64,000 nt of DNA from Candidatus Iainarchaeum sp. GTDB lineage: Archaea; Iainarchaeota; Iainarchaeia; Iainarchaeales; DTGL01. Positions 1 to 64,000 of this stretch are shown one piece after another; positions within the stretch are counted from its first letter, which is position 1, and the number at the start of each line of letters is the position of its first letter. The stretch is from contig JAOAJX010000001.1 of assembly GCA_026413945.1 (NCBI GenBank), forward strand, positions 124,001 through 188,000, in the 5' to 3' direction. A program made the position numbers and the translations under genes. The notes below the pieces were generated by a model. The model was not told where the DNA came from, made no database searches, and worked only from the letters and a program-made list of their open reading frames with translations.

Positions 1-658
1 TATTATAAAGGCGGCTTCCGAAGAAAAAGTGGAGAGGTTTTTGTTTATAAGTACTGCTGGCGTTCATGGTCCGCAAGATGGCAAAGTAAGTGAAGAAAGC
101 CCGGTATTACCACAAACAAAGTATGAAAAATCAAAAGCCATGGCTGAAGAAAAAGTTGAAGAGTTTCAAGAAATGATACATATTACAATAATAAGGCCCG
201 CAATTGTTCTCGGACCAAACGAATATTGGAAAAAGATATTTAAAATGATAAAAAGTGGTTTTCCTCTCATAGGCTCAGGGAAAAATAAATGGCAAATAAT
301 ATACATAGATGATCTTATAGATGCAATTGCTTTTTGCTTGGAAAATGAAAAAACCTCTGACGAAAAGTTTATTGTTGCAGAAGAAAAAGCACTTACTCTT
401 GAAGAACTTTGTCTGGAAATAAGAGTTGCTTTGGGCCTTGAAAGAAAGATTATGAAAATTCCTGTTTGGTTAGGAAAGTTAATTGCTTATTTATACATAA
501 TACCTTTTGGGAAAAAGATAATAACTCCCGCACATGTTGACAGGCTGATAAGGAATCGAGAATATTCTATTGAGAGAATAAAGAAAGCTGGTTGGAAACC
601 TAAGTGGGATGCAAAAAAAGGTATTCTGGCATTGGCGAAATCTGCAAAAATGCATTAA
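1..658 (+). CDS. NAD(P)-dependent epimerase/dehydratase (extended SDR), 5' truncated by window edge
   Basis: The reading frame is open from the first bases of the window (frame of position 2) to the TAA at 656-658, so the N-terminal Rossmann glycine motif lies outside. The visible part carries extended-SDR landmarks: the strand FLFISTAGVHG, the catalytic YEKSK (YxxxK), then RPAIVLGP, which is typical of the substrate-binding region of nucleotide-sugar epimerases and related reductases. An internal GTG at 29 lies within conserved sequence and is not the true start. The substrate cannot be told. The gene converges on GGGP synthase with a 4-base overlap. Confidence 0.8.
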   Translation, partial: IIKAASEEKVERFLFISTAGVHGPQDGKVSEESPVLPQTKYEKSKAMAEEKVEEFQEMIHITIIRPAIVLGPNEYWKKIFKMIKSGFPLIGSGKNKWQIIYIDDLIDAIAFCLENEKTSDEKFIVAEEKALTLEELCLEIRVALGLERKIMKIPVWLGKLIAYLYIIPFGKKIITPAHVDRLIRNREYSIERIKKAGWKPKWDAKKGILALAKSAKMH

Positions 659-1455
659 TTTTTCTTTCTGCTTTTTGCACCGTCCTCAGCTGATTTTACC
701 ATTTTTGCCAAGTGCTTTTTTGCTTTTTCTAAATCATTTGAAAGTTTCTCTATTGCTGCACCAACATGTAAAATGTCAGCACCTGCTTTTGTACAATTTT
801 TTGCTTGTTCACATGTTTTTATACCACCAGCAACCACTATAGGTATATCTACCATGGACTTGGCTTCAAAAATCATGTCTATTGGCACGGGCTCATGAGC
901 GCCGCCACCCGCTTCCAATATTGCGATGTGTGCGCCCATGTATTGGCCTGCAAGTGTAGTGACTGCTGCAAGGTAAGGCAGTTCTCTTGGAATTAGCTTT
1001 GCCCTACCAATCCAACCAGCCGCTCTCCCAGGCTCCACGAGTATGTATGATGTTGGTATTACTTCTATGCCCGCTCGCTTTACAGGATAGCTTGAGGCAA
1101 TCTGTGCACCGCTTATATAGTATGGGTCTAAAGAATTTAGCATGCTCATAAAATATATCGCATCGGCTTTTGGGGATATTGTTGCAATGTTACCTGGAAA
1201 AAGAATTACTGGGATGTTTGTGTTATCCTTTATTTTTTTTATTGTATCGTCAAGCAATGTTCCCTGGGCTCCAACTGAACCACCAACACTTATTGCAGAA
1301 ACTCCGGCTTCTTCAGCTATTTTTGCTAACGAACCAGCCTTCTCTGGCTCTTGGTTTGGAGGATCAATTACTAAAAATATAAGCCCCTTTCTTTCCTCAA
1401 TCCTATCCAGAACTTGGCGATAAACCTTACCAAAATGCTTCTCAAATATTTTCAT
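655..1455 (-). CDS. Geranylgeranylglyceryl phosphate synthase
   Basis: A 266-residue TIM-barrel prenyltransferase of the PcrB/GGGPS family. It joins geranylgeranyl diphosphate to sn-glycerol-1-phosphate, the first committed step of archaeal ether lipids. Seen here: a DPPNQEP strand near the N terminus (Mg-binding Asp region), SVGGSVG, FPGN, and the family signature around YILVEPGRAAGWIG, followed by VAGGIKT and GADILHVG phosphate-binding loops. The C terminus is a Lys/Arg-rich helix. The ATG at 1455 is preceded on the minus strand by GGTGTTTTT, a plausible ribosome binding site. GGPP synthase and geranylgeranyl reductase, at 32.5 and 59.6 kb, act directly before and after it in the pathway. 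Confidence 0.9.
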   Translation of the reverse strand: MKIFEKHFGKVYRQVLDRIEERKGLIFLVIDPPNQEPEKAGSLAKIAEEAGVSAISVGGSVGAQGTLLDDTIKKIKDNTNIPVILFPGNIATISPKADAIYFMSMLNSLDPYYISGAQIASSYPVKRAGIEVIPTSYILVEPGRAAGWIGRAKLIPRELPYLAAVTTLAGQYMGAHIAILEAGGGAHEPVPIDMIFEAKSMVDIPIVVAGGIKTCEQAKNCTKAGADILHVGAAIEKLSNDLEKAKKHLAKMVKSAEDGAKSRKKN

Positions 1456-1467
1456 AAAAACACCACA

Positions 1468-2127
1468 CTATAAGTATTTGGCCTTAAGGGTTTTTAAGAC
1501 GAAGTCAATGTTTGCTTTTTGGTCGCTTTTTAGAATAACCCCATGTCCTGGAAGTAGCAACTTGAAATCAATATTTTTAAGCATTGAAATTGAGTTTAAA
1601 AGTTTTTTTTCGTCACCACCCGGAAGATCTGTCCTACCACAATTACCTGCAAAAAGAGTATCACCCGAAAAAAGAAGCTTTTGCTTTTGTTCGTAGTAGC
1701 AGACAGAGCCTTTTGTGTGTCCCGGCGTGTGAATAATCTTTAGTGAAAAAGGTTCGATATTTATGTTTTCATTCCCTGAGAGATGCTTATCTATATTGAA
1801 AATAATTTCTTGGCCAGTGATGTTTGCCAGAGTATAGTGAAGGTCACCAAGTTCAATTGCTTCAGCATCTTTTTCATGCATGAATTTCTGAGAATTTCTA
1901 AAAAGGTTAGCGCAGCCTATATGATCTGCATGTGCATGAGTGAAGAGAAGTATTGAAACATCTTCTGGTGAGATGTGTAGCTCAGAGAGACCTTCTTTAA
2001 GTTGCTTTTCATTTGTGTTTATGCTTGTATCAATAAGCACTATTTCTTTTCCACATAGGATATAAACGTTGCTACCAAGATTGGGGGAATAAAAAGCGAA
2101 AATGTTTTTTGTAATGCTTTCAATCAT
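1468..2127 (-). CDS. MBL-fold metallo-hydrolase (glyoxalase II-like)
   Basis: A 219-residue metallo-beta-lactamase fold protein. It shows the metal site HAHADHIGC (HxHxDH), HTPGHTKGS (third His), SGDTLF (bridging Asp) and LLPGHG (last His), in the standard order and spacing. Size and motifs fit the hydroxyacylglutathione hydrolase-like group (COG0491), but the real substrate of archaeal members is usually unknown. It lies 12 bases upstream of GGGP synthase on the same strand and may share its transcript. No lipid-related role can be claimed from position alone. Confidence 0.85.
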   Translation of the reverse strand: MIESITKNIFAFYSPNLGSNVYILCGKEIVLIDTSINTNEKQLKEGLSELHISPEDVSILLFTHAHADHIGCANLFRNSQKFMHEKDAEAIELGDLHYTLANITGQEIIFNIDKHLSGNENINIEPFSLKIIHTPGHTKGSVCYYEQKQKLLFSGDTLFAGNCGRTDLPGGDEKKLLNSISMLKNIDFKLLLPGHGVILKSDQKANIDFVLKTLKAKYL

Positions 2128-2179
2128 ACTTATTAGATGTGGTTTCTTGTTTTTATTTCTTACTTAAATTGCCACCAGT

Positions 2180-2187
2180 ATTAAAAT
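2180..2187 (+). promoter_or_regulatory. TATA-like box for the RPA gene
   Basis: ATTAAAAT ends 29 bases before the RPA ATG. There is no ribosome binding site between them, so a leaderless or very short-leader transcript is likely. This is inferred from spacing only. Confidence 0.4.
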
Positions 2188-2215
2188 AAAATGCTATGCG
2201 GCAGATATCAGTAGT

Positions 2216-3583
2216 ATGACAACCGTGCTAGATTATAGGAAAATTGTAGATAGCATACTGGCAAAGACTGGTAAGAGTGAAAAAGACATAAAAGACATGA
2301 TTAGCAACAAGATTGAAAGATTCGCTGGTTTGCTAACTGAAGAGGGAGCAGCATTCATGGTTGCAAAAGAGCTTGGATTAGAAGTTGAAATTGAATTCCA
2401 ATCTGAAAGAAATTTGAAGATAAGTGATCTGAGAAAAGGGCTAAAAAACGTGTGTTTGCTTGCAAGAGTCCTTAATATTGGCGAAATTAGATCTTTTGAG
2501 CGAGATGGTAGGAAAGGCCGATATTGCAAAATAGTTATTGCTGATGAAACCGGAGAAACTACACTAACTCTTTGGGATAGACAAGTTCAGATGATAGACT
2601 CAGAAAAAATATGCAAAGGGGGTGCTTTGTTTGTTGATGGGTGTTATGTTACTGAATTCAGAGGAAATCTTGCATTGTCCCTTAGCTTAAGAGGAAGAAT
2701 ATATAATGCTGATGGCAGATATGATTTGAGTAAACTTCCCCGAGTAAAGCCATCTCTTGTAAGACTGTCTGATATTAAAGAGCCAACAAAAAATGTTGAC
2801 TTCTTTGCTAGAGTAACAAGGGTTTTTGACAGGTTCGAATTTGAAAAAGATGGTGACAAAGGAGATGTCCTACGATTTGAGGTTTGGGATGGAAAAAAGA
2901 TTACAAAGGTGGTGGCTTGGCACAATATTACTAGCAAAGCCCAAAAATTATATAGTGGCGAATTGATTAAGATTGAAGGTGCTGATGTGAAAGAAGGTCG
3001 CAATGGCCTTGAAGTACATCTTGGCACGAGATCAAGGATTATTGAAAACCCAAAAACAGAAATTGTTATTCCGGAAATTTACGAAATCACGGGCAAAAGC
3101 TATGTCAGGAAGAAGATAAATGAGATTACTGAAGCAAATTATTTTGCCGAGGTTTTTGCAGAGATAGTTTCTGTTAGAAAAAGCAAATTCTTATACGATT
3201 TTTGTAATGAATGTCGAGCTAGCTCATCAAACTCTGTTTGTGAAAGATGTGGAAAAAAAACTAAGAAAAGGCTTGTTGTTTCTTTAAGGATAGATGATGG
3301 CTTCGCAAATATCAATTGCATTATGTTTGGGCGTGTTGCTGAAAATGTCACGGGCTTTAGCACATTGAAGCTCACTGAGTTGGTTGAAAAAGATGGAACT
3401 GACAAAGCACTAAAGTTGCTTGAAGAAAAAATGATTGGTTCTTTCGTTTTGCTTCATGGGACAAGCCGTAAATCAATTGGTCAAAAAGAAGAAATTGAGA
3501 TGATTGTGGATGATATTTTGCCTATAGATAATAAAAAAGAGGTTGAGGGGTTTTATTATGCTTTATCGGAAATGAAGCCCTGA
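2216..3583 (+). CDS. rpa: Replication protein A, single-strand DNA-binding
   Basis: A 455-residue RPA. After a helical N-terminal segment (about 1-65), three OB-fold regions can be traced: about 70-165 (ending in TLTLWDRQ), about 180-275 (ending in KVVAWHN) and about 300-425. The third contains a zinc finger with paired cysteines (CNEC ... CERCGKK), as in archaeal RPA41/RPA large subunits. It coats single-stranded DNA in replication and repair. The gene is followed 45 bases later by radA in the same direction, a sensible partnership because RPA must be displaced for RadA filament formation. A leaderless start is likely. Confidence 0.9.
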   Translation: MTTVLDYRKIVDSILAKTGKSEKDIKDMISNKIERFAGLLTEEGAAFMVAKELGLEVEIEFQSERNLKISDLRKGLKNVCLLARVLNIGEIRSFERDGRKGRYCKIVIADETGETTLTLWDRQVQMIDSEKICKGGALFVDGCYVTEFRGNLALSLSLRGRIYNADGRYDLSKLPRVKPSLVRLSDIKEPTKNVDFFARVTRVFDRFEFEKDGDKGDVLRFEVWDGKKITKVVAWHNITSKAQKLYSGELIKIEGADVKEGRNGLEVHLGTRSRIIENPKTEIVIPEIYEITGKSYVRKKINEITEANYFAEVFAEIVSVRKSKFLYDFCNECRASSSNSVCERCGKKTKKRLVVSLRIDDGFANINCIMFGRVAENVTGFSTLKLTELVEKDGTDKALKLLEEKMIGSFVLLHGTSRKSIGQKEEIEMIVDDILPIDNKKEVEGFYYALSEMKP

Positions 3584-3628
3584 AAAAACCATAAAAAGCT
3601 ATTATTCAAATATATTTTTGGTGTGAGT

Positions 3629-4588
3629 ATGAGCACTCAAAGGATAAGGGATTTAACAGATCTTCCAGGTATAGGCACACAAGCAGCCGAGAAACTCATG
3701 GCTGCAAACTATAAGACAATAGAAAGCATTGCCATTGCTTCACCGATTGAGCTCACAGAAATTGCAGGCCTCGGCGAGAAAACCGCTGAAAAAGCTATTA
3801 ACGCTGCAAGGGAAGCATTAGGTATGGGTTTTGAAACTGCCGATAAAGTACATGAAAGACGTGCTAAAATTGGTCGTATAAGTACAGGCAGTAAAGAACT
3901 TGACGCGCTCCTAGGCGGTGGCGTTGAAAGCCAAAGCATAACAGAGGTATACGGAAAAATGGCTTCGGGTAAAACTCAATGGTGTTTTCAGCTTTGTGTA
4001 ATGGTACAGCTTCCTTTAGAAAAGGGGGGACTTGAAGGCAAAGCAATATATATCGACTCAGAGTCAAGCTTTAGACCTGAAAGAATCGTTCAGATAGCAG
4101 AGGCTAGAGGCCTTGAGCCCAAAAACGTTTTAAAAAACATATTTGTAGCCAGAGCATATAATGCTGATCACCAAATATTACTTACAGAAAAAGCTGATGA
4201 GATTATTAAAAAAGAAGGCGTTCGTCTATTGGTTGTTGATTCCCTCACATCGCAGTTTAGAGCAGAGTATATTGGCAGAGGAATGCTTGCGGAAAGACAG
4301 CAAAAATTAAATAAGCACATGCATCAGCTGGCAAGAATGGCTGAAATGCATAATCTTTGCGTTTTAGTTACAAATCAGGTTATGGAAAGGCCAGATATAC
4401 TATTTGGAGATCCCACTGCACCGGTTGGCGGGAATATTGTAGGTCATGCATCAAAAACCCGTTTGTATCTCAGGCAGAGCAAAGGGGAAAAAAGGGTAGC
4501 AAGACTAATAGATTCGCCGAGCTTACCTGATGGGGAGGCAATATACAAAATAACTGAACGCGGCATAGAAGACGTTGATTCTGAGTAA
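3629..4588 (+). CDS. radA: DNA repair and recombination protein RadA
   Basis: A 319-residue archaeal RecA/Rad51 recombinase that forms filaments on single-stranded DNA and drives strand exchange. Residues 1-60 form the helix-hairpin-helix domain ([24 protein letters not shown]). The ATPase core has Walker A GKMASGKT, Walker [10 protein letters not shown] and L2-region sequence around [14 protein letters not shown]. The Walker A loop differs from the usual GEFGSGKT of archaeal RadA but keeps the essential GKT. A GTG at 3623 is in frame, but GGTG sits at the right distance before the ATG at 3629, so that start is preferred. Confidence 0.95.
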
Positions 4589-4675
4589 ACGATAGTAACC
4601 AGATCATGAATAGTTTTTTTGAAGCTTGAAAAACAATTATTCAAAGAGATAAGAAAGAAGTAAGAGCAACAAAAG

Positions 4676-4687
4676 TTTTATTAAATT
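4676..4687 (+). promoter_or_regulatory. TATA-like box for tpiA
   Basis: TTTTATTAAATT lies 19-30 bases before the tpiA ATG with no ribosome binding site in between, which suggests a leaderless transcript. Confidence 0.35.
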
Positions 4688-4705
4688 ACAGTTTGTTATT
4701 ATTAC

Positions 4706-5383
4706 ATGCCTAAACTTCCTGCCCTTTTTATAAACTTCAAGCTATATGAATCTGGTACTGGAAAAAAAGCATTAGAAACCGCAAAAATAATTGAAAAATC
4801 AGTTTATGGCAAAGATATTGGTGTTATACTTGTTGTTCAAGCATGTGATATACGGCTTATAGCACAAAATGTTAGCTTGCCAATTTTTGCACAACATATC
4901 GATCCTGTAACATATGGGGCGTATACTGGCCATATATTACCCGAAGCGATAAAAGAAGCTGGTGCAATCGGTACGATCTTAAATCATGCTGAGAACAAAA
5001 GAGATGATAATTTTCTTGGGTTGGCAATAAAGCGTGCTAAAGAGTGTGGGCTTGAAGTAATGGTTTGTGCAGAATCAGTTGAAAGGGCTAAAAAAATTGC
5101 TTCTTTTTTGATAAAACCGGATTTGATTGCAATAGAGCCACCTGAGCTAATATCTGGAGATATATCTGTTTCAACTGCAAAGCCAGAGCTCATAAGTAAG
5201 GTTGTTTCATTGGTTGGCAAGAAAAACGCAATACCAATAATAACAGGTGCTGGAATAAAAAATTCACTCGATGTTAGAAAATCTATCGAGCTCGGCTGTT
5301 CTGGTGTTTTTGTAGCATCTGGTATAATGAAAGCCAAAGATAAAGAAAAGGAAATTGGTGAGCTTTTGTCTGGCTTTGAATGA
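4706..5383 (+). CDS. tpiA: Triosephosphate isomerase, archaeal type
   Basis: A 225-residue archaeal-length TIM (bacterial and eukaryotic enzymes are about 250). It interconverts dihydroxyacetone phosphate and glyceraldehyde-3-phosphate. Visible: FINFKLYESGTG with the active-site Lys, AQHIDPVTYGAYTGHI (catalytic His region), GTILNHAENKRD, IEPPELISG with the catalytic Glu, and TGAGIKN and VASGIMKAKD phosphate-binding loops. It works with the GAPDH and PGK encoded at 22-24 kb. The stop is followed after a few bases by the CBS protein, probably in one transcript. Confidence 0.93.
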   Translation: MPKLPALFINFKLYESGTGKKALETAKIIEKSVYGKDIGVILVVQACDIRLIAQNVSLPIFAQHIDPVTYGAYTGHILPEAIKEAGAIGTILNHAENKRDDNFLGLAIKRAKECGLEVMVCAESVERAKKIASFLIKPDLIAIEPPELISGDISVSTAKPELISKVVSLVGKKNAIPIITGAGIKNSLDVRKSIELGCSGVFVASGIMKAKDKEKEIGELLSGFE

Positions 5384-5392
5384 GGTGATTTT

Positions 5393-6514
5393 ATGATAAA
5401 AGCCAAAGATCTTATTTTGAGAGATATTGCAAAAATAGATGCTGAAGCGAAAATATCAGAAGCTTTTAGTATGATGCTTAAGCTTGGCGAAGATAGTTTA
5501 GCTGTTTTTTCAGGAGACTCTTTTTTAGGTTTAGTATCCCTTAGGGAATTCCTTAGGAGACATAGGTTTTACTCTGAAGCAAAGGTTAAGTCTTTTGTTG
5601 AAAGCAGAGTGCCGTTTCTATTGGAAGAAGATAGTTTAAGCAGAATTGCTGAGCAAATGTATCATTCTGGCCAAAAAATACTGCCTGTTATGCGGTTAAA
5701 TAAGATTGTTGGGTTTGTACATGTAAGAGATGTGCTATCACATGCGCTTAAAGATAAAAATATCGCTAATATCAAACTCAATAATATTTGCTCTAAGATT
5801 GTTATAGCACAAAAAGAAGATAGCATAGCAAAAGTTTTGTCAATAATGCGTAAGATTGATGTGAAGCAGGTACCAATAGTAGATAACAATAATGAATATT
5901 GTGGTTTAGTAACTTTAGATGGTCTTATAGAGAAATATTTCATACATGCAACTAAAAACGGCCTTTTCTCTCTATACGGCAGAAGACCAGAATCAAAAAG
6001 GATATTGGATATAAAGGTTCGAGAGCTTTTGGAAGAAACTAAAACTTTCCATCCTTTAGACAATTTAATAAATGTAAAGGATGAGCTTATTGCTAACAGT
6101 GTCGTTTTGTTGGTGGATGGTCAAAATATTACTGGGGTTGTTACAGTGAACGATGTCCTTAAGGTATTAATGCATGAAGAAGAGCCAAGTTACAGGATAC
6201 AGATATCAGACATGCCTAAGTTGAGCAAGTTGGATGAAGAAAAGGCAAGGGCAAAAATAAAGAGTATCTATGAGAAAATCAAAAGAATTTTACATGATGA
6301 TGTGATGCTCTCAATACACTTCAAATCGCAGAAAAAAACAGGATTGCGAGCCAAGCATTTTGTGAAAGCCAAAGTAACTTCTGGAAGCTTTAAATTTAAT
6401 GCCTCTTCAGAATCATGGAATTTGTTTACTGCATTAGAGAATGTACTTAGCATATTGAGTAAAGAAGCTTTAAAAAATTCTAAAAGGAGATGTAGAAAAG
6501 GTTACATAAAATAG
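5393..6514 (+). CDS. Four-CBS-domain protein with HPF/RaiA-like C-terminal domain
   Basis: A 373-residue protein with two CBS pairs. Pair one covers about 1-120 and pair two about 125-265; examples are KILPVMRLNKIVGFVHVRD and KQVPIVDNNNEYCGLVTLD. A C-terminal domain of about 100 residues contains DVMLSIHFK, AKHFVKAKVTSGSFKFNAS and SWNLFTALENVLSILSKE, and resembles the fold of ribosome hibernation promoting factor/S30EA proteins. CBS pairs typically bind adenosine nucleotides. A nucleotide-sensing ribosome-associated factor is therefore plausible, but this is inference. GGTGATTTT precedes the ATG. It lies next to the SRP RNA and RelA/SpoT genes, which fits a growth-control theme without proving it. 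Confidence 0.75.
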   Translation: MIKAKDLILRDIAKIDAEAKISEAFSMMLKLGEDSLAVFSGDSFLGLVSLREFLRRHRFYSEAKVKSFVESRVPFLLEEDSLSRIAEQMYHSGQKILPVMRLNKIVGFVHVRDVLSHALKDKNIANIKLNNICSKIVIAQKEDSIAKVLSIMRKIDVKQVPIVDNNNEYCGLVTLDGLIEKYFIHATKNGLFSLYGRRPESKRILDIKVRELLEETKTFHPLDNLINVKDELIANSVVLLVDGQNITGVVTVNDVLKVLMHEEEPSYRIQISDMPKLSKLDEEKARAKIKSIYEKIKRILHDDVMLSIHFKSQKKTGLRAKHFVKAKVTSGSFKFNASSESWNLFTALENVLSILSKEALKNSKRRCRKGYIK

Positions 6515-6522
6515 TTCTTTGA

Positions 6523-6787
6523 GTGGGCATTCCGAAGTTGACAATAGACTAAAAACAAAGTTTGCCCACAGCATACCTCCGCTCTGAGATCCCACAGCAC
6601 TTCACTATGCGGCTACCGTTGCTCCCTTCCGGGCCTAGCGGGTTCACCACAAAGTGAAGCCGGTGGGGGCAAAGCATCAATGTTTTGCTGTGGCTTTGCT
6701 TTTAGCCTAAAGCCTTCTCCGGAACTTCAGCCCGGCATAAAGCGGATTTCCGGTACAGGGAACCGCTAGCTCCCCGGCCTAGCCCAC
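6523..6787 (-). ncRNA. ffs: Signal recognition particle RNA (7S)
   Basis: The minus strand gives a GC-rich RNA of about 265 nt in AT-rich surroundings. Its 5' GTGGGC pairs with GCCCAC at the 3' end (plus-strand 6523-6528), closing helix 1 as in archaeal SRP RNAs. The S domain has the helix 8 signature GGAAGGGAGCAACGG (the GGAAG / GAGCA internal loop that binds SRP54), and a second long arm fits helices 5 and 6. Ends are set by helix 1 pairing and are accurate to a few bases. It scaffolds SRP19 and SRP54 for co-translational membrane targeting. Confidence 0.93.
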
Positions 6788-6810
6788 AATAAATTATTGT
6801 TTATTTGGGT

Positions 6811-6820
6811 TTTTAAGGAT
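6811..6820 (-). promoter_or_regulatory. TATA-like box for SRP RNA
   Basis: On the minus strand ATCCTTAAAA lies 24-33 bases before the SRP RNA 5' end, the expected place for an archaeal TATA box. Confidence 0.45.
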
Positions 6821-6860
6821 AGCGTCAAATAGTGCCACAACCATTAACAAATCACTTGTA

Positions 6861-6869
6861 ACTATAATT
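6861..6869 (+). promoter_or_regulatory. TATA-like box for the RelA/SpoT homologue
   Basis: ACTATAATT lies 21-29 bases before the ATG at 6890. There is no GGTGAT-type site, so a leaderless transcript is likely. Confidence 0.35.
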
Positions 6870-6889
6870 ACTTTTTATTAATTATTTAG

Positions 6890-8728
6890 ATGAATATATT
6901 TGTGGGTTGCGAAGTAGAATGCGAGCTTTTTTTTAGAAAGTTGGTCGAAGTTCTTGATAATATTAGCCTTAATAATGTAATAAAGGCTTTTGATTTTGCC
7001 AAAAAGTTTTCTGATGAAAAAAAATTTTGCCATCAATTGAGAACAGCAATAATAGCTTTAGAACTAAAACTTGATCAAAGAACTATTGCGGCCTGCTTAA
7101 TTCATGAGTTAAAGGAAAAGCTCCCTTTTGCTAAAGTAGATGGAAAGACAAAAGAAATAGTAATAGAATCTGCAAATATTTGCGATATAAAGGAAAGAAA
7201 TTTTAGACGCCTTAGCAGTGAGAGTTTAGCAAAAATACTTTTGGCTTCATCAAAAGATGTTAGAGGCATAATAGTTGAGATATTATCTCAGCTTGATAAA
7301 ATGAGATGCCTTCAAAAGAGTAAAAACATGGCAACATCGAGGGAAGCAAAAATTACTCTTGAAATACATTCGAAGATAGCTCAAAGACTGGGGCTTGTAG
7401 AAGTTAGCTCGGAATTGCAAGATTTGGCAATGTCAATTGTTTTTCCAAAAGAGTACAAAGTAACAAAAGCAAAAATGTTTAATAAGATCCCAAATCCACA
7501 AGAAATCATGGAAAAAGCAAAACTAGTTATAAAGGAAATTCTGGATCGTCAAGGCATGGCTGCAGCAGTACAAGGCCGAGTTAAAAGCGTCTATAGCACA
7601 TATAAGAAGCATCAAGAAGAAGGAAGAAAAGTTGAAGAAATAAAGGATCTTATAGGCATAAGGATAATATGCGGCTCAATAAGAGATTGTTATAAAGCAC
7701 TAGTAGCGATTATTGAGTCGTTTGAGTTGATTGGAAAGGTTGATGATTATATTATCAATCCAAAAGAAAATAGGTACCGGTCAATACATCTGGTTGTAAA
7801 ATTAGTTGGATATCCTGTTGAAATTCAAATAAGAACTATTGAAATGCATAGAGATGCTGAATATGGCGTTGCTGCACATTGGCGTTATAAGAAAGGTTAT
7901 CAATACAGTGAATTAGATTCTGCTTTATCTTTGGCAAAGCAATTAGTGGAGCTTCAGCAAAACTTAGCAAAAAACCTTTTTGATTATGTGAAATTTTCAA
8001 TTACTGATGATTTCATTTTTGTTTTTACTCCAAAGAAAGATGTTATTATATTGCCAAAAAAGGCCACTATTCTGGATTTCGCATACGCTATTCACACTGA
8101 TTTAGGAAACAAATTCAAATATGGTTTAGTAAATAATATCAAGAGGCCTATTAATTATAGGCTAAATTGTGGAGACACGGTAAAAATTATTCGTGGAAAG
8201 ACAAAAACAGTCAGCCTGAAGTGGCTAAAATTTGTTAAAACTCGAAAAGCAAAATCAGCCATAAGGAAAGAATTTGGGGTCAAAAAAAGTAAATTTAAGA
8301 AAGTAATTGTGACTCCAAAAATTGGTGAAAGAATTATTATTGCGAAGTGTTGCATGCCGTTGCCGGGGGATACCTTTGTTGGATATGAAACAAGAAAAAA
8401 CGAGATTACAATTCACAGGGTTGACTGCGCACTTTTATCACACCTTTCTGATAAAAAGATATTTTTAGTTAATCAGAGCATACTTAAAAAGAAAAGATAT
8501 GCTGTAAGAATTGAAGCATGGGCTTTTAGAAGGGCAGATATACTGAGTGATTTATTTAAGGAGCTAGAAAAAAACAAAGTAAAAGTGCTTAATAGTGAGA
8601 TTAAAATAGACTCCCAAAACACAATAAGAATGTTATTCGACCTCAAAATAAGAGATCGTACACACTTGGAAAGAGTGAGCAGAGCACTTGAGAAAACTCA
8701 AAATGTAATCTACGCAGAAAGGGTTTAG
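6890..8728 (+). CDS. RelA/SpoT homologue, (p)ppGpp synthetase-type, degenerate hydrolase
   Basis: A 612-residue full-length RSH. The N-terminal HD-like domain (about 20-190) is degenerate: the hydrolase motif is IHELKEKL, not HDxxED, and the downstream motif is LDKMRCL. The synthetase domain (about 215-345) looks intact: RVKSVYSTYKKH, DLIGIRII, NRYRSIH with the guanine-stacking Tyr, and EIQIRTIEMHRDAEYGVAAHW. Then come a TGS domain (about 372-435), a zinc-finger/conserved-Cys domain (KCCMPLPGD, IHRVDC, about 480-520) and a C-terminal ACT domain. By this domain pattern it should be a RelA-like synthetase regulated by its C-terminal region. RSHs are uncommon in archaea. The start is the ATG at 6890. 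Confidence 0.88.
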   Translation: MNIFVGCEVECELFFRKLVEVLDNISLNNVIKAFDFAKKFSDEKKFCHQLRTAIIALELKLDQRTIAACLIHELKEKLPFAKVDGKTKEIVIESANICDIKERNFRRLSSESLAKILLASSKDVRGIIVEILSQLDKMRCLQKSKNMATSREAKITLEIHSKIAQRLGLVEVSSELQDLAMSIVFPKEYKVTKAKMFNKIPNPQEIMEKAKLVIKEILDRQGMAAAVQGRVKSVYSTYKKHQEEGRKVEEIKDLIGIRIICGSIRDCYKALVAIIESFELIGKVDDYIINPKENRYRSIHLVVKLVGYPVEIQIRTIEMHRDAEYGVAAHWRYKKGYQYSELDSALSLAKQLVELQQNLAKNLFDYVKFSITDDFIFVFTPKKDVIILPKKATILDFAYAIHTDLGNKFKYGLVNNIKRPINYRLNCGDTVKIIRGKTKTVSLKWLKFVKTRKAKSAIRKEFGVKKSKFKKVIVTPKIGERIIIAKCCMPLPGDTFVGYETRKNEITIHRVDCALLSHLSDKKIFLVNQSILKKKRYAVRIEAWAFRRADILSDLFKELEKNKVKVLNSEIKIDSQNTIRMLFDLKIRDRTHLERVSRALEKTQNVIYAERV

Positions 8729-8771
8729 CAATGTTTTGGAGATAGAAATAAATATGGCTGTGCATATTATA

Positions 8772-8840
8772 CTATTGGTAGTTCATAAGAAATAACAAAT
8801 TGCTGGCTTTTAACCAGCAGGTAAAGAGGAAAATCAATAG
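8772..8840 (+). other. tRNA-like fold in the leader of the KaiC-like gene
   Basis: A 69-nt stretch can fold like a T-armless tRNA. CTATTGG (8772-8778) pairs with TCAATAG (8834-8840; one G-U pair), followed by TA at the position 8-9 equivalents. A weak D-arm is possible. A 6-bp stem (TGCTGG/CCAGCA) carries the 7-base loop CTTTTAA, identical to the anticodon loop of the tRNA-Lys(TTT) at 11.3 kb. There is no T-arm. It ends 20 bases before the downstream ATG. It may be a tRNA-Lys remnant, a leader structure, or chance. Confidence 0.3.
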
Positions 8841-8860
8841 TAAGTTAAGAAGGTGATTTA

Positions 8861-9595
8861 ATGAAGAAAACAAAAACAGGCATATATGGTCTCGATGAGC
8901 TCATCGATGGTGGTTTCCCTACAGGTAGGACAATATTAGTTAGTGGCTCTTGTGGTTCTGGAAAAACCACCTTTGGAATACAATATATTTACAATGGTGC
9001 TGAGCTCTATAATGAGCCAGGTATATATGTAACACTTGATGAAAGACCATCACTGCTTAGAGAAGATTGTCTAAATTTTGGCTGGGATTTAAAAGAACTA
9101 GAAAACAAGAACATGATAAGAATAATTGATGGCACTGTTGCTAGAATGGGGTTCCCTACAGAGGAAGAGTTTGCTTTACCGAGCACAGGTCTTGACATAG
9201 ATAAGCTTCTTTTAGAAATATTAGCATCAATAAAGAGGTTTGGGGCCAAGAGGATTGTTATAGATTCAGTAGCATCTCTTGGACTTACTTTGAGAACAGA
9301 AGAAGATATAAGAAGAGGGCTTCTGAAGCTAAATTATCTCTTAGGTAAAGCCGGTACAACCTCCTTGCTTATATCAGAAATAGAAGTAGACGATAAAAGA
9401 TTTAGCAAATATGGTGTTGAAGAATACATTGCAGATGGAGTAATACTTATGCATTATATCGGAGTCGGTGGCGGCATAACTAGGGCTCTACAAGTTGTAA
9501 AAATGCGTGGTGTAAAGCATTCTGAGTATATACATCCTTTAGAGATAACAAAAAGAGGGATTGAAGTAAAGAGGATTGAGCAAGCAGACATTTGA
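8861..9595 (+). CDS. KaiC/RadA-like RecA-fold ATPase, single domain
   Basis: A 244-residue single KaiC domain. It has IYGLDELIDGGFPTGRT, Walker A GSCGSGKTT, the KaiC-type TLDERPS (catalytic Glu position), Walker B RIVIDSVASLGL, and the C-terminal ITRALQVVKMRG region. Archaea commonly encode such single-domain ATPases (COG0467); proposed roles range from signalling to DNA or motility regulation, and nothing here picks one. GGTGATTTA precedes the ATG. The upstream leader contains the tRNA-like fold noted separately. Confidence 0.85.
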   Translation: MKKTKTGIYGLDELIDGGFPTGRTILVSGSCGSGKTTFGIQYIYNGAELYNEPGIYVTLDERPSLLREDCLNFGWDLKELENKNMIRIIDGTVARMGFPTEEEFALPSTGLDIDKLLLEILASIKRFGAKRIVIDSVASLGLTLRTEEDIRRGLLKLNYLLGKAGTTSLLISEIEVDDKRFSKYGVEEYIADGVILMHYIGVGGGITRALQVVKMRGVKHSEYIHPLEITKRGIEVKRIEQADI

Positions 9596-9625
9596 GTTAT
9601 TGATTTAGACCCTAATTTTGTTTAG

Positions 9626-9697
9626 TGGGGCGGGCGAGACTCGAACTCGCGACACCACGGTCTTCAGCCGTGTGCTCTCCCTCTGAGCTACCGCCCC
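9626..9697 (-). tRNA. tRNA-Phe (GAA)
   Basis: A minus-strand 72-nt cloverleaf. Acceptor GGGGCGG pairs with CCGCCCC, the anticodon stem CACGG/CCGTG carries loop CTGAAGA (anticodon GAA), and the T-arm is GCGAG-TTCGAGT-CTCGC. The discriminator is A and CCA is not encoded. It lies 28 bases downstream of lysS on the same strand. Confidence 0.96.
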
Positions 9698-9725
9698 GGC
9701 TAATGAGAATATAGCAAGAGATCTT

Positions 9726-11231
9726 TTAAACATCACTTTGTGGTCTCATATGTGGGAATAATATGACTTCTTTTATTGATGTCTTGTTTGCTAAGAACAT
9801 AATTAATCTGTCTATGCCAATTCCTACACCACCCGTTGGTGGTAAGCCGTAACCAAGAGCCTTTATATAATCATAATCCACTAATTTTGTAACGTTATCT
9901 TTTTCGAGGGCAATTTGTGACTCTAGTCTTTCTTTTTGTTCTATTGGATCGTTGAGTTCTGAAAAACCATTTGCAAGTTCATAACCATTGACAAATAGCT
10001 CAAACCTTTCTGTAAAATAATTTTTATCTCTGCTTTTCTTTGCCAGAGGAGATACTTCAATTGGGAATTCTGTTACAAATGTTGGTTGTATCAAAGAATC
10101 TTCTACAAAATTTTCAAAGAGAAGTACAACTAGCTCGCCTTTGGTCTCAATATTTTCTGCTTCTTTTAGTCCTTTTTTTTGGGCCTCAGTCAATAGTTTT
10201 TTGAAACTTAAGGACTCAACATCAATATCCAGAAAATCTTTTATGAGATCGCTCATGCTTTTAATCTTCCATTTTGGCTTAAAGTCAATTTCAGTATCAG
10301 CAAATTTAATCTTATATTTACCGTTTGTCTCTTTTATAACCTCACTTATAAGCTCTTCAGTTAATTCCATCATGCCATTATAGTCTTTATATGTCTCATA
10401 TATCTCAATCATTGTAAATTCGGGGTTATGTAATGTGTCTATGCTTTCGTTTCTAAAATTTTTTGCAATTTCGAAAACCTTTTCAAAACCACCAACTACG
10501 AGGCGCTTTAGATATAATTCTGGTGCTATACGAAGATATAGCTTCTGTTTTAGAAAATTATGATATGTTTCAAATGGTTTTGCTTTTGCACCACCATAAA
10601 TTGGCTGTAATATTGGAGTTTCAACTTCTATGAATCCTTTGGATTCTAATATGTGTCTTATTTTAGATATTGCTTTTGCTCTCTTTAGGAAGACATCTCT
10701 AGTCTCCTGATTACAGATAAGGTCAAGATGTCTTTCGCGATATCTTCTTTCTGTATCTTGAAGGCCATGAAACTTTTCTGGAAGAGTTGCGATAGACTTT
10801 GAGAGAAGAACATAATTGTTCACCCAAACGGTAAGTTCGCCCATCTTTGTTCTAAAAACCCAACCATTTAAGCCGATTATATCACCAGTATCAATTAACT
10901 CCTTGAAGAAATGGAATTTCTCTCTGCCAAGTTCATCTTCTTTTAGGTATAATTGTATCTTGCCAGTAAAATCTCTAATATCCGCGAATATTGCTTTGCC
11001 ATGGTGTCTAATAGCATAAATTCTCCCAGCTAATGAAACAGTTTCTTTTGCTTTCTCGTGTGTTGCTTTTTCATATTTTTTTATAACAGCATCTATTCTT
11101 TGTGGATTCTCAAAACTATATTCATAAGGGTTAACTTTACTTGAGATTATTTTTTTGAGTTTACCTATTTTTATTTCATCGAAGCCAAGCTTCTTAATTT
11201 CTAGGTCATTTAATGTATTCTCCAAAAACAT
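9726..11231 (-). CDS. lysS: Lysyl-tRNA synthetase, class II
   Basis: A 501-residue class II LysRS. The N-terminal OB-fold anticodon-binding domain (about 45-150) includes AIRHHGKAIFADIRD. The catalytic domain has motif 1 around GFIEVETPILQP, motif 2 FRNESIDTLHNPEFTMIE, and motif 3 GLPPTGGVGIGIDRLIM. Most archaea use the unrelated class I LysRS, so class II suggests acquisition or an ancestral replacement. ATG at 11231 is preferred over the adjacent GTG at 11234. It follows tRNA-Lys and tRNA-Pro on the same strand, with 13 bases between tRNA-Pro and the ATG. Confidence 0.95.
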   Translation of the reverse strand: MFLENTLNDLEIKKLGFDEIKIGKLKKIISSKVNPYEYSFENPQRIDAVIKKYEKATHEKAKETVSLAGRIYAIRHHGKAIFADIRDFTGKIQLYLKEDELGREKFHFFKELIDTGDIIGLNGWVFRTKMGELTVWVNNYVLLSKSIATLPEKFHGLQDTERRYRERHLDLICNQETRDVFLKRAKAISKIRHILESKGFIEVETPILQPIYGGAKAKPFETYHNFLKQKLYLRIAPELYLKRLVVGGFEKVFEIAKNFRNESIDTLHNPEFTMIEIYETYKDYNGMMELTEELISEVIKETNGKYKIKFADTEIDFKPKWKIKSMSDLIKDFLDIDVESLSFKKLLTEAQKKGLKEAENIETKGELVVLLFENFVEDSLIQPTFVTEFPIEVSPLAKKSRDKNYFTERFELFVNGYELANGFSELNDPIEQKERLESQIALEKDNVTKLVDYDYIKALGYGLPPTGGVGIGIDRLIMFLANKTSIKEVILFPHMRPQSDV

Positions 11232-11244
11232 CACTTCTTTTTAT

Positions 11245-11332
11245 TGGGGCTGCTGGGATTTGAACCCGGGTCTCCAGCTTTTTTGAATGATTCCCAAAGC
11301 TGGTATGCTAAGCCAAACTACACCACAGCCCC
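11245..11332 (-). tRNA. tRNA-Pro (TGG) with 13-nt intron
   Basis: A minus-strand gene of 88 nt. Acceptor GGGGCTG pairs with CAGCCCC. The anticodon stem CCAGC/GCTGG encloses 20 nt rather than 7. Reading TTTGGG as the start of the loop gives anticodon TGG and leaves a 13-nt intron (AATCATTCAAAAA) at the canonical 37/38 position, to be removed by the archaeal splicing endonuclease. The T-stem has one C-A mismatch. The discriminator is A and CCA is not encoded. Confidence 0.9.
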
Positions 11333-11334
11333 TT

Positions 11335-11407
11335 TGGGCCCGACGGGACTTGAACCCGCGACACCTGGATTAAAAGTCCAGTGCTCTGCCAGCTGAGCTA
11401 CGGGCCC
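11335..11407 (-). tRNA. tRNA-Lys (TTT)
   Basis: A 73-nt minus-strand cloverleaf. Acceptor GGGCCCG pairs with CGGGCCC, the anticodon stem CTGGA/TCCAG carries loop CTTTTAA (anticodon TTT), and the T-arm is GCGGG-TTCAAGT-CCCGT. It is two bases upstream of tRNA-Pro and probably shares its transcript. CCA is not encoded. Confidence 0.96.
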
Positions 11408-11541
11408 ACAAAGTTATAAAATATCATTTTGTAGAAAATACATAAAAGAGTTGCACCGAGCTATTTAAAAAACTGCCATACTGTGTGATAATAAAAAGTA
11501 TTTACACAAAAGTTAATTAAGAGTTTTGCTGAAAGAAATAA

Positions 11542-12078
11542 ATGATGCCAGAAGTGGTAGTTCTTAGGTATGGTCATAGGCCTATTAGGGATGAACGTGT
11601 TACAACACACTGTTGTTTGGTTGCAAGAGCTTTTGGTGCTGATGAAATAACAATAATAGGCAATACAGATGAAAATCTAAAAAAAAGGATTGAGAAAGTA
11701 GTTAAAAATTGGGGCGGAAGATTTAAGGTTGATTTTAAAAAATCTTGGTTAGAAGAGGTCAGAAGACTTAAAGAAGAAGGTTTTAGTATAGTTCATCTTA
11801 CAATGTATGGAAAACCTCTTGAAAAAATAATTGAAGATATTAGAAAGCATAAAAAAATAGCAATAATTGTTGGCTCAAAGAAGGTTGAACCTAATGTGTA
11901 TATTGAAAGTGATTATAACATATGTGTTACAAAACAGCCACACAGTGAAATTGCTGCTCTTGCAGTTTTTCTTGATTGGTACTTTGATGGGTCTGAGCTT
12001 TCGAAAGCTTTTGCTGGTGCAAAAATGAAAGCAACAGAAAAAAAATTTAAAAAAACAGGTGGAAAAAATGGCTTTTAA
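11542..12078 (+). CDS. tRNA (cytidine(56)-2'-O)-methyltransferase aTrm56
   Basis: A 178-residue SPOUT-class methyltransferase of the archaeal Trm56 family, which methylates the ribose of C56 in the T-loop. Family features seen: VLRYGHRPIRDERVTTHCCLVARAFGA at the N terminus, HLTMYGKP, IIVGSKKVEP, and the knot region VTKQPHSEIAALAVFLDW. A second ATG follows immediately at 11545; either may be used. The gene overlaps the start of TFE, so the two are translationally linked. Confidence 0.92.
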   Translation: MMPEVVVLRYGHRPIRDERVTTHCCLVARAFGADEITIIGNTDENLKKRIEKVVKNWGGRFKVDFKKSWLEEVRRLKEEGFSIVHLTMYGKPLEKIIEDIRKHKKIAIIVGSKKVEPNVYIESDYNICVTKQPHSEIAALAVFLDWYFDGSELSKAFAGAKMKATEKKFKKTGGKNGF

Positions 12079-12595
12079 AATATATAAAGAGGCGGCATTT
12101 GTTGATTTTTTAAATAAAAATGCCGGGAAGGGTTCACACTTAGTAGTTGTAGTATTGTGGGAAAGTCGCAAACCAATGAAAGATGAAAAAATAGCTGATA
12201 AAACAGGTCTTAAAGTAACAGAGGTGAGGACAATATTAAATAGGCTGCATTACCGTGGCATAGCAAACTATGAAAAGGAAAGAAATGAAAAAAGTGGCTG
12301 GTATAATTATAGTTGGTTTATTGACAAGAAAAAGCTCATAGGGCTTATAATAGAAGAGCTTTGTGAAACAGCAGATAAGCTAGAAAAAGAGAAAACAATA
12401 AAAGAGAATTATACAATATTTGTATGTAAGCAGGGTTGCTCAGAGATTCCTTTCGAAATTGCGGCAGAATATAATTTCAGATGTCCGGAATGTGGAAGAG
12501 ACATGAATTGTATTAATCCGAAAAAGCTTAAAAATGAGATCAGGAAGAAAGTAATTTCAATTAAGAAGCAGATTGAGGCTTTGAAAAAGGCATAA
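12068..12595 (+). CDS. tfe: Transcription factor E (TFE alpha)
   Basis: A 175-residue archaeal homologue of TFIIE-alpha, which helps TBP/TFB-dependent promoter opening by RNA polymerase. The N-terminal winged helix (about 1-85) contains KIADKTGLKVTEVRTILNRL. A linker helix then leads to the C-terminal zinc ribbon with CKQGC ... CPECGRD. An in-frame GTG lies at 12059, but GGTGG just before the ATG at 12068 favours the latter. It overlaps aTrm56 by 11 bases. Confidence 0.93.
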   Translation: MAFKIYKEAAFVDFLNKNAGKGSHLVVVVLWESRKPMKDEKIADKTGLKVTEVRTILNRLHYRGIANYEKERNEKSGWYNYSWFIDKKKLIGLIIEELCETADKLEKEKTIKENYTIFVCKQGCSEIPFEIAAEYNFRCPECGRDMNCINPKKLKNEIRKKVISIKKQIEALKKA

Positions 12596-12766
12596 TTACG
12601 CAAAATGTTGGACAAATAATGCATAAGATGGTGAAATTTTATTTTAAATAAATATTAATTATAAAGATTTATTTTAGGAATTGGTCGTTTAATAAGGTTA
12701 TTTAGAAAAAAATAGCCTAAAAATCTGAAAAAATATATTAAATAAGTCCAAAAAAGTTATTTTTGT

Positions 12767-12841
12767 AGCGGGGTGGGGCAGCTTGGAGTGCCCGTCGGGC
12801 TCATAACCCGAAGGTCGATGGTTCAAATCCATCCCCCGCTA
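12767..12841 (+). tRNA. Initiator tRNA-Met (CAT)
   Basis: A 75-nt cloverleaf beginning AGCGGGG and ending CCCCGCTA, so it has the A1-U72 pair of archaeal initiator tRNAs. The D-arm region TGGGGCAGC and the anticodon stem with three consecutive G-C pairs (TCGGG/CCCGA around CTCATAA) are also initiator hallmarks. CCA is not encoded. An AT-rich stretch with TATTAAATA about 30 bases upstream is the likely promoter. Confidence 0.96.
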
Positions 12842-13161
12842 TAATTAAATTTTTAATATCTTTTTAAAGTTAAAAACAAATTTTACAAAATTTTGCTATG
12901 TAAATTAAAATATTTTATAAAATTTTATAAGAAGTAACTATGTAATAAGTTTATAAAAAACTTTTTAGAGATGTTTGGGTTTAAATCAAATATGTAATAG
13001 TCTTCAAATTGAAGTATTTTATATGAAATATTTTATAAAGTGGTTTAAGAAAAGTTATTTTATAACTATGTAATTTTAGAAAATCTTTCATTACTTGTAA
13101 TTACTAAAATTAATGGTTTTTACCGTAAGTTTTTTAAGTAAATACTGTAATAAATGTAAAT
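12842..13161 (+). repeat. AT-rich intergenic region with iteron-like CTATGTAA repeats
   Basis: About 320 bases with no gene seen. The octamer CTATGTAA occurs three times on the plus strand (12896-12903, 12938-12945, 13066-13073). The last two copies extend to an identical 12-mer, TAACTATGTAAT (12935-12946 and 13063-13074). A second motif, AAATATTTTATAA, occurs near 12909 and 13026. The region sits between the initiator tRNA and a winged-helix ORF, so repressor operators or iterons of an integrated element are possible. This is inference. Confidence 0.5.
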
Positions 13162-13629
13162 ATGGTAGTTAAGAGAATATTGAAAGCATTAATAAAGTTA
13201 GGTATTAAAATTAAAAATTGGGCTATTGAAGAAGACGAAAGTTCTGTTTATAGTAGGGTGGAGTATAGTGAGAGTAACAAAGAGCTGAGATCTCTTTGGG
13301 ATTTTTTATCTTTCAATGAGAACACCCAAGCATATCATTTAGTAAATGTCCTGGGTTTTGATGAATGGGTAGATATGCCAGAGATAAGAAGAAGAATAAA
13401 AGAACTTTTTGGGGTGGATTACAAAAATGAACGCAGCTTATATCCATATTTAAAAACACTTGTAGATATTAACTTAGTTGAAACACATAGCATAGGTGGC
13501 CGCAGAAAATGGAGAAAAAGAGAGTTTCTGTTTGAAGTAAATGTCTATGAAAATCAATCAAAAGACAATGCTGATTTAGCAAAAAGGAAAGAAATCAGAA
13601 AGAAACTGAATCTAAAGAGTTCCTTTTAA
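13162..13629 (+). CDS. Hypothetical protein with winged-helix-like centre
   Basis: A 155-residue protein that I do not recognise at family level. The middle (about 45-130) looks like a winged helix-turn-helix: predicted helices around MPEIRRRIKELFGV and ERSLYPYLKTLVDINLVET, then a basic wing GGRRKWRKREF. This layout is common in archaeal transcription regulators. The C-terminal tail is highly charged. It starts with ATG right after the CTATGTAA repeats, which it could bind. Its last 18 bases overlap the convergent ORF. Confidence 0.6.
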   Translation: MVVKRILKALIKLGIKIKNWAIEEDESSVYSRVEYSESNKELRSLWDFLSFNENTQAYHLVNVLGFDEWVDMPEIRRRIKELFGVDYKNERSLYPYLKTLVDINLVETHSIGGRRKWRKREFLFEVNVYENQSKDNADLAKRKEIRKKLNLKSSF

Positions 13630-14190
13630 AGATTCACAGAGCCTTTTGAAGTTAGTTAAACGTTCGGAGTAAGAATAGCTTTTCAGAAACCATTCATGAG
13701 AAATTAATTTGTTACAAGTAGGCAATATTATTTCCTTACTGTTTTGATCCGTTCTCGTTGTGGGTAGTTTCGAAAGAAAGTTCTCTAAAAGAATTTTTTC
13801 ATTATTGCTGCTAACCCATTGTCTATCTAAAACTTTTTCGCATGCTTTTGCAGCCAGTTGTTCATTTATTTGCTTGTCACTTAGGTAATAAACTGCTTTC
13901 CATTCGCCTTTAGATGACCATCTATGTGCTGGATTCTCACCAGTATTAAAGAAGTTAATCAGTTTCTGAAAAGAATCAACTGGGATTATAATTGAATTTT
14001 TAGAAGGCCTTATAAAAGGTACATCTGACAAAACCCCTTTTCTATGGTACTTATATCTTTTACCACTAGATTTGTTAACTGCCTGTGTATAGCCATAAAG
14101 TGCCCTAAATAATTTTTGATATGTGTAAGATGCTCTACTAACTGACTTTGGAATTATAAATTTATATTGTACAAAATAGGCTTTTAGCGT
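13612..14190 (-). pseudogene. ORF lacking a start codon; possible 5'-truncated gene
   Basis: The minus-strand frame is open from 14190 to the stop at 13612 (192 codons) and reads like real protein: FIIPKSVSRASYTYQKLF, ALYGYTQAVNKSSGKRYKYH, then WSSKGEWKAVYYLSDKQI. Yet no ATG, GTG or TTG occurs before the TTG at 14031, which would discard 53 coding-looking residues. Stop codons lie immediately upstream of 14190. The gene is therefore either 5'-truncated or begins at a rare codon such as ATT or ATA. The family is not recognised. If only the TTG is used, the product is 139 residues. Confidence 0.45.
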
Positions 14191-14243
14191 TTAGACCACC
14201 CTCTATAGTTCCGATAATACTGTTAGAGTATATTTGGAGCTTT

Positions 14244-14301
14244 TTATGTATAAGTATCTAAGTATTATTGCGATAATTATTAAAATATTGCTTATACATA
14301 A
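14244..14301. repeat. 11-bp inverted repeat with 36-bp spacer
   Basis: TTATGTATAAG (14244-14254) and CTTATACATAA (14291-14301) are perfect reverse complements separated by 36 bases. They lie between the start-less ORF and the PRC-barrel gene. They may be an operator pair or element remnant; nothing decides it. Confidence 0.55.
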
Positions 14302-14347
14302 TGTTTTTTAGCTTTTGATCAATAACTTTAAGTCTCTTTTTAATAAC

Positions 14348-14599
14348 TTACTTTGGTACTTCCTGTCTTGTCGAAATAAGCAAAATATCCTTAGACGAGA
14401 TGACTTTGCTGTAAGGTATGCTTTTTTCAGTTATTATCTTTCTAGCTTCAGCTTTTGAGTTCGCTTTTAAAGGTTCTGTAGTTATTGTTTCTATTCTTCC
14501 CTTTTCGAGGTTAATTACAAGGTCAAAAACTTTACCTTTGCGTTCGCCATCAATTGTATATATTTCTTTCCCAAAAAGTTCTGAAAGTCTCACAGTCAT
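14348..14599 (-). CDS. PRC-barrel domain protein
   Basis: An 83-residue single PRC-barrel: LSELFGKEIYTIDGERKGKVFDLVINLEKGRIETI, then the closing strands IPYSKVISSKDILLI. PRC-barrels occur as small stand-alone proteins in many archaea; some take part in cell division or RNA-related functions, but the job of this one is unknown. A strong GGGAGGG lies shortly before the ATG. A related 86-residue protein is encoded at 62015-62275. Confidence 0.85.
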   Translation of the reverse strand: MTVRLSELFGKEIYTIDGERKGKVFDLVINLEKGRIETITTEPLKANSKAEARKIITEKSIPYSKVISSKDILLISTRQEVPK

Positions 14600-14735
14600 T
14601 TAAAACCCTCCCTTCAACAATTATAAAATCTCATAATATATTATCTTCTTAATATTTAAACCTTGTGTTTAGTCTACTAATTTTATTGCTCACATTAACG
14701 TTTTGATTATCGGAACAATGACCTCTCAGTATTTT

Positions 14736-15602
14736 TTAGCTATTTAACTCATCAAGTGGACTCTTAACCTTTTTTAGCTCCTCAACAGAAACTTTCGTGT
14801 ATATTTGCGTAGTTGACAAATTACTATGCCCCAAAAGCTCTTGTATTTTTCTTATATTCTCTCCTCGTTCAAGTAAATGTGTTGCGAAAGTATGCCTAAA
14901 GCTGTGCGGTGTCACATTTTTATTTATCCCCGCCTTAATCCTAGCTTTCCTCACAATCCTTTGAATAGTGTCCACTGATATTGGCCTTCCCTTATAATCT
15001 GAAAAAACATATTCGCTATTTTTTTTCCTCTTTTGCAAATAACTTTTAAAATCATTTATCCAAGAATCTGAAAGTATTATAATTCGGTCTTTGTTTCCTT
15101 TCCCACCTCTTACAAGTGCTGTTTTTTCAGCCAAATTTAAATCATTTATTTTCAACTTAGTGACTTCACTAACTCGCAGACCGCTTGAATACAAAAGCAT
15201 CATTATAAGCTTATCTTTCTTTCTTGTAGTGGAATTTATAATTCTCAGTACCTCTTCGCGGGTCATCACAACAGGCAACTTGGTGCCTTTTTTTGGTCTT
15301 TTTATATCTTCCATAACCTCGCTTTTAAGATACTCTTTGAAGAAATGCCTCAACGCAGAATAAACCAAGCACATTGTTGAATCCGTTGCATTATTCTGTT
15401 TTTTGTATGCCATGTAAGCAATGATATCTTCTCGATTTACATTTAAGGGATCTTTCTTAACAAACTCGAGAAACTCTTTTAAGTAAAGCAAATACATCTT
15501 CAGAGTTCTGGCTGAAAAACCACCAACTATAAGTTCTCTTCTAAACGCTTCTACGTACTTCTCAATAAAATCATCTTTTTGTGACTTTGCAATGTCCATC
15601 AT
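14736..15602 (-). CDS. xerA: Tyrosine recombinase, XerA-like
   Basis: A 288-residue tyrosine recombinase. The N-terminal SAM-like core-binding domain (about 10-95) precedes the catalytic domain with the full set: Arg in SSGLRVSEV, Lys in GGKGNKDR, HSFRHTFATHLLERG (His-x-x-Arg), GHSNLSTTQIY with the nucleophilic Tyr. Size and motifs match archaeal XerA and bacterial XerC/D, which resolve chromosome dimers at dif. It could also be an element integrase, since it is near the initiator tRNA. Two adjacent ATGs are present. A candidate dif site is described at 57288-57315. Confidence 0.9.
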   Translation of the reverse strand: MMDIAKSQKDDFIEKYVEAFRRELIVGGFSARTLKMYLLYLKEFLEFVKKDPLNVNREDIIAYMAYKKQNNATDSTMCLVYSALRHFFKEYLKSEVMEDIKRPKKGTKLPVVMTREEVLRIINSTTRKKDKLIMMLLYSSGLRVSEVTKLKINDLNLAEKTALVRGGKGNKDRIIILSDSWINDFKSYLQKRKKNSEYVFSDYKGRPISVDTIQRIVRKARIKAGINKNVTPHSFRHTFATHLLERGENIRKIQELLGHSNLSTTQIYTKVSVEELKKVKSPLDELNS

Positions 15603-15672
15603 TAATATATTGCTTAATCATTTAAAAAAAGCATTTGGTAAATAATCATAAAAAACCACTTTGATCAAAAAT

Positions 15673-17553
15673 TTAACTATGAATTGTTGTCCTTATTGAA
15701 TCACCTTGCTTTTTCACCGCTATACTAACTTCTTTCCCGCTAAAATTGATTCGCCTTTTTAAGTAGTTCACATTATATGGCAATTTTGGATTTATGCTTA
15801 TTTCTCCTTTTGGAGCAAACGGCTTAATACCCAACATAAATTCATCTATGGCCCTTATTACAAGTGCAGCACCCCATAATTGTAATTTACAACCCATCGG
15901 CTCAAAATTGTTACTATTCCATGATTCGCCTATACAGCCAACAGCGTCATCTTCAGTTAACTGATCCATAATTTTTAAGATTTCATAGCCTTTCTCAGTT
16001 CTACCAAGCATGAACTCAGCGCAGGCCAGCCAACCGGTGCAAAGAGACCAAGCTTGGCCATTGTGATATGCTGCTGGATTATACTCCTTGCTATTTCTTG
16101 ATAGACTCATAACCCCTTTTTCACAGAACATGTCCTCGGATTCGAAGCTCTCAATTTTTTTGCTAAAAAGACCCATTAATATTGCCACAAGTGCATTTGG
16201 TCTTTTAGAAAAATCCATTTGATCTCCAACAAGACGATCAGCGTATACACCATCAGAGTAAAAACTTTTTTGAATAATATGTCTTTGCCTTCTAGCCACG
16301 CTTTCAGACTCACAGGCCAAAGCCAAAGCTTTACTGCTCGGTCTTTTTGTGATAAAAACTAGTTTCGAGAAATCATCCAGAGCTTTAGAAAATAATGCTT
16401 GTATTTCTATGGCATTGTCACGTCTGTTGATAGTATCCATCCATGTTTCATTTTCTTTTGAATCATGCGATATAAAACCACGACTATCACACCTAGATAG
16501 TAAGTACTCAATTATTTGACACATCACTTCAAGATTTTTTTCCAAAAAACTTAAGTCTCCAGAGAATGCAATGTAATCATAAATAGCAGATATATACATA
16601 ATGCTAGAGTCTATAGAAGAATAGTTTCTTTCATTTTCATAGATGTAATTTGGAACTTTTCCATCAACTACATTTTCAGAAAATAGTGTTAATATTTCTT
16701 TTGCACGACCCAAAAAACCAGAATATAATATTGCCGGTATGCTCCAAAAAAGATCTCTTCCCCAAAATTGCAAAAACCAAGGCAACCCAGCATAGTAGGC
16801 TCTACCACCAAAAAGCAACTCCATATTTATTGTAGCTTTCTTGTAAAGATTAGAAATCAATAGATCATCTGATTCAATGTTTTTTGCCAATAACTCATAA
16901 AAATTTCTTTTTACAAATAAATCATCACTGCTAATTTTCTTCTCAGAACCAATCGAGAAAACAATTCTTACTTCTTTCCCATCTAAATAGAATCTGCCGG
17001 GAACATAGAATCTTTGTCTTTCTCCACATGGGCTGTGTTCTTTATACTGCGGCTCTAATCTAAAAGACATTTTTCCAAGCAAGCAGGAAATGCAAATCTT
17101 TCCAAGCTCAGATTCTACCTCAACTATATTAGAATCTTCTAAAAACTTTGTTTGATATGTTCTTTCATGCCAATTTTCTTCACGTCTTCTGATATTTAAT
17201 GCGACCTCTAATTCAGCATCAATATTTTTTTCATTTGCATTTTTCAGTTCAACAACTATACAGGCATCACTCAAAGGGGTCCAAACCGACTGCAAAAAAA
17301 CACCATCTTTCAAACTATGAGCATGAGTGGCTCTTGCAAAATCATATGTTGTTTTAATACAGTTATTTTCTGATAGGTATTCTCCACCAACTTTAAAATC
17401 AAAAAATTCCAGGAACTTTTTATTTTGCGACCAAAAACCAGTCCATTTTGTTTTGAATCCAGTGTCGCAATACCTATGAAAAAAACAATTTTTGTTGCTT
17501 AAAAAATAAGAGTATTTTCCTAAATTATAATTTTTACTTAAAGATGAAAACAT
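15673..17553 (-). CDS. Glycogen debranching enzyme, amylo-alpha-1,6-glucosidase type
   Basis: A 626-residue protein with an N-terminal beta-sandwich domain (about 1-220) and a C-terminal (alpha/alpha)6 GH133-like glucosidase domain. Seen: LPWFLQFWGRDLFWSIPAIL, ETWMDTINRRDNAIEIQALF (acidic catalytic region), YNPAAYHNGQAWSLCTGW and CIGESWNSNNFEPMG. These fit archaeal debranching enzymes that hydrolyse alpha-1,6 branch points of glycogen. It is transcribed divergently from glycogen synthase, with a 68-base intergenic region carrying TATA-like sequences for both. Confidence 0.88.
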   Translation of the reverse strand: MFSSLSKNYNLGKYSYFLSNKNCFFHRYCDTGFKTKWTGFWSQNKKFLEFFDFKVGGEYLSENNCIKTTYDFARATHAHSLKDGVFLQSVWTPLSDACIVVELKNANEKNIDAELEVALNIRRREENWHERTYQTKFLEDSNIVEVESELGKICISCLLGKMSFRLEPQYKEHSPCGERQRFYVPGRFYLDGKEVRIVFSIGSEKKISSDDLFVKRNFYELLAKNIESDDLLISNLYKKATINMELLFGGRAYYAGLPWFLQFWGRDLFWSIPAILYSGFLGRAKEILTLFSENVVDGKVPNYIYENERNYSSIDSSIMYISAIYDYIAFSGDLSFLEKNLEVMCQIIEYLLSRCDSRGFISHDSKENETWMDTINRRDNAIEIQALFSKALDDFSKLVFITKRPSSKALALACESESVARRQRHIIQKSFYSDGVYADRLVGDQMDFSKRPNALVAILMGLFSKKIESFESEDMFCEKGVMSLSRNSKEYNPAAYHNGQAWSLCTGWLACAEFMLGRTEKGYEILKIMDQLTEDDAVGCIGESWNSNNFEPMGCKLQLWGAALVIRAIDEFMLGIKPFAPKGEISINPKLPYNVNYLKRRINFSGKEVSIAVKKQGDSIRTTIHS

Positions 17554-17621
17554 TATTCCAAATATAAAAATGAAAGTTATTTAATCTTTATTATTTTTAT
17601 TTACTATCGAAAGGCGGTTTA

Positions 17622-19433
17622 ATGCAAAAAGATTTCACGGTTTTTGAAGTTGGTTGGGAAGTTTCAAATAAAGTTGGTGGCATATACGCTGTTCTTTCAA
17701 CAAAGGCAGCTGAATCTAAAAACAGCCTTAAAAACTTTTTTACAATAGGGCCTTATTTTAGAAGAAATGCAGCCATTGAGTTTGAGGAAGAAACTCCTTC
17801 AAAAGAGTTCGCACAAGTATTTGATTACTTAAAAAAAACCCACGGCATTATCTGCCACTCAGGCCATTGGCTTGTTCCAGGCAGACCAAAGTGCTTACTA
17901 GTAGACCCTAATGATTTAAAAGCAAAAACCAACGAAATAAAACGCGAATTTTGGGATCTATATAAGATCGATTCTCTGGGCTCAGGTGATGATTACAACG
18001 AACCAATTGTTTGGGGCAAAGCAGTCGGCCTCTTGCTGGAACAACTCATTAAAGAAGTCTTCTCAAAAGAACACGAGTTAAAAAAATGCATAGTTCATTG
18101 TCATGAATGGCTTTCTGGTGGAACACTGCTTCATTTAAAGCATTATTTGCCAGAAGCAAAAACAATTTTTACAACGCATGCAACCATGCTCGGAAGGTGT
18201 ATAGCTGCCTCAGGAGAACCGTTACATGAGGAAATACTTTCAAAATTAAATACTGATGAAACAATGCCAATAGATCGCGCTTACCGATATGGCATACAGG
18301 CAAAGCACCTCACTGAAAAAGCCTGCGCAAAAAATGCGACAATATTTACAACAGTTTCCGATTCTTGTGCAAATGAAGCCAAATATATTCTTGGGCGAAA
18401 ACCAGATATCCTGACACCAAACGGCCTTAATGTTGAAAAGTTTTATGTGATGGAAGAACTCGCAAACTTGCATGTTGTTTATAGGAATATCATTAGAAGA
18501 TTTTTATTGGATTACTTTGCGCCTTATTACTATATAAATGTCGAAGATAGTTTATTTTATTTTATATCCGGCAGATACGAAACAAGAAACAAGGGAATAG
18601 ACCTTTTCATAGACGCGCTTGGCTTACTCAACAAAGAACTTAGCTCAGACCAAAAAAGCACCACCTTATTTGCTTTCATTTTTGTGCCCGCACCAAATAG
18701 AGGTAAAAATATAGAGCTTTTGAAACATATGGCATTATATGAGCGCTTAGAAGACGAAATTGAGGATGAAATAAGAAAAATAAAAAACCGCTTATATTAC
18801 AGCATATCTAAAGGAGAGCCACCAACAGGCAACAATCTTCTTGATGACGAGTTTCTATACAAAGTCAAAAAGATGCTCTTTGAACTTAAGCATGAAAATA
18901 ACGAGTTACCACCAATAAGTGTTCTTGAGGTTGACGAAAATGATACAATACTAAATCTAATAAAAAAGAATGGCTTACTAAATAGAGAAACAGATAAAGT
19001 AAAGGTTTTATATTACCCAACTTATCTTAGCACAGCCGATGGTTTGATAGGCCTTGAATATTATCAAGCAGTGATTGGTTGTCATTTAGGGGTTTTTCCG
19101 AGCTACTATGAGTCTTGGGGATATACTCCGTTGGAGACTATTGCACTAGGGCTGCCAACAGTAACAACTGACCTTAGTGGCTTTGGCCAATATATAATGA
19201 AGACCGTTAATAGTGACATAGCTAAAAAAGCGGTAAAAGTTATTCAGAGAGCAAACGTGCCTTATGCACAATCCCTGTCTGAGCTTGTCAGCCATTTGCG
19301 CTACATCTATGATCTTCCCAAAAGAAATCGCGGCGATCTTAAAATAATTGCTAAGCAACTAAGTTATGACTTGTCTTGGCAAAATCTAATTGAAAATTAT
19401 CTTAATGCGTATGAGCTTGCTGCTCAGCGCTAG
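17622..19433 (+). CDS. Glycogen synthase, GT3 family
   Basis: A 603-residue glycosyltransferase resembling the eukaryotic-type (GT3) glycogen synthase: EVGWEVSNKVGGIYAVLSTKA at the donor-binding N terminus, HCHEWLSGG, FTTHATMLGRC, TVSDSCANEA, and the C-terminal ESWGYTPLETIALGLPTVTT (E-x7-E). It extends alpha-1,4-glucan from a nucleotide sugar. AAGGCGGT lies before the ATG. The 3' end overlaps the convergent GH57 gene by 32 bases, so each C terminus is encoded in a shared stretch. Confidence 0.9.
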   Translation: MQKDFTVFEVGWEVSNKVGGIYAVLSTKAAESKNSLKNFFTIGPYFRRNAAIEFEEETPSKEFAQVFDYLKKTHGIICHSGHWLVPGRPKCLLVDPNDLKAKTNEIKREFWDLYKIDSLGSGDDYNEPIVWGKAVGLLLEQLIKEVFSKEHELKKCIVHCHEWLSGGTLLHLKHYLPEAKTIFTTHATMLGRCIAASGEPLHEEILSKLNTDETMPIDRAYRYGIQAKHLTEKACAKNATIFTTVSDSCANEAKYILGRKPDILTPNGLNVEKFYVMEELANLHVVYRNIIRRFLLDYFAPYYYINVEDSLFYFISGRYETRNKGIDLFIDALGLLNKELSSDQKSTTLFAFIFVPAPNRGKNIELLKHMALYERLEDEIEDEIRKIKNRLYYSISKGEPPTGNNLLDDEFLYKVKKMLFELKHENNELPPISVLEVDENDTILNLIKKNGLLNRETDKVKVLYYPTYLSTADGLIGLEYYQAVIGCHLGVFPSYYESWGYTPLETIALGLPTVTTDLSGFGQYIMKTVNSDIAKKAVKVIQRANVPYAQSLSELVSHLRYIYDLPKRNRGDLKIIAKQLSYDLSWQNLIENYLNAYELAAQR

Positions 19434-20601
19434 CTCCAAGGCGCATCTTGAGATCGCTTATTGCATTTAAATAATTTATGTAAGCGTCATAAGGAGTTTC
19501 ATAAGGGTTGAAGTACTTATGTACGTCGCCATCAGCAAACCACTTTGTGCACATATAGTAAAAATGATCGGATGTTTGCAGTAGTCGCCAATTGTGTAAA
19601 AGCTTAGGATCTTTATTCCTTTTAATTTTACCTTCAAGTGCCCTAATCTCATTAAAAGCATGCAGTTGGATTTTATTTTCAATCCAAGCAGATAAATCCC
19701 TATCAATATCGGCCCAAGATAAGAAATGTGGAACATCGATTTCGTCTTTTGGTTCGAGTTTTTTTATTAAACTAGACGCACATGAAAACTCACAATCTTT
19801 GTACTTAAGTATCTCTAGAGGCAAGTACCTAAGAAATTCAAATATTCCTGTTTCAGGCCATTGATGTTCGCCAAATGTTTCATAATCCATAAATATATTC
19901 ACACAATCCCCTTGTGTAGCAGCTATCCATGATGCATATTTATCTGCAGTTAACGGGTATTCTACCCAATTTCTCTCAGAAAACCTGAATGCAACATCAT
20001 CACTAAGACGGTAATTGCGAAGCAATAGCATAAGATTTTCACCTTTTGCCTTATAAAGATAATTTGGGCTTCTCCACCCCAGTATCCTTTCACTCCCTTC
20101 CGTTATTGCCCCTTTAAAACCAAGCTTAGCAACAATCTTTGCAATATCGTTATTATAAACTGCCTCTGTGTTTCTGAATATTTTTGGCTTAACCCCAAAA
20201 ACCGATTTTATCTTTTTCCTGTGCAGCTTTACTTGCTCCCTAAATTCTCTTTCAGAAATCAAAAAAGAGAGTGAATGGTAATATGTTTCACTAAAAAGCT
20301 CAGCACATCCGCTTTCAACAAGTGCGGCAAAGCTTTCAATAGTTCTTGGAGAATAAAATTCAAGCTGTTCAATAAGTGTCCCAGTTATACTAAAATTAAC
20401 CTTTAAAAGCCCATCTGTTTTGTTTATAAGCTCAAGAATTAGGTTATTAGTTGGCTCATAGCATTTCCTTACAACACGCTCAAGATATGCTTTGTTCTTA
20501 TCCTCATCAAAATAACTCTTTCCCGACCCAATATCAAAAAAAGAGTAGTTACCTATCCTCATCGGCTGATGAACTTGAAAATAGAGACAAATTTTTTTCA
20601 T
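19402..20601 (-). CDS. GH57 glycoside hydrolase, alpha-amylase-like
   Basis: A 399-residue GH57 enzyme. It shows YFQVHQPMRIG, ETYYHSLSFL, FRNTEAVYNNDIA (nucleophile Glu), and MDYETFGEHQW (acid/base Asp), which are the conserved GH57 regions. Substrate could be alpha-1,4-glucan (amylase) or a transferase reaction; similar archaeal genes beside glycogen synthases are usually called alpha-amylase. The ATG at 20601 is preferred because AGGTGATTTT precedes it; an upstream in-frame ATG at 20631 is part of the neighbouring coding region. It follows the GT4 gene by 4 bases. Confidence 0.9.
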   Translation of the reverse strand: MKKICLYFQVHQPMRIGNYSFFDIGSGKSYFDEDKNKAYLERVVRKCYEPTNNLILELINKTDGLLKVNFSITGTLIEQLEFYSPRTIESFAALVESGCAELFSETYYHSLSFLISEREFREQVKLHRKKIKSVFGVKPKIFRNTEAVYNNDIAKIVAKLGFKGAITEGSERILGWRSPNYLYKAKGENLMLLLRNYRLSDDVAFRFSERNWVEYPLTADKYASWIAATQGDCVNIFMDYETFGEHQWPETGIFEFLRYLPLEILKYKDCEFSCASSLIKKLEPKDEIDVPHFLSWADIDRDLSAWIENKIQLHAFNEIRALEGKIKRNKDPKLLHNWRLLQTSDHFYYMCTKWFADGDVHKYFNPYETPYDAYINYLNAISDLKMRLGASAEQQAHTH

Positions 20602-20605
20602 AAAA

Positions 20606-21793
20606 TCACCTTGCGACTGAGTAATAAACATTCAAACAATCTTTTGCTACATCATTCCAATTACGGTATCTCAAAATCTCAGCCTTTGCCCTTTCTTTGA
20701 GCTCTTCATTTAATGGTTTGTAACTGAGAAGGGCAAGTATCTTATTTGCTAGACCATTAACATCCCAAAAATCTATCTTTAGACAATTTCTAATTACTTC
20801 ACTAACGCCACTTTGTTTGCTTATTATCACCGGAACTTCACAGGCAAGTGCCTCTAATGCTGTTAGACCAAAAGGTTCAGAGACGCTTGGCATAACAAAC
20901 ACATCCGCAATCGAGTAATACTTTGAAACATCGCTTTCAAAACCAACAAAATGAATCCTATCAGCTATCTCCAAATCTACGCTTTTTTGCATAAGATAAG
21001 GCATTTGGTCGCCAGTACCGACAATAACAAACCTAACATTTTTATTTTTCTCTAAAACTTTTTTTGCAGCATCAATGAAAAATTCAACACCTTTTTGTAT
21101 CGTAAGACGTCCAACGTATAGCACTATTTTGTCATTAAACATCTTTTCAATATTCATGCGCTTATATTTATCGAGGTCAATTGCGTTATAAATTACTGTT
21201 ATCTTGTTTGGATTTATTCCATACCTGTCAACAAGTTGCCTTTTCTCGTATTCACTAACTGTTATAATGGCATCTGCCTCAAGAAGACCTAACCTTTCTA
21301 TGTGCATTATCTCAGTATTCGGAAAAAGGTTGCCTGTACGATCATATTCTGTGCTATGGATCGTAACAACCAAGGGTTTCTTTAAAACCCTCTTTAGGGC
21401 TATCCCTGCAGAATAAGTCATCCAGTCATGGCAGTGTATGATATCACAATCAATTTTTGAGCCGATTTCTATCGCCCTGTTGTTATAATATCTTACTTCA
21501 TCAAAGAAGTGCCAACCATAAATAACATCAATTGATCTTTTGTATTTACTTTCAACAGGTAAAGTAATGTATGGTGTTAATTTTGAGCTTACACCAAAAA
21601 ATTCAACTCCGTTAGCTTGTATTATATCAATGAAATCATATTTGATACTTTTGCCAGTATATGGCATAATGAAAGTTATTTTAGTATTTAATGAACTCAA
21701 CGCTTTCGTGAAACCTAAAAGGTATGTTCCTAATCCGCCAGATTTAAAAGGTGGAAATTCCCAACCCAACATTAAGACGTGAAACTTTTTCAT
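20606..21793 (-). CDS. GT4 glycosyltransferase, glycogen/starch synthase-like
   Basis: A 395-residue GT-B glycosyltransferase. The N-terminal domain begins MLGWEFPPFKSGGLGTYLLGFTKAL and has HCHDWMTY. The C-terminal domain has LYVGRLTIQKGVEFFIDA and SVSEPFGLTALEALACEVPVI (E-x7-E). These match GT4 alpha-glucan synthases and sucrose/trehalose-type enzymes. With the GT3 synthase nearby, this organism carries two glucan-synthase-like enzymes. The exact donor and acceptor are not readable. ATG at 21793 follows GTGATAAAG; a GTG at 21802 is less likely. Confidence 0.85.
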   Translation of the reverse strand: MKKFHVLMLGWEFPPFKSGGLGTYLLGFTKALSSLNTKITFIMPYTGKSIKYDFIDIIQANGVEFFGVSSKLTPYITLPVESKYKRSIDVIYGWHFFDEVRYYNNRAIEIGSKIDCDIIHCHDWMTYSAGIALKRVLKKPLVVTIHSTEYDRTGNLFPNTEIMHIERLGLLEADAIITVSEYEKRQLVDRYGINPNKITVIYNAIDLDKYKRMNIEKMFNDKIVLYVGRLTIQKGVEFFIDAAKKVLEKNKNVRFVIVGTGDQMPYLMQKSVDLEIADRIHFVGFESDVSKYYSIADVFVMPSVSEPFGLTALEALACEVPVIISKQSGVSEVIRNCLKIDFWDVNGLANKILALLSYKPLNEELKERAKAEILRYRNWNDVAKDCLNVYYSVAR

Positions 21794-21909
21794 CTTTATC
21801 ACAAAGAAGATTATATTAAATTATTGGCTTTTATATTTAAAATAGTTACCTTTCAGGAATTAGTGAAAGTTAACCAGATAAATTACTACTTCTTAGAAGA
21901 ATAATTCTT

Positions 21910-23145
21910 CTAATTTCTTTTATTTGCTTTCGCCAATGCTTCTAGCCCAAACAACCGTTCGCCAGAAATAAGCTCGAGCAATGCTTTACCAGCTAGGCTT
22001 ACATGACTAAACTCACTTTCTTTAAATCCAAGTCTGCCTAAAGCCGTAACTGTGTCTCCGCCACCGATCAAGCTAAAGCCTTTAGAAGAAGCCATTGCTT
22101 CTAATACTTTTCTTGTTCCAAAAGCAAAAAGCTCTGATTCAAACTTTCCAACAGGGCCATTCGCAATTACACTCTTTGCTTTTTTTATTTCTCTTGAATA
22201 TATTTCTGCGGTTCTTTCACCTATATCAAATGTCATTTCATTTACAGGTAAATCCTTGATAAGTAACTCTTCACGAAGCGTATGCCTTTCAATAGCCAAA
22301 TCAACTGGCAATAATAGTTTTTTTTCGTGTTTTTGCATTATTTCTTTTAGCTTTGGCAAAAAATCGAGTAGACCTTTTTCTTTCAACATTTGTTCCTTAG
22401 AACCAAGTTTTATTCCTTCAGCAATAAGAGCCATTTCTCCTAAGCCACCACCAAGAAGAATTTTATTTGCTTTCCCCATAACAAGGAGTTTTTCCATAAT
22501 GGCTATTGAATCATCAGGTTTCATTCCCCCAAGCACAAGTGTATATTTTCCCTTTATTTTGGATAGCTTTGCAAGGGCCTTCAACTCTTCGTATAGCAGT
22601 GGTCCAGCATAGCTTTCCAGCAAAGGTATAAAACCAACAACACTAGCATGCCCTCTATGGGAGACACTAAGTGCATCTAATACAAAGAAGTTACTAACTG
22701 ATGCTATCCTCTGTATCAATGGGTTTTTTGAGTGCTCATCTTCGCTCAATTCATTTGTTTCAAAATCTAGGAAGCGAGTATTTTCAAGAATTAATGCTTG
22801 TCCAGGCGTAAGACTTTTTATCTTGCTCACATAGTCGTCATCCCATTTGCAAAATCCGATGCTTTGGCCTAGCATTTGCTCCAAAACTGCTTTGTGCTGC
22901 TCCAGAGATATGAAGTCATCCCTACCTTTTCTTCCTTGATGCGCTAAAACCACTACCTTTGCTTTATGGTCAATAAACTTTTTTATTGTGCGAAAATGCC
23001 CAACTATTCTCGGGCTTCTAATAAGTTTGCCATCTTTTACAGAGCTATTTAAATCAACTCTTAACAACACAACTTTATCTTCAACTCTTCCAAAATCAAT
23101 TTCCTTTATATTCTTAACAATTTCCTTTATCTTCATCGCTGGCAT
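21910..23145 (-). CDS. pgk: Phosphoglycerate kinase
   Basis: A 411-residue archaeal-length PGK: LLRVDLNSSVKDGKL (N-terminal substrate loop), LAHQGRKG, LILENTRFL, DALSVSHRGHASVVGF, LGGMKPDDS, ILLGGGLGEMAL, IANGPVGKFE, and SLIGGGDTVTALGRLG (nucleotide loop). It transfers phosphate between 1,3-bisphosphoglycerate and ADP. It follows GAPDH by four bases in the same direction, so the two consecutive glycolytic steps are co-expressed. GTGATC precedes the ATG. Confidence 0.95.
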   Translation of the reverse strand: MPAMKIKEIVKNIKEIDFGRVEDKVVLLRVDLNSSVKDGKLIRSPRIVGHFRTIKKFIDHKAKVVVLAHQGRKGRDDFISLEQHKAVLEQMLGQSIGFCKWDDDYVSKIKSLTPGQALILENTRFLDFETNELSEDEHSKNPLIQRIASVSNFFVLDALSVSHRGHASVVGFIPLLESYAGPLLYEELKALAKLSKIKGKYTLVLGGMKPDDSIAIMEKLLVMGKANKILLGGGLGEMALIAEGIKLGSKEQMLKEKGLLDFLPKLKEIMQKHEKKLLLPVDLAIERHTLREELLIKDLPVNEMTFDIGERTAEIYSREIKKAKSVIANGPVGKFESELFAFGTRKVLEAMASSKGFSLIGGGDTVTALGRLGFKESEFSHVSLAGKALLELISGERLFGLEALAKANKRN

Positions 23146-23149
23146 GTGA

Positions 23150-24151
<1,002 letters not shown>

Positions 24152-24175
24152 TTAAATATTTTGCTTTCAAAATAT

Positions 24176-25579
24176 TTAAATCTTACGTGTATTTTCCAAT
24201 ATTTTTTCAGCCTCTTTTTCGTCAACGCCAAAATAAATCAGCTTCTTATAAAGCATTTTAGTTATTTCGGCTAGCTTTTTTTCGCTTTTTGCTTCAGCTC
24301 TCACAATAAGTTTTGCACTTGTATTACTTGCCCTAACCAAAAACCAACCATCTTCCAAAATAACACGCGCACCGTCAATGCTTATTACCTCATACTCTTT
24401 GTCAAAATAATCTTTCATATCTTCAACAATTTTCCATTTTTTTAACTCTTCACAAGAAAGCCTTATCTCAGGTGTTATATAGTATCTTGGAAATTCTGAA
24501 ATCATCTCACTAAGTGATTTGCTTGAGCTACAAACAATTTCACAAAGCTTCAGTGAAGCATAAATTGCGTCATCAAATCCAAAATAATTTTCCCGAAAAA
24601 ACATATGCCCAGACATTTCACCAGCAAGCAAAGCGTTTTCATCAACCATTTTCTTTTTTATAAGGGAATGCCCTGTTTTATACATTATCGGGATTCCGCC
24701 GTTTTTTCTTATTATTTCAGGCAGAGCCTCTGAGCACTTAACCTCAAAAACAACTTTTGCCCCTTTCTTTCTGTCGAGCAAATCTTTTGCAAATAATGCT
24801 AGTAAGTAATCGCCTGCAATTATGTTACCTTTCTCATCAACAGAACCAATGCGGTCAGCATCACCATCAAAAGCGAGGCCAATATCTGCCTTAATCCTGC
24901 GAACCTCTTTAATCAAATGCCTGAGGTTTTCTGCTTCTACCGGATCAGGGTGATGATTTGGGAAACTCCCGTCAGATTTACAAAAGAGGAACTTTGCTTT
25001 ACAACCAGCGCCTTCAAAAACTTCTTCTGCAACTAAAGAAGAGCAGCCATTGCCACAGTCAACTACAACATCAATCGGTTGGCTTATTTTGATCCTTTTA
25101 AGGATATTTTCAATATAATTTTCTAATACATCTGCCTTTTCCAGATTTCCTTTCCCATGCTCAAAATCTTCTCCTATAACCATATCCTTTATCTGCCTAA
25201 TCTGCTCACCATACATAGTTAGCGCATCTTTTGATGCGCTTAGCTTAAGCCCATTAAAATTTTTTTCCAAATGAGAGCCAGTTATCATTGCTCCGCCATC
25301 CGCTTTTAGATGTATTATGGAAAAATATAACGCGGGTATAGGCACTAAGCCAATTGATATAACATTGCAACCGCTCTCAAGAACTCCTTTGCAAAAAGCA
25401 TTCATTATTCTATCACTGCTTTCCCTATCATCTTTGCCAACCACAACTTCTTGCCCAGAATTTCTAAGCACAATGGTTCCAAAGGCTCTACCAATAGCAT
25501 AAACAGTTCTATCATTTAATTCATTTGCTTCACCACGAATATCATATTCGCGGAATATTTCTGCTCTAATTTTCAGCAT
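24176..25579 (-). CDS. Phosphomannomutase/phosphoglucomutase
   Basis: A 467-residue alpha-D-phosphohexomutase. IFREYDIRGEANEL opens the protein. The phosphoserine loop is MITGSHLEKNFNGLKLS: the active Ser is kept but the usual SHNP reads SHLE. The metal loop is AFDGDADRIGSVD, the sugar-binding loop GEMSGHMFF, and the phosphate-binding loop VRASNTSAKLIVRAE. It converts hexose-1-phosphate and hexose-6-phosphate, linking glycogen to glycolysis. It overlaps galT by 14 bases. Confidence 0.9.
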   Translation of the reverse strand: MLKIRAEIFREYDIRGEANELNDRTVYAIGRAFGTIVLRNSGQEVVVGKDDRESSDRIMNAFCKGVLESGCNVISIGLVPIPALYFSIIHLKADGGAMITGSHLEKNFNGLKLSASKDALTMYGEQIRQIKDMVIGEDFEHGKGNLEKADVLENYIENILKRIKISQPIDVVVDCGNGCSSLVAEEVFEGAGCKAKFLFCKSDGSFPNHHPDPVEAENLRHLIKEVRRIKADIGLAFDGDADRIGSVDEKGNIIAGDYLLALFAKDLLDRKKGAKVVFEVKCSEALPEIIRKNGGIPIMYKTGHSLIKKKMVDENALLAGEMSGHMFFRENYFGFDDAIYASLKLCEIVCSSSKSLSEMISEFPRYYITPEIRLSCEELKKWKIVEDMKDYFDKEYEVISIDGARVILEDGWFLVRASNTSAKLIVRAEAKSEKKLAEITKMLYKKLIYFGVDEKEAEKILENTRKI

Positions 25580-26543
25580 TTTTGGCCCTTATGTTTTTTC
25601 TATACAAAGTAGCTGCCTCTTCAGGCGAAACTATATTTATTATGCACTCAGTTGCTTCTTCAAAGCCAGCTCTTTGGATGACTCTGGGTGATATGCAAAG
25701 ATGCATATGGAAATCGCCTTTACATGGCATCTGAAAAAAATAATTAAAATCAGCATTAATGCTTTTCAATGCCAACAAGGCTTTCTTTAACACAGATGCG
25801 AACTCATCAATTGTTCCGTCACTCATTTTTCCTATATTTGGGACGTGCTCTCTTGGGAAGATCCAAAGCTCGTAAGCAGCTCTAGACGCAAAAGGAGTAA
25901 AGGCCACTACATTCTTTCCAGAATACACCATGCGTTTAGAGTTTAGCTCTTTTTCTATGGCCTTACAATATGGGCAAATTTTGTGCTTCCTTTTGTAACT
26001 TTCAAAAGCCCGTATTTTTGAGTCAAGCCGCTCAGAAACTCTATTAGTTGCAATTATTTGTGAATGTGCATGTGATAGGCTCGCACCTGCACTCGCACCC
26101 TGGTTTTTGAATATAGTTACTTCTTTTATTCTATTGTCTTTAACTATCTTCACAAACCTTTCTCTATAAACTTTTATAAGATCAGAAATATCTCCCTCCG
26201 GAAGATCGCAAAGGTCTTTTCTATGGTCCGAGGTCTCAATTATAACCTCATGTACGCCAACAGCATCGCACCTTTCCAATAGCATTTCTTTTGTCCAACC
26301 TATCTTTCCCCTCTTTAAGACCGCCGGGAATTTGTTTGGCACAACCCTTATCCTCCAGCTCTTAGCATTTTCTGGATAACGTTTAATTTCGGCTGGTGTC
26401 CAATCCTCATGCTCAGGACAGAATGGACATTTGCTTTTTGGCGATCTTTTTGTAATTGCTTTTAAATGATGTGGTCGCTGGCTTCGTGAAGTTGCAATTA
26501 TAACCCAACTACCTGTTATGTAATCTTTCCTATACTCGTGCAT
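25566..26543 (-). CDS. galT: Galactose-1-phosphate uridylyltransferase family (HIT superfamily)
   Basis: A 325-residue GalT: the N-terminal zinc site CPFCPEHEDWTP, RVVPNKFPAV, the active-site HAHSQIIA (HxHxQ), CPYCKAIEKE, and the C-terminal EHVPNIGKM and HMHLCISPRV. It transfers nucleoside monophosphate between hexose-1-phosphates, or acts as a hexose-1-phosphate nucleotidyltransferase or phosphorylase, as some archaeal and deep-branching homologues do. Overlap with the PGM gene suggests they supply the glucosyl donor for the glucan synthases. Confidence 0.88.
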   Translation of the reverse strand: MHEYRKDYITGSWVIIATSRSQRPHHLKAITKRSPKSKCPFCPEHEDWTPAEIKRYPENAKSWRIRVVPNKFPAVLKRGKIGWTKEMLLERCDAVGVHEVIIETSDHRKDLCDLPEGDISDLIKVYRERFVKIVKDNRIKEVTIFKNQGASAGASLSHAHSQIIATNRVSERLDSKIRAFESYKRKHKICPYCKAIEKELNSKRMVYSGKNVVAFTPFASRAAYELWIFPREHVPNIGKMSDGTIDEFASVLKKALLALKSINADFNYFFQMPCKGDFHMHLCISPRVIQRAGFEEATECIINIVSPEEAATLYRKNIRAKNAEN

Positions 26544-26566
26544 GATTTATAAAGTGTGTCGAACAA

Positions 26567-27007
26567 TTATAATTCTTTATGTTTTTTTATTTTTCCCAGT
26601 CTATCTAAAAAAATATTTGCCTTTTTAAGTACTTCGGCCGAATTACTAAAAGTAATCTTTTCTAGGGCTTTTTTGCAAGATAACCATTCATATCCAATAT
26701 GCTCATCCGAAAGATAAACTTCCTTAGTTTTACTCTCAACAAGGAAAAAAATAACCTCTTTCTTTACAACCTGACCTTTCTCGATAAATGAGTAACTTAT
26801 TCTTTTGCGGAATCCACAAATAATCTCGAAATCAGAAATACCTGTTTCTTCCAAAAGCTCTCTTAGCATTGCCTCTTGTTCGCTTTCACCTTTCTCAACA
26901 TGTCCTTTTGGAAAATCCCAGTGGCCTTTAGCATAATGAAGAACCAAGAAAACCCTTGGCTTAGAGTCAAAGAAAACTATTGCGCCTGCACTTTTTTCTT
27001 TTTTCAT
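26567..27007 (-). CDS. Nudix hydrolase (Ap4A hydrolase-like)
   Basis: A 146-residue Nudix protein. The Nudix box reads GHVEKGESEQEAMLRELLEETGI, a full G-x5-E-x7-REUxEExGU match (residues about 38-60). The SAGAIVFF opening and HWDFPKG fit the bis(5'-nucleosyl)-tetraphosphatase group. GTGATGTTTAT precedes the ATG. Located 10 bases after the transglutaminase-fold gene and 23 before galT, it may hydrolyse a nucleotide or nucleotide sugar of this pathway, but the substrate cannot be read. Confidence 0.87.
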   Translation of the reverse strand: MKKEKSAGAIVFFDSKPRVFLVLHYAKGHWDFPKGHVEKGESEQEAMLRELLEETGISDFEIICGFRKRISYSFIEKGQVVKKEVIFFLVESKTKEVYLSDEHIGYEWLSCKKALEKITFSNSAEVLKKANIFLDRLGKIKKHKEL

Positions 27008-27017
27008 ATAAACATCA

Positions 27018-27731
27018 CTATTCTATAAATTGCCTGTATTCAAAGCGATTGAACTTATAGAGCAGCCGCCTTATTTTAATACCATTAACTGAGAAGTCTT
27101 GAAAAAGATTGAAAATATCACCCGAAAAATCTTCAAATTCATGGTTTTGCGTAGCATCTAAAAAATATGTCTTGTTTTTGTAGTCAAACATAACAAACGC
27201 ATGCGTCCTAAGATCTTCTAATTCTGCTATCGTTACACTTGCATTTTCACAACCAAGAGCATAAAGTATTGAGCAAAGGAAAACAGCCATATCCTCATCA
27301 TCAGCTATTTTATTTGACAGTATTTCAGTAGGCGTTAACCAAAAATTAATATCAACATCAGGACTAACAAAAGCAACCTCTCTCTTAACAAAGTCAAATG
27401 CCTTTTTTGCTGCAAAAAGAAAGTCTTTTTCATATTGGTAATTATCTTTTTTAAACTCTTCAGCTAGTGACTGAACTGTCAAATCATCTTTGTTTATAAG
27501 GCCTTTAATCTCACCAACTGTTTTGGTTTCCCTCTCGTTTATCATGGGGGCATATTTCTTTAGCAAAAGTCGATAAAGTTTTAGCTTTAATCCTTTATCT
27601 GAAAATTCGAATATGTTAGAAGAACCCACCTTGGCTTTAAGATCAGCAATATGTCTATCCTTTTCTTTTATTTCTTTTTGAAGCTTAGAGATCTTTGATC
27701 TGAGTTCAACACAATCCTTACAGTTAGCCAT
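27018..27731 (-). CDS. Transglutaminase-like fold protein lacking the usual Cys
   Basis: A 237-residue protein. Residues 1-35 carry CKDC and a short coiled coil. Residues about 95-195 align to the archaeal transglutaminase-like core, normally GDCED...H...D. Here the segment is ADDEDMAVFLCSILYALG (143-160), so Asp145 stands where the nucleophilic Cys is expected, while His177 (THAFV) and Asp192 (FLDAT) remain. Cys153 is offset by a few residues. It is probably non-catalytic or altered. ATG at 27731 is chosen because residues before it look non-coding. It heads the minus-strand block that continues to galT and the glycolytic genes. Confidence 0.6.
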   Translation of the reverse strand: MANCKDCVELRSKISKLQKEIKEKDRHIADLKAKVGSSNIFEFSDKGLKLKLYRLLLKKYAPMINERETKTVGEIKGLINKDDLTVQSLAEEFKKDNYQYEKDFLFAAKKAFDFVKREVAFVSPDVDINFWLTPTEILSNKIADDEDMAVFLCSILYALGCENASVTIAELEDLRTHAFVMFDYKNKTYFLDATQNHEFEDFSGDIFNLFQDFSVNGIKIRRLLYKFNRFEYRQFIE

Positions 27732-27856
27732 ATATACATAATTAGATGCGAAAGCCCTTAAAACTATTTCCATTCTGCCTTCTGTGAGCATGGCTTATTT
27801 ATTGTTCATTTACATAAAAACATATTTTTTTAAATGAGAGAACCTAATTTAGATAC

Positions 27857-28657
27857 ATGGCAACTGTTGCTAAAATATTTGATAAAAACAAACTTAAAAA
27901 AGCACTCAGGCGCTTTAGGCACCAAAAACTTAAAGAAATAGATTCTGAAATAATGCAAAAGGTTCCATTTAAAGATTTTGAAAAAATAACTAAAAGCGAG
28001 ATAAAAAAGATGAAAAATCTTTGCTTCAAAAACAGAAGCGAGCAGCTTGGCTATGAAATGCTCGCAAACATTTGCAATGAACTGCTAAAACAAAACAAAT
28101 CACAAATAATATTTCTCGAATCCATTGAAATTACTCTTAAAAATGATTTTTTGAATAGGTCAATAACAATAAGAGAATACCGCGAGATGGTTTTTCCAAT
28201 AAGAGAAAAGATTGAATACTTGAAATGCAAAAACACAGAGCTCGAAAAAACACTTTCTGAGGCCCTGGATGGTCTAGCACTATTCAAAAGGCTACCTAGT
28301 TTTGTCAGTGCTATGCATGAAAGAAAAACCGCTGCAGCTAAAACAAGTTTGACACTGTGTGGAATATTTGAAAAGATAAAAATTGATCAGCTTTCAAACT
28401 TGGAAAAAGAAATAATGCTAAAATATGGGCTTACAGAACAAGATATGAAAAAATTTACAAAAAAATCAAAAACACCAAATCTTAGCATTTATGAACTCGA
28501 GAAAAAAATTAAACGCGCTCTTTCACTAGCTGATAGAAATGAGTTGATTCTAAACAGAGAAAGAGAGCGAGTAGCCGAGCTCTTAGCTGAGCTTAGGAGA
28601 CATAAAAAAGGCAAAATCAACAAGAAATCCAGAAAAATTTCCGTTATCTTGCTTTGA
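27857..28657 (+). CDS. Hypothetical coiled-coil protein
   Basis: A 266-residue Lys/Glu-rich, almost entirely helical protein that I do not recognise. It has a basic N terminus (DKNKLKKALRRFRHQKLKE), heptad-like helices in the middle, and a basic C terminus (RRHKKGKINKKSRKISVILL). There is no signal peptide or membrane segment. It is divergent from the transglutaminase-like gene and convergent with coaD, overlapping it by 14 bases. A scaffold or nucleic-acid-associated role would be a guess. Confidence 0.65.
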   Translation: MATVAKIFDKNKLKKALRRFRHQKLKEIDSEIMQKVPFKDFEKITKSEIKKMKNLCFKNRSEQLGYEMLANICNELLKQNKSQIIFLESIEITLKNDFLNRSITIREYREMVFPIREKIEYLKCKNTELEKTLSEALDGLALFKRLPSFVSAMHERKTAAAKTSLTLCGIFEKIKIDQLSNLEKEIMLKYGLTEQDMKKFTKKSKTPNLSIYELEKKIKRALSLADRNELILNRERERVAELLAELRRHKKGKINKKSRKISVILL

Positions 28658-29138
28658 ACTTTTTATATAACGTCTCTTGAACATTTTCAGGTACAAGATC
28701 TTTTAAGCAAGCACCCATTGATGCAAGCTCCTTTACCGTGCTAGAATTCACATAAAAATACTTGGGGCTTGTCATGATAAAAACAGTGTCAATATCCTCA
28801 CATAGCTTCCTATTTATAATGGCTTGCTGAAACTCATAGCTAAAGTCGCTCATCTCACGAAGGCCTCTCACTATAGCTTTTGCACCTCTTTTTATCATAT
28901 AATTCACTAAAAGACCATCAAAAGAATCAACTTCTACATTTTTTATATAAGCCAATGCATCTCTTGCCATTCTTACTCGCTCTTCAACTGTAAAAACTGG
29001 TTGCTTTCTTGGATTGTTTGTTATGGCAACTATAACCTTATCAAAAATATTGCTAGCTCTTTTTATAACATCAATATGGCCTAAAGTTATTGGATCAAAA
29101 GTGCCAGGATAAACCGCAACCCTTACTCTTTCTCTCAA
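28644..29138 (-). CDS. coaD: Phosphopantetheine adenylyltransferase, bacterial type
   Basis: A 164-residue enzyme of the bacterial CoaD family (4'-phosphopantetheine + ATP to dephospho-CoA). Motifs: AVYPGTFDPITLGHIDVIKRA (nucleotidyltransferase TxGH), GAKAIVRGLREMSDFSYEFQ, and YFYVNSSTVKELASMGA. Most archaea use a different PPAT family, so this is probably a transferred gene. The start is TTG at 29138 with GGTGAG ahead of it, and it overlaps the stop of coaE by 4 bases. Confidence 0.93.
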   Translation of the reverse strand: MRERVRVAVYPGTFDPITLGHIDVIKRASNIFDKVIVAITNNPRKQPVFTVEERVRMARDALAYIKNVEVDSFDGLLVNYMIKRGAKAIVRGLREMSDFSYEFQQAIINRKLCEDIDTVFIMTSPKYFYVNSSTVKELASMGACLKDLVPENVQETLYKKFKAR

Positions 29139-29695
29139 GATCTCACCTTTGCAATAATTTCTCTGGCAATTCTTTTTAATTGTTTTTTGCTTTTATCCCC
29201 ATTAACTACAAAATTAGCTTTTTTTATTTTTTGATAAAGAGGCATTTGCGACCTTATCCTTAAAATTGCCTCTTCTTTAGAATACCCGCGCTTAATAAGG
29301 CGTTCCATTTGCTTTTTTCTTGAAGCACGAACTACAACAACATAATCAAAAAGATTTTCAATGGACCCCTCATACAGTAAAGGGGCTTCAACAAAGATTG
29401 TTTCATTTCTTTTCAAAGAAGCAAGCTCTTTCTTCAATTTTCTCAATATCCGTGGCTGCAAAATGCTTTCAAGAATCTTTCTTTTTTCATAGTCTTTAAA
29501 TACAATCTTTGCAATCTCCTTTTGCTCAGCAGTTCCAAAGCTGCGCTTAAGTTCTTTTTTCACAATAGGCATGTCATAAACGCTCTTTGCAATATCATCA
29601 CAATCAATACATTTTTCGCCAAGCTCAATTAATTCAGCCATAAGCGCACTTTTCCCACATGCAATATTTCCAGTTATAGCAATTTTCATCATCAT
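29135..29695 (-). CDS. coaE: Dephospho-CoA kinase
   Basis: A 186-residue P-loop kinase. GNIACGKSALMAEL (Walker A), IDCDDIAKSVY (substrate Asp), ILQPRILRKLKKEL and VEAPLLYEG match the bacterial/eukaryotic CoaE family, which phosphorylates the ribose 3'-OH of dephospho-CoA. Many archaea use an unrelated GTP-dependent enzyme. It is translationally coupled to coaD, giving the last two steps of CoA synthesis in one unit. Three ATGs follow one another at the start, directly after the upstream stop. Confidence 0.88.
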   Translation of the reverse strand: MMMKIAITGNIACGKSALMAELIELGEKCIDCDDIAKSVYDMPIVKKELKRSFGTAEQKEIAKIVFKDYEKRKILESILQPRILRKLKKELASLKRNETIFVEAPLLYEGSIENLFDYVVVVRASRKKQMERLIKRGYSKEEAILRIRSQMPLYQKIKKANFVVNGDKSKKQLKRIAREIIAKVRS

Positions 29696-30981
29696 TACCT
29701 TAGAGTTATCTCGTAACCAAAAATAGTAGAAAGCATTTTTGAAAGTTCTGCCTTTTTACTTTCAAATTCTTTGTTTGAGGTTAGAATATTATCTCTAGTT
29801 TTATCAATCTCAAGCAAAATATCTTTAAGGTCCCTTTCAGCCCTAGAAATCTCGCCTTTATGCTGCGATATTTGTAAACCTATTTTGTTATTCCTAAGCT
29901 CTTTTTCAATTTGTAATATTCTTGCATCAATCTCATTAATAGGCCAAAAATACTCGCCAAAAAAGTCTTCCTTCAACAGCTTTTCGATAATGGGTAACTG
30001 TTGTTTCTTCTCTTTGTCATCAAGCTTTAATGTGCCTACCTCAACCGCATTTTTTAGCTCACCCAAAACTTCTTTTATAGTATTTCCTTTAGGATCCGAC
30101 TTCAAAGCAGTATCAAGATCTTTAATAATCTTTTCAATGTTTTTCATCTTCTCATGGTTAATTTCATAGTTGCCCTTTTTACATATGCTATAAAACTTCT
30201 TCAGGAGTCGTCCAACTGATAGAAAATCGCCGACCAGATGCTCTTTTATTTCAACCTTTCTTTTTTGCAATTTTTCCATCTCTTCCTGTAATGAAAGAGC
30301 TTTCTTTGCTTGTTCTGAATCAAGTAATGTGTTGAGCTGCGATCTTAATGAACCAATGTGCTCTTCAATAACCTTTCTTTTTTCTTCAAGTTCTTTCAAT
30401 CTTGACTCAAGCACAACTATTTTTTGTTGGCTATTCTCAACATCTAAAATCTTTGAGTCAATAGTATTAGAGAAAAGCAACCCATTTTCTTCAATGATTT
30501 TTCCTAAAGCGTTCAATTTGCTCGAAATAGAATCTAAGCGCCTTCCAATTTCATACATGCTTTTTGGAACGCCTGCTGAAGCATAAGCTATGTTTCTTCT
30601 GCTTCTAAATACACTCTTTTGAATGGCAGCACTGGCTGCTTCATAGTACTCTTTGATCTTAATTACATCAGATTCTAATGGCGGTTCCAGTTTATCTAAC
30701 AGAGGCCTTATGCTATTAATAAATCCCTTCTTGCTTGTCTGAACAATTTTTTTAAAAGGCCCATCTTCAATGTCGGGAAGTTCTTTTTCTAATTCGACAA
30801 AAGTAGCACGTGCCTCAGCAACATCAATTTTTATATCAGAAATAATGCTTTGCAACTCTTTTCTTATGCTTTTTTTGAGCCTTTCTTCATTGAGCATCTT
30901 TTTTGCTTCATTAATGCCTATCTTTGCAACCTTCTTTTTTTGCCTAAAAAAGAAGCCGATTATATTTTTCAAAAAGCCCAT
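29695..30981 (-). CDS. Hypothetical long coiled-coil protein
   Basis: A 428-residue protein of unknown family. A short hydrophobic/basic N terminus (MGFLKNIIGFFFRQKKK) could dock on a membrane. Long heptad-rich helices follow, notably about 195-260 (ENSQQKIVVLESRLKELEEK) and about 360-410. There is no ATPase motif, so it is not an SMC protein. Its stop overlaps the start codon of coaE, so it shares that transcript. The function is unknown; a membrane-linked scaffold is one possibility. Confidence 0.7.
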   Translation of the reverse strand: MGFLKNIIGFFFRQKKKVAKIGINEAKKMLNEERLKKSIRKELQSIISDIKIDVAEARATFVELEKELPDIEDGPFKKIVQTSKKGFINSIRPLLDKLEPPLESDVIKIKEYYEAASAAIQKSVFRSRRNIAYASAGVPKSMYEIGRRLDSISSKLNALGKIIEENGLLFSNTIDSKILDVENSQQKIVVLESRLKELEEKRKVIEEHIGSLRSQLNTLLDSEQAKKALSLQEEMEKLQKRKVEIKEHLVGDFLSVGRLLKKFYSICKKGNYEINHEKMKNIEKIIKDLDTALKSDPKGNTIKEVLGELKNAVEVGTLKLDDKEKKQQLPIIEKLLKEDFFGEYFWPINEIDARILQIEKELRNNKIGLQISQHKGEISRAERDLKDILLEIDKTRDNILTSNKEFESKKAELSKMLSTIFGYEITLR

Positions 30982-31043
30982 ACAAAAGAATAATGCAAAG
31001 GAGTAAATATATTTAACCTTTTTATTGGAAAATAGCCTGATAA

Positions 31044-31053
31044 ATATTTTAAA
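31044..31053 (+). promoter_or_regulatory. TATA-like box for the DHH nuclease gene
   Basis: ATATTTTAAA lies 24-33 bases before the ATG at 31077 and no ribosome binding site is seen, which suggests leaderless initiation. Confidence 0.35.
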
Positions 31054-31076
31054 GAACCAACATTTAAATTAGATAA

Positions 31077-32513
31077 ATGGAATGCAAAAATAACAAACAA
31101 ATAGCAACTATTACTAAACACGCAGAGATACTTGCAAACAAGATATCTTCTCATAACAGAATAATAATTGTCCATCATTATGATGCTGATGGCATTGCTA
31201 GCGCAGCAATATTGGCAAAGGCGCTTCAGGATTCCGGAAAAACCTTTTCAGAAATATCAATAAAGCAACTCTACAAGGATAGTTTAAATGAAATACTCAA
31301 AAAAGGAGAGCCAAAAGAAGATTTTTTTATTTTTGCTGATTTTGGCTCTTCACACTTAAATGATATTGAAGATTTCTTTGGTAACAATTTTGCAATCATA
31401 GACCACCATCAGCCAAAGTGCCCAAGATCAGATAACTTTTTGAATTGTTGGCATTTCGGCCTTGACGGATCAACTGAAGCATGTGCTGCTTCACTATCCT
31501 ATATTTTGGCAAAATCATTAACTAAGCCCGAAGCTTTAGCAAATTTTGCTCCTTTGGCCATAGTTGGTGCACTTGGTGATATTCAAGATAGTGTGGGTGC
31601 ATTAAAAGGTCTTAACAAAGCAATCCTTGATGAAGCAAAGTACAAAGGCAGTATAAAGATTACAAAGGATTTAAGACTATATGGGCGCTACACACGACCT
31701 TTGATACAGTTTATAGTCTACTCTACTGATCCAATAATCCCAGGATTAACAGGCAATGAGGAAAACACAACCAAATTTTTGCTTGCGAACGGCTTTGAGC
31801 TAAAGCGTAATGGGGTTTGGCTTTGCTATGAAAACCTATCATTTGAAGAAAAGCAAAAGCTCGCAACTGCATTGATCATTTACATGCGTTCCATAGATAT
31901 GCCGGAATGGAAAATAAATCGCCTAGTAGGGGAAGTTTACACATTAACAGAAGAACCAGTCGGGCCTCTTAAGGATGCAAAGGAATTTGCAACATTGCTC
32001 AATGCTTGTGGCAGAAATAATTGCCCAGAAATTGGCTTCGAGATTTGTTTGGGTGATAGGGGCTATTTTTATGAGCAAGCTTTAAGCATATTGGCTGAAC
32101 ATAGAAAAAAACTTCGCGAAGGTCTTGAGCTCATGCTAGAAGAAGGGCTTCAGGAAGCACGGCACTTTTACTATTTTAATGCTGGTAGCCGCATAAAAGA
32201 TTCATTGATAGGCATAATAGCTGGAATGCTCTATTCCAGTAATTTAATCTCAAAAGAGAAACCAATAATTGCTTTTGCCAACCAAGATGATGGCTTTGTT
32301 AAGGTTAGCGCTAGAGCAACCCACGAGCTCACTGAAAAAGGATTAAATCTCGGGCTTTTGATGAGGTCTTGCAGTGAAGAGCTCGGATTTGACTCCGAAG
32401 GTGGTGGACACCAAATCGCGGCAGGTGCAAAGATACCTAAAGATAAACTAAACGAATTTATAGAATTGCTAGACGAGAAATTGGATAAGAAAAACAAGTT
32501 TATTAAACATTAG
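31077..32513 (+). CDS. RecJ-like DHH/DHHA1 single-strand exonuclease (GAN-like)
   Basis: A 478-residue DHH phosphoesterase. VHHYDADGIASAAILA (motif I), FADFGSSH (motif II), AIIDHHQP (DHH motif III) and a fourth Asp region (VGALGDIQD) form the two-metal site. The C-terminal DHHA1 domain ends with EGGGHQIAAGAKIP. Archaeal homologues are Cdc45/RecJ-related nucleases associated with GINS and replication (GAN). The length fits. The gene is followed after 16 bases by GGPP synthase. Confidence 0.88.
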   Translation: MECKNNKQIATITKHAEILANKISSHNRIIIVHHYDADGIASAAILAKALQDSGKTFSEISIKQLYKDSLNEILKKGEPKEDFFIFADFGSSHLNDIEDFFGNNFAIIDHHQPKCPRSDNFLNCWHFGLDGSTEACAASLSYILAKSLTKPEALANFAPLAIVGALGDIQDSVGALKGLNKAILDEAKYKGSIKITKDLRLYGRYTRPLIQFIVYSTDPIIPGLTGNEENTTKFLLANGFELKRNGVWLCYENLSFEEKQKLATALIIYMRSIDMPEWKINRLVGEVYTLTEEPVGPLKDAKEFATLLNACGRNNCPEIGFEICLGDRGYFYEQALSILAEHRKKLREGLELMLEEGLQEARHFYYFNAGSRIKDSLIGIIAGMLYSSNLISKEKPIIAFANQDDGFVKVSARATHELTEKGLNLGLLMRSCSEELGFDSEGGGHQIAAGAKIPKDKLNEFIELLDEKLDKKNKFIKH

Positions 32514-32529
32514 ACACAATATTAAAATT

Positions 32530-33594
32530 ATGGCTTATGATGCTATGAAACTAATCAGCAAAAGGAAAGAAATTATTGATAAAGAGCTTGAAGCATTATT
32601 TCCAAGGTATGCTAAAGAGTGGATTGAGAGAGCATTGGGAAAGCCAAAATATTTTTATGATACTAGAACAGTGCAATACGGATTAACTGAGCAGATCTGG
32701 GAGTTTCTTAATAGGGGTGGAAAGCGTTGGAGACCAGCACTTATGATTTCAGCATGCAAGGCCCTAAATGGTCCGGAAAAATTAGCTGCAAAATTTTCTC
32801 CACTAATAGAGTTTGTCCATGAGGGTACGCTGCTGGTTGATGATGTTGAAGACAATGCTGATTTAAGGCGCGGAAAACCAGCAATGCATAAAATCTATGG
32901 CATTGACTGTGCAGTCAACACCGGCAATGCAATGTATTTCATACCACTTGAAATACTTTACAAAAATGAACTTAAACTTACTGAAAAAAAGATTGTGGAA
33001 ATATACAACATATACGCCCAAGAGATGCTAAGGCTAAGTGTTGGACAAGCAATGGATATTTGGTGGCATAAGGGAAAAAACAAAGCAATAAGCGAACCCG
33101 CTTACCTGCAGATGTGTGCTTATAAAACAGGTGTGCTTGCAAGATTTGCAGCTAAGCTTGGTGCCATACTTGCTGATGCTAAAAGGTCACAAGTGGAAGC
33201 ATTAGGCAACTTTGGTGAAGCCTTAGGTGTCGCTTTTCAGATACAAGATGATATTCTAAACATTGCTCCAAAAAGCGAGCATTGGGGTAAAGAAATAGGT
33301 GAAGACATAAGCGAAGGTAAACGCACACTTTTAATTATAAGGGCAAAAAAGGTTTTGCCGAAGAGAGAAGCAAAGTTGCTAGAATCAATACTTAATTCAC
33401 ATACAAAAAACAAAAAAAAGATACTAAAGGCAATTGCATTAATAAAAAAATCTGATGCAGTAGTTTATTCAGCAAAAAAAGCCAGACTCATAGTTGAAAA
33501 AGCATGGGCTGATCTCGAGAAAAAGATTCCTGAGAATGAAGGCAAACAAGAGCTAAAGGCATTTGCCGATTTCGCAATAAATAGGAATATCTAA
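32530..33594 (+). CDS. Geranylgeranyl diphosphate synthase (trans-polyprenyl synthetase)
   Basis: A 354-residue all-helical prenyl synthetase. The first aspartate motif is LLVDDVEDNADLRRG (DDxxD), the second is FQIQDDILNI, and GGKRWRPAL carries the IPP-binding basic residues. It condenses DMAPP with IPP units from the mevalonate cluster at 43-54 kb to give a C15-C20 diphosphate, most likely GGPP for ether lipids. Chain length is not decided by sequence alone. It is probably co-transcribed with the DHH nuclease. Confidence 0.9.
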   Translation: MAYDAMKLISKRKEIIDKELEALFPRYAKEWIERALGKPKYFYDTRTVQYGLTEQIWEFLNRGGKRWRPALMISACKALNGPEKLAAKFSPLIEFVHEGTLLVDDVEDNADLRRGKPAMHKIYGIDCAVNTGNAMYFIPLEILYKNELKLTEKKIVEIYNIYAQEMLRLSVGQAMDIWWHKGKNKAISEPAYLQMCAYKTGVLARFAAKLGAILADAKRSQVEALGNFGEALGVAFQIQDDILNIAPKSEHWGKEIGEDISEGKRTLLIIRAKKVLPKREAKLLESILNSHTKNKKKILKAIALIKKSDAVVYSAKKARLIVEKAWADLEKKIPENEGKQELKAFADFAINRNI

Positions 33595-33600
33595 GCTTAA

Positions 33601-34614
33601 CTAATCTGATTCTTGCTCTATTATCTCAATAACATCTAATTCAACACACTCACACTTAGTCCCAATAATTTCTGAAATGCTCGGCTTTGTGCGCAAATTA
33701 TCCCCTGAGATGAATTCTTTTACATAAAGGCCAGAATCAGCAACAATTTCTATAATTAAAGAATTGCCTTCAATATGTGCAGATCTTACTTCAGCCTTCT
33801 TTTTTCTGACCAAATCCGGGCGTCTCCTTAAAACACGCAATGGTGTTCTTTGCTTTATTTCGTATTTTCCAATTACAATATCGGTTTTTTCCAAAGGCCC
33901 CTCACAAACTACCTTTGCTCTATAAACTTTTCTGCTTTTTTTAGATTTAATATGCACAACATAATCTTTTTCACAGTACTCTAAGCCAAAAACTTCAATT
34001 TTTTCCTTTTCACAATTGTTTATTTTTGCTTCTAACCATTTTAGGTCAACAGACCTTTTCTTCGGACTTATAATTTGCATAACAAACTCCCTGCCATTAC
34101 CAAGCATCCTTACATCCGCATCCTCCCTACCAGCACCATGCATTTTAGCACCCTCCGCATCAAAAGCAGGGATGAGGTGCTTTGAAATTAGTTCCTCTAC
34201 CGATTCATTGCTTAAAGTGCCAACACCTTTGCACTCTTCACAGCCAGAGCCCTTGCATCTGAAGCAGTAATGCTTTGTTTGGTAAATTTTAGCGTATTTT
34301 TTGTATCTTCCTTTCACATAAACAGAGTGAACAAGAAAGTATACTAAGTCTTGGTTAAAGTTTATCAAAATCTCAATATCAGGCCTTAAGTAATCTGCTT
34401 TCTTCCCAAGAGATTCTTCTAATCTCCTTACTATTAATGGCTGAAATTCTTTTCTCAAAATTTCTTTTCCTTCGTTGCTCAAATAATCTTCAAAGGTGCA
34501 ACCAACAAGGAAACCGCTAAAATCATACTCTTCTAAAGCCTTTGATATTTTGGAGCAAAGTTTTTCTATTAATTCATGGTTAAAGCCATCAAACTCAAAC
34601 CTTATTGGTTCCAT
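33601..34614 (-). CDS. pus10: tRNA pseudouridine synthase Pus10
   Basis: A 337-residue Pus10, which makes pseudouridine 54 and 55 in archaeal tRNAs. A THUMP-like region comes first (about 1-110), followed by CFRCKGSGCEECKGVG and the catalytic domain with GAGREDADVRMLGNGREFVMQI (catalytic Asp in the REDADVRM segment). The C-terminal strands include KQRTPLRVLRRRPDLVRKK and SGLYVKEFISGD. It is shorter than typical archaeal Pus10, because an N-terminal CxxC zinc segment is not visible. It lies downstream of PPDK on the same strand. Confidence 0.92.
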   Translation of the reverse strand: MEPIRFEFDGFNHELIEKLCSKISKALEEYDFSGFLVGCTFEDYLSNEGKEILRKEFQPLIVRRLEESLGKKADYLRPDIEILINFNQDLVYFLVHSVYVKGRYKKYAKIYQTKHYCFRCKGSGCEECKGVGTLSNESVEELISKHLIPAFDAEGAKMHGAGREDADVRMLGNGREFVMQIISPKKRSVDLKWLEAKINNCEKEKIEVFGLEYCEKDYVVHIKSKKSRKVYRAKVVCEGPLEKTDIVIGKYEIKQRTPLRVLRRRPDLVRKKKAEVRSAHIEGNSLIIEIVADSGLYVKEFISGDNLRTKPSISEIIGTKCECVELDVIEIIEQESD

Positions 34615-34650
34615 CTTAAAAGTAATGAAAGTAATGTTTATATGCCTGCA

Positions 34651-37335
34651 CTATCTTTTCTTTCCCTTTTTTTTCTTGAGCAAACCTTGGCTTTTTATTG
34701 TAGCTTGAGCAGCAGCAATTCTCGCTACTGGGACTCTAAAAGGAGAACAGCTTACATAATCAAGGCCAATTTTGTGGCAAAACTCAATAGAAGGCGGATT
34801 TCCACCATGCTCGCCGCAAATACCAAGCTCTATTTTTTCATTTGTTTTTCTTGCTTTTTCGACAGCCATTCTCATTAGCTCACCGACGCCTTCTGTATCA
34901 AGCCTGGCAAATGGGTTTTCAAGCAGTATCCCCTTTGCAATATACTGTGGCAAGAACTTTGGCTCAGCATCATCTCTTGAAAAACCAAAGGTTGTCTGTG
35001 TTAAATCATTAGTGCCAAAAGAGAAAAACTCGACATGCTTGGCTATCTTATCTGCCACCACACAAGCGCGAGGCAACTCAATCATTGTCCCAACTTTATA
35101 GCTAATCCTTAGACCCTCCTTTTTCATGATGTCTTCTGCCTTTTTTCTCACAAGGTCAGCCATTATTTCAATCTCTTTCTCTATGCCAACAAGAGGTATC
35201 ATTATCTGCAACTTTACCTTATAACCTTCCCTTGTTGCTTTTGCAGCTGCCTCAAAAATTGCCTGTACCTGCATTTCATAAACTTCAGGCATTGTTATGC
35301 CAAGGCGTACCCCTCTATGACCAAGCATTGGATTTGCTTCAGATAATGCCCTTGCTTTTTCAAGAAGGATTGCCTTTTCCTTTATCTCTGAGAGCGAAAT
35401 ATTTTTTTTGCATTGTTCACATTCAAGAACTCTTATATCCTTCAACAAGGCGTCTTTGCTGGGCAAAAACTCATGCAAAGGCGGATCTAAAAGGCGTATA
35501 GTTACTGGCAAATTGTTCATTATTTTGAACATCTCATAAAAGTCTTGCCTTTGCATTGGCAAGAGCTTTTCCAAAGCTCTCTTTCTTTCTTCTGTTTTTG
35601 TTGCAATTATCATCTCTTGTACAACAGGAACTCTTTCCTTTGCCATAAACATATGCTCTGTTCTGCAAAGGCCTATGCCTTCTGCACCGAATTCCCTCGC
35701 TTTTGCAGAATCTGTGGGATTATCTGCATTTGTTTTAACTCCAAGAACTCTTATTGAGTCAGCCCAAGAAAGAAGTGTTTTTAGCTCACTGCTTATCTTT
35801 GGCTCAATAGTTGGCGCTTCACCAAGTATTACATCTCCAGTATTTCCATCTATTGTAAGAACATCAAACTCTTTTATTATTAAAGCCCCAATACGTGCTT
35901 GCTTATTTTCAAGATCAATCTGCAATGCCTCGCAACCAGCAACACATGGCTTTCCCATACCACGAGCTACTACTGCTGCATGGCTCGTCATGCCCCCTCT
36001 AGAAGTTAAAACACCTTTTGCAGCAATAACACCATGAATATCTTCTGGTGTAGTTTCGGGTCTTAATAGAAGAACTTTTTCATTGTTTTTGCCCATAGCT
36101 TCAGCAATATCAGCATCAAACACCACTTTTCCAGATGCTGCACCAGGGCTTGCCGGAAGGCCTTTCGCAATTATATTCAGCTTAGCCCCAGGATCAATTT
36201 GTTTGTGCAAAAGCTGGTCAATCTGCTCTGGCTTTATCCTCATTATAGCCTCCTCCTTGCTTATGAGGCCTTCTTTAACCATATCAACCGCAATTTTTAC
36301 TGCAGCCATTGCAGTTCTTTTTCCATCTCTTGTTTGCAATATGTAGAGCTTCCCATCTTCAATGGTAAATTCAACGTCTTGCACATCTCGGTAATGTGCC
36401 TCTAACTTCCTAACAATCTTTTCAATTTGTTTATAAGCTTTTGGCATCTCCTTAGCAAGTAATCTTATATCATTAGGTGTTCTAATTCCAGCGACAACAT
36501 CTTCGCCTTGAGCAGCTATTAAATATTCACCATAAAGACCTTTAGCGCCACTAGACGGATTTCTAGTGAAGAGAACTCCTGTAGCAGAGTTATTATTCTT
36601 GTTGCCATATACCATCATCTGTACATTAACTGCGGTGCCAATGTCATCAGGTATACCTTCAAGCTTTCTATACGTTATCGCCCTTTTGCTATTCCAAGAG
36701 TTAAAGACAGCATTTATGGCCTCAAATAGCTGCAGATAAACATCTTGAGGAAAATCTTCATTTGTTTCTTGAGCATATATTTTCTTGAATTTTTCAACAA
36801 TTTTTTTCATTTCTTTTGAGTCAAGCTCAGAATCATATCTTAAGCCAAGCTCTTTTTTAGCATGCTCAAGCACGGAATCAAATTTTTTAGGGTCGATTCC
36901 CTTCACTGTTTCGCCAAACATTTGTATGAGACGCCTATAAAGGTCATAAACAAAGCGCTCATTTTTGGTTTCTTTTATCATCTGCTCAGCAACTGCATCA
37001 TTGATTCCCAAGTTAAGGATTGTGTCCATCATTCCTGGCATCGAAATAGGTGCACCACTCCTAACTGAAACGAGAAGCGCAGGTGAGCCACCAAACTTTC
37101 TCTTTGTTTTCTTTTCTAGTTTTTTTATTGAATCGAGGACCTGTTCTTTCATTCCTTTTGGATATTGGCAATTGTTTCTTAAGAAATGAATGCAAGCTTT
37201 TGTTGTTATTATAAAGCCTTGTGGCACCGGAAGACCCAACTTTGTCATTTCAGCCAAGTTTGCCCCTTTGCCACCAAGCAAAAATTTTTTTTCTTTGGAG
37301 CCCTCTGAAAAGGCATACACATATTTCTCAACCAT
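34651..37335 (-). CDS. ppdK: Pyruvate, phosphate dikinase
   Basis: An 894-residue full-length PPDK interconverting pyruvate + ATP + Pi with PEP + AMP + PPi. The N-terminal ATP-grasp domain starts FLLGGKGANLAEMTKLGLPVP. The central phosphohistidine domain has GGMTSHAAVVARGMGKPCV (catalytic His). The C-terminal PEP/pyruvate barrel has GIGLCRTEHMF, MLGHRGVRLG, GTMIELPRA, FFSFGTNDLTQ and GICGEHGGNP. GGTGATTTA precedes the ATG. This enzyme can serve as a PPi-saving pyruvate kinase or in gluconeogenesis. It follows the MinD-like gene. Confidence 0.96.
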   Translation of the reverse strand: MVEKYVYAFSEGSKEKKFLLGGKGANLAEMTKLGLPVPQGFIITTKACIHFLRNNCQYPKGMKEQVLDSIKKLEKKTKRKFGGSPALLVSVRSGAPISMPGMMDTILNLGINDAVAEQMIKETKNERFVYDLYRRLIQMFGETVKGIDPKKFDSVLEHAKKELGLRYDSELDSKEMKKIVEKFKKIYAQETNEDFPQDVYLQLFEAINAVFNSWNSKRAITYRKLEGIPDDIGTAVNVQMMVYGNKNNNSATGVLFTRNPSSGAKGLYGEYLIAAQGEDVVAGIRTPNDIRLLAKEMPKAYKQIEKIVRKLEAHYRDVQDVEFTIEDGKLYILQTRDGKRTAMAAVKIAVDMVKEGLISKEEAIMRIKPEQIDQLLHKQIDPGAKLNIIAKGLPASPGAASGKVVFDADIAEAMGKNNEKVLLLRPETTPEDIHGVIAAKGVLTSRGGMTSHAAVVARGMGKPCVAGCEALQIDLENKQARIGALIIKEFDVLTIDGNTGDVILGEAPTIEPKISSELKTLLSWADSIRVLGVKTNADNPTDSAKAREFGAEGIGLCRTEHMFMAKERVPVVQEMIIATKTEERKRALEKLLPMQRQDFYEMFKIMNNLPVTIRLLDPPLHEFLPSKDALLKDIRVLECEQCKKNISLSEIKEKAILLEKARALSEANPMLGHRGVRLGITMPEVYEMQVQAIFEAAAKATREGYKVKLQIMIPLVGIEKEIEIMADLVRKKAEDIMKKEGLRISYKVGTMIELPRACVVADKIAKHVEFFSFGTNDLTQTTFGFSRDDAEPKFLPQYIAKGILLENPFARLDTEGVGELMRMAVEKARKTNEKIELGICGEHGGNPPSIEFCHKIGLDYVSCSPFRVPVARIAAAQATIKSQGLLKKKKGKKR

Positions 37336-37367
37336 ATTAAATCACCTTCAAATTGTGTTTTTATCAA

Positions 37368-38150
37368 TTATGGTAAATATTTCAACCCTATTTTATGGAG
37401 CCAGAAAGAAAACCTATCGAGTATCGCATTGCCCCTATATTTCTTATCTTCTCCTAAAATTTTTGAAGCTATATTCATAAAGTCAGCGCTTGCTTTTGCA
37501 TTAGGTCTCATATGAACTACTGGCTGATTATAAGCGAATGCTTCATGCACAGCGTCATCTTCAATTATACTACCAATTACGGGTGCTTCAGCAATATTGC
37601 CAACCTCCTCAACGGGAAGCTGGGGCAACCCATAGTTTACTTTGTTCACAATAACCCCAAGAACCTTCTTGTTGAAGGCCCTAGCCAACCTTACAGCTCG
37701 CAACGCATCTATTGTTGCTGGCAACTCAGGATTTGTAACCACTATTACAAAATCGCTTGCCTCAATTGCAAGCTGTGCTTCCTCATCGAGCCCAGCGCCA
37801 GCATCTAAAAAGATAACATCATGCTTCTTCTTCAAGGTGTTTAAAAGCCCAAATGCCTTTCTATAATCGCTTTTAAGATCAGCAATACCCAAACTGCATG
37901 TTAGCAGTTTTACTCCCGAATCGTGAGTGAGAATTGCACCATCAAGCTCAATATCGCCTTTTAGAACATTGTTTATTGTCCTATCTGCTGGCAAATAGCC
38001 CAAATAAAGAGCCCCTGTTGGGCTGCTCACATTGCCGTCAAAAACAAGCGTATTATAGCCTTTTTTATTAAAAGCAGATGCAAGGTTTAGAGCAACAGTC
38101 GTCTTTCCTACACCACCCTTGCCGGAAATTATAGATATAATTTCCCCCAT
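37368..38150 (-). CDS. MinD/ParA-family ATPase
   Basis: A 260-residue deviant Walker A ATPase: ISGKGGVGKTTVALNLASAF (KGGxGKT with the signature Lys), VIFLDAGAGLDEEAQ (Walker B), and VVTNPELPATIDALRAV. The C terminus ends in a short, partly basic helix (FSFWLHKIGLKYLP) that could act as a membrane-targeting sequence. Archaea have several MinD paralogues with varied positioning roles, so no specific partner is assigned. ATG at 38150 follows GGTGATGTG. It is divergent from the surface-protein gene. Confidence 0.88.
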   Translation of the reverse strand: MGEIISIISGKGGVGKTTVALNLASAFNKKGYNTLVFDGNVSSPTGALYLGYLPADRTINNVLKGDIELDGAILTHDSGVKLLTCSLGIADLKSDYRKAFGLLNTLKKKHDVIFLDAGAGLDEEAQLAIEASDFVIVVTNPELPATIDALRAVRLARAFNKKVLGVIVNKVNYGLPQLPVEEVGNIAEAPVIGSIIEDDAVHEAFAYNQPVVHMRPNAKASADFMNIASKILGEDKKYRGNAILDRFSFWLHKIGLKYLP

Positions 38151-38301
38151 CACATCACCAGCTACTATAATTATGTGTTATTCGCTTTTTATTCCTTTTG
38201 ATTTCAATTGCTAATCAATTGCTAATTGCAAGTCAAAAGACAAGTAACGATAAGTTTTTATATTAGCCATTTATATTAATGTAAAAAACGACGGTGATCT
38301 T

Positions 38302-40572
38302 ATGAAGCTTGAATCAATTGCCTTAATTGCTTTAATAATTGTTTCTGTGGCATCTATCTCTGCCATCCTTTTGATTCCAGATTTGAGAGAGCTCATATTT
38401 CCAAAAAACGAGATTAGCGTTGAAGAAGAATATTATGCTCTCATAAAAAAAAGTTATGAGGCACCACCCTACAAAGCAGATTATCTGATGTCTATTTCAA
38501 TGCCAAATATTTTCGGTTACACCTCACCCGGTTCTGGCCTCGGCATAAATTATAGCTTTGATGTTACAAACACATACTTTTCTAAGTCACTCAACAAAGT
38601 AAGCTTACTTATAAGTGTTTTTGGAGTAGAATCCGAAACCGAGATTTACAATGTCAATGGCAAATCGATCAAATGCCAAAAGACAAACTATTCATCAATA
38701 TATAGCATATTAAGATCATCAAAAGAGAGCGAATGGTTTTGTGAAATTAGCAAGGAAAGTTTTTACTCAATATATGATCCATCAAAAGCGGCTCAAAGCA
38801 TCGATTTAACAAAAAAGATAGATTATAACATTACCTTCATTGGTGAGAAGAAAATAGTTGAGAGAGATGCAAAATGCTACAAATTGGATTATTCTGGCAA
38901 AGATATAAACATCTCATGGCTTCAGAGTATTGCATACTTAGCGGCCACAGATAATGGCTACAGTTCAATAACAGGAGAGCCGCCAAAAATTCCAACAGCT
39001 TTTTCTTTGGTCTCAGAAGTAAACAATGAAAAAAAAGAAGACCTCTACGAGGAAATAGTTTTTAACGCTGAAGTTTGCCTTGATAAACAATACGGTGTTT
39101 TGGCATTGATGGATTCCAACTTTTCCATAAAAATGAAGAATCTCAAAAAGCCAATTGGCTTTTCACTTAAGTTTAACTTGAAAAAGATAGAATTTGGCAA
39201 AGTTAGCGAGCAACACATAAAGCCACCGGTTCCATTTTCTATTGACGCAAACTGCAACAATAAAAATATTAAACTAATGCTAACTGCTTTTGAAGATCTT
39301 AAAGGGCAAGCAAGGCTGACCCTTTCAAAAGAATCTTACTGGATAGCAAAAGATTATGAAGAATCATCGATTAGAAAGGACTCTAACATTGAGTTTGAGA
39401 AAAACCTCGGTGAAATAAGCATCAAGGCATTTGATTCTAGGTCATTCAAGATTGCGCTGGATAAAAACATATCTTACGGTTCAAAAGAAATACGGCTATG
39501 CATAGGCGAAAAATGCCAAAAAAGCAAAAGCTATGGTTGTTATATATCCTCTTTTTCTAAATACTTCTACATTCTTTCTGCAACTTGCAGTGATGCAAAT
39601 ATCTACTTCTCATTGTACTCATACGATGATGTGCAGGGAAACCTCAAAGCAAGGCTCAAAGACGGACTTTCATATGAGACTATTTTTGAGAAAGACTTTG
39701 GGTATGTTTCCTTAGAATCATACAAGAAAAAAAGCTTTGAATTTAAACCAGAAACTGAGCTTTCAGGTTCTGGATATCTAGAGGTCTGTGTCGATGACGA
39801 TTGTTACGATTATTATTGTAGCAAAAGTTCATACGGTGATTTTTATGCAAGCAACCTAACTTGTGACCAAAACAAAGTAAGTTTTACTTTATACAACACA
39901 TATGCCACAAAAGATTATTCGGGGGATCTTACGATAAAAGGTTACTCTGATTATTATAGAAAAAGCCCTATTTTCGATAAGAACATGGGCTTATTTGAGA
40001 TTAAAGCAGGTAAAACAAAAAAAGTTTCAGTCGATGTGGAAAAAGATATAAGCAGTTATAATACAATCTACCTTAATATTTGCATAGGAAAAAACTGCGA
40101 TAAAACATCGTGCTACCCCACATATTATGGAGATTATACTTTCCCACCACTTCCTACGGTAACGCCAGAGCCAGAAGATGTAAATATTGAGGCAAAAGTT
40201 CAAAACTGCATTACCGGAACAACTGATATAACCATTAAAGAATACTGCCTAAGCACTCTTATGAGCTATTATGGCTATTCTCAAAATCCAAAAACTGCCA
40301 AAAATATTCTCCCATTATGCGATGCCATAAAGAAATTTACTGAAGATAATATTTCAAAATATAACACTATGGAAAACTATGGCTTTCTTTACAATGTCCC
40401 TAATTGCTATGCAACTTATGGCTTTTACAGTGGCGTAGGATCCTCAATTTGCGACAAACTTCCGGACAAAGATATTAACATTGTTCAATACGGCAGTATT
40501 AACATAATCGTAAAAGTAAATTGGCGCAATGAATGCAAGCAAAAATATGCAAGCTTGCTTGCAACAAAATAA
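38302..40572 (+). CDS. Membrane-anchored surface protein with three tandem Cys-bearing beta repeats
   Basis: A 756-residue protein of no recognised family. Residues about 5-27 form one hydrophobic segment (signal anchor), so the rest should face outside. After a domain at about 40-310, three repeats of 85-100 residues follow (about 313-415, 424-508, 516-607). Each begins with a Cys and a strand (ANCNNKNIKLML; ATCSDANIYFSLY; LTCDQNKVSFTLY). Each contains a phrase like FEKNLGEISIKAFDSRSFK, and each ends with LCIGEKC, VCVDDDC or ICIGKNC. They look like Ig-like sandwiches with disulfides. A Pro-rich linker (PPLPTVTPEPED) leads to a Cys-containing helical C terminus. GGTGATCTT precedes the ATG. 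Confidence 0.75.
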   Translation: MKLESIALIALIIVSVASISAILLIPDLRELIFPKNEISVEEEYYALIKKSYEAPPYKADYLMSISMPNIFGYTSPGSGLGINYSFDVTNTYFSKSLNKVSLLISVFGVESETEIYNVNGKSIKCQKTNYSSIYSILRSSKESEWFCEISKESFYSIYDPSKAAQSIDLTKKIDYNITFIGEKKIVERDAKCYKLDYSGKDINISWLQSIAYLAATDNGYSSITGEPPKIPTAFSLVSEVNNEKKEDLYEEIVFNAEVCLDKQYGVLALMDSNFSIKMKNLKKPIGFSLKFNLKKIEFGKVSEQHIKPPVPFSIDANCNNKNIKLMLTAFEDLKGQARLTLSKESYWIAKDYEESSIRKDSNIEFEKNLGEISIKAFDSRSFKIALDKNISYGSKEIRLCIGEKCQKSKSYGCYISSFSKYFYILSATCSDANIYFSLYSYDDVQGNLKARLKDGLSYETIFEKDFGYVSLESYKKKSFEFKPETELSGSGYLEVCVDDDCYDYYCSKSSYGDFYASNLTCDQNKVSFTLYNTYATKDYSGDLTIKGYSDYYRKSPIFDKNMGLFEIKAGKTKKVSVDVEKDISSYNTIYLNICIGKNCDKTSCYPTYYGDYTFPPLPTVTPEPEDVNIEAKVQNCITGTTDITIKEYCLSTLMSYYGYSQNPKTAKNILPLCDAIKKFTEDNISKYNTMENYGFLYNVPNCYATYGFYSGVGSSICDKLPDKDINIVQYGSINIIVKVNWRNECKQKYASLLATK

Positions 40573-40576
40573 ATGC

Positions 40577-42070
40577 CTAATCCAATTCAACTGCAAAATA
40601 TTTTGCGAGTAGAGGCTGCACTTTTTGCAGCTCAAAATACATCTGCTGTGCAACTCTCCTGTAGCTCTTGTGACCAGCTTTGCTAGATCTCAACTTTATT
40701 ATATGATAAAGTTCACGGGAATTCATAGTGAATAAAGTGCGCTTTCTGAATGCAAGAGGCACACAATACTGCGCATCAATAGGACTATATTCGGCTATTT
40801 TATGGTATAACTCACCAGCTTTTCTCATAAGCTCACAAAAATCTTTTTTAAGGCCAAAATTTGAAAGTTCTTCAGGAACACAGAAACCATGCCTTGTGCT
40901 CAATAGCTGAGTTGTCTGGGTGCATATGCGATGCCTTTGAATATCTCTGTAAGCGCCATAATCCATTAAAATTTCAAAAGTGTACGTTGAATGTTCAATT
41001 TCCCTCAACGGTTCATCTTTGTTTTGAATCCTCTTGAAAAACTCTTCAAATATTCTTTCTTTCTTTGCTCTGCTTAGTTTTTTTACTTTATCAAGCACTT
41101 TTTGAAAAGGGATGTGAAGATTTTTATACATAATAGCTGCTACAAGCTTATCTTCAGCATCTTGCTCATAATATAGTAAATTTACCTCATTACCTGCTAC
41201 TTCCTTCACCATTTCTTTTTTTTCTTCACTAAATTCTTCTTTTGCTATATTTGCAATACTCAAGTCAGTTTCTTCAATATACGGGTTTTTCTCTGCAAAG
41301 CTTCCCAAAATTGGCATTATCTTTGATGCCTCTTCTTTTATCAGCAAGCCCAATGATTGGGCCTCCTCGAGTTTGTTTGAGAGTAATTTCTCAACAGCGT
41401 GTGCCAATGACCTTGCATTAAATGTTGCCGCAACATTTGTTAATGTAGCTGCTGGCAAAACATAACGCAAAACATCACATGTCTTTCCTTTGATATAAGA
41501 TGCATAATAAGCATCACTCATGCTTTCTTTTTTTGGAAATTTCTCTCTGAAATAGCTTTCAGCAGCGCTAAAATTCTGAGAATAAAAGTCAAATAGCTCA
41601 TCGAGGGTTTTCTCATATATTCTTCCATATCTTGAATTCATTATTCTTTTTGGTTTGTAGTAATGCCCTTTATCAAAAATCTGGTAGCGCGTGCTTTTTT
41701 CAGTGTAGCTTGCAAGCCGATTATCCTCAAAAATTTTCGTAAGCAAAATGCTAATATCCTCAATCGCAATATTTATCACAGCATGCTCAGCTATGCTAAA
41801 ATGCCCAAAGCCGACAACCCATTTTTTTTGAAATTCAGCTGCTTTCTTTTCAGCCGCCAAAGGCTTCTTCTGGCCGCTTGACTTATAAGGCAATCCTTCT
41901 TCTTTTATCATCTTTAGCAAGATTTCCCTAAAGCCAAGAGGTGATCTGCTGACGTAAGCAAAAATTGTGCTCACCAGCTCAGGTGGCAAATTCTTGAAAA
42001 TATAAACCTTCTTGTCAAAATTGCTGACATAATCTGAAATTATTGCCATATCTTCTTTGCTATATTTCAT
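40577..42070 (-). CDS. thyX: ThyX-type protein with two tandem ThyX-like domains
   Basis: A 497-residue protein, about twice the usual flavin-dependent thymidylate synthase. Domain 1 (about 1-245) has GHFSIAEHAVI and RYVLPAATLTNVAATFNAR, but STRYQ replaces the RHR motif. Domain 2 (about 285-497) has IEHSTYTFEILMDYG, RHRICTQTTQLLSTRHG (residues 379-395, the ThyX signature region) and NSRELYHIIKLRSS. It would methylate dUMP using folate and FAD. ThyX is normally a homotetramer with shared active sites, so a fused pair may supply complementary halves. AGGTGTCTTT precedes the ATG, and the HAD gene is 8 bases upstream. Confidence 0.85.
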   Translation of the reverse strand: MKYSKEDMAIISDYVSNFDKKVYIFKNLPPELVSTIFAYVSRSPLGFREILLKMIKEEGLPYKSSGQKKPLAAEKKAAEFQKKWVVGFGHFSIAEHAVINIAIEDISILLTKIFEDNRLASYTEKSTRYQIFDKGHYYKPKRIMNSRYGRIYEKTLDELFDFYSQNFSAAESYFREKFPKKESMSDAYYASYIKGKTCDVLRYVLPAATLTNVAATFNARSLAHAVEKLLSNKLEEAQSLGLLIKEEASKIMPILGSFAEKNPYIEETDLSIANIAKEEFSEEKKEMVKEVAGNEVNLLYYEQDAEDKLVAAIMYKNLHIPFQKVLDKVKKLSRAKKERIFEEFFKRIQNKDEPLREIEHSTYTFEILMDYGAYRDIQRHRICTQTTQLLSTRHGFCVPEELSNFGLKKDFCELMRKAGELYHKIAEYSPIDAQYCVPLAFRKRTLFTMNSRELYHIIKLRSSKAGHKSYRRVAQQMYFELQKVQPLLAKYFAVELD

Positions 42071-42078
42071 AAAGACAC

Positions 42079-42687
42079 CTAAAAAATTATTCCATAATGC
42101 TTTAGGCCTTTTTTTAAAGAAACCAAATCCTTGAAAACTATTGCTTTCATTCCAATCTTTTTTGCAGCAATCACATTTTCTTTAAGGTCATCAACCAAAA
42201 TTATTTCCTTTGTTTTTACACCTAAAACTCGAAGCATTTTAACAAATATCTTTTTTTCTGGCTTTGCACATCTAAGCTCGCATGAAAAAAAGGCGTAGTC
42301 AAATAGTTTCATAAATTTCTTTTCTTTAAGATATTCAACATCCGGCGAGCTTGCATTTGATAGTATTGCAAGTTTGTATCCAGCTTTTTTAATAGCCTTC
42401 ACAACTTCGATGACTTCTTTTTTCTCTTTGTAAGCTTTTTTTAAATAATCTTTCCAAACCTTTCTCGACTTTGCTTTAGCACCGACCTTTTTTAAAAGCT
42501 CTGAAATAAGATCTTTTTCCTTGATTAGGCCCTTCATCCATTTAAGTTCCATTTTTTTGTATGCCTCAACTACTTTTTCTTTTTGTCTCGTGTTTAACCC
42601 AAAATCCTTCGCAAAAAATTTTAGCCTTTTTTTGCTCGGACGCTCTATAAGCACACCACCAATATCAAATACAACAACTTTAATCAA
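42079..42687 (-). CDS. HAD-superfamily hydrolase
   Basis: A 202-residue HAD hydrolase. Motif I is VFDIGGVLIE: the nucleophile Asp is present, but the second Asp position reads Gly, as in some epoxide hydrolase-like or dehalogenase-like members. LAILSNASSPD is motif II, AKPEKKIF is motif III, and LVDDLKENVIAAKKIGMKAI is motif IV. The substrate is unknown. The start is TTG at 42687 preceded by GTGAT. It lies between a small ORF and thyX on the same strand. Confidence 0.85.
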   Translation of the reverse strand: MIKVVVFDIGGVLIERPSKKRLKFFAKDFGLNTRQKEKVVEAYKKMELKWMKGLIKEKDLISELLKKVGAKAKSRKVWKDYLKKAYKEKKEVIEVVKAIKKAGYKLAILSNASSPDVEYLKEKKFMKLFDYAFFSCELRCAKPEKKIFVKMLRVLGVKTKEIILVDDLKENVIAAKKIGMKAIVFKDLVSLKKGLKHYGIIF

Positions 42688-42705
42688 AAAATCACGCTCT
42701 TTAAA

Positions 42706-42879
42706 TCAAGATTCCAAAAAATCCGGCTCCGCCTCAATTTTCTTAGAGAAAAAAGCCACATAAAGAAGATAAGAAGCTATTTTTAGCATTTCTTCAATAG
42801 AAAAGCCTACTTTCAAAATAAACCACAAATTATGGCCAAAAGCATTCAGTCTTTTGAGCAAAAAGAATGATTCAGGCAT
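42706..42879 (-). CDS. Small ORF, 57 residues, hydrophobic/amphipathic
   Basis: ATG at 42879 to TGA at 42706-42708, beginning MPESFFLLKRLNAFGHNLWF and ending EAEPDFLES. The middle is hydrophobic, possibly one membrane-associated helix. It ends 18 bases before the HAD start on the same strand. No ribosome binding site is seen, and a TATA-like TATTTAAAT abuts the ATG, so expression is uncertain. Confidence 0.4.
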   Translation of the reverse strand: MPESFFLLKRLNAFGHNLWFILKVGFSIEEMLKIASYLLYVAFFSKKIEAEPDFLES

Positions 42880-43019
42880 TTAAATATTTGAACGAATAAT
42901 AATTAAAAAAGCACATTCCAAAGCTACCTAAAATAAATATTCGCTTTTTGACGAAATAAACATAGCCAAAAAGCGTAACCTTTTTAATTTTGTTTGGGCA
43001 ATATGTGTTATGTGGTTTA

Positions 43020-44288
43020 ATGGCTTCAAACATAAGCGGCTTTTACAAGATGAGCCAAGAAGAGCGCCTTGAAGTTTTAAAGCAAAATTGTAAAATCTCA
43101 GATGAAGAACTCCATTTGCTTAAAGAGCTTAAACCAATGGATTTCAAAACAGCCGACATAATGATCGAGAACGTTGTTGGTGTCTTTGGGCTTCCTTTGG
43201 GGATAGCAACCAACTTTGTGGTAAATGGAAAGGACTACTTGATTCCTATGGCAATTGAAGAAAGCAGTGTGGTTGCGGCCGCAAGCAAAGCTGCGAAAAT
43301 TGCAAGGCTTAGCGGTGGTTTTAAAGCTGATGCCAACAAACAGCATATGATCGGCCAGATACAAATTATGGTCAAAGGCAAAAAAACAAACTCAGTCATT
43401 AAAAAAATTAGAGCCAACAAAAAAGCTCTTCTTGAAAAAGCAAACGCTTGTGACAAGGTTCTTGTTTCGTTTGGTGGTGGTGCCAAAGATTTAATTATCA
43501 GGCATTTTGAGGGCTTTATTGTATTACATTTGATTGTTGATGTTCGGGATGCAATGGGTGCAAATGCCATCAACACAATGTGCGAAACCATTGCACCAGA
43601 AATTGAAAAAATTGCAAACTGTAGGACAGGAATCAAAATAATTTCAAACCTTGCTGTTTACCGGTTAGCGAAGGCTAAAGCAGTATTTACAAAGCATTTA
43701 CTTGAAGAAGAGTCTGGCAAAGGCATAGTTGACGAGATTATTAAAGCTTGGAAGTTTGCATTGGCTGATCCTTACAGAGCAGTAACTCACAATAAAGGAA
43801 TAATGAATGGTATAGATGCTATAGCAATAGCTACAGGCAATGATTTCAGGGCATTAGAAGCTGGCGCTCACGGGTATGCTTGTATTAAAGGTAATTATAA
43901 ACCACTTACGAAATATTATAAAGATAAAAATGGAAACCTTATCGGAGAAATAACCATGCCTCTACAGTTTGGAATTGTTGGTGGTTCTACTAGGGTAAAT
44001 CCAATGGCTAAATTGTGCCTTAATATACTTGGAGTTAAAAGTGCACAAGAATTAGCAGAGGTTGCAGCATCGGTTGGGCTCGCACAAAACTTTGCTGCAC
44101 TTTACGCATTATCCACTAAAGGAATTCAATATGGTCACATGAAACTTCATGCAAAAAATATAGCTGTGCAAGCCGGAGCCAAAAACTACGAGATTGATGC
44201 TGTTGCTGAAGCCATGATTTCTTCAAAATCTATTAATGAAGCATCTGCAAAAGAAATACTCAAAAAAATCAGGAGAGATACTTTATGA
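43020..44288 (+). CDS. HMG-CoA reductase, class II
   Basis: A 422-residue HMG-CoA reductase making mevalonate. Landmarks are of class II (Pseudomonas mevalonii type): ISGFYKMSQEERLEVL at the N terminus, IVDVRDAMGANAINTMCE, GIMNGIDAIAIATGNDFRALEAGAHGYA (Lys/Asp region), GIVGGSTRVNPMAK, and the C-terminal VGLAQNFAALYALSTKGIQ then GHMKLHAKNIA with the catalytic His. Most archaea have class I. The start is ATG at 43020 after GTGGTTTA; an upstream TTG at 42990 is less likely. It heads the mevalonate cluster and overlaps HMG-CoA synthase by 4 bases. Confidence 0.93.
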   Translation: MASNISGFYKMSQEERLEVLKQNCKISDEELHLLKELKPMDFKTADIMIENVVGVFGLPLGIATNFVVNGKDYLIPMAIEESSVVAAASKAAKIARLSGGFKADANKQHMIGQIQIMVKGKKTNSVIKKIRANKKALLEKANACDKVLVSFGGGAKDLIIRHFEGFIVLHLIVDVRDAMGANAINTMCETIAPEIEKIANCRTGIKIISNLAVYRLAKAKAVFTKHLLEEESGKGIVDEIIKAWKFALADPYRAVTHNKGIMNGIDAIAIATGNDFRALEAGAHGYACIKGNYKPLTKYYKDKNGNLIGEITMPLQFGIVGGSTRVNPMAKLCLNILGVKSAQELAEVAASVGLAQNFAALYALSTKGIQYGHMKLHAKNIAVQAGAKNYEIDAVAEAMISSKSINEASAKEILKKIRRDTL

Positions 44289-45316
44289 CTGCAGGCATAG
44301 TTGGCTATGGCATCTATGTACCAAAGTTAAGGATAAAAGTAAGCGAAATAGAGCGAGTATGGCAAAAAAGCTCAGGTGGAATCGGTGTGAATGAAAAAGC
44401 AGTGGCTTCTATAGATGAAGATGCTTGCACACTTGCAGTAGAAGCGGCAAGACGAGGCATAGAAGACTTTTCCATAGACCCAAAAAGAATAAATGCTATC
44501 TATGTTGGCTCCGAAAGCCATCCTTATGCAGTAAATCCTACATCAAGCATTGTTGGTGATGCTCTCGGAACAACAAATAAATATTATGCTGTTGATATGG
44601 AATTTGCCTGTAAAGCTGGAACTGCTGGAATGCAAGTTTGCTATGCACTAAAAAAGGCAAGAATGATCGATATCGGCCTAGCTATAGGCTCTGATACTGC
44701 ACAAAGCAAACCAAACGATGCACTTGAATTTACAGCAGCAAGCGGGGCTGCTGCATTTTTCATAGGAGATAAGAAAGATGAAGTTATAGCAGAAATTGAG
44801 AGCACATGTAGTTATACAAGTGATATGCCAGATTTTTGGCGTAGACCTAAAGCGGAATTTCCAGAGCACACCGGAAGGTTTACAGCAGAAGCCTATTTTA
44901 AGCACGTCATAGGTGCCGCCAAAATGATCCTTGAAGAAACAGGTTATAGGGCGGACGAATTTGACTATGCTGTTTTTCATCAACCAAACGGAAAGTTTCC
45001 CTTAAAAGCCGCGAGTATCCTTGGTATAGAAACAAAAAAGGTGGAGCAAGGCCTTATAACACCACTAATAGGAAACACTTATAGTGGATCTACCATGATA
45101 GGGTTAGCCAGCATACTTGATATCGCAAAACCAAAGCAAAAAATACTTGCTGTAAGCTATGGCAGTGGTGCGGGAAGTGATGCCTTTATAATAAATACAA
45201 CTGATAACATCTCAGATAGGAGAGCAAAGGTGCCTGTGCTAGAAATGATTAAGGAAAAAGAGTATATTGATTATGCACTTTATTTAAGACATAGACGCAA
45301 AATAAAAAGCTTGTAA
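44285..45316 (+). CDS. HMG-CoA synthase, archaeal type
   Basis: A 343-residue thiolase-fold enzyme condensing acetyl-CoA with acetoacetyl-CoA. GIVGYGIYVPKLRIK opens it. The catalytic Cys lies in VDMEFACKAGTAGMQ, FHQPNGKFP carries the catalytic His, and TYSGSTMIGLAS and VSYGSGAGSDAF form the CoA and active-site loops. In methanogens this enzyme forms a complex with the thiolase and a DUF35 protein, channelling acetoacetyl-CoA; all three genes are consecutive here. ATGA overlap with the HMGR stop implies translational coupling. Confidence 0.94.
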   Translation: MTAGIVGYGIYVPKLRIKVSEIERVWQKSSGGIGVNEKAVASIDEDACTLAVEAARRGIEDFSIDPKRINAIYVGSESHPYAVNPTSSIVGDALGTTNKYYAVDMEFACKAGTAGMQVCYALKKARMIDIGLAIGSDTAQSKPNDALEFTAASGAAAFFIGDKKDEVIAEIESTCSYTSDMPDFWRRPKAEFPEHTGRFTAEAYFKHVIGAAKMILEETGYRADEFDYAVFHQPNGKFPLKAASILGIETKKVEQGLITPLIGNTYSGSTMIGLASILDIAKPKQKILAVSYGSGAGSDAFIINTTDNISDRRAKVPVLEMIKEKEYIDYALYLRHRRKIKSL

Positions 45317-45325
45317 GTGATTTTT

Positions 45326-46486
45326 ATGGTTGTAATTATTGGTGCAGGTGTTACAAAATTTGACGAGCACTGGGAACTTTCTTTCAGGGAGCTTATACTT
45401 GAAGCAGCCCTAAAAGCTATAGAAAGTTCAGGCCTACATGGTGAGAAGATTGAAGCAATTTATGGTGGCTGTATGGCATCAGGTAGATTTATAGGCCAAG
45501 AACACATAGGTGCGCTTATTGCAGACCAACTTGGCTTAAATCCAATTCCAAGCACCAGAGTTGAAGCAGCCTGCGCATCTGGTGGTGTTGCTTTGAGGAC
45601 TGCATACCTTTCAATTAAAAGCGGCGCTCATGATATCGTTGCTGTCGGCGGAGTCGAAAAGATGACTGAGCTTAGCACAGAAGGTGTTAGTTTTGCTTTA
45701 GGTGGTGCGGGTGACCAGGAAATAGAATTATTCCATGGTGCAACCTTTCCTAGCCTCTATGCTTTGCTCGCCAGGGCTCATATGCAAGATTTTGGTACTA
45801 CCGAGGAACAAATGGCTGCAGTCGCAGTAAAAAACCACGCCAACGCGATTTTTAATCCAAATGCACAATTTCACCGCCAAATAGCAATAGAGGATGTTAT
45901 GGGATCTGGATATGTTGCAGAACCAATAAAAGTTTTGGACTGCTCACCGATTACTGATGGTGCGGCCGCTTTAATACTTTGTTCAAATGAAAAAGCTGAA
46001 GAACTGGGTCTCAAAGGCGTAGAAATAATTGCCTCTGAGCAAGCTTCAGACTCATTGGCAATAACAGGTAGAAAAAGTTTAACTGAGCTAAAAGCCACAA
46101 GGATGGCCGCTCAAAGAGCTTACCAAAAAACAGGGCTTAGTCCAAAAGATATTGATTTTGCCGAGGTTCATGATTGTTTCACAATTGCAGAGATTCTTGC
46201 AATTGAAGACCTTGGTTTTTTTGAGAAAGGGAAAGGTGGCATTGCCACAGAAAAAGGTGAGACCTCACTTAAAGGAAAAATACCTATTAATCCAAGCGGA
46301 GGTCTTAAGGGTAAAGGCCACCCCGTTGGCGCCACTGGAGTTGCACAGGCAGCTGAGGCATATTATCAGCTAATGGAGTTAGCAGGAGAGCGGCAAGTTA
46401 AAAAGGCCAAAACATGTTTAACGCATAATGTTGGCGGCTCAGGTGCAACAGCCATTGTTACTATTTATAGGAGATTTAAGGGGTGA
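45326..46486 (+). CDS. Acetyl-CoA C-acetyltransferase (archaeal thiolase)
   Basis: A 386-residue thiolase forming acetoacetyl-CoA. The nucleophile Cys is in VEAACASGGVALR, HDCFTIAE and GGLKGKGHPVGATGVAQ provide the active-site His residues, and the C-terminal motif is THNVGGSGATAIV, lacking the second Cys of bacterial thiolases, as expected for the archaeal SCP-x-like type. The ATG at 45326 follows GTGATTTTT; a GTG at 45317 is part of that ribosome binding site. It is the first step of the mevalonate pathway encoded around it. Confidence 0.92.
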   Translation: MVVIIGAGVTKFDEHWELSFRELILEAALKAIESSGLHGEKIEAIYGGCMASGRFIGQEHIGALIADQLGLNPIPSTRVEAACASGGVALRTAYLSIKSGAHDIVAVGGVEKMTELSTEGVSFALGGAGDQEIELFHGATFPSLYALLARAHMQDFGTTEEQMAAVAVKNHANAIFNPNAQFHRQIAIEDVMGSGYVAEPIKVLDCSPITDGAAALILCSNEKAEELGLKGVEIIASEQASDSLAITGRKSLTELKATRMAAQRAYQKTGLSPKDIDFAEVHDCFTIAEILAIEDLGFFEKGKGGIATEKGETSLKGKIPINPSGGLKGKGHPVGATGVAQAAEAYYQLMELAGERQVKKAKTCLTHNVGGSGATAIVTIYRRFKG

Positions 46487-46490
46487 CTCC

Positions 46491-46892
46491 ATGCACAACA
46501 TTGCGCCTTTAAACTGGAGAAAATTTCCAGAGAGATATCTCCTAAAGGGAAATTACTGTGAAGTATGTAAACAAGCCTTTTTTCCGCCAAGACCAATATG
46601 TCCAAACTGCAGGCGAAAAGGAAAATTGATACAAATGGAGATGCCAAGACAAGGAAAGATCTTGAGCTATACAAAGGTTCATGTGCCTCCAGAGGGATTC
46701 AAAAATGAGGCACCTTACTATTTGGCAGTTATCGAGCTTGAAAATAAAGCCAAGGTGTTAAGCCAAATTGTTGATTCAGAACAAGAAAAAATAAAGATTG
46801 GCGCCAAAGTAAAAAAAGTTTTCAGACAGATTGGCGAACCAGATAAATACGGTACTATAACTTACGGTTATAAATTTAAAGTAATTCAATAA
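46491..46892 (+). CDS. DUF35 zinc-ribbon/OB-fold protein, thiolase-HMGCS partner
   Basis: A 133-residue DUF35 protein: a rubredoxin-like zinc ribbon (CEVCKQAFFPPRPICPNCRR) followed by an OB-fold (GKILSYTKVHVPPEGF ... YLAVIELENKAKVLSQIV). In methanogens this family bridges acetoacetyl-CoA thiolase and HMG-CoA synthase. Its position directly after both genes supports the same structural role here. ATG at 46491 follows GGGGTGACTCC. The in-frame sequence upstream lies inside the thiolase gene. Confidence 0.9.
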   Translation: MHNIAPLNWRKFPERYLLKGNYCEVCKQAFFPPRPICPNCRRKGKLIQMEMPRQGKILSYTKVHVPPEGFKNEAPYYLAVIELENKAKVLSQIVDSEQEKIKIGAKVKKVFRQIGEPDKYGTITYGYKFKVIQ

Positions 46893-46910
46893 TATGGTGT
46901 TGGTGATTAG

Positions 46911-47906
46911 TTGGATAGTGCTAAAGCTAGCGCTCCAGGCAATCTTTTTCTGACTGGCGAGCACGCAGTAGTTTATGGGAAACCAGCAATAATTGCTGCT
47001 GTTAATAAAAGAGCTTATTGCACTTCATTCAAATCAAAAGGCAATACCATTTCTGTTATAAGCAGAGAATTTGGTATTGCAAAAGCTAAAATTAAGGAAA
47101 ATAATATTGTTAACCATGAAGGAAAAAATGAGCTCTTTGTTTTCTTTGATTTGGTTGAAATGCTTATGCATAAGCATGATATTAGAGACGGCCTTGAGAT
47201 AAGAATTGAATCAGATGTGCCAGTAGAGTCCGGCCTTAGCTCAAGCACAGCAACTTTAAGCGCAGCATTGTATTCACTTAATCTTCTTTTTGATCTTAGA
47301 ATAAAAAAAGAAAACTTTTTTGATTATCTATACCCTCTACAAGTCAAGATACATGGTGGCAAAGCATCTGGTAGTGAAATTTTCTCAAGTTCAATTGGTG
47401 GTTATAACAAAATTCAAAAGATAGATTGTGAAGGAAAAACAAAAATAAACTCCAAAGAGCTAGGAAAACACAGTTTTAGCATAGTGATAGGTAATACAAA
47501 AGTAAGAGCCCCCACAGCGCTTACTGTTGGCATGCACGTACCATCACTTATGAGAAGGTTTCCTAATATGGTTGAAAAGGAATTCGAAAAGATAGAATCT
47601 ATATGTGAAAAGATTGAAAAAGCACTTGAGGCTGAAGATATTTACAGAATTGGCAAACTCATAAACAAAAATCAAAAAATACTATCAAAACTCGGTCTTA
47701 GTCATCCAAAGATTGATGACTGTATTAACGAAGCACTCCATGCTGGTGCTTTGGGTGCAAAACTTAGTGGCGGTGGCTGGGGCGGAGTGATGTTTGCACT
47801 TGCAAAAAGAGGGGAAGAAGAAAAAATAGCTAAAGCCATAGAGTCCACAGGAGCTGAAGCAATAATCACCACAATAGGCGGTGAAGGAGTAAAAGCATGC
47901 GATTAA
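46911..47906 (+). CDS. mvk: Mevalonate kinase
   Basis: A 331-residue GHMP kinase phosphorylating mevalonate to mevalonate-5-phosphate. Motif 1 is ASAPGNLFLTGEHAVVYGKPA, motif 2 is VPVESGLSSSTATLSAAL (ATP loop, SSSTA in place of the more common GSSAA), and motif 3 is GAKLSGGGWGGVMFAL. The start is TTG at 46911 preceded by GGTGATTAG; no closer ATG exists before motif 1. The 3' end overlaps the UbiX-like gene by 10 bases. Confidence 0.93.
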   Translation: MDSAKASAPGNLFLTGEHAVVYGKPAIIAAVNKRAYCTSFKSKGNTISVISREFGIAKAKIKENNIVNHEGKNELFVFFDLVEMLMHKHDIRDGLEIRIESDVPVESGLSSSTATLSAALYSLNLLFDLRIKKENFFDYLYPLQVKIHGGKASGSEIFSSSIGGYNKIQKIDCEGKTKINSKELGKHSFSIVIGNTKVRAPTALTVGMHVPSLMRRFPNMVEKEFEKIESICEKIEKALEAEDIYRIGKLINKNQKILSKLGLSHPKIDDCINEALHAGALGAKLSGGGWGGVMFALAKRGEEEKIAKAIESTGAEAIITTIGGEGVKACD

Positions 47907-48445
47907 TAGTTGCATCGTGTGGTGCAAGCGGTATTAATTACGTATCATTACTAATTAAAGAACTTAAAAAGAGAAAAGTAGAGATGCATCTTATATTTTC
48001 TGAATGGGCAAAGAAAGTAGCAAATTTTGAAGAGCAACAATTAACTTATAAAGGAATAAAAATTTACAATAACGACGAATTAGATGCGAGCATCTCTAGC
48101 ACAAGCTTTCCAGTTGATGCAATGGTTATATTGCCAGCAAGCATAAAAACTGCAAGCGATATTGCCAATGCACACACTGATAACCTTATTGCAAGATGCG
48201 CAGATAATATGCTTAGACAAAGAAAAAAGCTCATCCTTTGCATAAGAGAAACTCCTTTGAGCACACCTGCACTTAAAAATCTTTACAAAATTTCTCTTTA
48301 TGGCGGCATCGTTTTTCCTCTTTCCCCAGCTTTTTATTCCAAGCCAAAAAGCATTTCTGATATCGAGGCTTTTATAGTTGGAAAGATCTTAGACCTTCTT
48401 TCAATCGAGAATGAACTCTACAAGAGGTGGAACTATGGACTTTAG
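47897..48445 (+). CDS. ubiX: UbiX-type flavin prenyltransferase
   Basis: A 182-residue flavoprotein of the UbiX/Pad1 family. It has SCGASGINYVSLLIKEL (phosphate loop), VILPASIKTASDIANAHTDNLIARCADNML, and ILCIRETPLSTPALKNLYKIS (prenyl/FMN site). It attaches DMAP to FMN, giving the prenylated-FMN cofactor of UbiD enzymes. It immediately precedes and overlaps the UbiD-type gene, as expected for a cofactor supplier. The prenyl donor comes from this same pathway. Confidence 0.92.
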   Translation: MRLIVASCGASGINYVSLLIKELKKRKVEMHLIFSEWAKKVANFEEQQLTYKGIKIYNNDELDASISSTSFPVDAMVILPASIKTASDIANAHTDNLIARCADNMLRQRKKLILCIRETPLSTPALKNLYKISLYGGIVFPLSPAFYSKPKSISDIEAFIVGKILDLLSIENELYKRWNYGL

Positions 48446-49796
48446 AAGTTTTATTCAGAAGCTCGATAAAAGCAAGGAACTGATAAAAGTAAGTAAACCC
48501 GTATCTAAGAGATTTGAAGCAGCAGCAATACTTAAAGCTCTTGATGGCAAACCAGTACTGTTTGAAAACATAAAAGAATCTCAATTCAAGGTTGCTGGGA
48601 ATGTGTTTTCCTCGAAACATTACATCGCAGATTACTTTGGTTGCGATGAAAGAGATTTAATAAAAATAATGGTTAATGCGTTGAACAAACCAAAAGAATT
48701 GAATATTATAAAGAAAAGCCCATGTCAAGATATAATTGTTGAAGAAAAAGATGTTGATTTGGACAAATTGCCAATACTAAGGCATACGAAAATTGACGGT
48801 GGTAACTACATAACTTCTGGTGTCTTCATTGCAAAAGACAAAGAATTAGGCATGAACGCTTCTTTTCATCGATGTATGCAATTAGATAAAAAAACATTCT
48901 CCGTTAGGGTTTGTGAACGTAATCTCTATGAGTTTTTACAAAGAGCATCCGGTGAACTTAATGTTGCAGTATGTATTGGCAATCCTGCTAGCGTCTTGTT
49001 AGCTGGAGCTACAAGCCCCCCAATTGGACAGTTCGAGTTTGAGATTGCAAGTGCACTCGAGAGTTTTGGGGTTGTTAAGGCACAATTTGCAGATGTATAT
49101 GTTCCTTCAAGTTCTGAATTTATAATAGAAGGCACACTTACAATGAATGAGCTTGCTAACGAAGGCATGTTTTTAGATCTTACTGGTACAAGGGACTTTG
49201 TTAGAAAACAACCAATTCTAAAGGTTAAGAGAATAACCCATAGAAAAAATGCGATATGGCATGCGTTATTACCGGGTGGTAACGAGCATGGGCTGCTTAT
49301 GGGAATGCCGAGAGAACCAACAATATTTTCAGAAGTTAGCAAAGTTGCAAAATGTTTAAATGTAAACATAACTCAAGGAGGCTGTTCATGGCTTCATGCT
49401 GTAGTTCAAGTGCAGAAAGAAAGCGATGAACAAATAAAAAGAGTGATTGAAGCTGCATTTAAAGGCCATAGCTCCTTAAAGCATGTTTTTGTTGTTGATG
49501 CTGACATCGATGCTAATAATATGCAAGAAGTTGAATGGGCCTTTGCAACAAGATTGCAAGGCGACAAGCAAATACACATATTCCCAAAACAAAAAGGTTC
49601 TAGCTTGGATCCAAGTGCTGAGCACCCAAGCAGAATAACATGTAAAGTTGGCTTTGACTTAACTATCCCTATGGGCAGAGATAAAGCAGATTTTACAAAG
49701 GTAAACTATGAAAGAATTGAGTTGGATAAATATTTGGTGAAAAAAGATGAAGCTAAGCAAAGAAGAAAAAGAGTATCTGGAAGGAAAACACGGTAA
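48435..49796 (+). CDS. UbiD-family decarboxylase, probable anhydromevalonate phosphate decarboxylase
   Basis: A 453-residue UbiD-type decarboxylase. Seen: MDFRSFIQKLDKSKELIKV, SPCQDIIVEEKDVDLDKLPIL, LPGGNEHGLLMGMPREPTIF, ITQGGCSWLHAVVQ and VVDADIDANNMQEVEWAFATR (conserved acidic and metal/prFMN region). In the archaeal mevalonate route described from Aeropyrum, this family turns trans-anhydromevalonate 5-phosphate into isopentenyl phosphate. Context (UbiX, AcnX subunits and IPK) strongly supports that substrate. ATG at 48435 is chosen; it overlaps the ubiX end by 11 bases. Confidence 0.9.
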   Translation: MDFRSFIQKLDKSKELIKVSKPVSKRFEAAAILKALDGKPVLFENIKESQFKVAGNVFSSKHYIADYFGCDERDLIKIMVNALNKPKELNIIKKSPCQDIIVEEKDVDLDKLPILRHTKIDGGNYITSGVFIAKDKELGMNASFHRCMQLDKKTFSVRVCERNLYEFLQRASGELNVAVCIGNPASVLLAGATSPPIGQFEFEIASALESFGVVKAQFADVYVPSSSEFIIEGTLTMNELANEGMFLDLTGTRDFVRKQPILKVKRITHRKNAIWHALLPGGNEHGLLMGMPREPTIFSEVSKVAKCLNVNITQGGCSWLHAVVQVQKESDEQIKRVIEAAFKGHSSLKHVFVVDADIDANNMQEVEWAFATRLQGDKQIHIFPKQKGSSLDPSAEHPSRITCKVGFDLTIPMGRDKADFTKVNYERIELDKYLVKKDEAKQRRKRVSGRKTR

Positions 49797-50922
49797 TGCA
49801 GCAAAAAAAGCAATGGAAATTCTTGTAGCACTCGGAAAAATTTACTCAGCAAAGAGATTAATTACTGTAGACAGTGTCCAGATTTCTGGTGTAAGTTATC
49901 ACACTATTGGTGATGCAGGCTTAGAATTGTTGGAAGACCTTGCTAAAGATGGCAAAATAAAAGTTCCTCTAACAACTTTAAATCCAGCTGGCATAGATAT
50001 TGAAAATTGGCAATGCTTGGGCATAGATAAAAATTTTGCTGAAAAGCAACAACGCATTTTAAGCGCTTTCAAGAAGATTGGGGTTATTGTGAGTTGCACT
50101 TGTACACCTTACTTAATAGGCAATATTCCAAAGTACGGCTCACATATTGCATGGAGTGAAAGCAGTGCCGTATGTTTTGCAAACTCGATTATTGGTGCAA
50201 GAACAAATCGCGAAAGCGGTTTATCGAGCCTAGCAAGTGCTATTACTGGAAAAACACCTGATTATGGCCTTCATATAGAAAAGAACCGCAAACCAAAATA
50301 TCTTGTAGAAGTCAAAGCAAACCTTACTGATATAACTGATTTTGGCGCACTTGGTAAAATTATCGGTGAAAAAATCGGAGGTGAAATACCTCTGATAAGA
50401 GGAATTTCTGATGCTGATCTTGATGAATTGAAAAGTCTTTGTGCCTCAATTGCGACTTTTGGTGGTACTGCACTTTTTCATATAAAAGATTTGACCCCCG
50501 AAAAAGTAAAAGCACCTAAGAAAAAATTATACATAACATCAGCCGATATTGAAAAAGCGAAGAACTCATTTTTTGATACTAATGAATATGACTTCATTGC
50601 AATAGGTTGTCCACATGCTTCCATAACAGAAATCCAGCAGATTGCCTCAGCACTTGATGGCAAAATGGTAAAAAAAGAATTTTGGGTGTTCTGTGCAAGA
50701 CCAGTAAAGAAAATTTCCGATCTTATGGGTTACACCGAGGTTATTGAAAAGGCTGGTGCCAGATTTGCTTGCGACACTTGTATGGCTGTTGCCCCGCTTA
50801 AAGGTAGATTTAATGGCATGATTACAAATTCAGCAAAAGCATGCTTCTATGGGCGCGGTTCAAACAATTTTAAAGTAAGACTTGCTACACTTGAAGAATG
50901 CATAAAGGTGGCTTTAAATTGA
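49747..50922 (+). CDS. Phosphomevalonate dehydratase, large subunit (AcnX)
   Basis: A 391-residue aconitase-X large subunit. VDSVQISGVSYHTIGDAGLELLEDLA opens the catalytic core. Cysteines suited to the iron-sulfur cluster lie in VSCTCTPYLIGN and in FACDTCMAVAPL. IAWSESSAVCFANSIIGARTNRE and NSAKACFYGRG are also family-typical. With the small subunit it dehydrates mevalonate-5-phosphate to trans-anhydromevalonate-5-phosphate. GGTGAAAAAAG precedes the ATG, which lies inside the end of the UbiD gene (50-base overlap). Confidence 0.92.
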   Translation: MKLSKEEKEYLEGKHGNAAKKAMEILVALGKIYSAKRLITVDSVQISGVSYHTIGDAGLELLEDLAKDGKIKVPLTTLNPAGIDIENWQCLGIDKNFAEKQQRILSAFKKIGVIVSCTCTPYLIGNIPKYGSHIAWSESSAVCFANSIIGARTNRESGLSSLASAITGKTPDYGLHIEKNRKPKYLVEVKANLTDITDFGALGKIIGEKIGGEIPLIRGISDADLDELKSLCASIATFGGTALFHIKDLTPEKVKAPKKKLYITSADIEKAKNSFFDTNEYDFIAIGCPHASITEIQQIASALDGKMVKKEFWVFCARPVKKISDLMGYTEVIEKAGARFACDTCMAVAPLKGRFNGMITNSAKACFYGRGSNNFKVRLATLEECIKVALN

Positions 50923-51305
50923 TTCTTAAAGGTAGAAAAATTTCTTCAGGAAAGGCTGAAGGCGAATGCCTTTTCAGCGAACAACCAATATCATTTTTTG
51001 GGGGAATTGATCCTGATACTGGAATTATAATTGAAAAGGGACACCCGCTTGAAGGAGTGAACATAGCAGGAAAAATACTTATTTTCCCTCATGGCAAGGG
51101 TTCTACTGTTGGCAGTTATACAATATACCGCTTAAAAAAGAACAAAAAAGCACCTGCAGCAATGATTCTTAAAGAATGCGAAACAATAGTTGCAATAGGT
51201 GCAATAATTTCAGAAATCCCTTGTATTGATAAAATAAAAATAGAAAAACTAAATAAAATTACTATGCTGAAAGTTGATGCAGATAAAGCAGTGGTGATTT
51301 TTTGA
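50919..51305 (+). CDS. Phosphomevalonate dehydratase, small subunit (AcnX, DUF126)
   Basis: A 128-residue swivel-domain protein: GRKISSGKAEGECLFSEQPISFFGGIDPDTG, then LIFPHGKGSTVGSYTIYRL (catalytic Ser/phosphate loop) and AAMILKECETIVAIGAIISEIPCID. It completes the AcnX active site. The TTG at 50919, with GGTGG just before it and a TTGA overlap with the large subunit stop, is the likely start; an ATG at 50898 would add seven residues. Confidence 0.9.
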   Translation: MILKGRKISSGKAEGECLFSEQPISFFGGIDPDTGIIIEKGHPLEGVNIAGKILIFPHGKGSTVGSYTIYRLKKNKKAPAAMILKECETIVAIGAIISEIPCIDKIKIEKLNKITMLKVDADKAVVIF

Positions 51306-52090
51306 AAGAACTCGTTTTAATTAAACTCGGCGGCTCTCTAATAACTGACAAACGTAAAAAGGAGAAAGCTAGGCTAAATTTGATTGCCTCATTAGCACAT
51401 GAAATAAAACCATTCATTGGGAAAAAAAGACTCATTGTTGCCCACGGTGGTGGAAGCTTTCCTCATTATCCCGCAAAAGAGTACAGGGTCAATGAAGGCA
51501 TTTTAAATAAAAACAGCCTGAAGGGCTTTTGCCTCACCCATGATGCCGCAGCAAGACTAAATCGCATTGTTGTAGGCGAGTTTCTAAAAGCAGGCATAAA
51601 TGCAATAAGCATGCAGCCAAGCTCTTTCATGTTCTGCAAAAATGGAAAAATAATTCAAAGCAATCTTTGCGCAATAGAAGAAGCTTTGCAGCATAACATA
51701 TTGCCAGTGCCGTATGGCGATGCTGTGTTTGACACTGAAAAGGGCATAACAATAATATCAACAGAACAGATACTTTCACACTTAGCTTTAAAACTCAAAG
51801 CTAAAAGGATAATCGTTGCAGGCATAGTTAATGGAGTTTATACATCAGATCCATTGCTAAGTCCTTGTGCAAAGTTAATACCTAAAATCACTGCAAAGAA
51901 TTTTCCAAATATAAGAAATATGCTTTCTGGCTCTCACGGCGTAGATGTTACTGGCGGAATGCTTTCAAAAGTTGAAGACCTCGTTGCTCTCTCAAACAAG
52001 GGAATTAGGGCCCAAATAATTGGCGCAGAGCAAAAAGGCAATTTGAAAAAGGCAATTTTAGGAAAAAGAATCGGCACTATAATTGGCTAA
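51302..52090 (+). CDS. Isopentenyl phosphate kinase
   Basis: A 262-residue amino-acid-kinase fold protein: LIKLGGSLITDKRKKEKA, VAHGGGSFPHYPAKEY (with the His that distinguishes IPK), VPYGDAVFDTEKGITIISTEQI, IVAGIVNGVYTSDP and DVTGGMLSKVEDLVAL. It phosphorylates isopentenyl phosphate to IPP. The start is TTG at 51302 overlapping the preceding stop, with GGTGATTTT upstream, repeating the coupling used by the small AcnX subunit. Confidence 0.93.
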   Translation: MKELVLIKLGGSLITDKRKKEKARLNLIASLAHEIKPFIGKKRLIVAHGGGSFPHYPAKEYRVNEGILNKNSLKGFCLTHDAAARLNRIVVGEFLKAGINAISMQPSSFMFCKNGKIIQSNLCAIEEALQHNILPVPYGDAVFDTEKGITIISTEQILSHLALKLKAKRIIVAGIVNGVYTSDPLLSPCAKLIPKITAKNFPNIRNMLSGSHGVDVTGGMLSKVEDLVALSNKGIRAQIIGAEQKGNLKKAILGKRIGTIIG

Positions 52091-52141
52091 GAGTTAAACA
52101 CCATTAAAAACCATTTTTAACTTTTTGGTGAATAATAGTTT

Positions 52142-52716
52142 ATGCCTTTACCGAAAAACAGGTTAAGACAACCGAAAACTTCAAGAGCAGTGGTAATAAA
52201 GAGAGAATTAAAACAAATGACTAGTGAGCAAATCGCAAGTCTGATTTCCGCTGCCGCAAAACAACCACTACCGGTAAGAGTTTTGTTGGCAAAAGGCCTA
52301 AATACACGAAGACTCAAGGCAAGAGGATTTACCGCAAAAAATTGGCAGAATTAGGGTATAAGGCCAGCGAATTAAGACTACTCGGATATTCTGCAATTGA
52401 CTTAAAACGTGCTGGATTTAGTGTATATGACATAATACATGCCGGATTTACTTTAGATGAATTAAGGCGGCTAGGCAGCAAATTTGCCCCAGGTGGGCCA
52501 AAAAAAGTAGGATATACTGCAGGTGAATTATTTGCTGCTGGACATAGCTTAGAAGAATTAAGAAGATTCGGATATACTGCAATCGACTTAAGAGCTGCTG
52601 GATTTGATGTGGATGAATTAGTACATGCTGGATATACTGCGCCCGAATTAATACTTGCCGGTTTTTCCCAAGTACAAGTAAATGCTGCTTTTAGCAGAAA
52701 AGCCAAAGCCAAATAA
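52142..52716 (+). pseudogene. Decapeptide-repeat protein split by a -1 frameshift at A AAA AAT
   Basis: Two overlapping frames together encode one repeat protein. Frame one runs 52142-52354 (70 residues: basic N terminus, then LLAKGLNTRRLKARGFTAKN) and stops at TAG. Frame two continues to 52716 with LAELGYKASELRLLGYSAID onwards. A -1 shift at the heptamer A AAA AAT (52336-52342) joins them with no break in the ten-residue repeat (consensus LxxAG[FY][ST]xx[ED], about twelve copies, one interrupted by KFAPGGPKK). The joined product has about 190 residues. It may be programmed frameshifting, a true lesion, or a sequencing error in the A6 run. The role is unknown; it sits between IPK and IDI2. 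Confidence 0.7.
52336..52342 (+). promoter_or_regulatory. Candidate -1 slippery heptamer
   Basis: AAAAAAT is in register as A AAA AAT (X XXY YYZ) with frame-one codons AAA and AAT. Slipping back one base continues directly with TTG of the second repeat frame. No pseudoknot was established by eye downstream. Confidence 0.4.
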
Positions 52717-52796
52717 GACTGTTAAATAGTACTAGTTCACGAAACCCAGCAAAACAATTATATACTACAAACTGCTTTCTTTATACTGATGTTTTA

Positions 52797-52925
52797 ATGT
52801 GTGCAGATTCCAGTTTAACGAATAAAGAAAAGCAAGAATGTGAAGAAAGCGCAAAAAGTTTTGGGGCATCTTTAGGGAAACTATTTCTTGCAATGGGTTT
52901 GGAAGAGTTGAAGAAAGAACCTTAA
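52797..52925 (+). CDS. Small ORF, 42 residues
   Basis: ATG at 52797 to TAA at 52923-52925: MCADSSLTNKEKQECEESAK, then SFGASLGKLFLAMGLEELKK and EP. It reads like a charged start with an amphipathic C-terminal helix. There is no clear ribosome binding site. It lies in the gap between the repeat-protein gene and IDI2, where the sequence is otherwise AT-rich. Evidence is limited to an open frame with protein-like composition. Confidence 0.35.
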   Translation: MCADSSLTNKEKQECEESAKSFGASLGKLFLAMGLEELKKEP

Positions 52926-52972
52926 AGATTAATTGAAAGCCTCTAAGTGAATAAAGAAAATAAAGAATAACC

Positions 52973-52981
52973 TTTTAAATA
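52973..52981 (+). promoter_or_regulatory. TATA-like box for IDI2
   Basis: TTTTAAATA lies 23-31 bases before the IDI2 ATG with no ribosome binding site. IDI2 therefore seems to have its own leaderless promoter, unlike the coupled genes before it. Confidence 0.45.
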
Positions 52982-53003
52982 AAGTTGCAATCGTATCTTT
53001 TTT

Positions 53004-54008
53004 ATGTCAATCAGAGATAGAAAGCGCGAGCACATTGAGATTTCACTCACACAAAATGTAAACTTCCGCTCAACTACAACATGGCTTGAGAAAGTGCTTT
53101 TGGAATATTCTGCTTTGCCAGAAATAGACCTTGATGACGTTTGTCTTGAGACTGATTTTTTGGGTAAAAAACTAAAAGCACCACTTATGGTTAGCGGCAT
53201 GGTTGGAGGTATAGAAGAAGCGAAGCAGATAAATAGAGATATTGCGAAAGCATGTGAATCTCTTGGTATTGCGTTTGGTGTTGGTTCTCAAAGAGCAATG
53301 CTTGAAAATCCACAGCTCAAGCATACTTATTTTGTGAGAGATGTCGCACCAAATATTTTTGTTGCTGGTAATTTAGGAGTAACACAACTAAAGGATTATT
53401 CATTGGAACAAATCGAATATGCCTTAGAATCGATTGGTGCTGATGCCTTGGCAATACACATAAATGCTGCACAGGAATCAATACAACCAGAGGGTACGCC
53501 AAGATTTAAAGGGTGTCTTAAAAAGATTGATGAGGTTTCTAAAAAGCTAAGTAAGCCAGTCTATGTAAAAGAAGTTGGTCATGGGGTCTCTTTTCGAGTA
53601 GCGCAAGAACTAGCAAAAACAAACATAAAAGCAATCGATGTACAAGGTGCCGGTGGCACTTCATGGACTGCAATAGAATTTATTAGAAATAAGTCAGCTT
53701 TCGGTGAAACATTTTGGGATTTTGGCATACCAACTGCAAGCAGCGTGGCAGAGTGCAGAAAAGCCTTCAAAGGAATCATAATTGCTAGTGGTGGCATACG
53801 CTCAGGCCTCGATGCTGTAAAATCGTTTGTGCTTGGAGCAAACATGGTTGCTATCGCAAAACCAGTCCTTGAAGCCCAAGCCAAAGGTGGTCACAAAGAG
53901 GTTGAAAATTACCTTAGCAAAATAATTCACGAAATAAAAGTTGCCCTTTTCCTGATTGGGGCAAAAAGCCCTAAAGAAGCAGTTGGGCGTGGCAGATTAC
54001 AACCCTAG
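53004..54008 (+). CDS. fni: Isopentenyl-diphosphate delta-isomerase, type 2 (FMN)
   Basis: A 334-residue type 2 IDI: RDRKREHIEISL at the N terminus, LMVSGMVGGIEEAKQINRDIA, GVGSQRAML, VAGNLGVTQL, ALAIHINAAQESIQPEGTPRF (catalytic Gln region), VKEVGHGVS, AIDVQGAGGTSWTAIE, and IASGGIRSGLDAVKSFVLGANMVAIA (FMN phosphate). It isomerises IPP to DMAPP and closes the cluster. GGPP synthase at 32.5 kb uses both products. Confidence 0.95.
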   Translation: MSIRDRKREHIEISLTQNVNFRSTTTWLEKVLLEYSALPEIDLDDVCLETDFLGKKLKAPLMVSGMVGGIEEAKQINRDIAKACESLGIAFGVGSQRAMLENPQLKHTYFVRDVAPNIFVAGNLGVTQLKDYSLEQIEYALESIGADALAIHINAAQESIQPEGTPRFKGCLKKIDEVSKKLSKPVYVKEVGHGVSFRVAQELAKTNIKAIDVQGAGGTSWTAIEFIRNKSAFGETFWDFGIPTASSVAECRKAFKGIIIASGGIRSGLDAVKSFVLGANMVAIAKPVLEAQAKGGHKEVENYLSKIIHEIKVALFLIGAKSPKEAVGRGRLQP

Positions 54009-54033
54009 ATGCTCAAACATCTTCAATAACATT

Positions 54034-54831
54034 TTATGTTTTAATAATTTCAAGCCCAAAATCTTCTAGCATAGATATTACTCTTGCCTTCTCTGTTGAA
54101 AGGCCTTTTTTTTCAATTACAAAGGCCTTGACAGTTTCCACTGTAGACTTTATTGCCTTTTCAATAGATTCTTTAGTCAGTTTTGCTAAATAATGCTTAG
54201 GGCACATGTGCGAGAAAGCAAGTTCCGTTTCTAATGCCATTTTCGTGAAGTGCTGGTTGTAATGTAAGCCCCCGAACCCAAGCACTGCCTTGGACTTAAT
54301 ATTATAATCAGCATCAACAATTGTTTTTGCAACAACATTTGCTGCTTTTGTATCAGTCCATTGTGCAATGCTTGAGCCAATCTCAATATAAAGTGCAGGT
54401 TTTGTTAAATACGGGCCATGGTGTGTTGCCTCATAAACAACATCATAATCTATACATAACTTCTTCTTTAACTCATTAAGATAACATATGTATGCTTTCA
54501 TAACCGCAGAGCTTGTTGGCACTAACTCAAAATCTTTGCCACCAAAATGCGCTTTTGCCCAATTTCCTATTGGATGCACAGTAAGCGTTGGTCTTTTAGA
54601 TTCCGAAGAATGCTTCGAAGCAAAGACAAACAATTTACAATTAATTTTATCTACATAATCAGCAAATATCTGATCAGAATTTATAAAATATAGTTTCATG
54701 TTTTTTTCATTGCTTTGGTAAACCCCATTTCCATCAAAGTTCTCTTCACATTCTTCAAAACCATTGCTAAAAAGCTCTTTTGCAATATTCATTCCAGCAG
54801 GATCTAGTTTAGATACTATTATGGCAATCAT
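54034..54831 (-). CDS. dtd2: D-aminoacyl-tRNA deacylase (DTD2, archaeal type)
   Basis: A 265-residue DTD2, which releases D-amino acids from mischarged tRNA. MIAIIVSKLDPAGMNIAKEL is the typical N terminus and sets the start at 54831; the longer in-frame extension to 54999 has no family similarity and runs into the divergent gene. Other family features: KLFVFASKHSSESKRPTLTVHPIGNW, VVYEATHHGPYL and GFGGLHYNQHFTKMAL. Confidence 0.92.
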   Translation of the reverse strand: MIAIIVSKLDPAGMNIAKELFSNGFEECEENFDGNGVYQSNEKNMKLYFINSDQIFADYVDKINCKLFVFASKHSSESKRPTLTVHPIGNWAKAHFGGKDFELVPTSSAVMKAYICYLNELKKKLCIDYDVVYEATHHGPYLTKPALYIEIGSSIAQWTDTKAANVVAKTIVDADYNIKSKAVLGFGGLHYNQHFTKMALETELAFSHMCPKHYLAKLTKESIEKAIKSTVETVKAFVIEKKGLSTEKARVISMLEDFGLEIIKT

Positions 54832-54886
54832 AAAAAGCGATTGTGCATTTATGGTTAAAAGCTTAACATCTGATACTTTGTTAAGT

Positions 54887-55654
54887 ATGGATACTTTCAG
54901 GCTTTTTGTTGTTGCATTTTTGGCAATTGTAATGATTGCTTTGTTATTACAGATTTTTGGCTTGTTTGAACCAACTTTGGATCTTGAGAAAGAAATCAAA
55001 GAACTGATTCGAATTGCAGAATCTCAACCAGGTAAATACTTCTCAAAGATGCTCCCTCTGCAAGGCACATTGATTGCAGATATTTTTGAGAATGAACAAA
55101 GATCACTGATTTTTCTTTGTAACAGTCCTTCTTTGTGCTGTGAAATGGCGCAAAAGTGTGGGAAAAATCTTGAATGGAATAATATAAAAACCTCAAGGTT
55201 CATAACCTCAAAACAAAAGAAGCAGGCATATGTATCAGTAAGATGTAGATTCCAGTCATTAACTATTTGCAAAGTTTACTTTGGGCAAGAGCCCGCGCAA
55301 ATTACAATCGAAAGCTTTGGCATTGATGTTAACCAGAACACTGCTTTCGCTGGTGAAAATATATATATTAACTACTCAATAAAAAACACAGGCAAAACAT
55401 CGCTTATTGCAACTTCCGTGGCTAAACTTTATGCCTCTCATACAGAGCTTTCAGGCGAAGTTTGGCTATTTATAAAGGACTTCAAAGGAAAAGATTTTGC
55501 GCTTCTCAGCAATGAGTCTGCCAATGATTCCATCAATTTCTCAATAACAGCTCCAGGAAAATATAAAATAGAGCTATTTGTCTATGAAAGTAATGATGAG
55601 ACAAATTTCGACTCAAAGAGCTTTGAATTAATGGTTTTTGAGAAAAAGCACTAA
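54887..55654 (+). CDS. Membrane-anchored protein with CARDB-like Ig domain
   Basis: A 255-residue protein. Residues about 4-27 form one hydrophobic segment (FRLFVVAFLAIVMIALLLQIF). A small domain with several Cys follows (ICNSPSLCCEMAQKCG region at about 85-100), then a C-terminal Ig-like domain of the CARDB kind: GENIYINYSIKNTGKTSLIA and FSITAPGKYKIELFVYES. It is probably anchored in the membrane facing outside. The ATG at 54887 places the hydrophobic segment at the N terminus; the longer frame from 54764 overlaps dtd2. The function is unknown. Confidence 0.7.
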   Translation: MDTFRLFVVAFLAIVMIALLLQIFGLFEPTLDLEKEIKELIRIAESQPGKYFSKMLPLQGTLIADIFENEQRSLIFLCNSPSLCCEMAQKCGKNLEWNNIKTSRFITSKQKKQAYVSVRCRFQSLTICKVYFGQEPAQITIESFGIDVNQNTAFAGENIYINYSIKNTGKTSLIATSVAKLYASHTELSGEVWLFIKDFKGKDFALLSNESANDSINFSITAPGKYKIELFVYESNDETNFDSKSFELMVFEKKH

Positions 55655-55668
55655 ATCAATTAAGCAAT

Positions 55669-56214
55669 TCAAATCCTATATTTTTCAACAAGCTTATCAA
55701 CACCTAAAATTATCTGCTTTATGCTTTGTTCGAATTCATTTCTCAGATGATACTCAACTGCTGAAACGAAATCTTCGCGCTCCGCATTTGGTGCTGAGTT
55801 TATACAATAACAGCCATTTTTCCTTTCAATAAGATTAATGTCCAACATTTTTTGTAGGTGGTACCGCACTAATCTTTCTGATGTCTTTATACCTTTCTTC
55901 TCTTCAAGATATTTTCTTATCTGATCTGCTGTTGGCTTTTTCTTTTCCGAGAACAAAAAATAAAAAAGTGCATCGATTACTTCTATACCTATGCGCCTGC
56001 TTTCTTTTTCACTGACCAAACCAATACTCAAACATACCCAACGCAAAAGAGAGCGTTTTGTCATCGTTACACTCTGCGGTAGATCAAGTTTCCTTAAATT
56101 CAACTCACCTCTCAGCAATTCAGCTTCAGGAAATTCTGATGGCCCATTTCTTATCAGAGGTTTCTTTTCATTCGGTTTTTCATTACGTTTGTGACTTCTC
56201 AAAACACGCGGCAT
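55669..56214 (-). CDS. Winged-helix regulator-like protein
   Basis: A 181-residue protein. The basic N terminus (MPRVLRSHKRNEKPNEKK) is followed by helices, then a winged HTH at about 95-150: KPTADQIRKYLEEKKGIKTS, ERLVRYHLQKMLDINLIERK and NGCYCIN. This resembles archaeal ArsR/Lrp-like DNA-binding modules. A C-terminal helix may dimerise. ATG at 56214 is preferred; an in-frame ATG at 56271 adds a less convincing segment. Targets are unknown. Confidence 0.65.
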   Translation of the reverse strand: MPRVLRSHKRNEKPNEKKPLIRNGPSEFPEAELLRGELNLRKLDLPQSVTMTKRSLLRWVCLSIGLVSEKESRRIGIEVIDALFYFLFSEKKKPTADQIRKYLEEKKGIKTSERLVRYHLQKMLDINLIERKNGCYCINSAPNAEREDFVSAVEYHLRNEFEQSIKQIILGVDKLVEKYRI

Positions 56215-56372
56215 GAAAAATTTTTTTTCCGAAAGAAATAAAATGTTTTCTCTAAGGCAACCTACCTTCAAATTAAATTTTTAATACCAAACGATATATT
56301 ATACTTTAATAATAATATTTACTGATAATATTTACTCCAAACTTATAGCGTTTGATTGTAAGGTGATTATGC

Positions 56373-56729
56373 ATGGCTGTAGCTATTAACTACAGATTTA
56401 GTCCATTGAGAATGTCCCTTAAAAAAAGGGACAAGGTAGCCCTTGATCTTTTTGTTAAGAATATTGATGATTCCATTAAGAAGCTGACTGTCCGTGTCAT
56501 GCTTCCCAATGAACTCGCTTTCTCAAAAGGTGGCTTTAAAACAGCAGAAATAATTAATATTGACAAAATAATGCCTGCTGAAGAAAGAATACTTTACCTT
56601 GAGATATGGCCTAAGCATAACTTATCTGCCGGCGAAAAAGCAATTCAAGTAATTGTTCAGGAGTTTGAAGGAAATTATCAATACACTAAAAATCAGACAG
56701 AAAAAACAATTTCATTAATCGTTGACTAG
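56373..56729 (+). CDS. Small beta-sandwich protein, conserved hypothetical
   Basis: A 118-residue soluble protein with alternating strands (FSPLRMSLKKRDKVALDLFV, KLTVRVMLPNELAF, RILYLEIWPKHNLSAGEKAI), suggesting an Ig-like or C2-like sandwich resembling archaeal domains that extend to surface proteins. It has no signal peptide. GGTGATTATGC lies before the ATG. It is divergent from the winged-helix gene and followed by a long non-coding stretch. Confidence 0.65.
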   Translation: MAVAINYRFSPLRMSLKKRDKVALDLFVKNIDDSIKKLTVRVMLPNELAFSKGGFKTAEIINIDKIMPAEERILYLEIWPKHNLSAGEKAIQVIVQEFEGNYQYTKNQTEKTISLIVD

Positions 56730-57369
56730 TAAATTTTGCCCGAAACCCCACAATTTTAGCTTTTTATAATGAAAAAATTGCGAATAGTATAGTTATGTAT
56801 ATAGTTAAAATTTCTTATTTTTAGGCCTCTCTGCAGCTTTTAAGGCGGCCTTTTTGGGCTTTTTGTCAATAATGCTATTCTTAGTTCATAAAAGCATTTA
56901 TAAAAGCAAGCCCAATATTTAGGCCCAATAGGCCCAATATCTGTTAAATATGAATTATCGTAAAATTTCCTTTTTTTGCAGATAAAGGCCCAAAAATTGT
57001 TTTTTTCGGCAAAAAAGATAAATTTGGCTTTCTAACTTTTTCAGAAATTTTTTCTTATATCTCTAAAAAGTTACAGTGCTTATCACAGCAAACAGCAAAT
57101 ATCTTAACTAATATTTACACCAAAATTATTGCTCTGCAAAGCTCTAGAAAAATTCCACAGAATTTTTCTTACACAAAACTCTTACACAAAAATCTGATAG
57201 TAAGAAAGCAAATAAGACATTTAAAATAAGACAAGACATTACAAGACATTTATACATAATTAAATTATCAAATTAGAAACCCATATATTGCAGTATAATA
57301 TACATTATACTGCACTATATGTGCATAATCCCACAATTATTATGTATAATAAGCTATTCTGTGGGCAAA
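56730..57369. repeat. Repeat-rich AT-rich intergenic region
   Basis: About 640 bases with no gene seen. It holds short repeats of GGCCCAATA (56921-56940), a hairpin-like AGGCC...GGCCT (56823-56851), a perfect inverted repeat AGAAAAATTC-CACA-GAATTTTTCT (57146-57169), two copies of CTTACACAAAA, four AAGACATT units (57213-57250), and the dif-like palindrome listed separately. ATTCTGTGG near 57355 is the reverse complement of CCACAGAAT at 57155. An origin, terminus or other chromosome-maintenance site is possible; no Orc1/Cdc6 gene is in the window. Confidence 0.55.
57288..57315. other. dif: Candidate Xer/dif recombination site
   Basis: Ten-base perfect arms TGCAGTATAA (57289-57298) and TTATACTGCA (57305-57314) flank a six-base centre TATACA, giving the 11-6-11 layout of Xer sites. 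On the minus strand the inner part reads ATAA-TGTATA-TTAT, the same as the inner part of E. coli dif. A XerA-like recombinase is encoded at 14736-15602. The identity is inferred from architecture alone. Confidence 0.45.
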
Positions 57370-57861
57370 TTAGTTATGTAGCAGATGCATTAGCCTTTCT
57401 CTTATGTTCACAATATACTCAACTGCCTGAGCATAACTTAATCCTTTGCTTCCATTAGGAAAAAGTTCACAAGAAAACAAATCAATTTTTGAGTTTTCCA
57501 TCTCTACTTCTGACCTAATTTCAGGATGGTCTATTTTTTCAGTATACTTTTTGACAATTTTGCTCCAACGCTCCAACTCTGCATTTTGAAGCTCTGCATT
57601 TCTAAGTGCAGTATCTATGAAACTGATCATTTTTCTTGCCTCTGCTTTAGAAATTGCACCTTTTCTTATTTTTAAAGTTATAGTCCTTACTTTAAGCAAA
57701 GCTTCAAGTATGCTTTTATCCCTAAGCGACTTACTTCTTTCAGCGGTAACTCTAAAGCCTTTAATTTCTGAAATCAACCCAACATAGCGTTCTCTGGCCA
57801 TCTCAAGCTTTTTTAAATTTCTTTCTGGCTTTATTCTTCTAAAAAATCCTTTAATTGCCAT
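57370..57861 (-). CDS. Hypothetical helical protein
   Basis: A 163-residue Lys/Arg/Glu-rich helical protein, family not recognised. It has a basic start (MAIKGFFRRIKPERNLKKLE), two long helices through about residue 115, and a C-terminal segment YAQAVEYIVNIRERLMHLLHN. There is no signal peptide or metal motif. It is 46 bases downstream of the M16 peptidase on the same strand. Confidence 0.6.
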   Translation of the reverse strand: MAIKGFFRRIKPERNLKKLEMARERYVGLISEIKGFRVTAERSKSLRDKSILEALLKVRTITLKIRKGAISKAEARKMISFIDTALRNAELQNAELERWSKIVKKYTEKIDHPEIRSEVEMENSKIDLFSCELFPNGSKGLSYAQAVEYIVNIRERLMHLLHN

Positions 57862-57907
57862 GAAATATTAAGAAGTATTATAGTCTCGCCTTATTTAATT
57901 TTTTCGT

Positions 57908-59161
57908 TTAGAGTTTAGGCCCAAGATAAACATAGCACAGATTCTTAGTGTCTATTAATTCGCGCGCAACCCTTTTAACTTCTGACAACCTAAGCATTTT
58001 TATCTTCTCAAAGTATTCTTGCCAATTCCAACCAGAACAATAAGCAAAAGAATTATCTCTTGCTTTCTCGAGTGAATCTTCCCAAGAGATGGCATAAGAG
58101 CCAAATATATGCTTTTTAGCCTTTTTAAGTTCACTCTCACTTATTTTGCCGTGGGCTATACGTGCTAACTCTTTTTTTATTATATCAGTAACTTTTTTTG
58201 CTTTATCAGGCCTTGTCGCAGCATAGATACAGAAAATACCATGCTTTGGCTCGGCCTCCAAAAACGCATGAGCCATGTAGCTTAACCCATGCTTTTCCCT
58301 TATCTTATAAACTATTCTTGAGCTAAGGCCACCACCCAAAATTGCTTCTAACAAGCTCAATACTGCATAATTTTCATCGAAGGAGCTCACAGTGGGAAAA
58401 CCAATGCAAAGATGTGTCTGCTCAATCTTTTTCTCTATAAATACTTCTTTATGCTTAGAGCCAACATCGCACTTTTTAAGTTTCAATGGCTTTTTTCTAC
58501 ATTTTGGTTCAATAATGCCAATAGAATTTAAATATTTGGATGGTTCGTCAGGTGCAACTATCGAGAATAAACAATTCTTAATGTGATGGCTCTTCCTAAA
58601 ATTAAAGAGGAGATCCTTTCTCTTGAATTTAAGAACATTTTTTTCATTGCCAGCAATCGGTTTGCCAAAAGCTTTATCCAAACACTCTCTATAGAATTCA
58701 ATGATTGTGTGCCTTGTTGGGTTGTCATAAGCATCTCTTATCTCATTCGCTATTATTTTTCTTTCAATCTCAACTTGATCTTTGTAGAATTGGCAGTCTC
58801 TAAAGCAATCTAACAGCACGTTTATTGCCATAATGCCGTGCTTGACATCAGTTTTGATCAAATATCCAATATTTTCCCTCGATGTAAAAGCGTTTAAATA
58901 GCCACCGACAGAATCAATCTTCTTTGAGATTTGCAGTCTACTGTGTTTTCTAGTTCCAGAAAAGAACATATGCTCTATAAAATGCGCAATACCAGAGCTC
59001 CTTTTTTTCTCGAAAGCAGAACCAAAATTAACTAATAGCTCAGCAGCAAAGACATTGCTTTTGCTTTTGCCGAATAAAACCTTTGCCCCATTTTTTAATG
59101 TGAATATTTCTGTTTCCTCACCACTGATGCATAGTGATTTATGCCCAATCATAGATGACAT
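57908..59161 (-). CDS. M16-family zinc metallopeptidase
   Basis: A 417-residue processing-peptidase-like protein. The zinc motif is HFIEHMFFSGT (HxxEH) and the distal Glu lies in IIANEIRDAYDNP. FGSAFEKKRSSGIA, VGGYLNAFTSRENIGYL and LGGGLSSRIVYKIREKHGLSYMAHA are typical of the N- and C-terminal M16 halves. It resembles the single-chain bacterial PqqL/YmxG type. ATG at 59161 (or 59152) is preferred, because the longer frame to 59302 overlaps a separate small gene with a strong Shine-Dalgarno. Confidence 0.87.
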   Translation of the reverse strand: MSSMIGHKSLCISGEETEIFTLKNGAKVLFGKSKSNVFAAELLVNFGSAFEKKRSSGIAHFIEHMFFSGTRKHSRLQISKKIDSVGGYLNAFTSRENIGYLIKTDVKHGIMAINVLLDCFRDCQFYKDQVEIERKIIANEIRDAYDNPTRHTIIEFYRECLDKAFGKPIAGNEKNVLKFKRKDLLFNFRKSHHIKNCLFSIVAPDEPSKYLNSIGIIEPKCRKKPLKLKKCDVGSKHKEVFIEKKIEQTHLCIGFPTVSSFDENYAVLSLLEAILGGGLSSRIVYKIREKHGLSYMAHAFLEAEPKHGIFCIYAATRPDKAKKVTDIIKKELARIAHGKISESELKKAKKHIFGSYAISWEDSLEKARDNSFAYCSGWNWQEYFEKIKMLRLSEVKRVARELIDTKNLCYVYLGPKL

Positions 59162-59210
59162 AGAATGAAAAGTTAATGCAAAGCTTAAAATAGTTTGTGG
59201 CTGGCTAAAA

Positions 59211-59378
59211 CTATATCTTAATCTTCCCAAAATTTGCATAACGCCTAAATTTTGTCTTTGTCCAGGGTTCTGGCTGTTTGGCTCTAAGCTTGCGCTCTTC
59301 ATTCAGCAATTTCTGCCTAAGCTCTTCGCTAACTTCAAAACGTATTACCCCATCACCAACAACCATATTTCCAGCCAT
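59211..59378 (-). CDS. Small protein, 55 residues, strong Shine-Dalgarno
   Basis: ATG at 59378 to TAG at 59211-59213: MAGNMVVGDGVIRFEVSEEL, RQKLLNEERKLRAKQPEPWT, then KTKFRRYANFGKIKI. GGAGGGGG lies six bases before the ATG, the strongest ribosome binding site seen in the window. The protein has a short beta start, a charged helix and a basic aromatic tail. It precedes the M16 peptidase by about 50 bases on the same strand. The family is not recognised. Confidence 0.7.
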   Translation of the reverse strand: MAGNMVVGDGVIRFEVSEELRQKLLNEERKLRAKQPEPWTKTKFRRYANFGKIKI

Positions 59379-59599
59379 AAAGCCCCCTCCAAAAATTTAG
59401 TTAAAGCAAGCCAAAAATAGCCTCTATAATATTTTTGCATTGTACTCTTTAAAAATATGACGTATAAATTATGTAGAAATTATCTGTAATCTAATAGCTG
59501 AAATATTGCTTCAAAAATGTTTTTAATCTAATATTCTCTTATTTTATATTTTGCTCTAAATAATTATCTAAATAATTAAAATCACTAAGATGTGGTTTT

Positions 59600-60790
59600 A
59601 TGGATAAATATGATGTCATTGTAATAGGTGGAAGCGTTGCAGGTCTAAGAGCCGCAGAACAGCTCGCGAATAGAGGCTTAAATGTACTCTGTTTGGATAA
59701 AAAACAAGAAATTGGAGTTCCAAAGCAATGTGGCGAAGGTATAAGCTTAGGGCATCTTCAAAAGCTCGGAATCAAGCCAGATAGGCGTTGGGCATCACAA
59801 AAAATAAATGGTGCAATTCTTTATGCACCAAACGGTAGTGCAGTTGAGATTGATTTTGGCAAAACCATGGGCTTTGTACTAGAGCGCAAAGCATTTGAAA
59901 AGCATCTAGCCAAAAAAGCAGCAAAAGCAGGTGCAACTGTAAAGGTAAAAAGCAACGTAACTGAAGTAAAGAGAACTGAAGGCGGAGTCATTGTTAGTGT
60001 ATGTGACCTTTTCGCAAACACATACTTTGCTAAAGCAATTTTCGCATGTGACGGGCCACAAAGCGTTATAGCAAACAAGATGGGGTTGCCAATAAGCATA
60101 AAGCCAGAGGACTTAGACTCCGGCATTCAATATGAGATGGCTGGCATTGAATTCGAAAAAGAAAAATTTATTCATCTATGGTTTGGGAACGATATTGCGC
60201 CTAGAGGATATGTTTGGCTATTTCCAAAGGGTAAGCAGCATGCTAACGTAGGCATTGGCATAGGTGCACACATCAGAGGTTCAGCAAAAGAATACTTGGA
60301 CAAATGGATTGAGGTCAGACCGGAGATAAAGAAAGGCTCTATAATTGAAGTCAATTCTGGTGTGATACCTGTTGGTGGGCTCCTTAAGAAAATGACTGCA
60401 GACAATCTTATAGTTATAGGTGATGCCGCTCATCAAGTTAACCCAATACATGGCGGCGGCATGGGCATAGCAATGGAGGCAGCAGATATTGCCACTAGCG
60501 TTTTCGAAAAAGCATTCCAAAAAAATGATTTTTCAGATGCAACTTTTGACGAATACAACAGAATATGGTGGGAACGCTGTGGGAATAAGTTAATGCGACT
60601 GGTTCAAATAAGGAAAATGATGGAATCTCTTAATGATAATGACTTTAATACAATTGCTGAAGCTTTTACTGGTGAGGAGATACTGACAATACAGAGTGGA
60701 GACTTCGCGAAGATTAGAGCAATAATACTCAAGAAACTTATTAGCAAGCCAGCACTTTTAAAAGTGATGCTGAAATATCTCTCAGCATAG
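59600..60790 (+). CDS. Geranylgeranyl reductase family FAD-dependent oxidoreductase
   Basis: A 396-residue flavoprotein: DVIVIGGSVAGLRAAEQLANRG (FAD-binding GxGxxG-type), KKQEIGVPKQCGEGISLG (the PxxCGEG of archaeal GGRs), YVWLFPKGKQHANVGIGIG, and VIGDAAHQVNPIHGGGMGIAMEAA (second FAD motif). It saturates geranylgeranyl chains of archaeal ether lipids, the late step after GGGP synthase. A GTGGTTTT ribosome binding site precedes the ATG. Confidence 0.92.
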   Translation: MDKYDVIVIGGSVAGLRAAEQLANRGLNVLCLDKKQEIGVPKQCGEGISLGHLQKLGIKPDRRWASQKINGAILYAPNGSAVEIDFGKTMGFVLERKAFEKHLAKKAAKAGATVKVKSNVTEVKRTEGGVIVSVCDLFANTYFAKAIFACDGPQSVIANKMGLPISIKPEDLDSGIQYEMAGIEFEKEKFIHLWFGNDIAPRGYVWLFPKGKQHANVGIGIGAHIRGSAKEYLDKWIEVRPEIKKGSIIEVNSGVIPVGGLLKKMTADNLIVIGDAAHQVNPIHGGGMGIAMEAADIATSVFEKAFQKNDFSDATFDEYNRIWWERCGNKLMRLVQIRKMMESLNDNDFNTIAEAFTGEEILTIQSGDFAKIRAIILKKLISKPALLKVMLKYLSA

Positions 60791-60829
60791 GCGCCGGCAT
60801 TTATTAAGGTTTCCAATTAAAAAATCTTT

Positions 60830-62023
60830 ATGGCTGCAGATTTATTCATTTCCAATGATAAGCTGAACATACCCAGTCAATCGTTTGCCACTCTGATTAA
60901 AGAGATAAAATATGAAAGCATAGAGAACTCTATAGTAAAAAAAGTGCAAGAGCTCCCGCAAGATGCAATAAAGATCAAGCTTTATACAAAAGCCGGTGAA
61001 AAAGATCTTGTGATCTGCAACAAATATTTTTTTATCTCCAAATATCAGCTTCCGGCAAAACAGCAAACTTCCGGTTTTGGTGCTTTTTTGAACAAACATC
61101 TCAGATCAAAGAGGCTCAACTCAATAGATCAACTCGATTCGGAACGAGTTTTTATGCTAAACTTTGGAGATCATTTTCTAGTGCTTGAGCTTTTTTCAAA
61201 AGGAAATGTCATCTTGACCGACCAATCAAAGAAAGTGCTTGGCTGTCTGCGCACTGAAGAATGGAGCGCAAGAAAAATAAAAAAAGGATTTCAATATGTC
61301 GAACCACCAAGTTCTACCTTGCTAGATAAAATAACTGCCGAAGATTTTGTTATAATCGCAAAGAAAGATCCAGAAGCAAAAATAATTCCTTGGCTTGTAA
61401 AATCTTTTGGTTTGTCACCTTTGATTGCCGAAGCGTCTTGTCTCGAAGTGTGTATAGAAAAAGATATCAGTATCGCTGCTATCCCAGAATCAGAGCTAAA
61501 GAAACTATATGAAAAAACAAAGCTGATGCTTTCAATGTCTGATGCGAGTGGCAGAGCATATGTTGTAGAACACCGCAACTCCTTATACCTCCTCAATTTT
61601 CTACCAAAAATTTTTGCATCTTCTTGCATTCATGAATTCAAAGGGCTGAATGATGCGCTTAATGAGATTTTTGTTATGCAAAATAATTCCAAGATAAAAA
61701 TAATGCCAGTAAATAAAAAGGCAGAAGAGCTTCAAAAAGCTTTGGAAAAACAGATTGCAAAAATAAAGAGTTGTGAGAGATCCGCATTGGAATTAAAAGA
61801 TAAAGCCCGTACAATATATGAAAATTTCAATGATATTTGCTCTGCTTTTGAGTTTGCTAAAGCAGAAACAAATAGTAAAAAGGGAAAAGGGCAAATTATG
61901 TATAATTTAACCTTTGGCAACGTCTTGCTAAAGAGCATCGATTTCAGCAAACGCTCTTTAAAGATAGAGATTCACACCACAGAAAATAAAGACAATAAAA
62001 AAGAGAGGTCGCAATCAAGTTGA
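60830..62023 (+). CDS. RqcH/NEMF-like protein lacking the NFACT-R domain
   Basis: A 397-residue protein matching the N-terminal half of archaeal RqcH/Rqc2 (NFACT): LLNKHL-like FLNKHLRSKRLNSIDQLDSE, FLVLELFSKGNVILTD, and SARKIKKGFQYVEPPSS. It continues through the helix-hairpin region and a coiled coil (about 285-345). It then ends without the C-terminal NFACT-R (DUF814) domain; typical homologues have about 650 residues. It could still bind tRNA or 50S subunits but would lack part of the machinery. The remainder could be encoded elsewhere. The stop overlaps the convergent PRC-barrel gene by 9 bases. Confidence 0.78.
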   Translation: MAADLFISNDKLNIPSQSFATLIKEIKYESIENSIVKKVQELPQDAIKIKLYTKAGEKDLVICNKYFFISKYQLPAKQQTSGFGAFLNKHLRSKRLNSIDQLDSERVFMLNFGDHFLVLELFSKGNVILTDQSKKVLGCLRTEEWSARKIKKGFQYVEPPSSTLLDKITAEDFVIIAKKDPEAKIIPWLVKSFGLSPLIAEASCLEVCIEKDISIAAIPESELKKLYEKTKLMLSMSDASGRAYVVEHRNSLYLLNFLPKIFASSCIHEFKGLNDALNEIFVMQNNSKIKIMPVNKKAEELQKALEKQIAKIKSCERSALELKDKARTIYENFNDICSAFEFAKAETNSKKGKGQIMYNLTFGNVLLKSIDFSKRSLKIEIHTTENKDNKKERSQSS

Positions 62024-62275
62024 AACAACTTCGCGTTCATCAACTATGAAAACATCGCTTACAGCAGTAACTGCAGCATAAGGAACTTCTATTATTGGCT
62101 CGGTGCTTCTCAACCTTTTCACTATCTTGCTATTCTTGTCTATTTCTATAACTAATTTCTCTATTTCACCAGTACGCTCATTTATTAGAAGATCTGAGAG
62201 CTTGCCGAGTTCTTCGCCCCTATTAGTAATTACCCTTTTTGCAGCAATTTCTCTCGCAATAGTGTACTTATACAT
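62015..62275 (-). CDS. PRC-barrel domain protein
   Basis: An 86-residue single PRC-barrel: REIAAKRVITNRGEELGKLSDLLINERTGEIEKLVIEI, then EVPYAAVTAVSDVFIVD. It is related in layout to the protein at 14348-14599 but clearly distinct in sequence. AGGGTGAAACC precedes the ATG. Stand-alone archaeal PRC-barrels include division-related proteins; no partner is visible here. Confidence 0.85.
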   Translation of the reverse strand: MYKYTIAREIAAKRVITNRGEELGKLSDLLINERTGEIEKLVIEIDKNSKIVKRLRSTEPIIEVPYAAVTAVSDVFIVDEREVVST

Positions 62276-62439
62276 GGTTTCACCCTATAAAGTAAAAATA
62301 TTAAATTTTATAAACCCTTACCTCACAACCCTATACATAATAAACTTTTTTTAGCACCTCATTAAACTTCGTATAGTTATACGCTTTTCTAATATTTAAA
62401 CATATCGTTTCTAAATCTGAATATTCAAAAGGTGATCTT

Positions 62440-62658
62440 TTGCAAGAAAAAAATGGGTCGACTAAAAAATTTTGGACTGCGAGAAAACTTGTGCTGATTT
62501 TTTTTCTTATTTTTGGAATTGCGATAGGCGCTATTGTACAGCATTACGTCTTAGAGCCTTTGCTTGATGTTAGCTTAGCAGAGCAGCTAAAAAAATGTAA
62601 AACAGAAAATTTGGAAATACACGACTCACTCAAAAAATGTATCGATGTTTCAAAATAA
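62440..62658 (+). CDS. Small single-pass membrane protein
   Basis: A 72-residue protein with a basic N terminus (QEKNGSTKKFWTARK), one hydrophobic segment (residues about 17-37, LVLIFFLIFGIAIGAIVQHYV) and a charged tail with two Cys (KKCKTENLEIHDSLKKCIDV). The positive-inside rule places the N terminus in the cytoplasm and the tail outside. The TTG start has GGTGATCTT before it. The family is not recognised. Confidence 0.7.
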   Translation: MQEKNGSTKKFWTARKLVLIFFLIFGIAIGAIVQHYVLEPLLDVSLAEQLKKCKTENLEIHDSLKKCIDVSK

Positions 62659-62681
62659 AACTAAGCGAAAATAATATTAAA

Positions 62682-63278
62682 TCAACCATTCAATTTTTGC
62701 ACTAGGACTTTACCGCAAGGCTTTTCTTCCTTAAAGACAAACGCTTCAAAAATAAATATCTCTGTGTCAGGCATGCGCCAAAAATTTTTTTGCAAACCTG
62801 CTTTGAGACACGCTTGTTCCAAGAACGTTTCACTGTTCCATCCATATTCAATAGCAACTTGAGGCAAAAGAAGGCCACTATGATACGACCTTCTTATAAT
62901 TACTCCATGTTTTCCAACAACAACTATCTTTGGTGCCATTTTGTTATCTATTTTCTCTGGTTTGCTTAGCACTGATATTTCAACAATACATTTTTTTAGC
63001 TCCTCATCGTACACAGGTAAAAATCTTGGATCACGCGAAGAGCCGACAGCTGCCTCAATAACTGCTTTAATAAGCGGCATTTCAGGATATGGTATTCCAA
63101 TGCAACCACGAAGCTCATTTTCAGGATAAGTATGCAGTGTAACAAAAACACCTTTTTTCTGCATTAAGCCTTTTTCCTTGATATTTGCTGAGTAAATTCT
63201 ACCAGTTAGATTATAATATTCTATAGCTTTCCTAGCCATGATAATGAGTTCTTCGCATTCTTTTTCAGACAGTTCCAT
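62682..63278 (-). CDS. AMMECR1 domain protein
   Basis: A 198-residue AMMECR1 protein: FVTLHTYPENELRGCIGIPYP (the signature LRGCIG), AAVGSSRDPRFLPVYDEEL (SSRDPRF), IEISVLSKPEKI-like EISVLSKPE, and LLLPQVAIEYGWNSETFLEQAC. The family is universal in archaea and eukaryotes, with suggested but unproven links to radical or memo-type chemistry. ATG at 63278 is preferred; a TTG at 63299 is also in frame. Confidence 0.92.
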   Translation of the reverse strand: MELSEKECEELIIMARKAIEYYNLTGRIYSANIKEKGLMQKKGVFVTLHTYPENELRGCIGIPYPEMPLIKAVIEAAVGSSRDPRFLPVYDEELKKCIVEISVLSKPEKIDNKMAPKIVVVGKHGVIIRRSYHSGLLLPQVAIEYGWNSETFLEQACLKAGLQKNFWRMPDTEIFIFEAFVFKEEKPCGKVLVQKLNG

Positions 63279-63331
63279 AATTATGCTTTTGTATGACAAC
63301 TTAATATTATTTTCTGTTATTTAGTTTTTTC

Positions 63332-63769
63332 ATGGCATCTGCTTTAGATCCCTTGGTAAAAGAGATCATCGATTTCGAACAGTTGCAGACTTTTATAAAC
63401 CAAAGGGAAGGCAACTTAATTGATCTCACAAAGACTTATTACTGCTGCCTGGGTTCAGATCTTGGCTTTGATGTAAGTGCACCATACACACTAGATATCA
63501 GCAATACTAAAATAGAATATGATATCTGCTGGATTACCGCTAACAATATTGAAGTTGCCTTCGAGTTTGAGCTTGGTGATCTTGAGGGTTTTTTTGCAGC
63601 ACTATGTAAGCTCTCAGTATGTGAGCCAGAATTAGGAGTAATACTGGTATCACACAAAAGCAGAATCTTGAATCTCGATTTAGCAACAAAATTAGCACAG
63701 AAAACTCAAGCTTTAAGAAAAAAACTTCTCTTAGTGGATATAAGCAGCGAGAATTTCGAGCTTGTTTAA
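63332..63769 (+). CDS. Hypothetical protein, possible nuclease-like alpha/beta fold
   Basis: A 145-residue soluble protein. The central strands IEYDICWITANNIEVAFEFE and LGVILVSHKSRI, with a helix after each, resemble the Asp...Glu-x-Glu strand pattern of restriction-endonuclease-like folds, but the usual ExK is not clear and catalysis is unproven. Cysteines occur in YYCCLG and KLSVCEP. It has no close neighbour in its direction. Confidence 0.6.
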   Translation: MASALDPLVKEIIDFEQLQTFINQREGNLIDLTKTYYCCLGSDLGFDVSAPYTLDISNTKIEYDICWITANNIEVAFEFELGDLEGFFAALCKLSVCEPELGVILVSHKSRILNLDLATKLAQKTQALRKKLLLVDISSENFELV

Positions 63770-63835
63770 ATCAATTTGCAAAACAACTAAAAAAGCAATT
63801 TGTTTTTTAAATTTTTCCAGAGAAAGAATTGATCA

Positions 63836-64000
63836 ATGCTAAGAGAGTCAAAGATACACTTATTTTTCATTATGTTGTTTTTGGCTGGCACGCTATTCCT
63901 TTCGGCATGCATTGATTACGAAAATGAAGCACTTCTTGAGGAATATAAGCAGAGATGCCTTAACCTAACCGCATATGACGCAGGTTATGTGCCACAGTGC
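63836..64000 (+). CDS. Lipoprotein-like secreted protein, 3' truncated by window edge
   Basis: ATG at 63836 opens a frame that continues past the end of the window. The first 25 residues are a signal peptide with a hydrophobic core (IHLFFIMLFLAGTLF) and a lipobox-like LSAC, so the mature protein may be lipid-anchored at Cys25. The visible mature part (IDYENEALLEEYKQRC) is too short to classify. Confidence 0.65.
   Translation, partial: MLRESKIHLFFIMLFLAGTLFLSACIDYENEALLEEYKQRCLNLTAYDAGYVPQC

What the first reader, a model, noticed from the sequence alone, without database searches (positions are those of the whole stretch)
52142..52716. Decapeptide-repeat gene split exactly at an in-register A AAA AAT slippery heptamer inside the mevalonate cluster
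Seen: repeats of about ten residues (LxxAG[FY][ST]xx[ED]) run through both frames and stay in phase only if the ribosome slips -1 at 52336-52342. The heptamer fits the X XXY YYZ rule with zero-frame codons AAA and AAT. Known: A-rich heptamers of this kind support -1 frameshifting (for example A AAA AAG in bacterial dnaX). Inference: either a programmed frameshift giving 70- and about 190-residue products, or an indel in the A6 run. The location between IPK and IDI2, with no known pathway role, adds interest.
Basis: partly seen in the sequence, partly recalled or inferred. Interest (0 to 1): 0.72.

Follow-up and report, generated by a model that had tools for sequence, protein, structure and literature searches.

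The report
Archaeal repeat gene missing one base
A short archaeal gene encoding a ten-residue-repeat protein is split in two because one base is missing next to a run of A; intact copies in two related genomes show that this is most likely a simple deletion (or a base-call error), not a special ribosome-slipping signal.

Summary
Two overlapping frames (52142-52354 and 52342-52716) encode one decapeptide-repeat protein, and the zero-frame heptamer A AAA AAT lies at 52336-52342. The Pfam family Decapeptide (PF25296) matches, and the two halves align end to end with one orthologue.

The programmed-frameshift reading is not supported. Both orthologues found (two other Diapherotrites genomes) read through the site in one open frame. 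A DNA alignment differs by one missing column: window GC-AAAAAATTGG, closest orthologue GCTAAAAAATTGG. Losing that base creates A AAA AAT automatically. Intact genes of this window hold 21 zero-frame A AAA AAT and 116 A AAA AAN. Removing one A from their 87 A-runs of seven or more would leave a slippery heptamer in 48. Downstream RNA is no more structured than shuffles.

Best reading: a one-base deletion, real or in the consensus, in a patchily distributed accessory gene. Low-level slippage may rescue some full-length protein. The same heptamer works in Sulfolobus fucA1, whose full-length relatives also differ from it by one base.

The gene is not a conserved part of the mevalonate cluster. 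In other genomes of the family this slot holds a HAD-type hydrolase gene, which was not found in this genome.

The parts
52142..52354 (+). ORF1, zero frame: conserved N-terminal part plus the first decapeptide repeats, 70 aa, stop TAG 52352-52354
   Evidence: aligned with two orthologues
52342..52716 (+). ORF2, -1 frame: decapeptide repeats to the C-terminus, 124 aa from TTG; this frame is open for further codons upstream of the TTG (162 codons in all)
   Evidence: PF25296 E = 2e-30
52336..52342 (+). A AAA AAT heptamer at the frame junction; one base missing here relative to both orthologues
52322..52327 (+). AGAGGA, Shine-Dalgarno-like, 8 nt before the heptamer; it encodes a conserved Arg-Gly and is also present in the unshifted orthologue L072, so it is no evidence for programming
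52127..52131 (+). GGTGA, possible ribosome-binding site of ORF1, 10 nt before the ATG
   Evidence: read from the sequence; inference
51302..52090 (+). Upstream neighbour: isopentenyl phosphate kinase (amino acid kinase family)
   Evidence: PF00696
53004..54008 (+). Downstream neighbour: type 2 isopentenyl diphosphate isomerase (FMN-dependent)
   Evidence: PF01070; synteny

Best explanation
The locus is a decapeptide-repeat (PF25296) gene of about 191 codons that has lost one base at the junction of a GCN alanine codon and a following run of A (ancestral reading GCN AAA AAA TTG, now GCA AAA AAT TGG). The loss is either a true recent deletion in this population or an error in the assembled consensus. 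If it is true, the main product is a 70-residue N-terminal fragment. The A AAA AAT heptamer arises automatically from the loss and may let a small fraction of ribosomes slip -1 and make the full-length protein, but it was not selected as a programmed signal. Shown: the split, the one-base difference from the orthologues, open frames in both orthologues, the background frequency of the heptamer, and the lack of structure. Inferred: direction of the change (deletion), its recency, and incidental slippage.
For: Orthologue L073/G027 is one open frame of 309 aa and L072/G048 is open across the site up to its contig end. The only gap in the window within about 100 nt around the site is one column: window GC-AAAAAATTGG, L072 GCTAAAAAATTGG, L073 GCAGATGAACTGA. 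In 58 apparently intact window genes there are 213 coding-strand A-runs of six or more, 116 zero-frame A AAA AAN and 21 A AAA AAT; shortening the 87 A-runs of seven or more leaves an in-frame X XXY YYZ in 48. Folds of the downstream RNA have z-scores of -0.8 to +0.6. The gene is patchy: N-terminal orthologues in only 2 of the 86 other genomes searched in the phylum. The singleton, BLAST-validated class of frameshift is usually sequencing error or recent indel (PMC3711429).
Against: No second lesion in 124 codons after the site and a well-kept reading frame, which would also fit continued translation. The same heptamer is a proven -1 site in an archaeon (fucA1, about 10% in vitro; PMC8211752), where full-length relatives also differ by one base in the A stretch. 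Only two orthologues were found, at 57% and 45% identity, both from other families of the order.
Confidence: 0.82

Rival explanations
1. Programmed -1 ribosomal frameshift: two tRNAs slip on A AAA AAT, giving a 70-aa fragment and a full-length product of about 191 aa in a regulated ratio.
For: The heptamer fits the rule and lies exactly at the junction. The downstream frame is intact. Same heptamer and similar layout (short first ORF, overlap) as S. solfataricus fucA1 (PMC8211752, PMC8037382). An SD-like AGAGGA lies 8 nt upstream.
Against: Not conserved: both orthologues are single frames. No downstream structure above shuffles. AGAGGA encodes conserved residues and is present in the unshifted orthologue. 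The heptamer is common and not avoided in other genes.
Confidence: 0.12
2. ORF2 is translated separately by termination-reinitiation at TTG 52342, overlapping the ORF1 stop at 52352, giving two cooperating half-proteins.
For: Start and stop lie 10 nt apart in overlapping frames.
Against: ORF2 has no ATG or GTG start ahead of the TTG, no convincing ribosome-binding site before the TTG, and the break falls inside a run of repeats at a site that is continuous in both orthologues.
Confidence: 0.03
3. Phase variation: the A-run length fluctuates in the population, switching the gene on and off.
For: A-runs are hypermutable by slipped-strand mispairing (PMC3711429); repeat proteins are frequent targets.
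Against: A6 is short for phase variation; the nearest orthologue also has A6, with a different wobble base, so run-length change is not the only way to derive it; no surface or secretion signal was tested.
Confidence: 0.03

Closest known systems
Sulfolobus (Saccharolobus) solfataricus alpha-L-fucosidase gene fucA1, -1 frameshift at A-AAA-AAT (PMC8211752, PMC8037382)
   Same: Archaeal gene split in two overlapping frames with the identical zero-frame heptamer; full-length relatives differ by one base in the A stretch.
   Different: fucA1 has tandem rare CAC codons, a putative stem-loop, the split in two strains, and biochemical proof of the full-length product; here there is no structure, no conservation and no expression evidence.
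Pfam PF25296 Decapeptide repeat region
   Same: ORF2 carries the ten-residue repeat, which starts in the last part of ORF1; joint score 120 bits against a cut-off of 45.
   Different: The window copy is interrupted; the conserved N-terminal ~45 residues are not covered by the Pfam model.
DotG/IcmE of the Legionella Dot/Icm type IV secretion system (repeat region)
   Same: Same kind of 10-residue repeat (30-bp tandem repeats in icmE, PMC2639597); PDB chain 7muc_AG is the best sequence match.
   Different: Only the repeat region matches; score 89.7 bits against the DotG/IcmE cut-off of 750.
dnaX A AAA AAG frameshift of enterobacteria
   Same: A-rich heptamer.
   Different: dnaX has an upstream SD-like stimulator, a downstream hairpin and conservation across genera (PMC3711429); here the heptamer alone.

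Membership tests
Programmed -1 ribosomal frameshift gene | Slippery X XXY YYZ heptamer in zero frame inside the ORF overlap | tested here: met
   A AAA AAT at 52336-52342, but 116 A AAA AAN heptamers occur in intact genes of the window
Programmed -1 ribosomal frameshift gene | Split and slippery site conserved in orthologues | tested here: not met
   Both orthologues are uninterrupted at the site
Programmed -1 ribosomal frameshift gene | Downstream structure 5-9 nt from the site | tested here: not met
   Folds of 60-140 nt have z-scores from -0.8 to +0.6; pseudoknots not predicted by this tool
Programmed -1 ribosomal frameshift gene | Upstream SD-like stimulator | tested here: inconclusive
   AGAGGA 8 nt upstream, but coding-constrained and shared with the unshifted orthologue L072
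Programmed -1 ribosomal frameshift gene | Full-length trans-frame product made in cells | not testable with these tools
   Needs proteomics, ribosome profiling or a reporter
PF25296 Decapeptide repeat protein | Score above Pfam gathering cut-off | tested here: met
   ORF2 104.7 bits, joined protein 120.3 bits, cut-off 45
DotG/IcmE (NF033900) | Score above the curated equivalog cut-off of 750 bits | tested here: not met
   89.7 bits for ORF2 and 165.1 bits for the intact orthologue, repeat region only
Mevalonate-cluster conserved member | Present between IPK and IDI2 in related genomes | tested here: not met
   Absent from the 4 other same-genus and 2 same-family genomes; the slot holds a HAD-type gene in G001, G003, G005, G006

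The most novel reading that the evidence does not exclude
The gene is expressed by functional -1 slippage at A AAA AAT: a second archaeal cellular gene of the fucA1 type and the first in the Diapherotrites, in which a one-base loss is tolerated because the ribosome restores the frame often enough to keep the protein useful.
Probability: 0.12. Interest if true: 0.55.

Novelty: new member of a known kind. Interest (0 to 1): 0.16.

Why it matters
Archaeal -1 frameshifting rests on essentially one proven cellular gene (fucA1), so a second case would matter. The analysis shows why this candidate is weak. In an A-rich genome a single lost base in an A-run leaves a perfect-looking slippery heptamer about half the time (48 of 87 runs), so the heptamer alone should not be read as a programmed signal.

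Tried and rejected
Searching the named genome collection with the joined protein alone found nothing; the three-sequence alignment recovered two orthologues. Viral contigs and phage records gave nothing; plasmids gave one 32% repeat-only match in a phytoplasma. A structure prediction of the intact orthologue with the window pieces had not finished at the last collecting call and is not used. A dN/dS comparison of the two sides with L072 (0.23 over 63 codons before, 0.77 over 31 after) was judged inconclusive: few codons, and repeat register is ambiguous. The idea that other window genes are also broken was tested on the short NFACT-family gene at 60830-62023: relatives have the same length, so it is not truncated. 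DotG/IcmE membership was rejected.

Full report
What was reported.

Check of the observation. The sequence is as described. ORF1 runs 52142-52354 (70 aa) and ORF2 52342-52716 (124 aa from a TTG) in the -1 frame. Zero-frame codons at the end of ORF1 are GCA AAA AAT TGG CAG AAT TAG, so the heptamer is in the X XXY YYZ register. Read with a -1 step, the ten-residue repeats stay in phase. ORF2 alone and the joined protein match Pfam PF25296 'Decapeptide' (E = 2e-30 and 3e-35). Codon usage favours the ORF1 frame before the site and the ORF2 frame after it. The two halves are thus one coding sequence.

Orthologues. Two true orthologues that share the N-terminal part were found: G027 (locus L003, same record as L073) and G048 (locus L004, same record as L072). 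The public titles name both as Candidatus Diapherotrites MAGs, and they belong to the same order as the window's genome, so the window is placed in that phylum. L073 has one uninterrupted frame of 309 aa. L072 is open through the site up to its contig end, 57% identical over 98 residues. The codons at the site are GCT AAA AAA TTG GCA in L072 and GCA GAT GAA CTG AAT in L073, against GCA AAA AAT TGG CAG in the window. A DNA alignment of about 100 nt around the site needs one single-base gap in the window and no other internal gap. The missing base may be an A of a former A7 or the wobble base of the alanine codon; the two cannot be told apart. No orthologue of the N-terminal part was found in the other 84 genomes searched in the phylum, including four of the same genus.

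Is the heptamer informative? No. Any sequence GCN AAA AAA TTG that loses the wobble base or an A becomes GCA AAA AAT TGG or its equivalent, which contains A AAA AAT (from GCA, by necessity). In 58 apparently intact genes of the window (36% G+C) there are 213 coding-strand A-runs of six or more, 116 zero-frame A AAA AAN and 21 zero-frame A AAA AAT. Deleting one A from each of the 87 A-runs of seven or more leaves a zero-frame X XXY YYZ heptamer in 48. The heptamer is neither rare nor avoided here.

Stimulators. The RNA after the heptamer folds no better than dinucleotide shuffles (z -0.8 to +0.6); pseudoknots were not tested. AGAGGA lies 8 nt upstream at dnaX-like spacing (recalled, not looked up), but it encodes the conserved Arg-Gly of the repeat and is identical in the unshifted orthologue L072.

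Assembly quality. The split is the only one noticed among the window's genes; with 213 A-runs of six or more in apparently intact genes the assembly is not generally prone to homopolymer errors. One suspicious short gene (NFACT family, 397 aa) has the same length in relatives and is intact. This makes a real mutation more likely than a consensus error but does not exclude the latter; reads were not available.

Context. In this genome the gene lies between IPK and IDI2, but in G001, G003, G005 and G006 that slot is occupied by a HAD-type hydrolase gene (PF00702, E = 2e-11) and the decapeptide gene is absent. The HAD gene was found in five of the other six genomes of the family and not in the window's genome, whose completeness is given as 92%. 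The decapeptide gene is therefore an accessory gene, not a pathway member. In G048 it lies beside a folylpolyglutamate-synthase-like gene and in G027 beside long extracellular-type proteins (gene identities by eye).

Family. The repeat resembles that of DotG/IcmE of the Dot/Icm secretion system (30-bp repeats in icmE, PMC2639597), but the curated DotG/IcmE score is far from met, so only the repeat type is shared. What these proteins do in Diapherotrites is not known; a scaffold or binding role is a guess from the repeat architecture.

How it most likely works. If the sequence is right, ribosomes make mainly a 70-residue fragment. Some may slip on A AAA AAT: the same heptamer gives about 10% full-length product in vitro in S. 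solfataricus fucA1 (PMC8211752), and there too the full-length relatives differ by one base in the A stretch. Such incidental rescue is plausible but unproven here, and fucA1 also has rare codons and a putative stem-loop that this site lacks. A survey of frame transitions in prokaryotic genomes attributes BLAST-validated singletons mostly to sequencing errors or recent indels (PMC3711429), which is the class this case falls in.

Verdict. Observation confirmed; programmed frameshift not supported; one-base lesion (real or consensus) most likely, 0.82. Interest is low, with a modest residual case for fucA1-like rescue.

Noticed in passing
52090-53004 versus G001:C33:40537-41286, G003:C93:25732-26481, G002:C8:25473-26198, G005:C14:22733-23458, G006:C24:23661-24365: In relatives a HAD-type hydrolase gene sits just upstream of IDI2, after IPK where IPK is on the same stretch (G001, G003, G005, G006). 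It is not found in this genome, where the decapeptide gene occupies the slot. A phosphatase beside IPK and IDI2 in the mevalonate cluster may be worth a look.
   Followed up: partly
46911-54008: A complete-looking archaeal mevalonate cluster: GHMP kinase, UbiX- and UbiD-like proteins, aconitase X large and swivel subunits, IPK, IDI2, fitting the archaeal route through phosphomevalonate dehydratase.
   Followed up: partly
60830-62023: NFACT-family protein of only about 390 residues; the same short length in related genomes suggests a lineage-wide reduced RqcH-like protein.
   Followed up: partly
L005/L006 (G009:C1, G042:C15): Open frames of about 800 aa made largely of decapeptide repeats in two genomes of the same order.
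   Followed up: no
L004 and L017 (G048:C59 start, G048:C7 end): Near-identical decapeptide repeats lie at two contig ends, so the orthologue was probably broken by assembly within its repeats.
   Followed up: partly
14000-14760 and 61900-62720, minus strand: Two short frames that look like PRC-barrel-type proteins by eye lie in apparent intergenic gaps.
   Followed up: no
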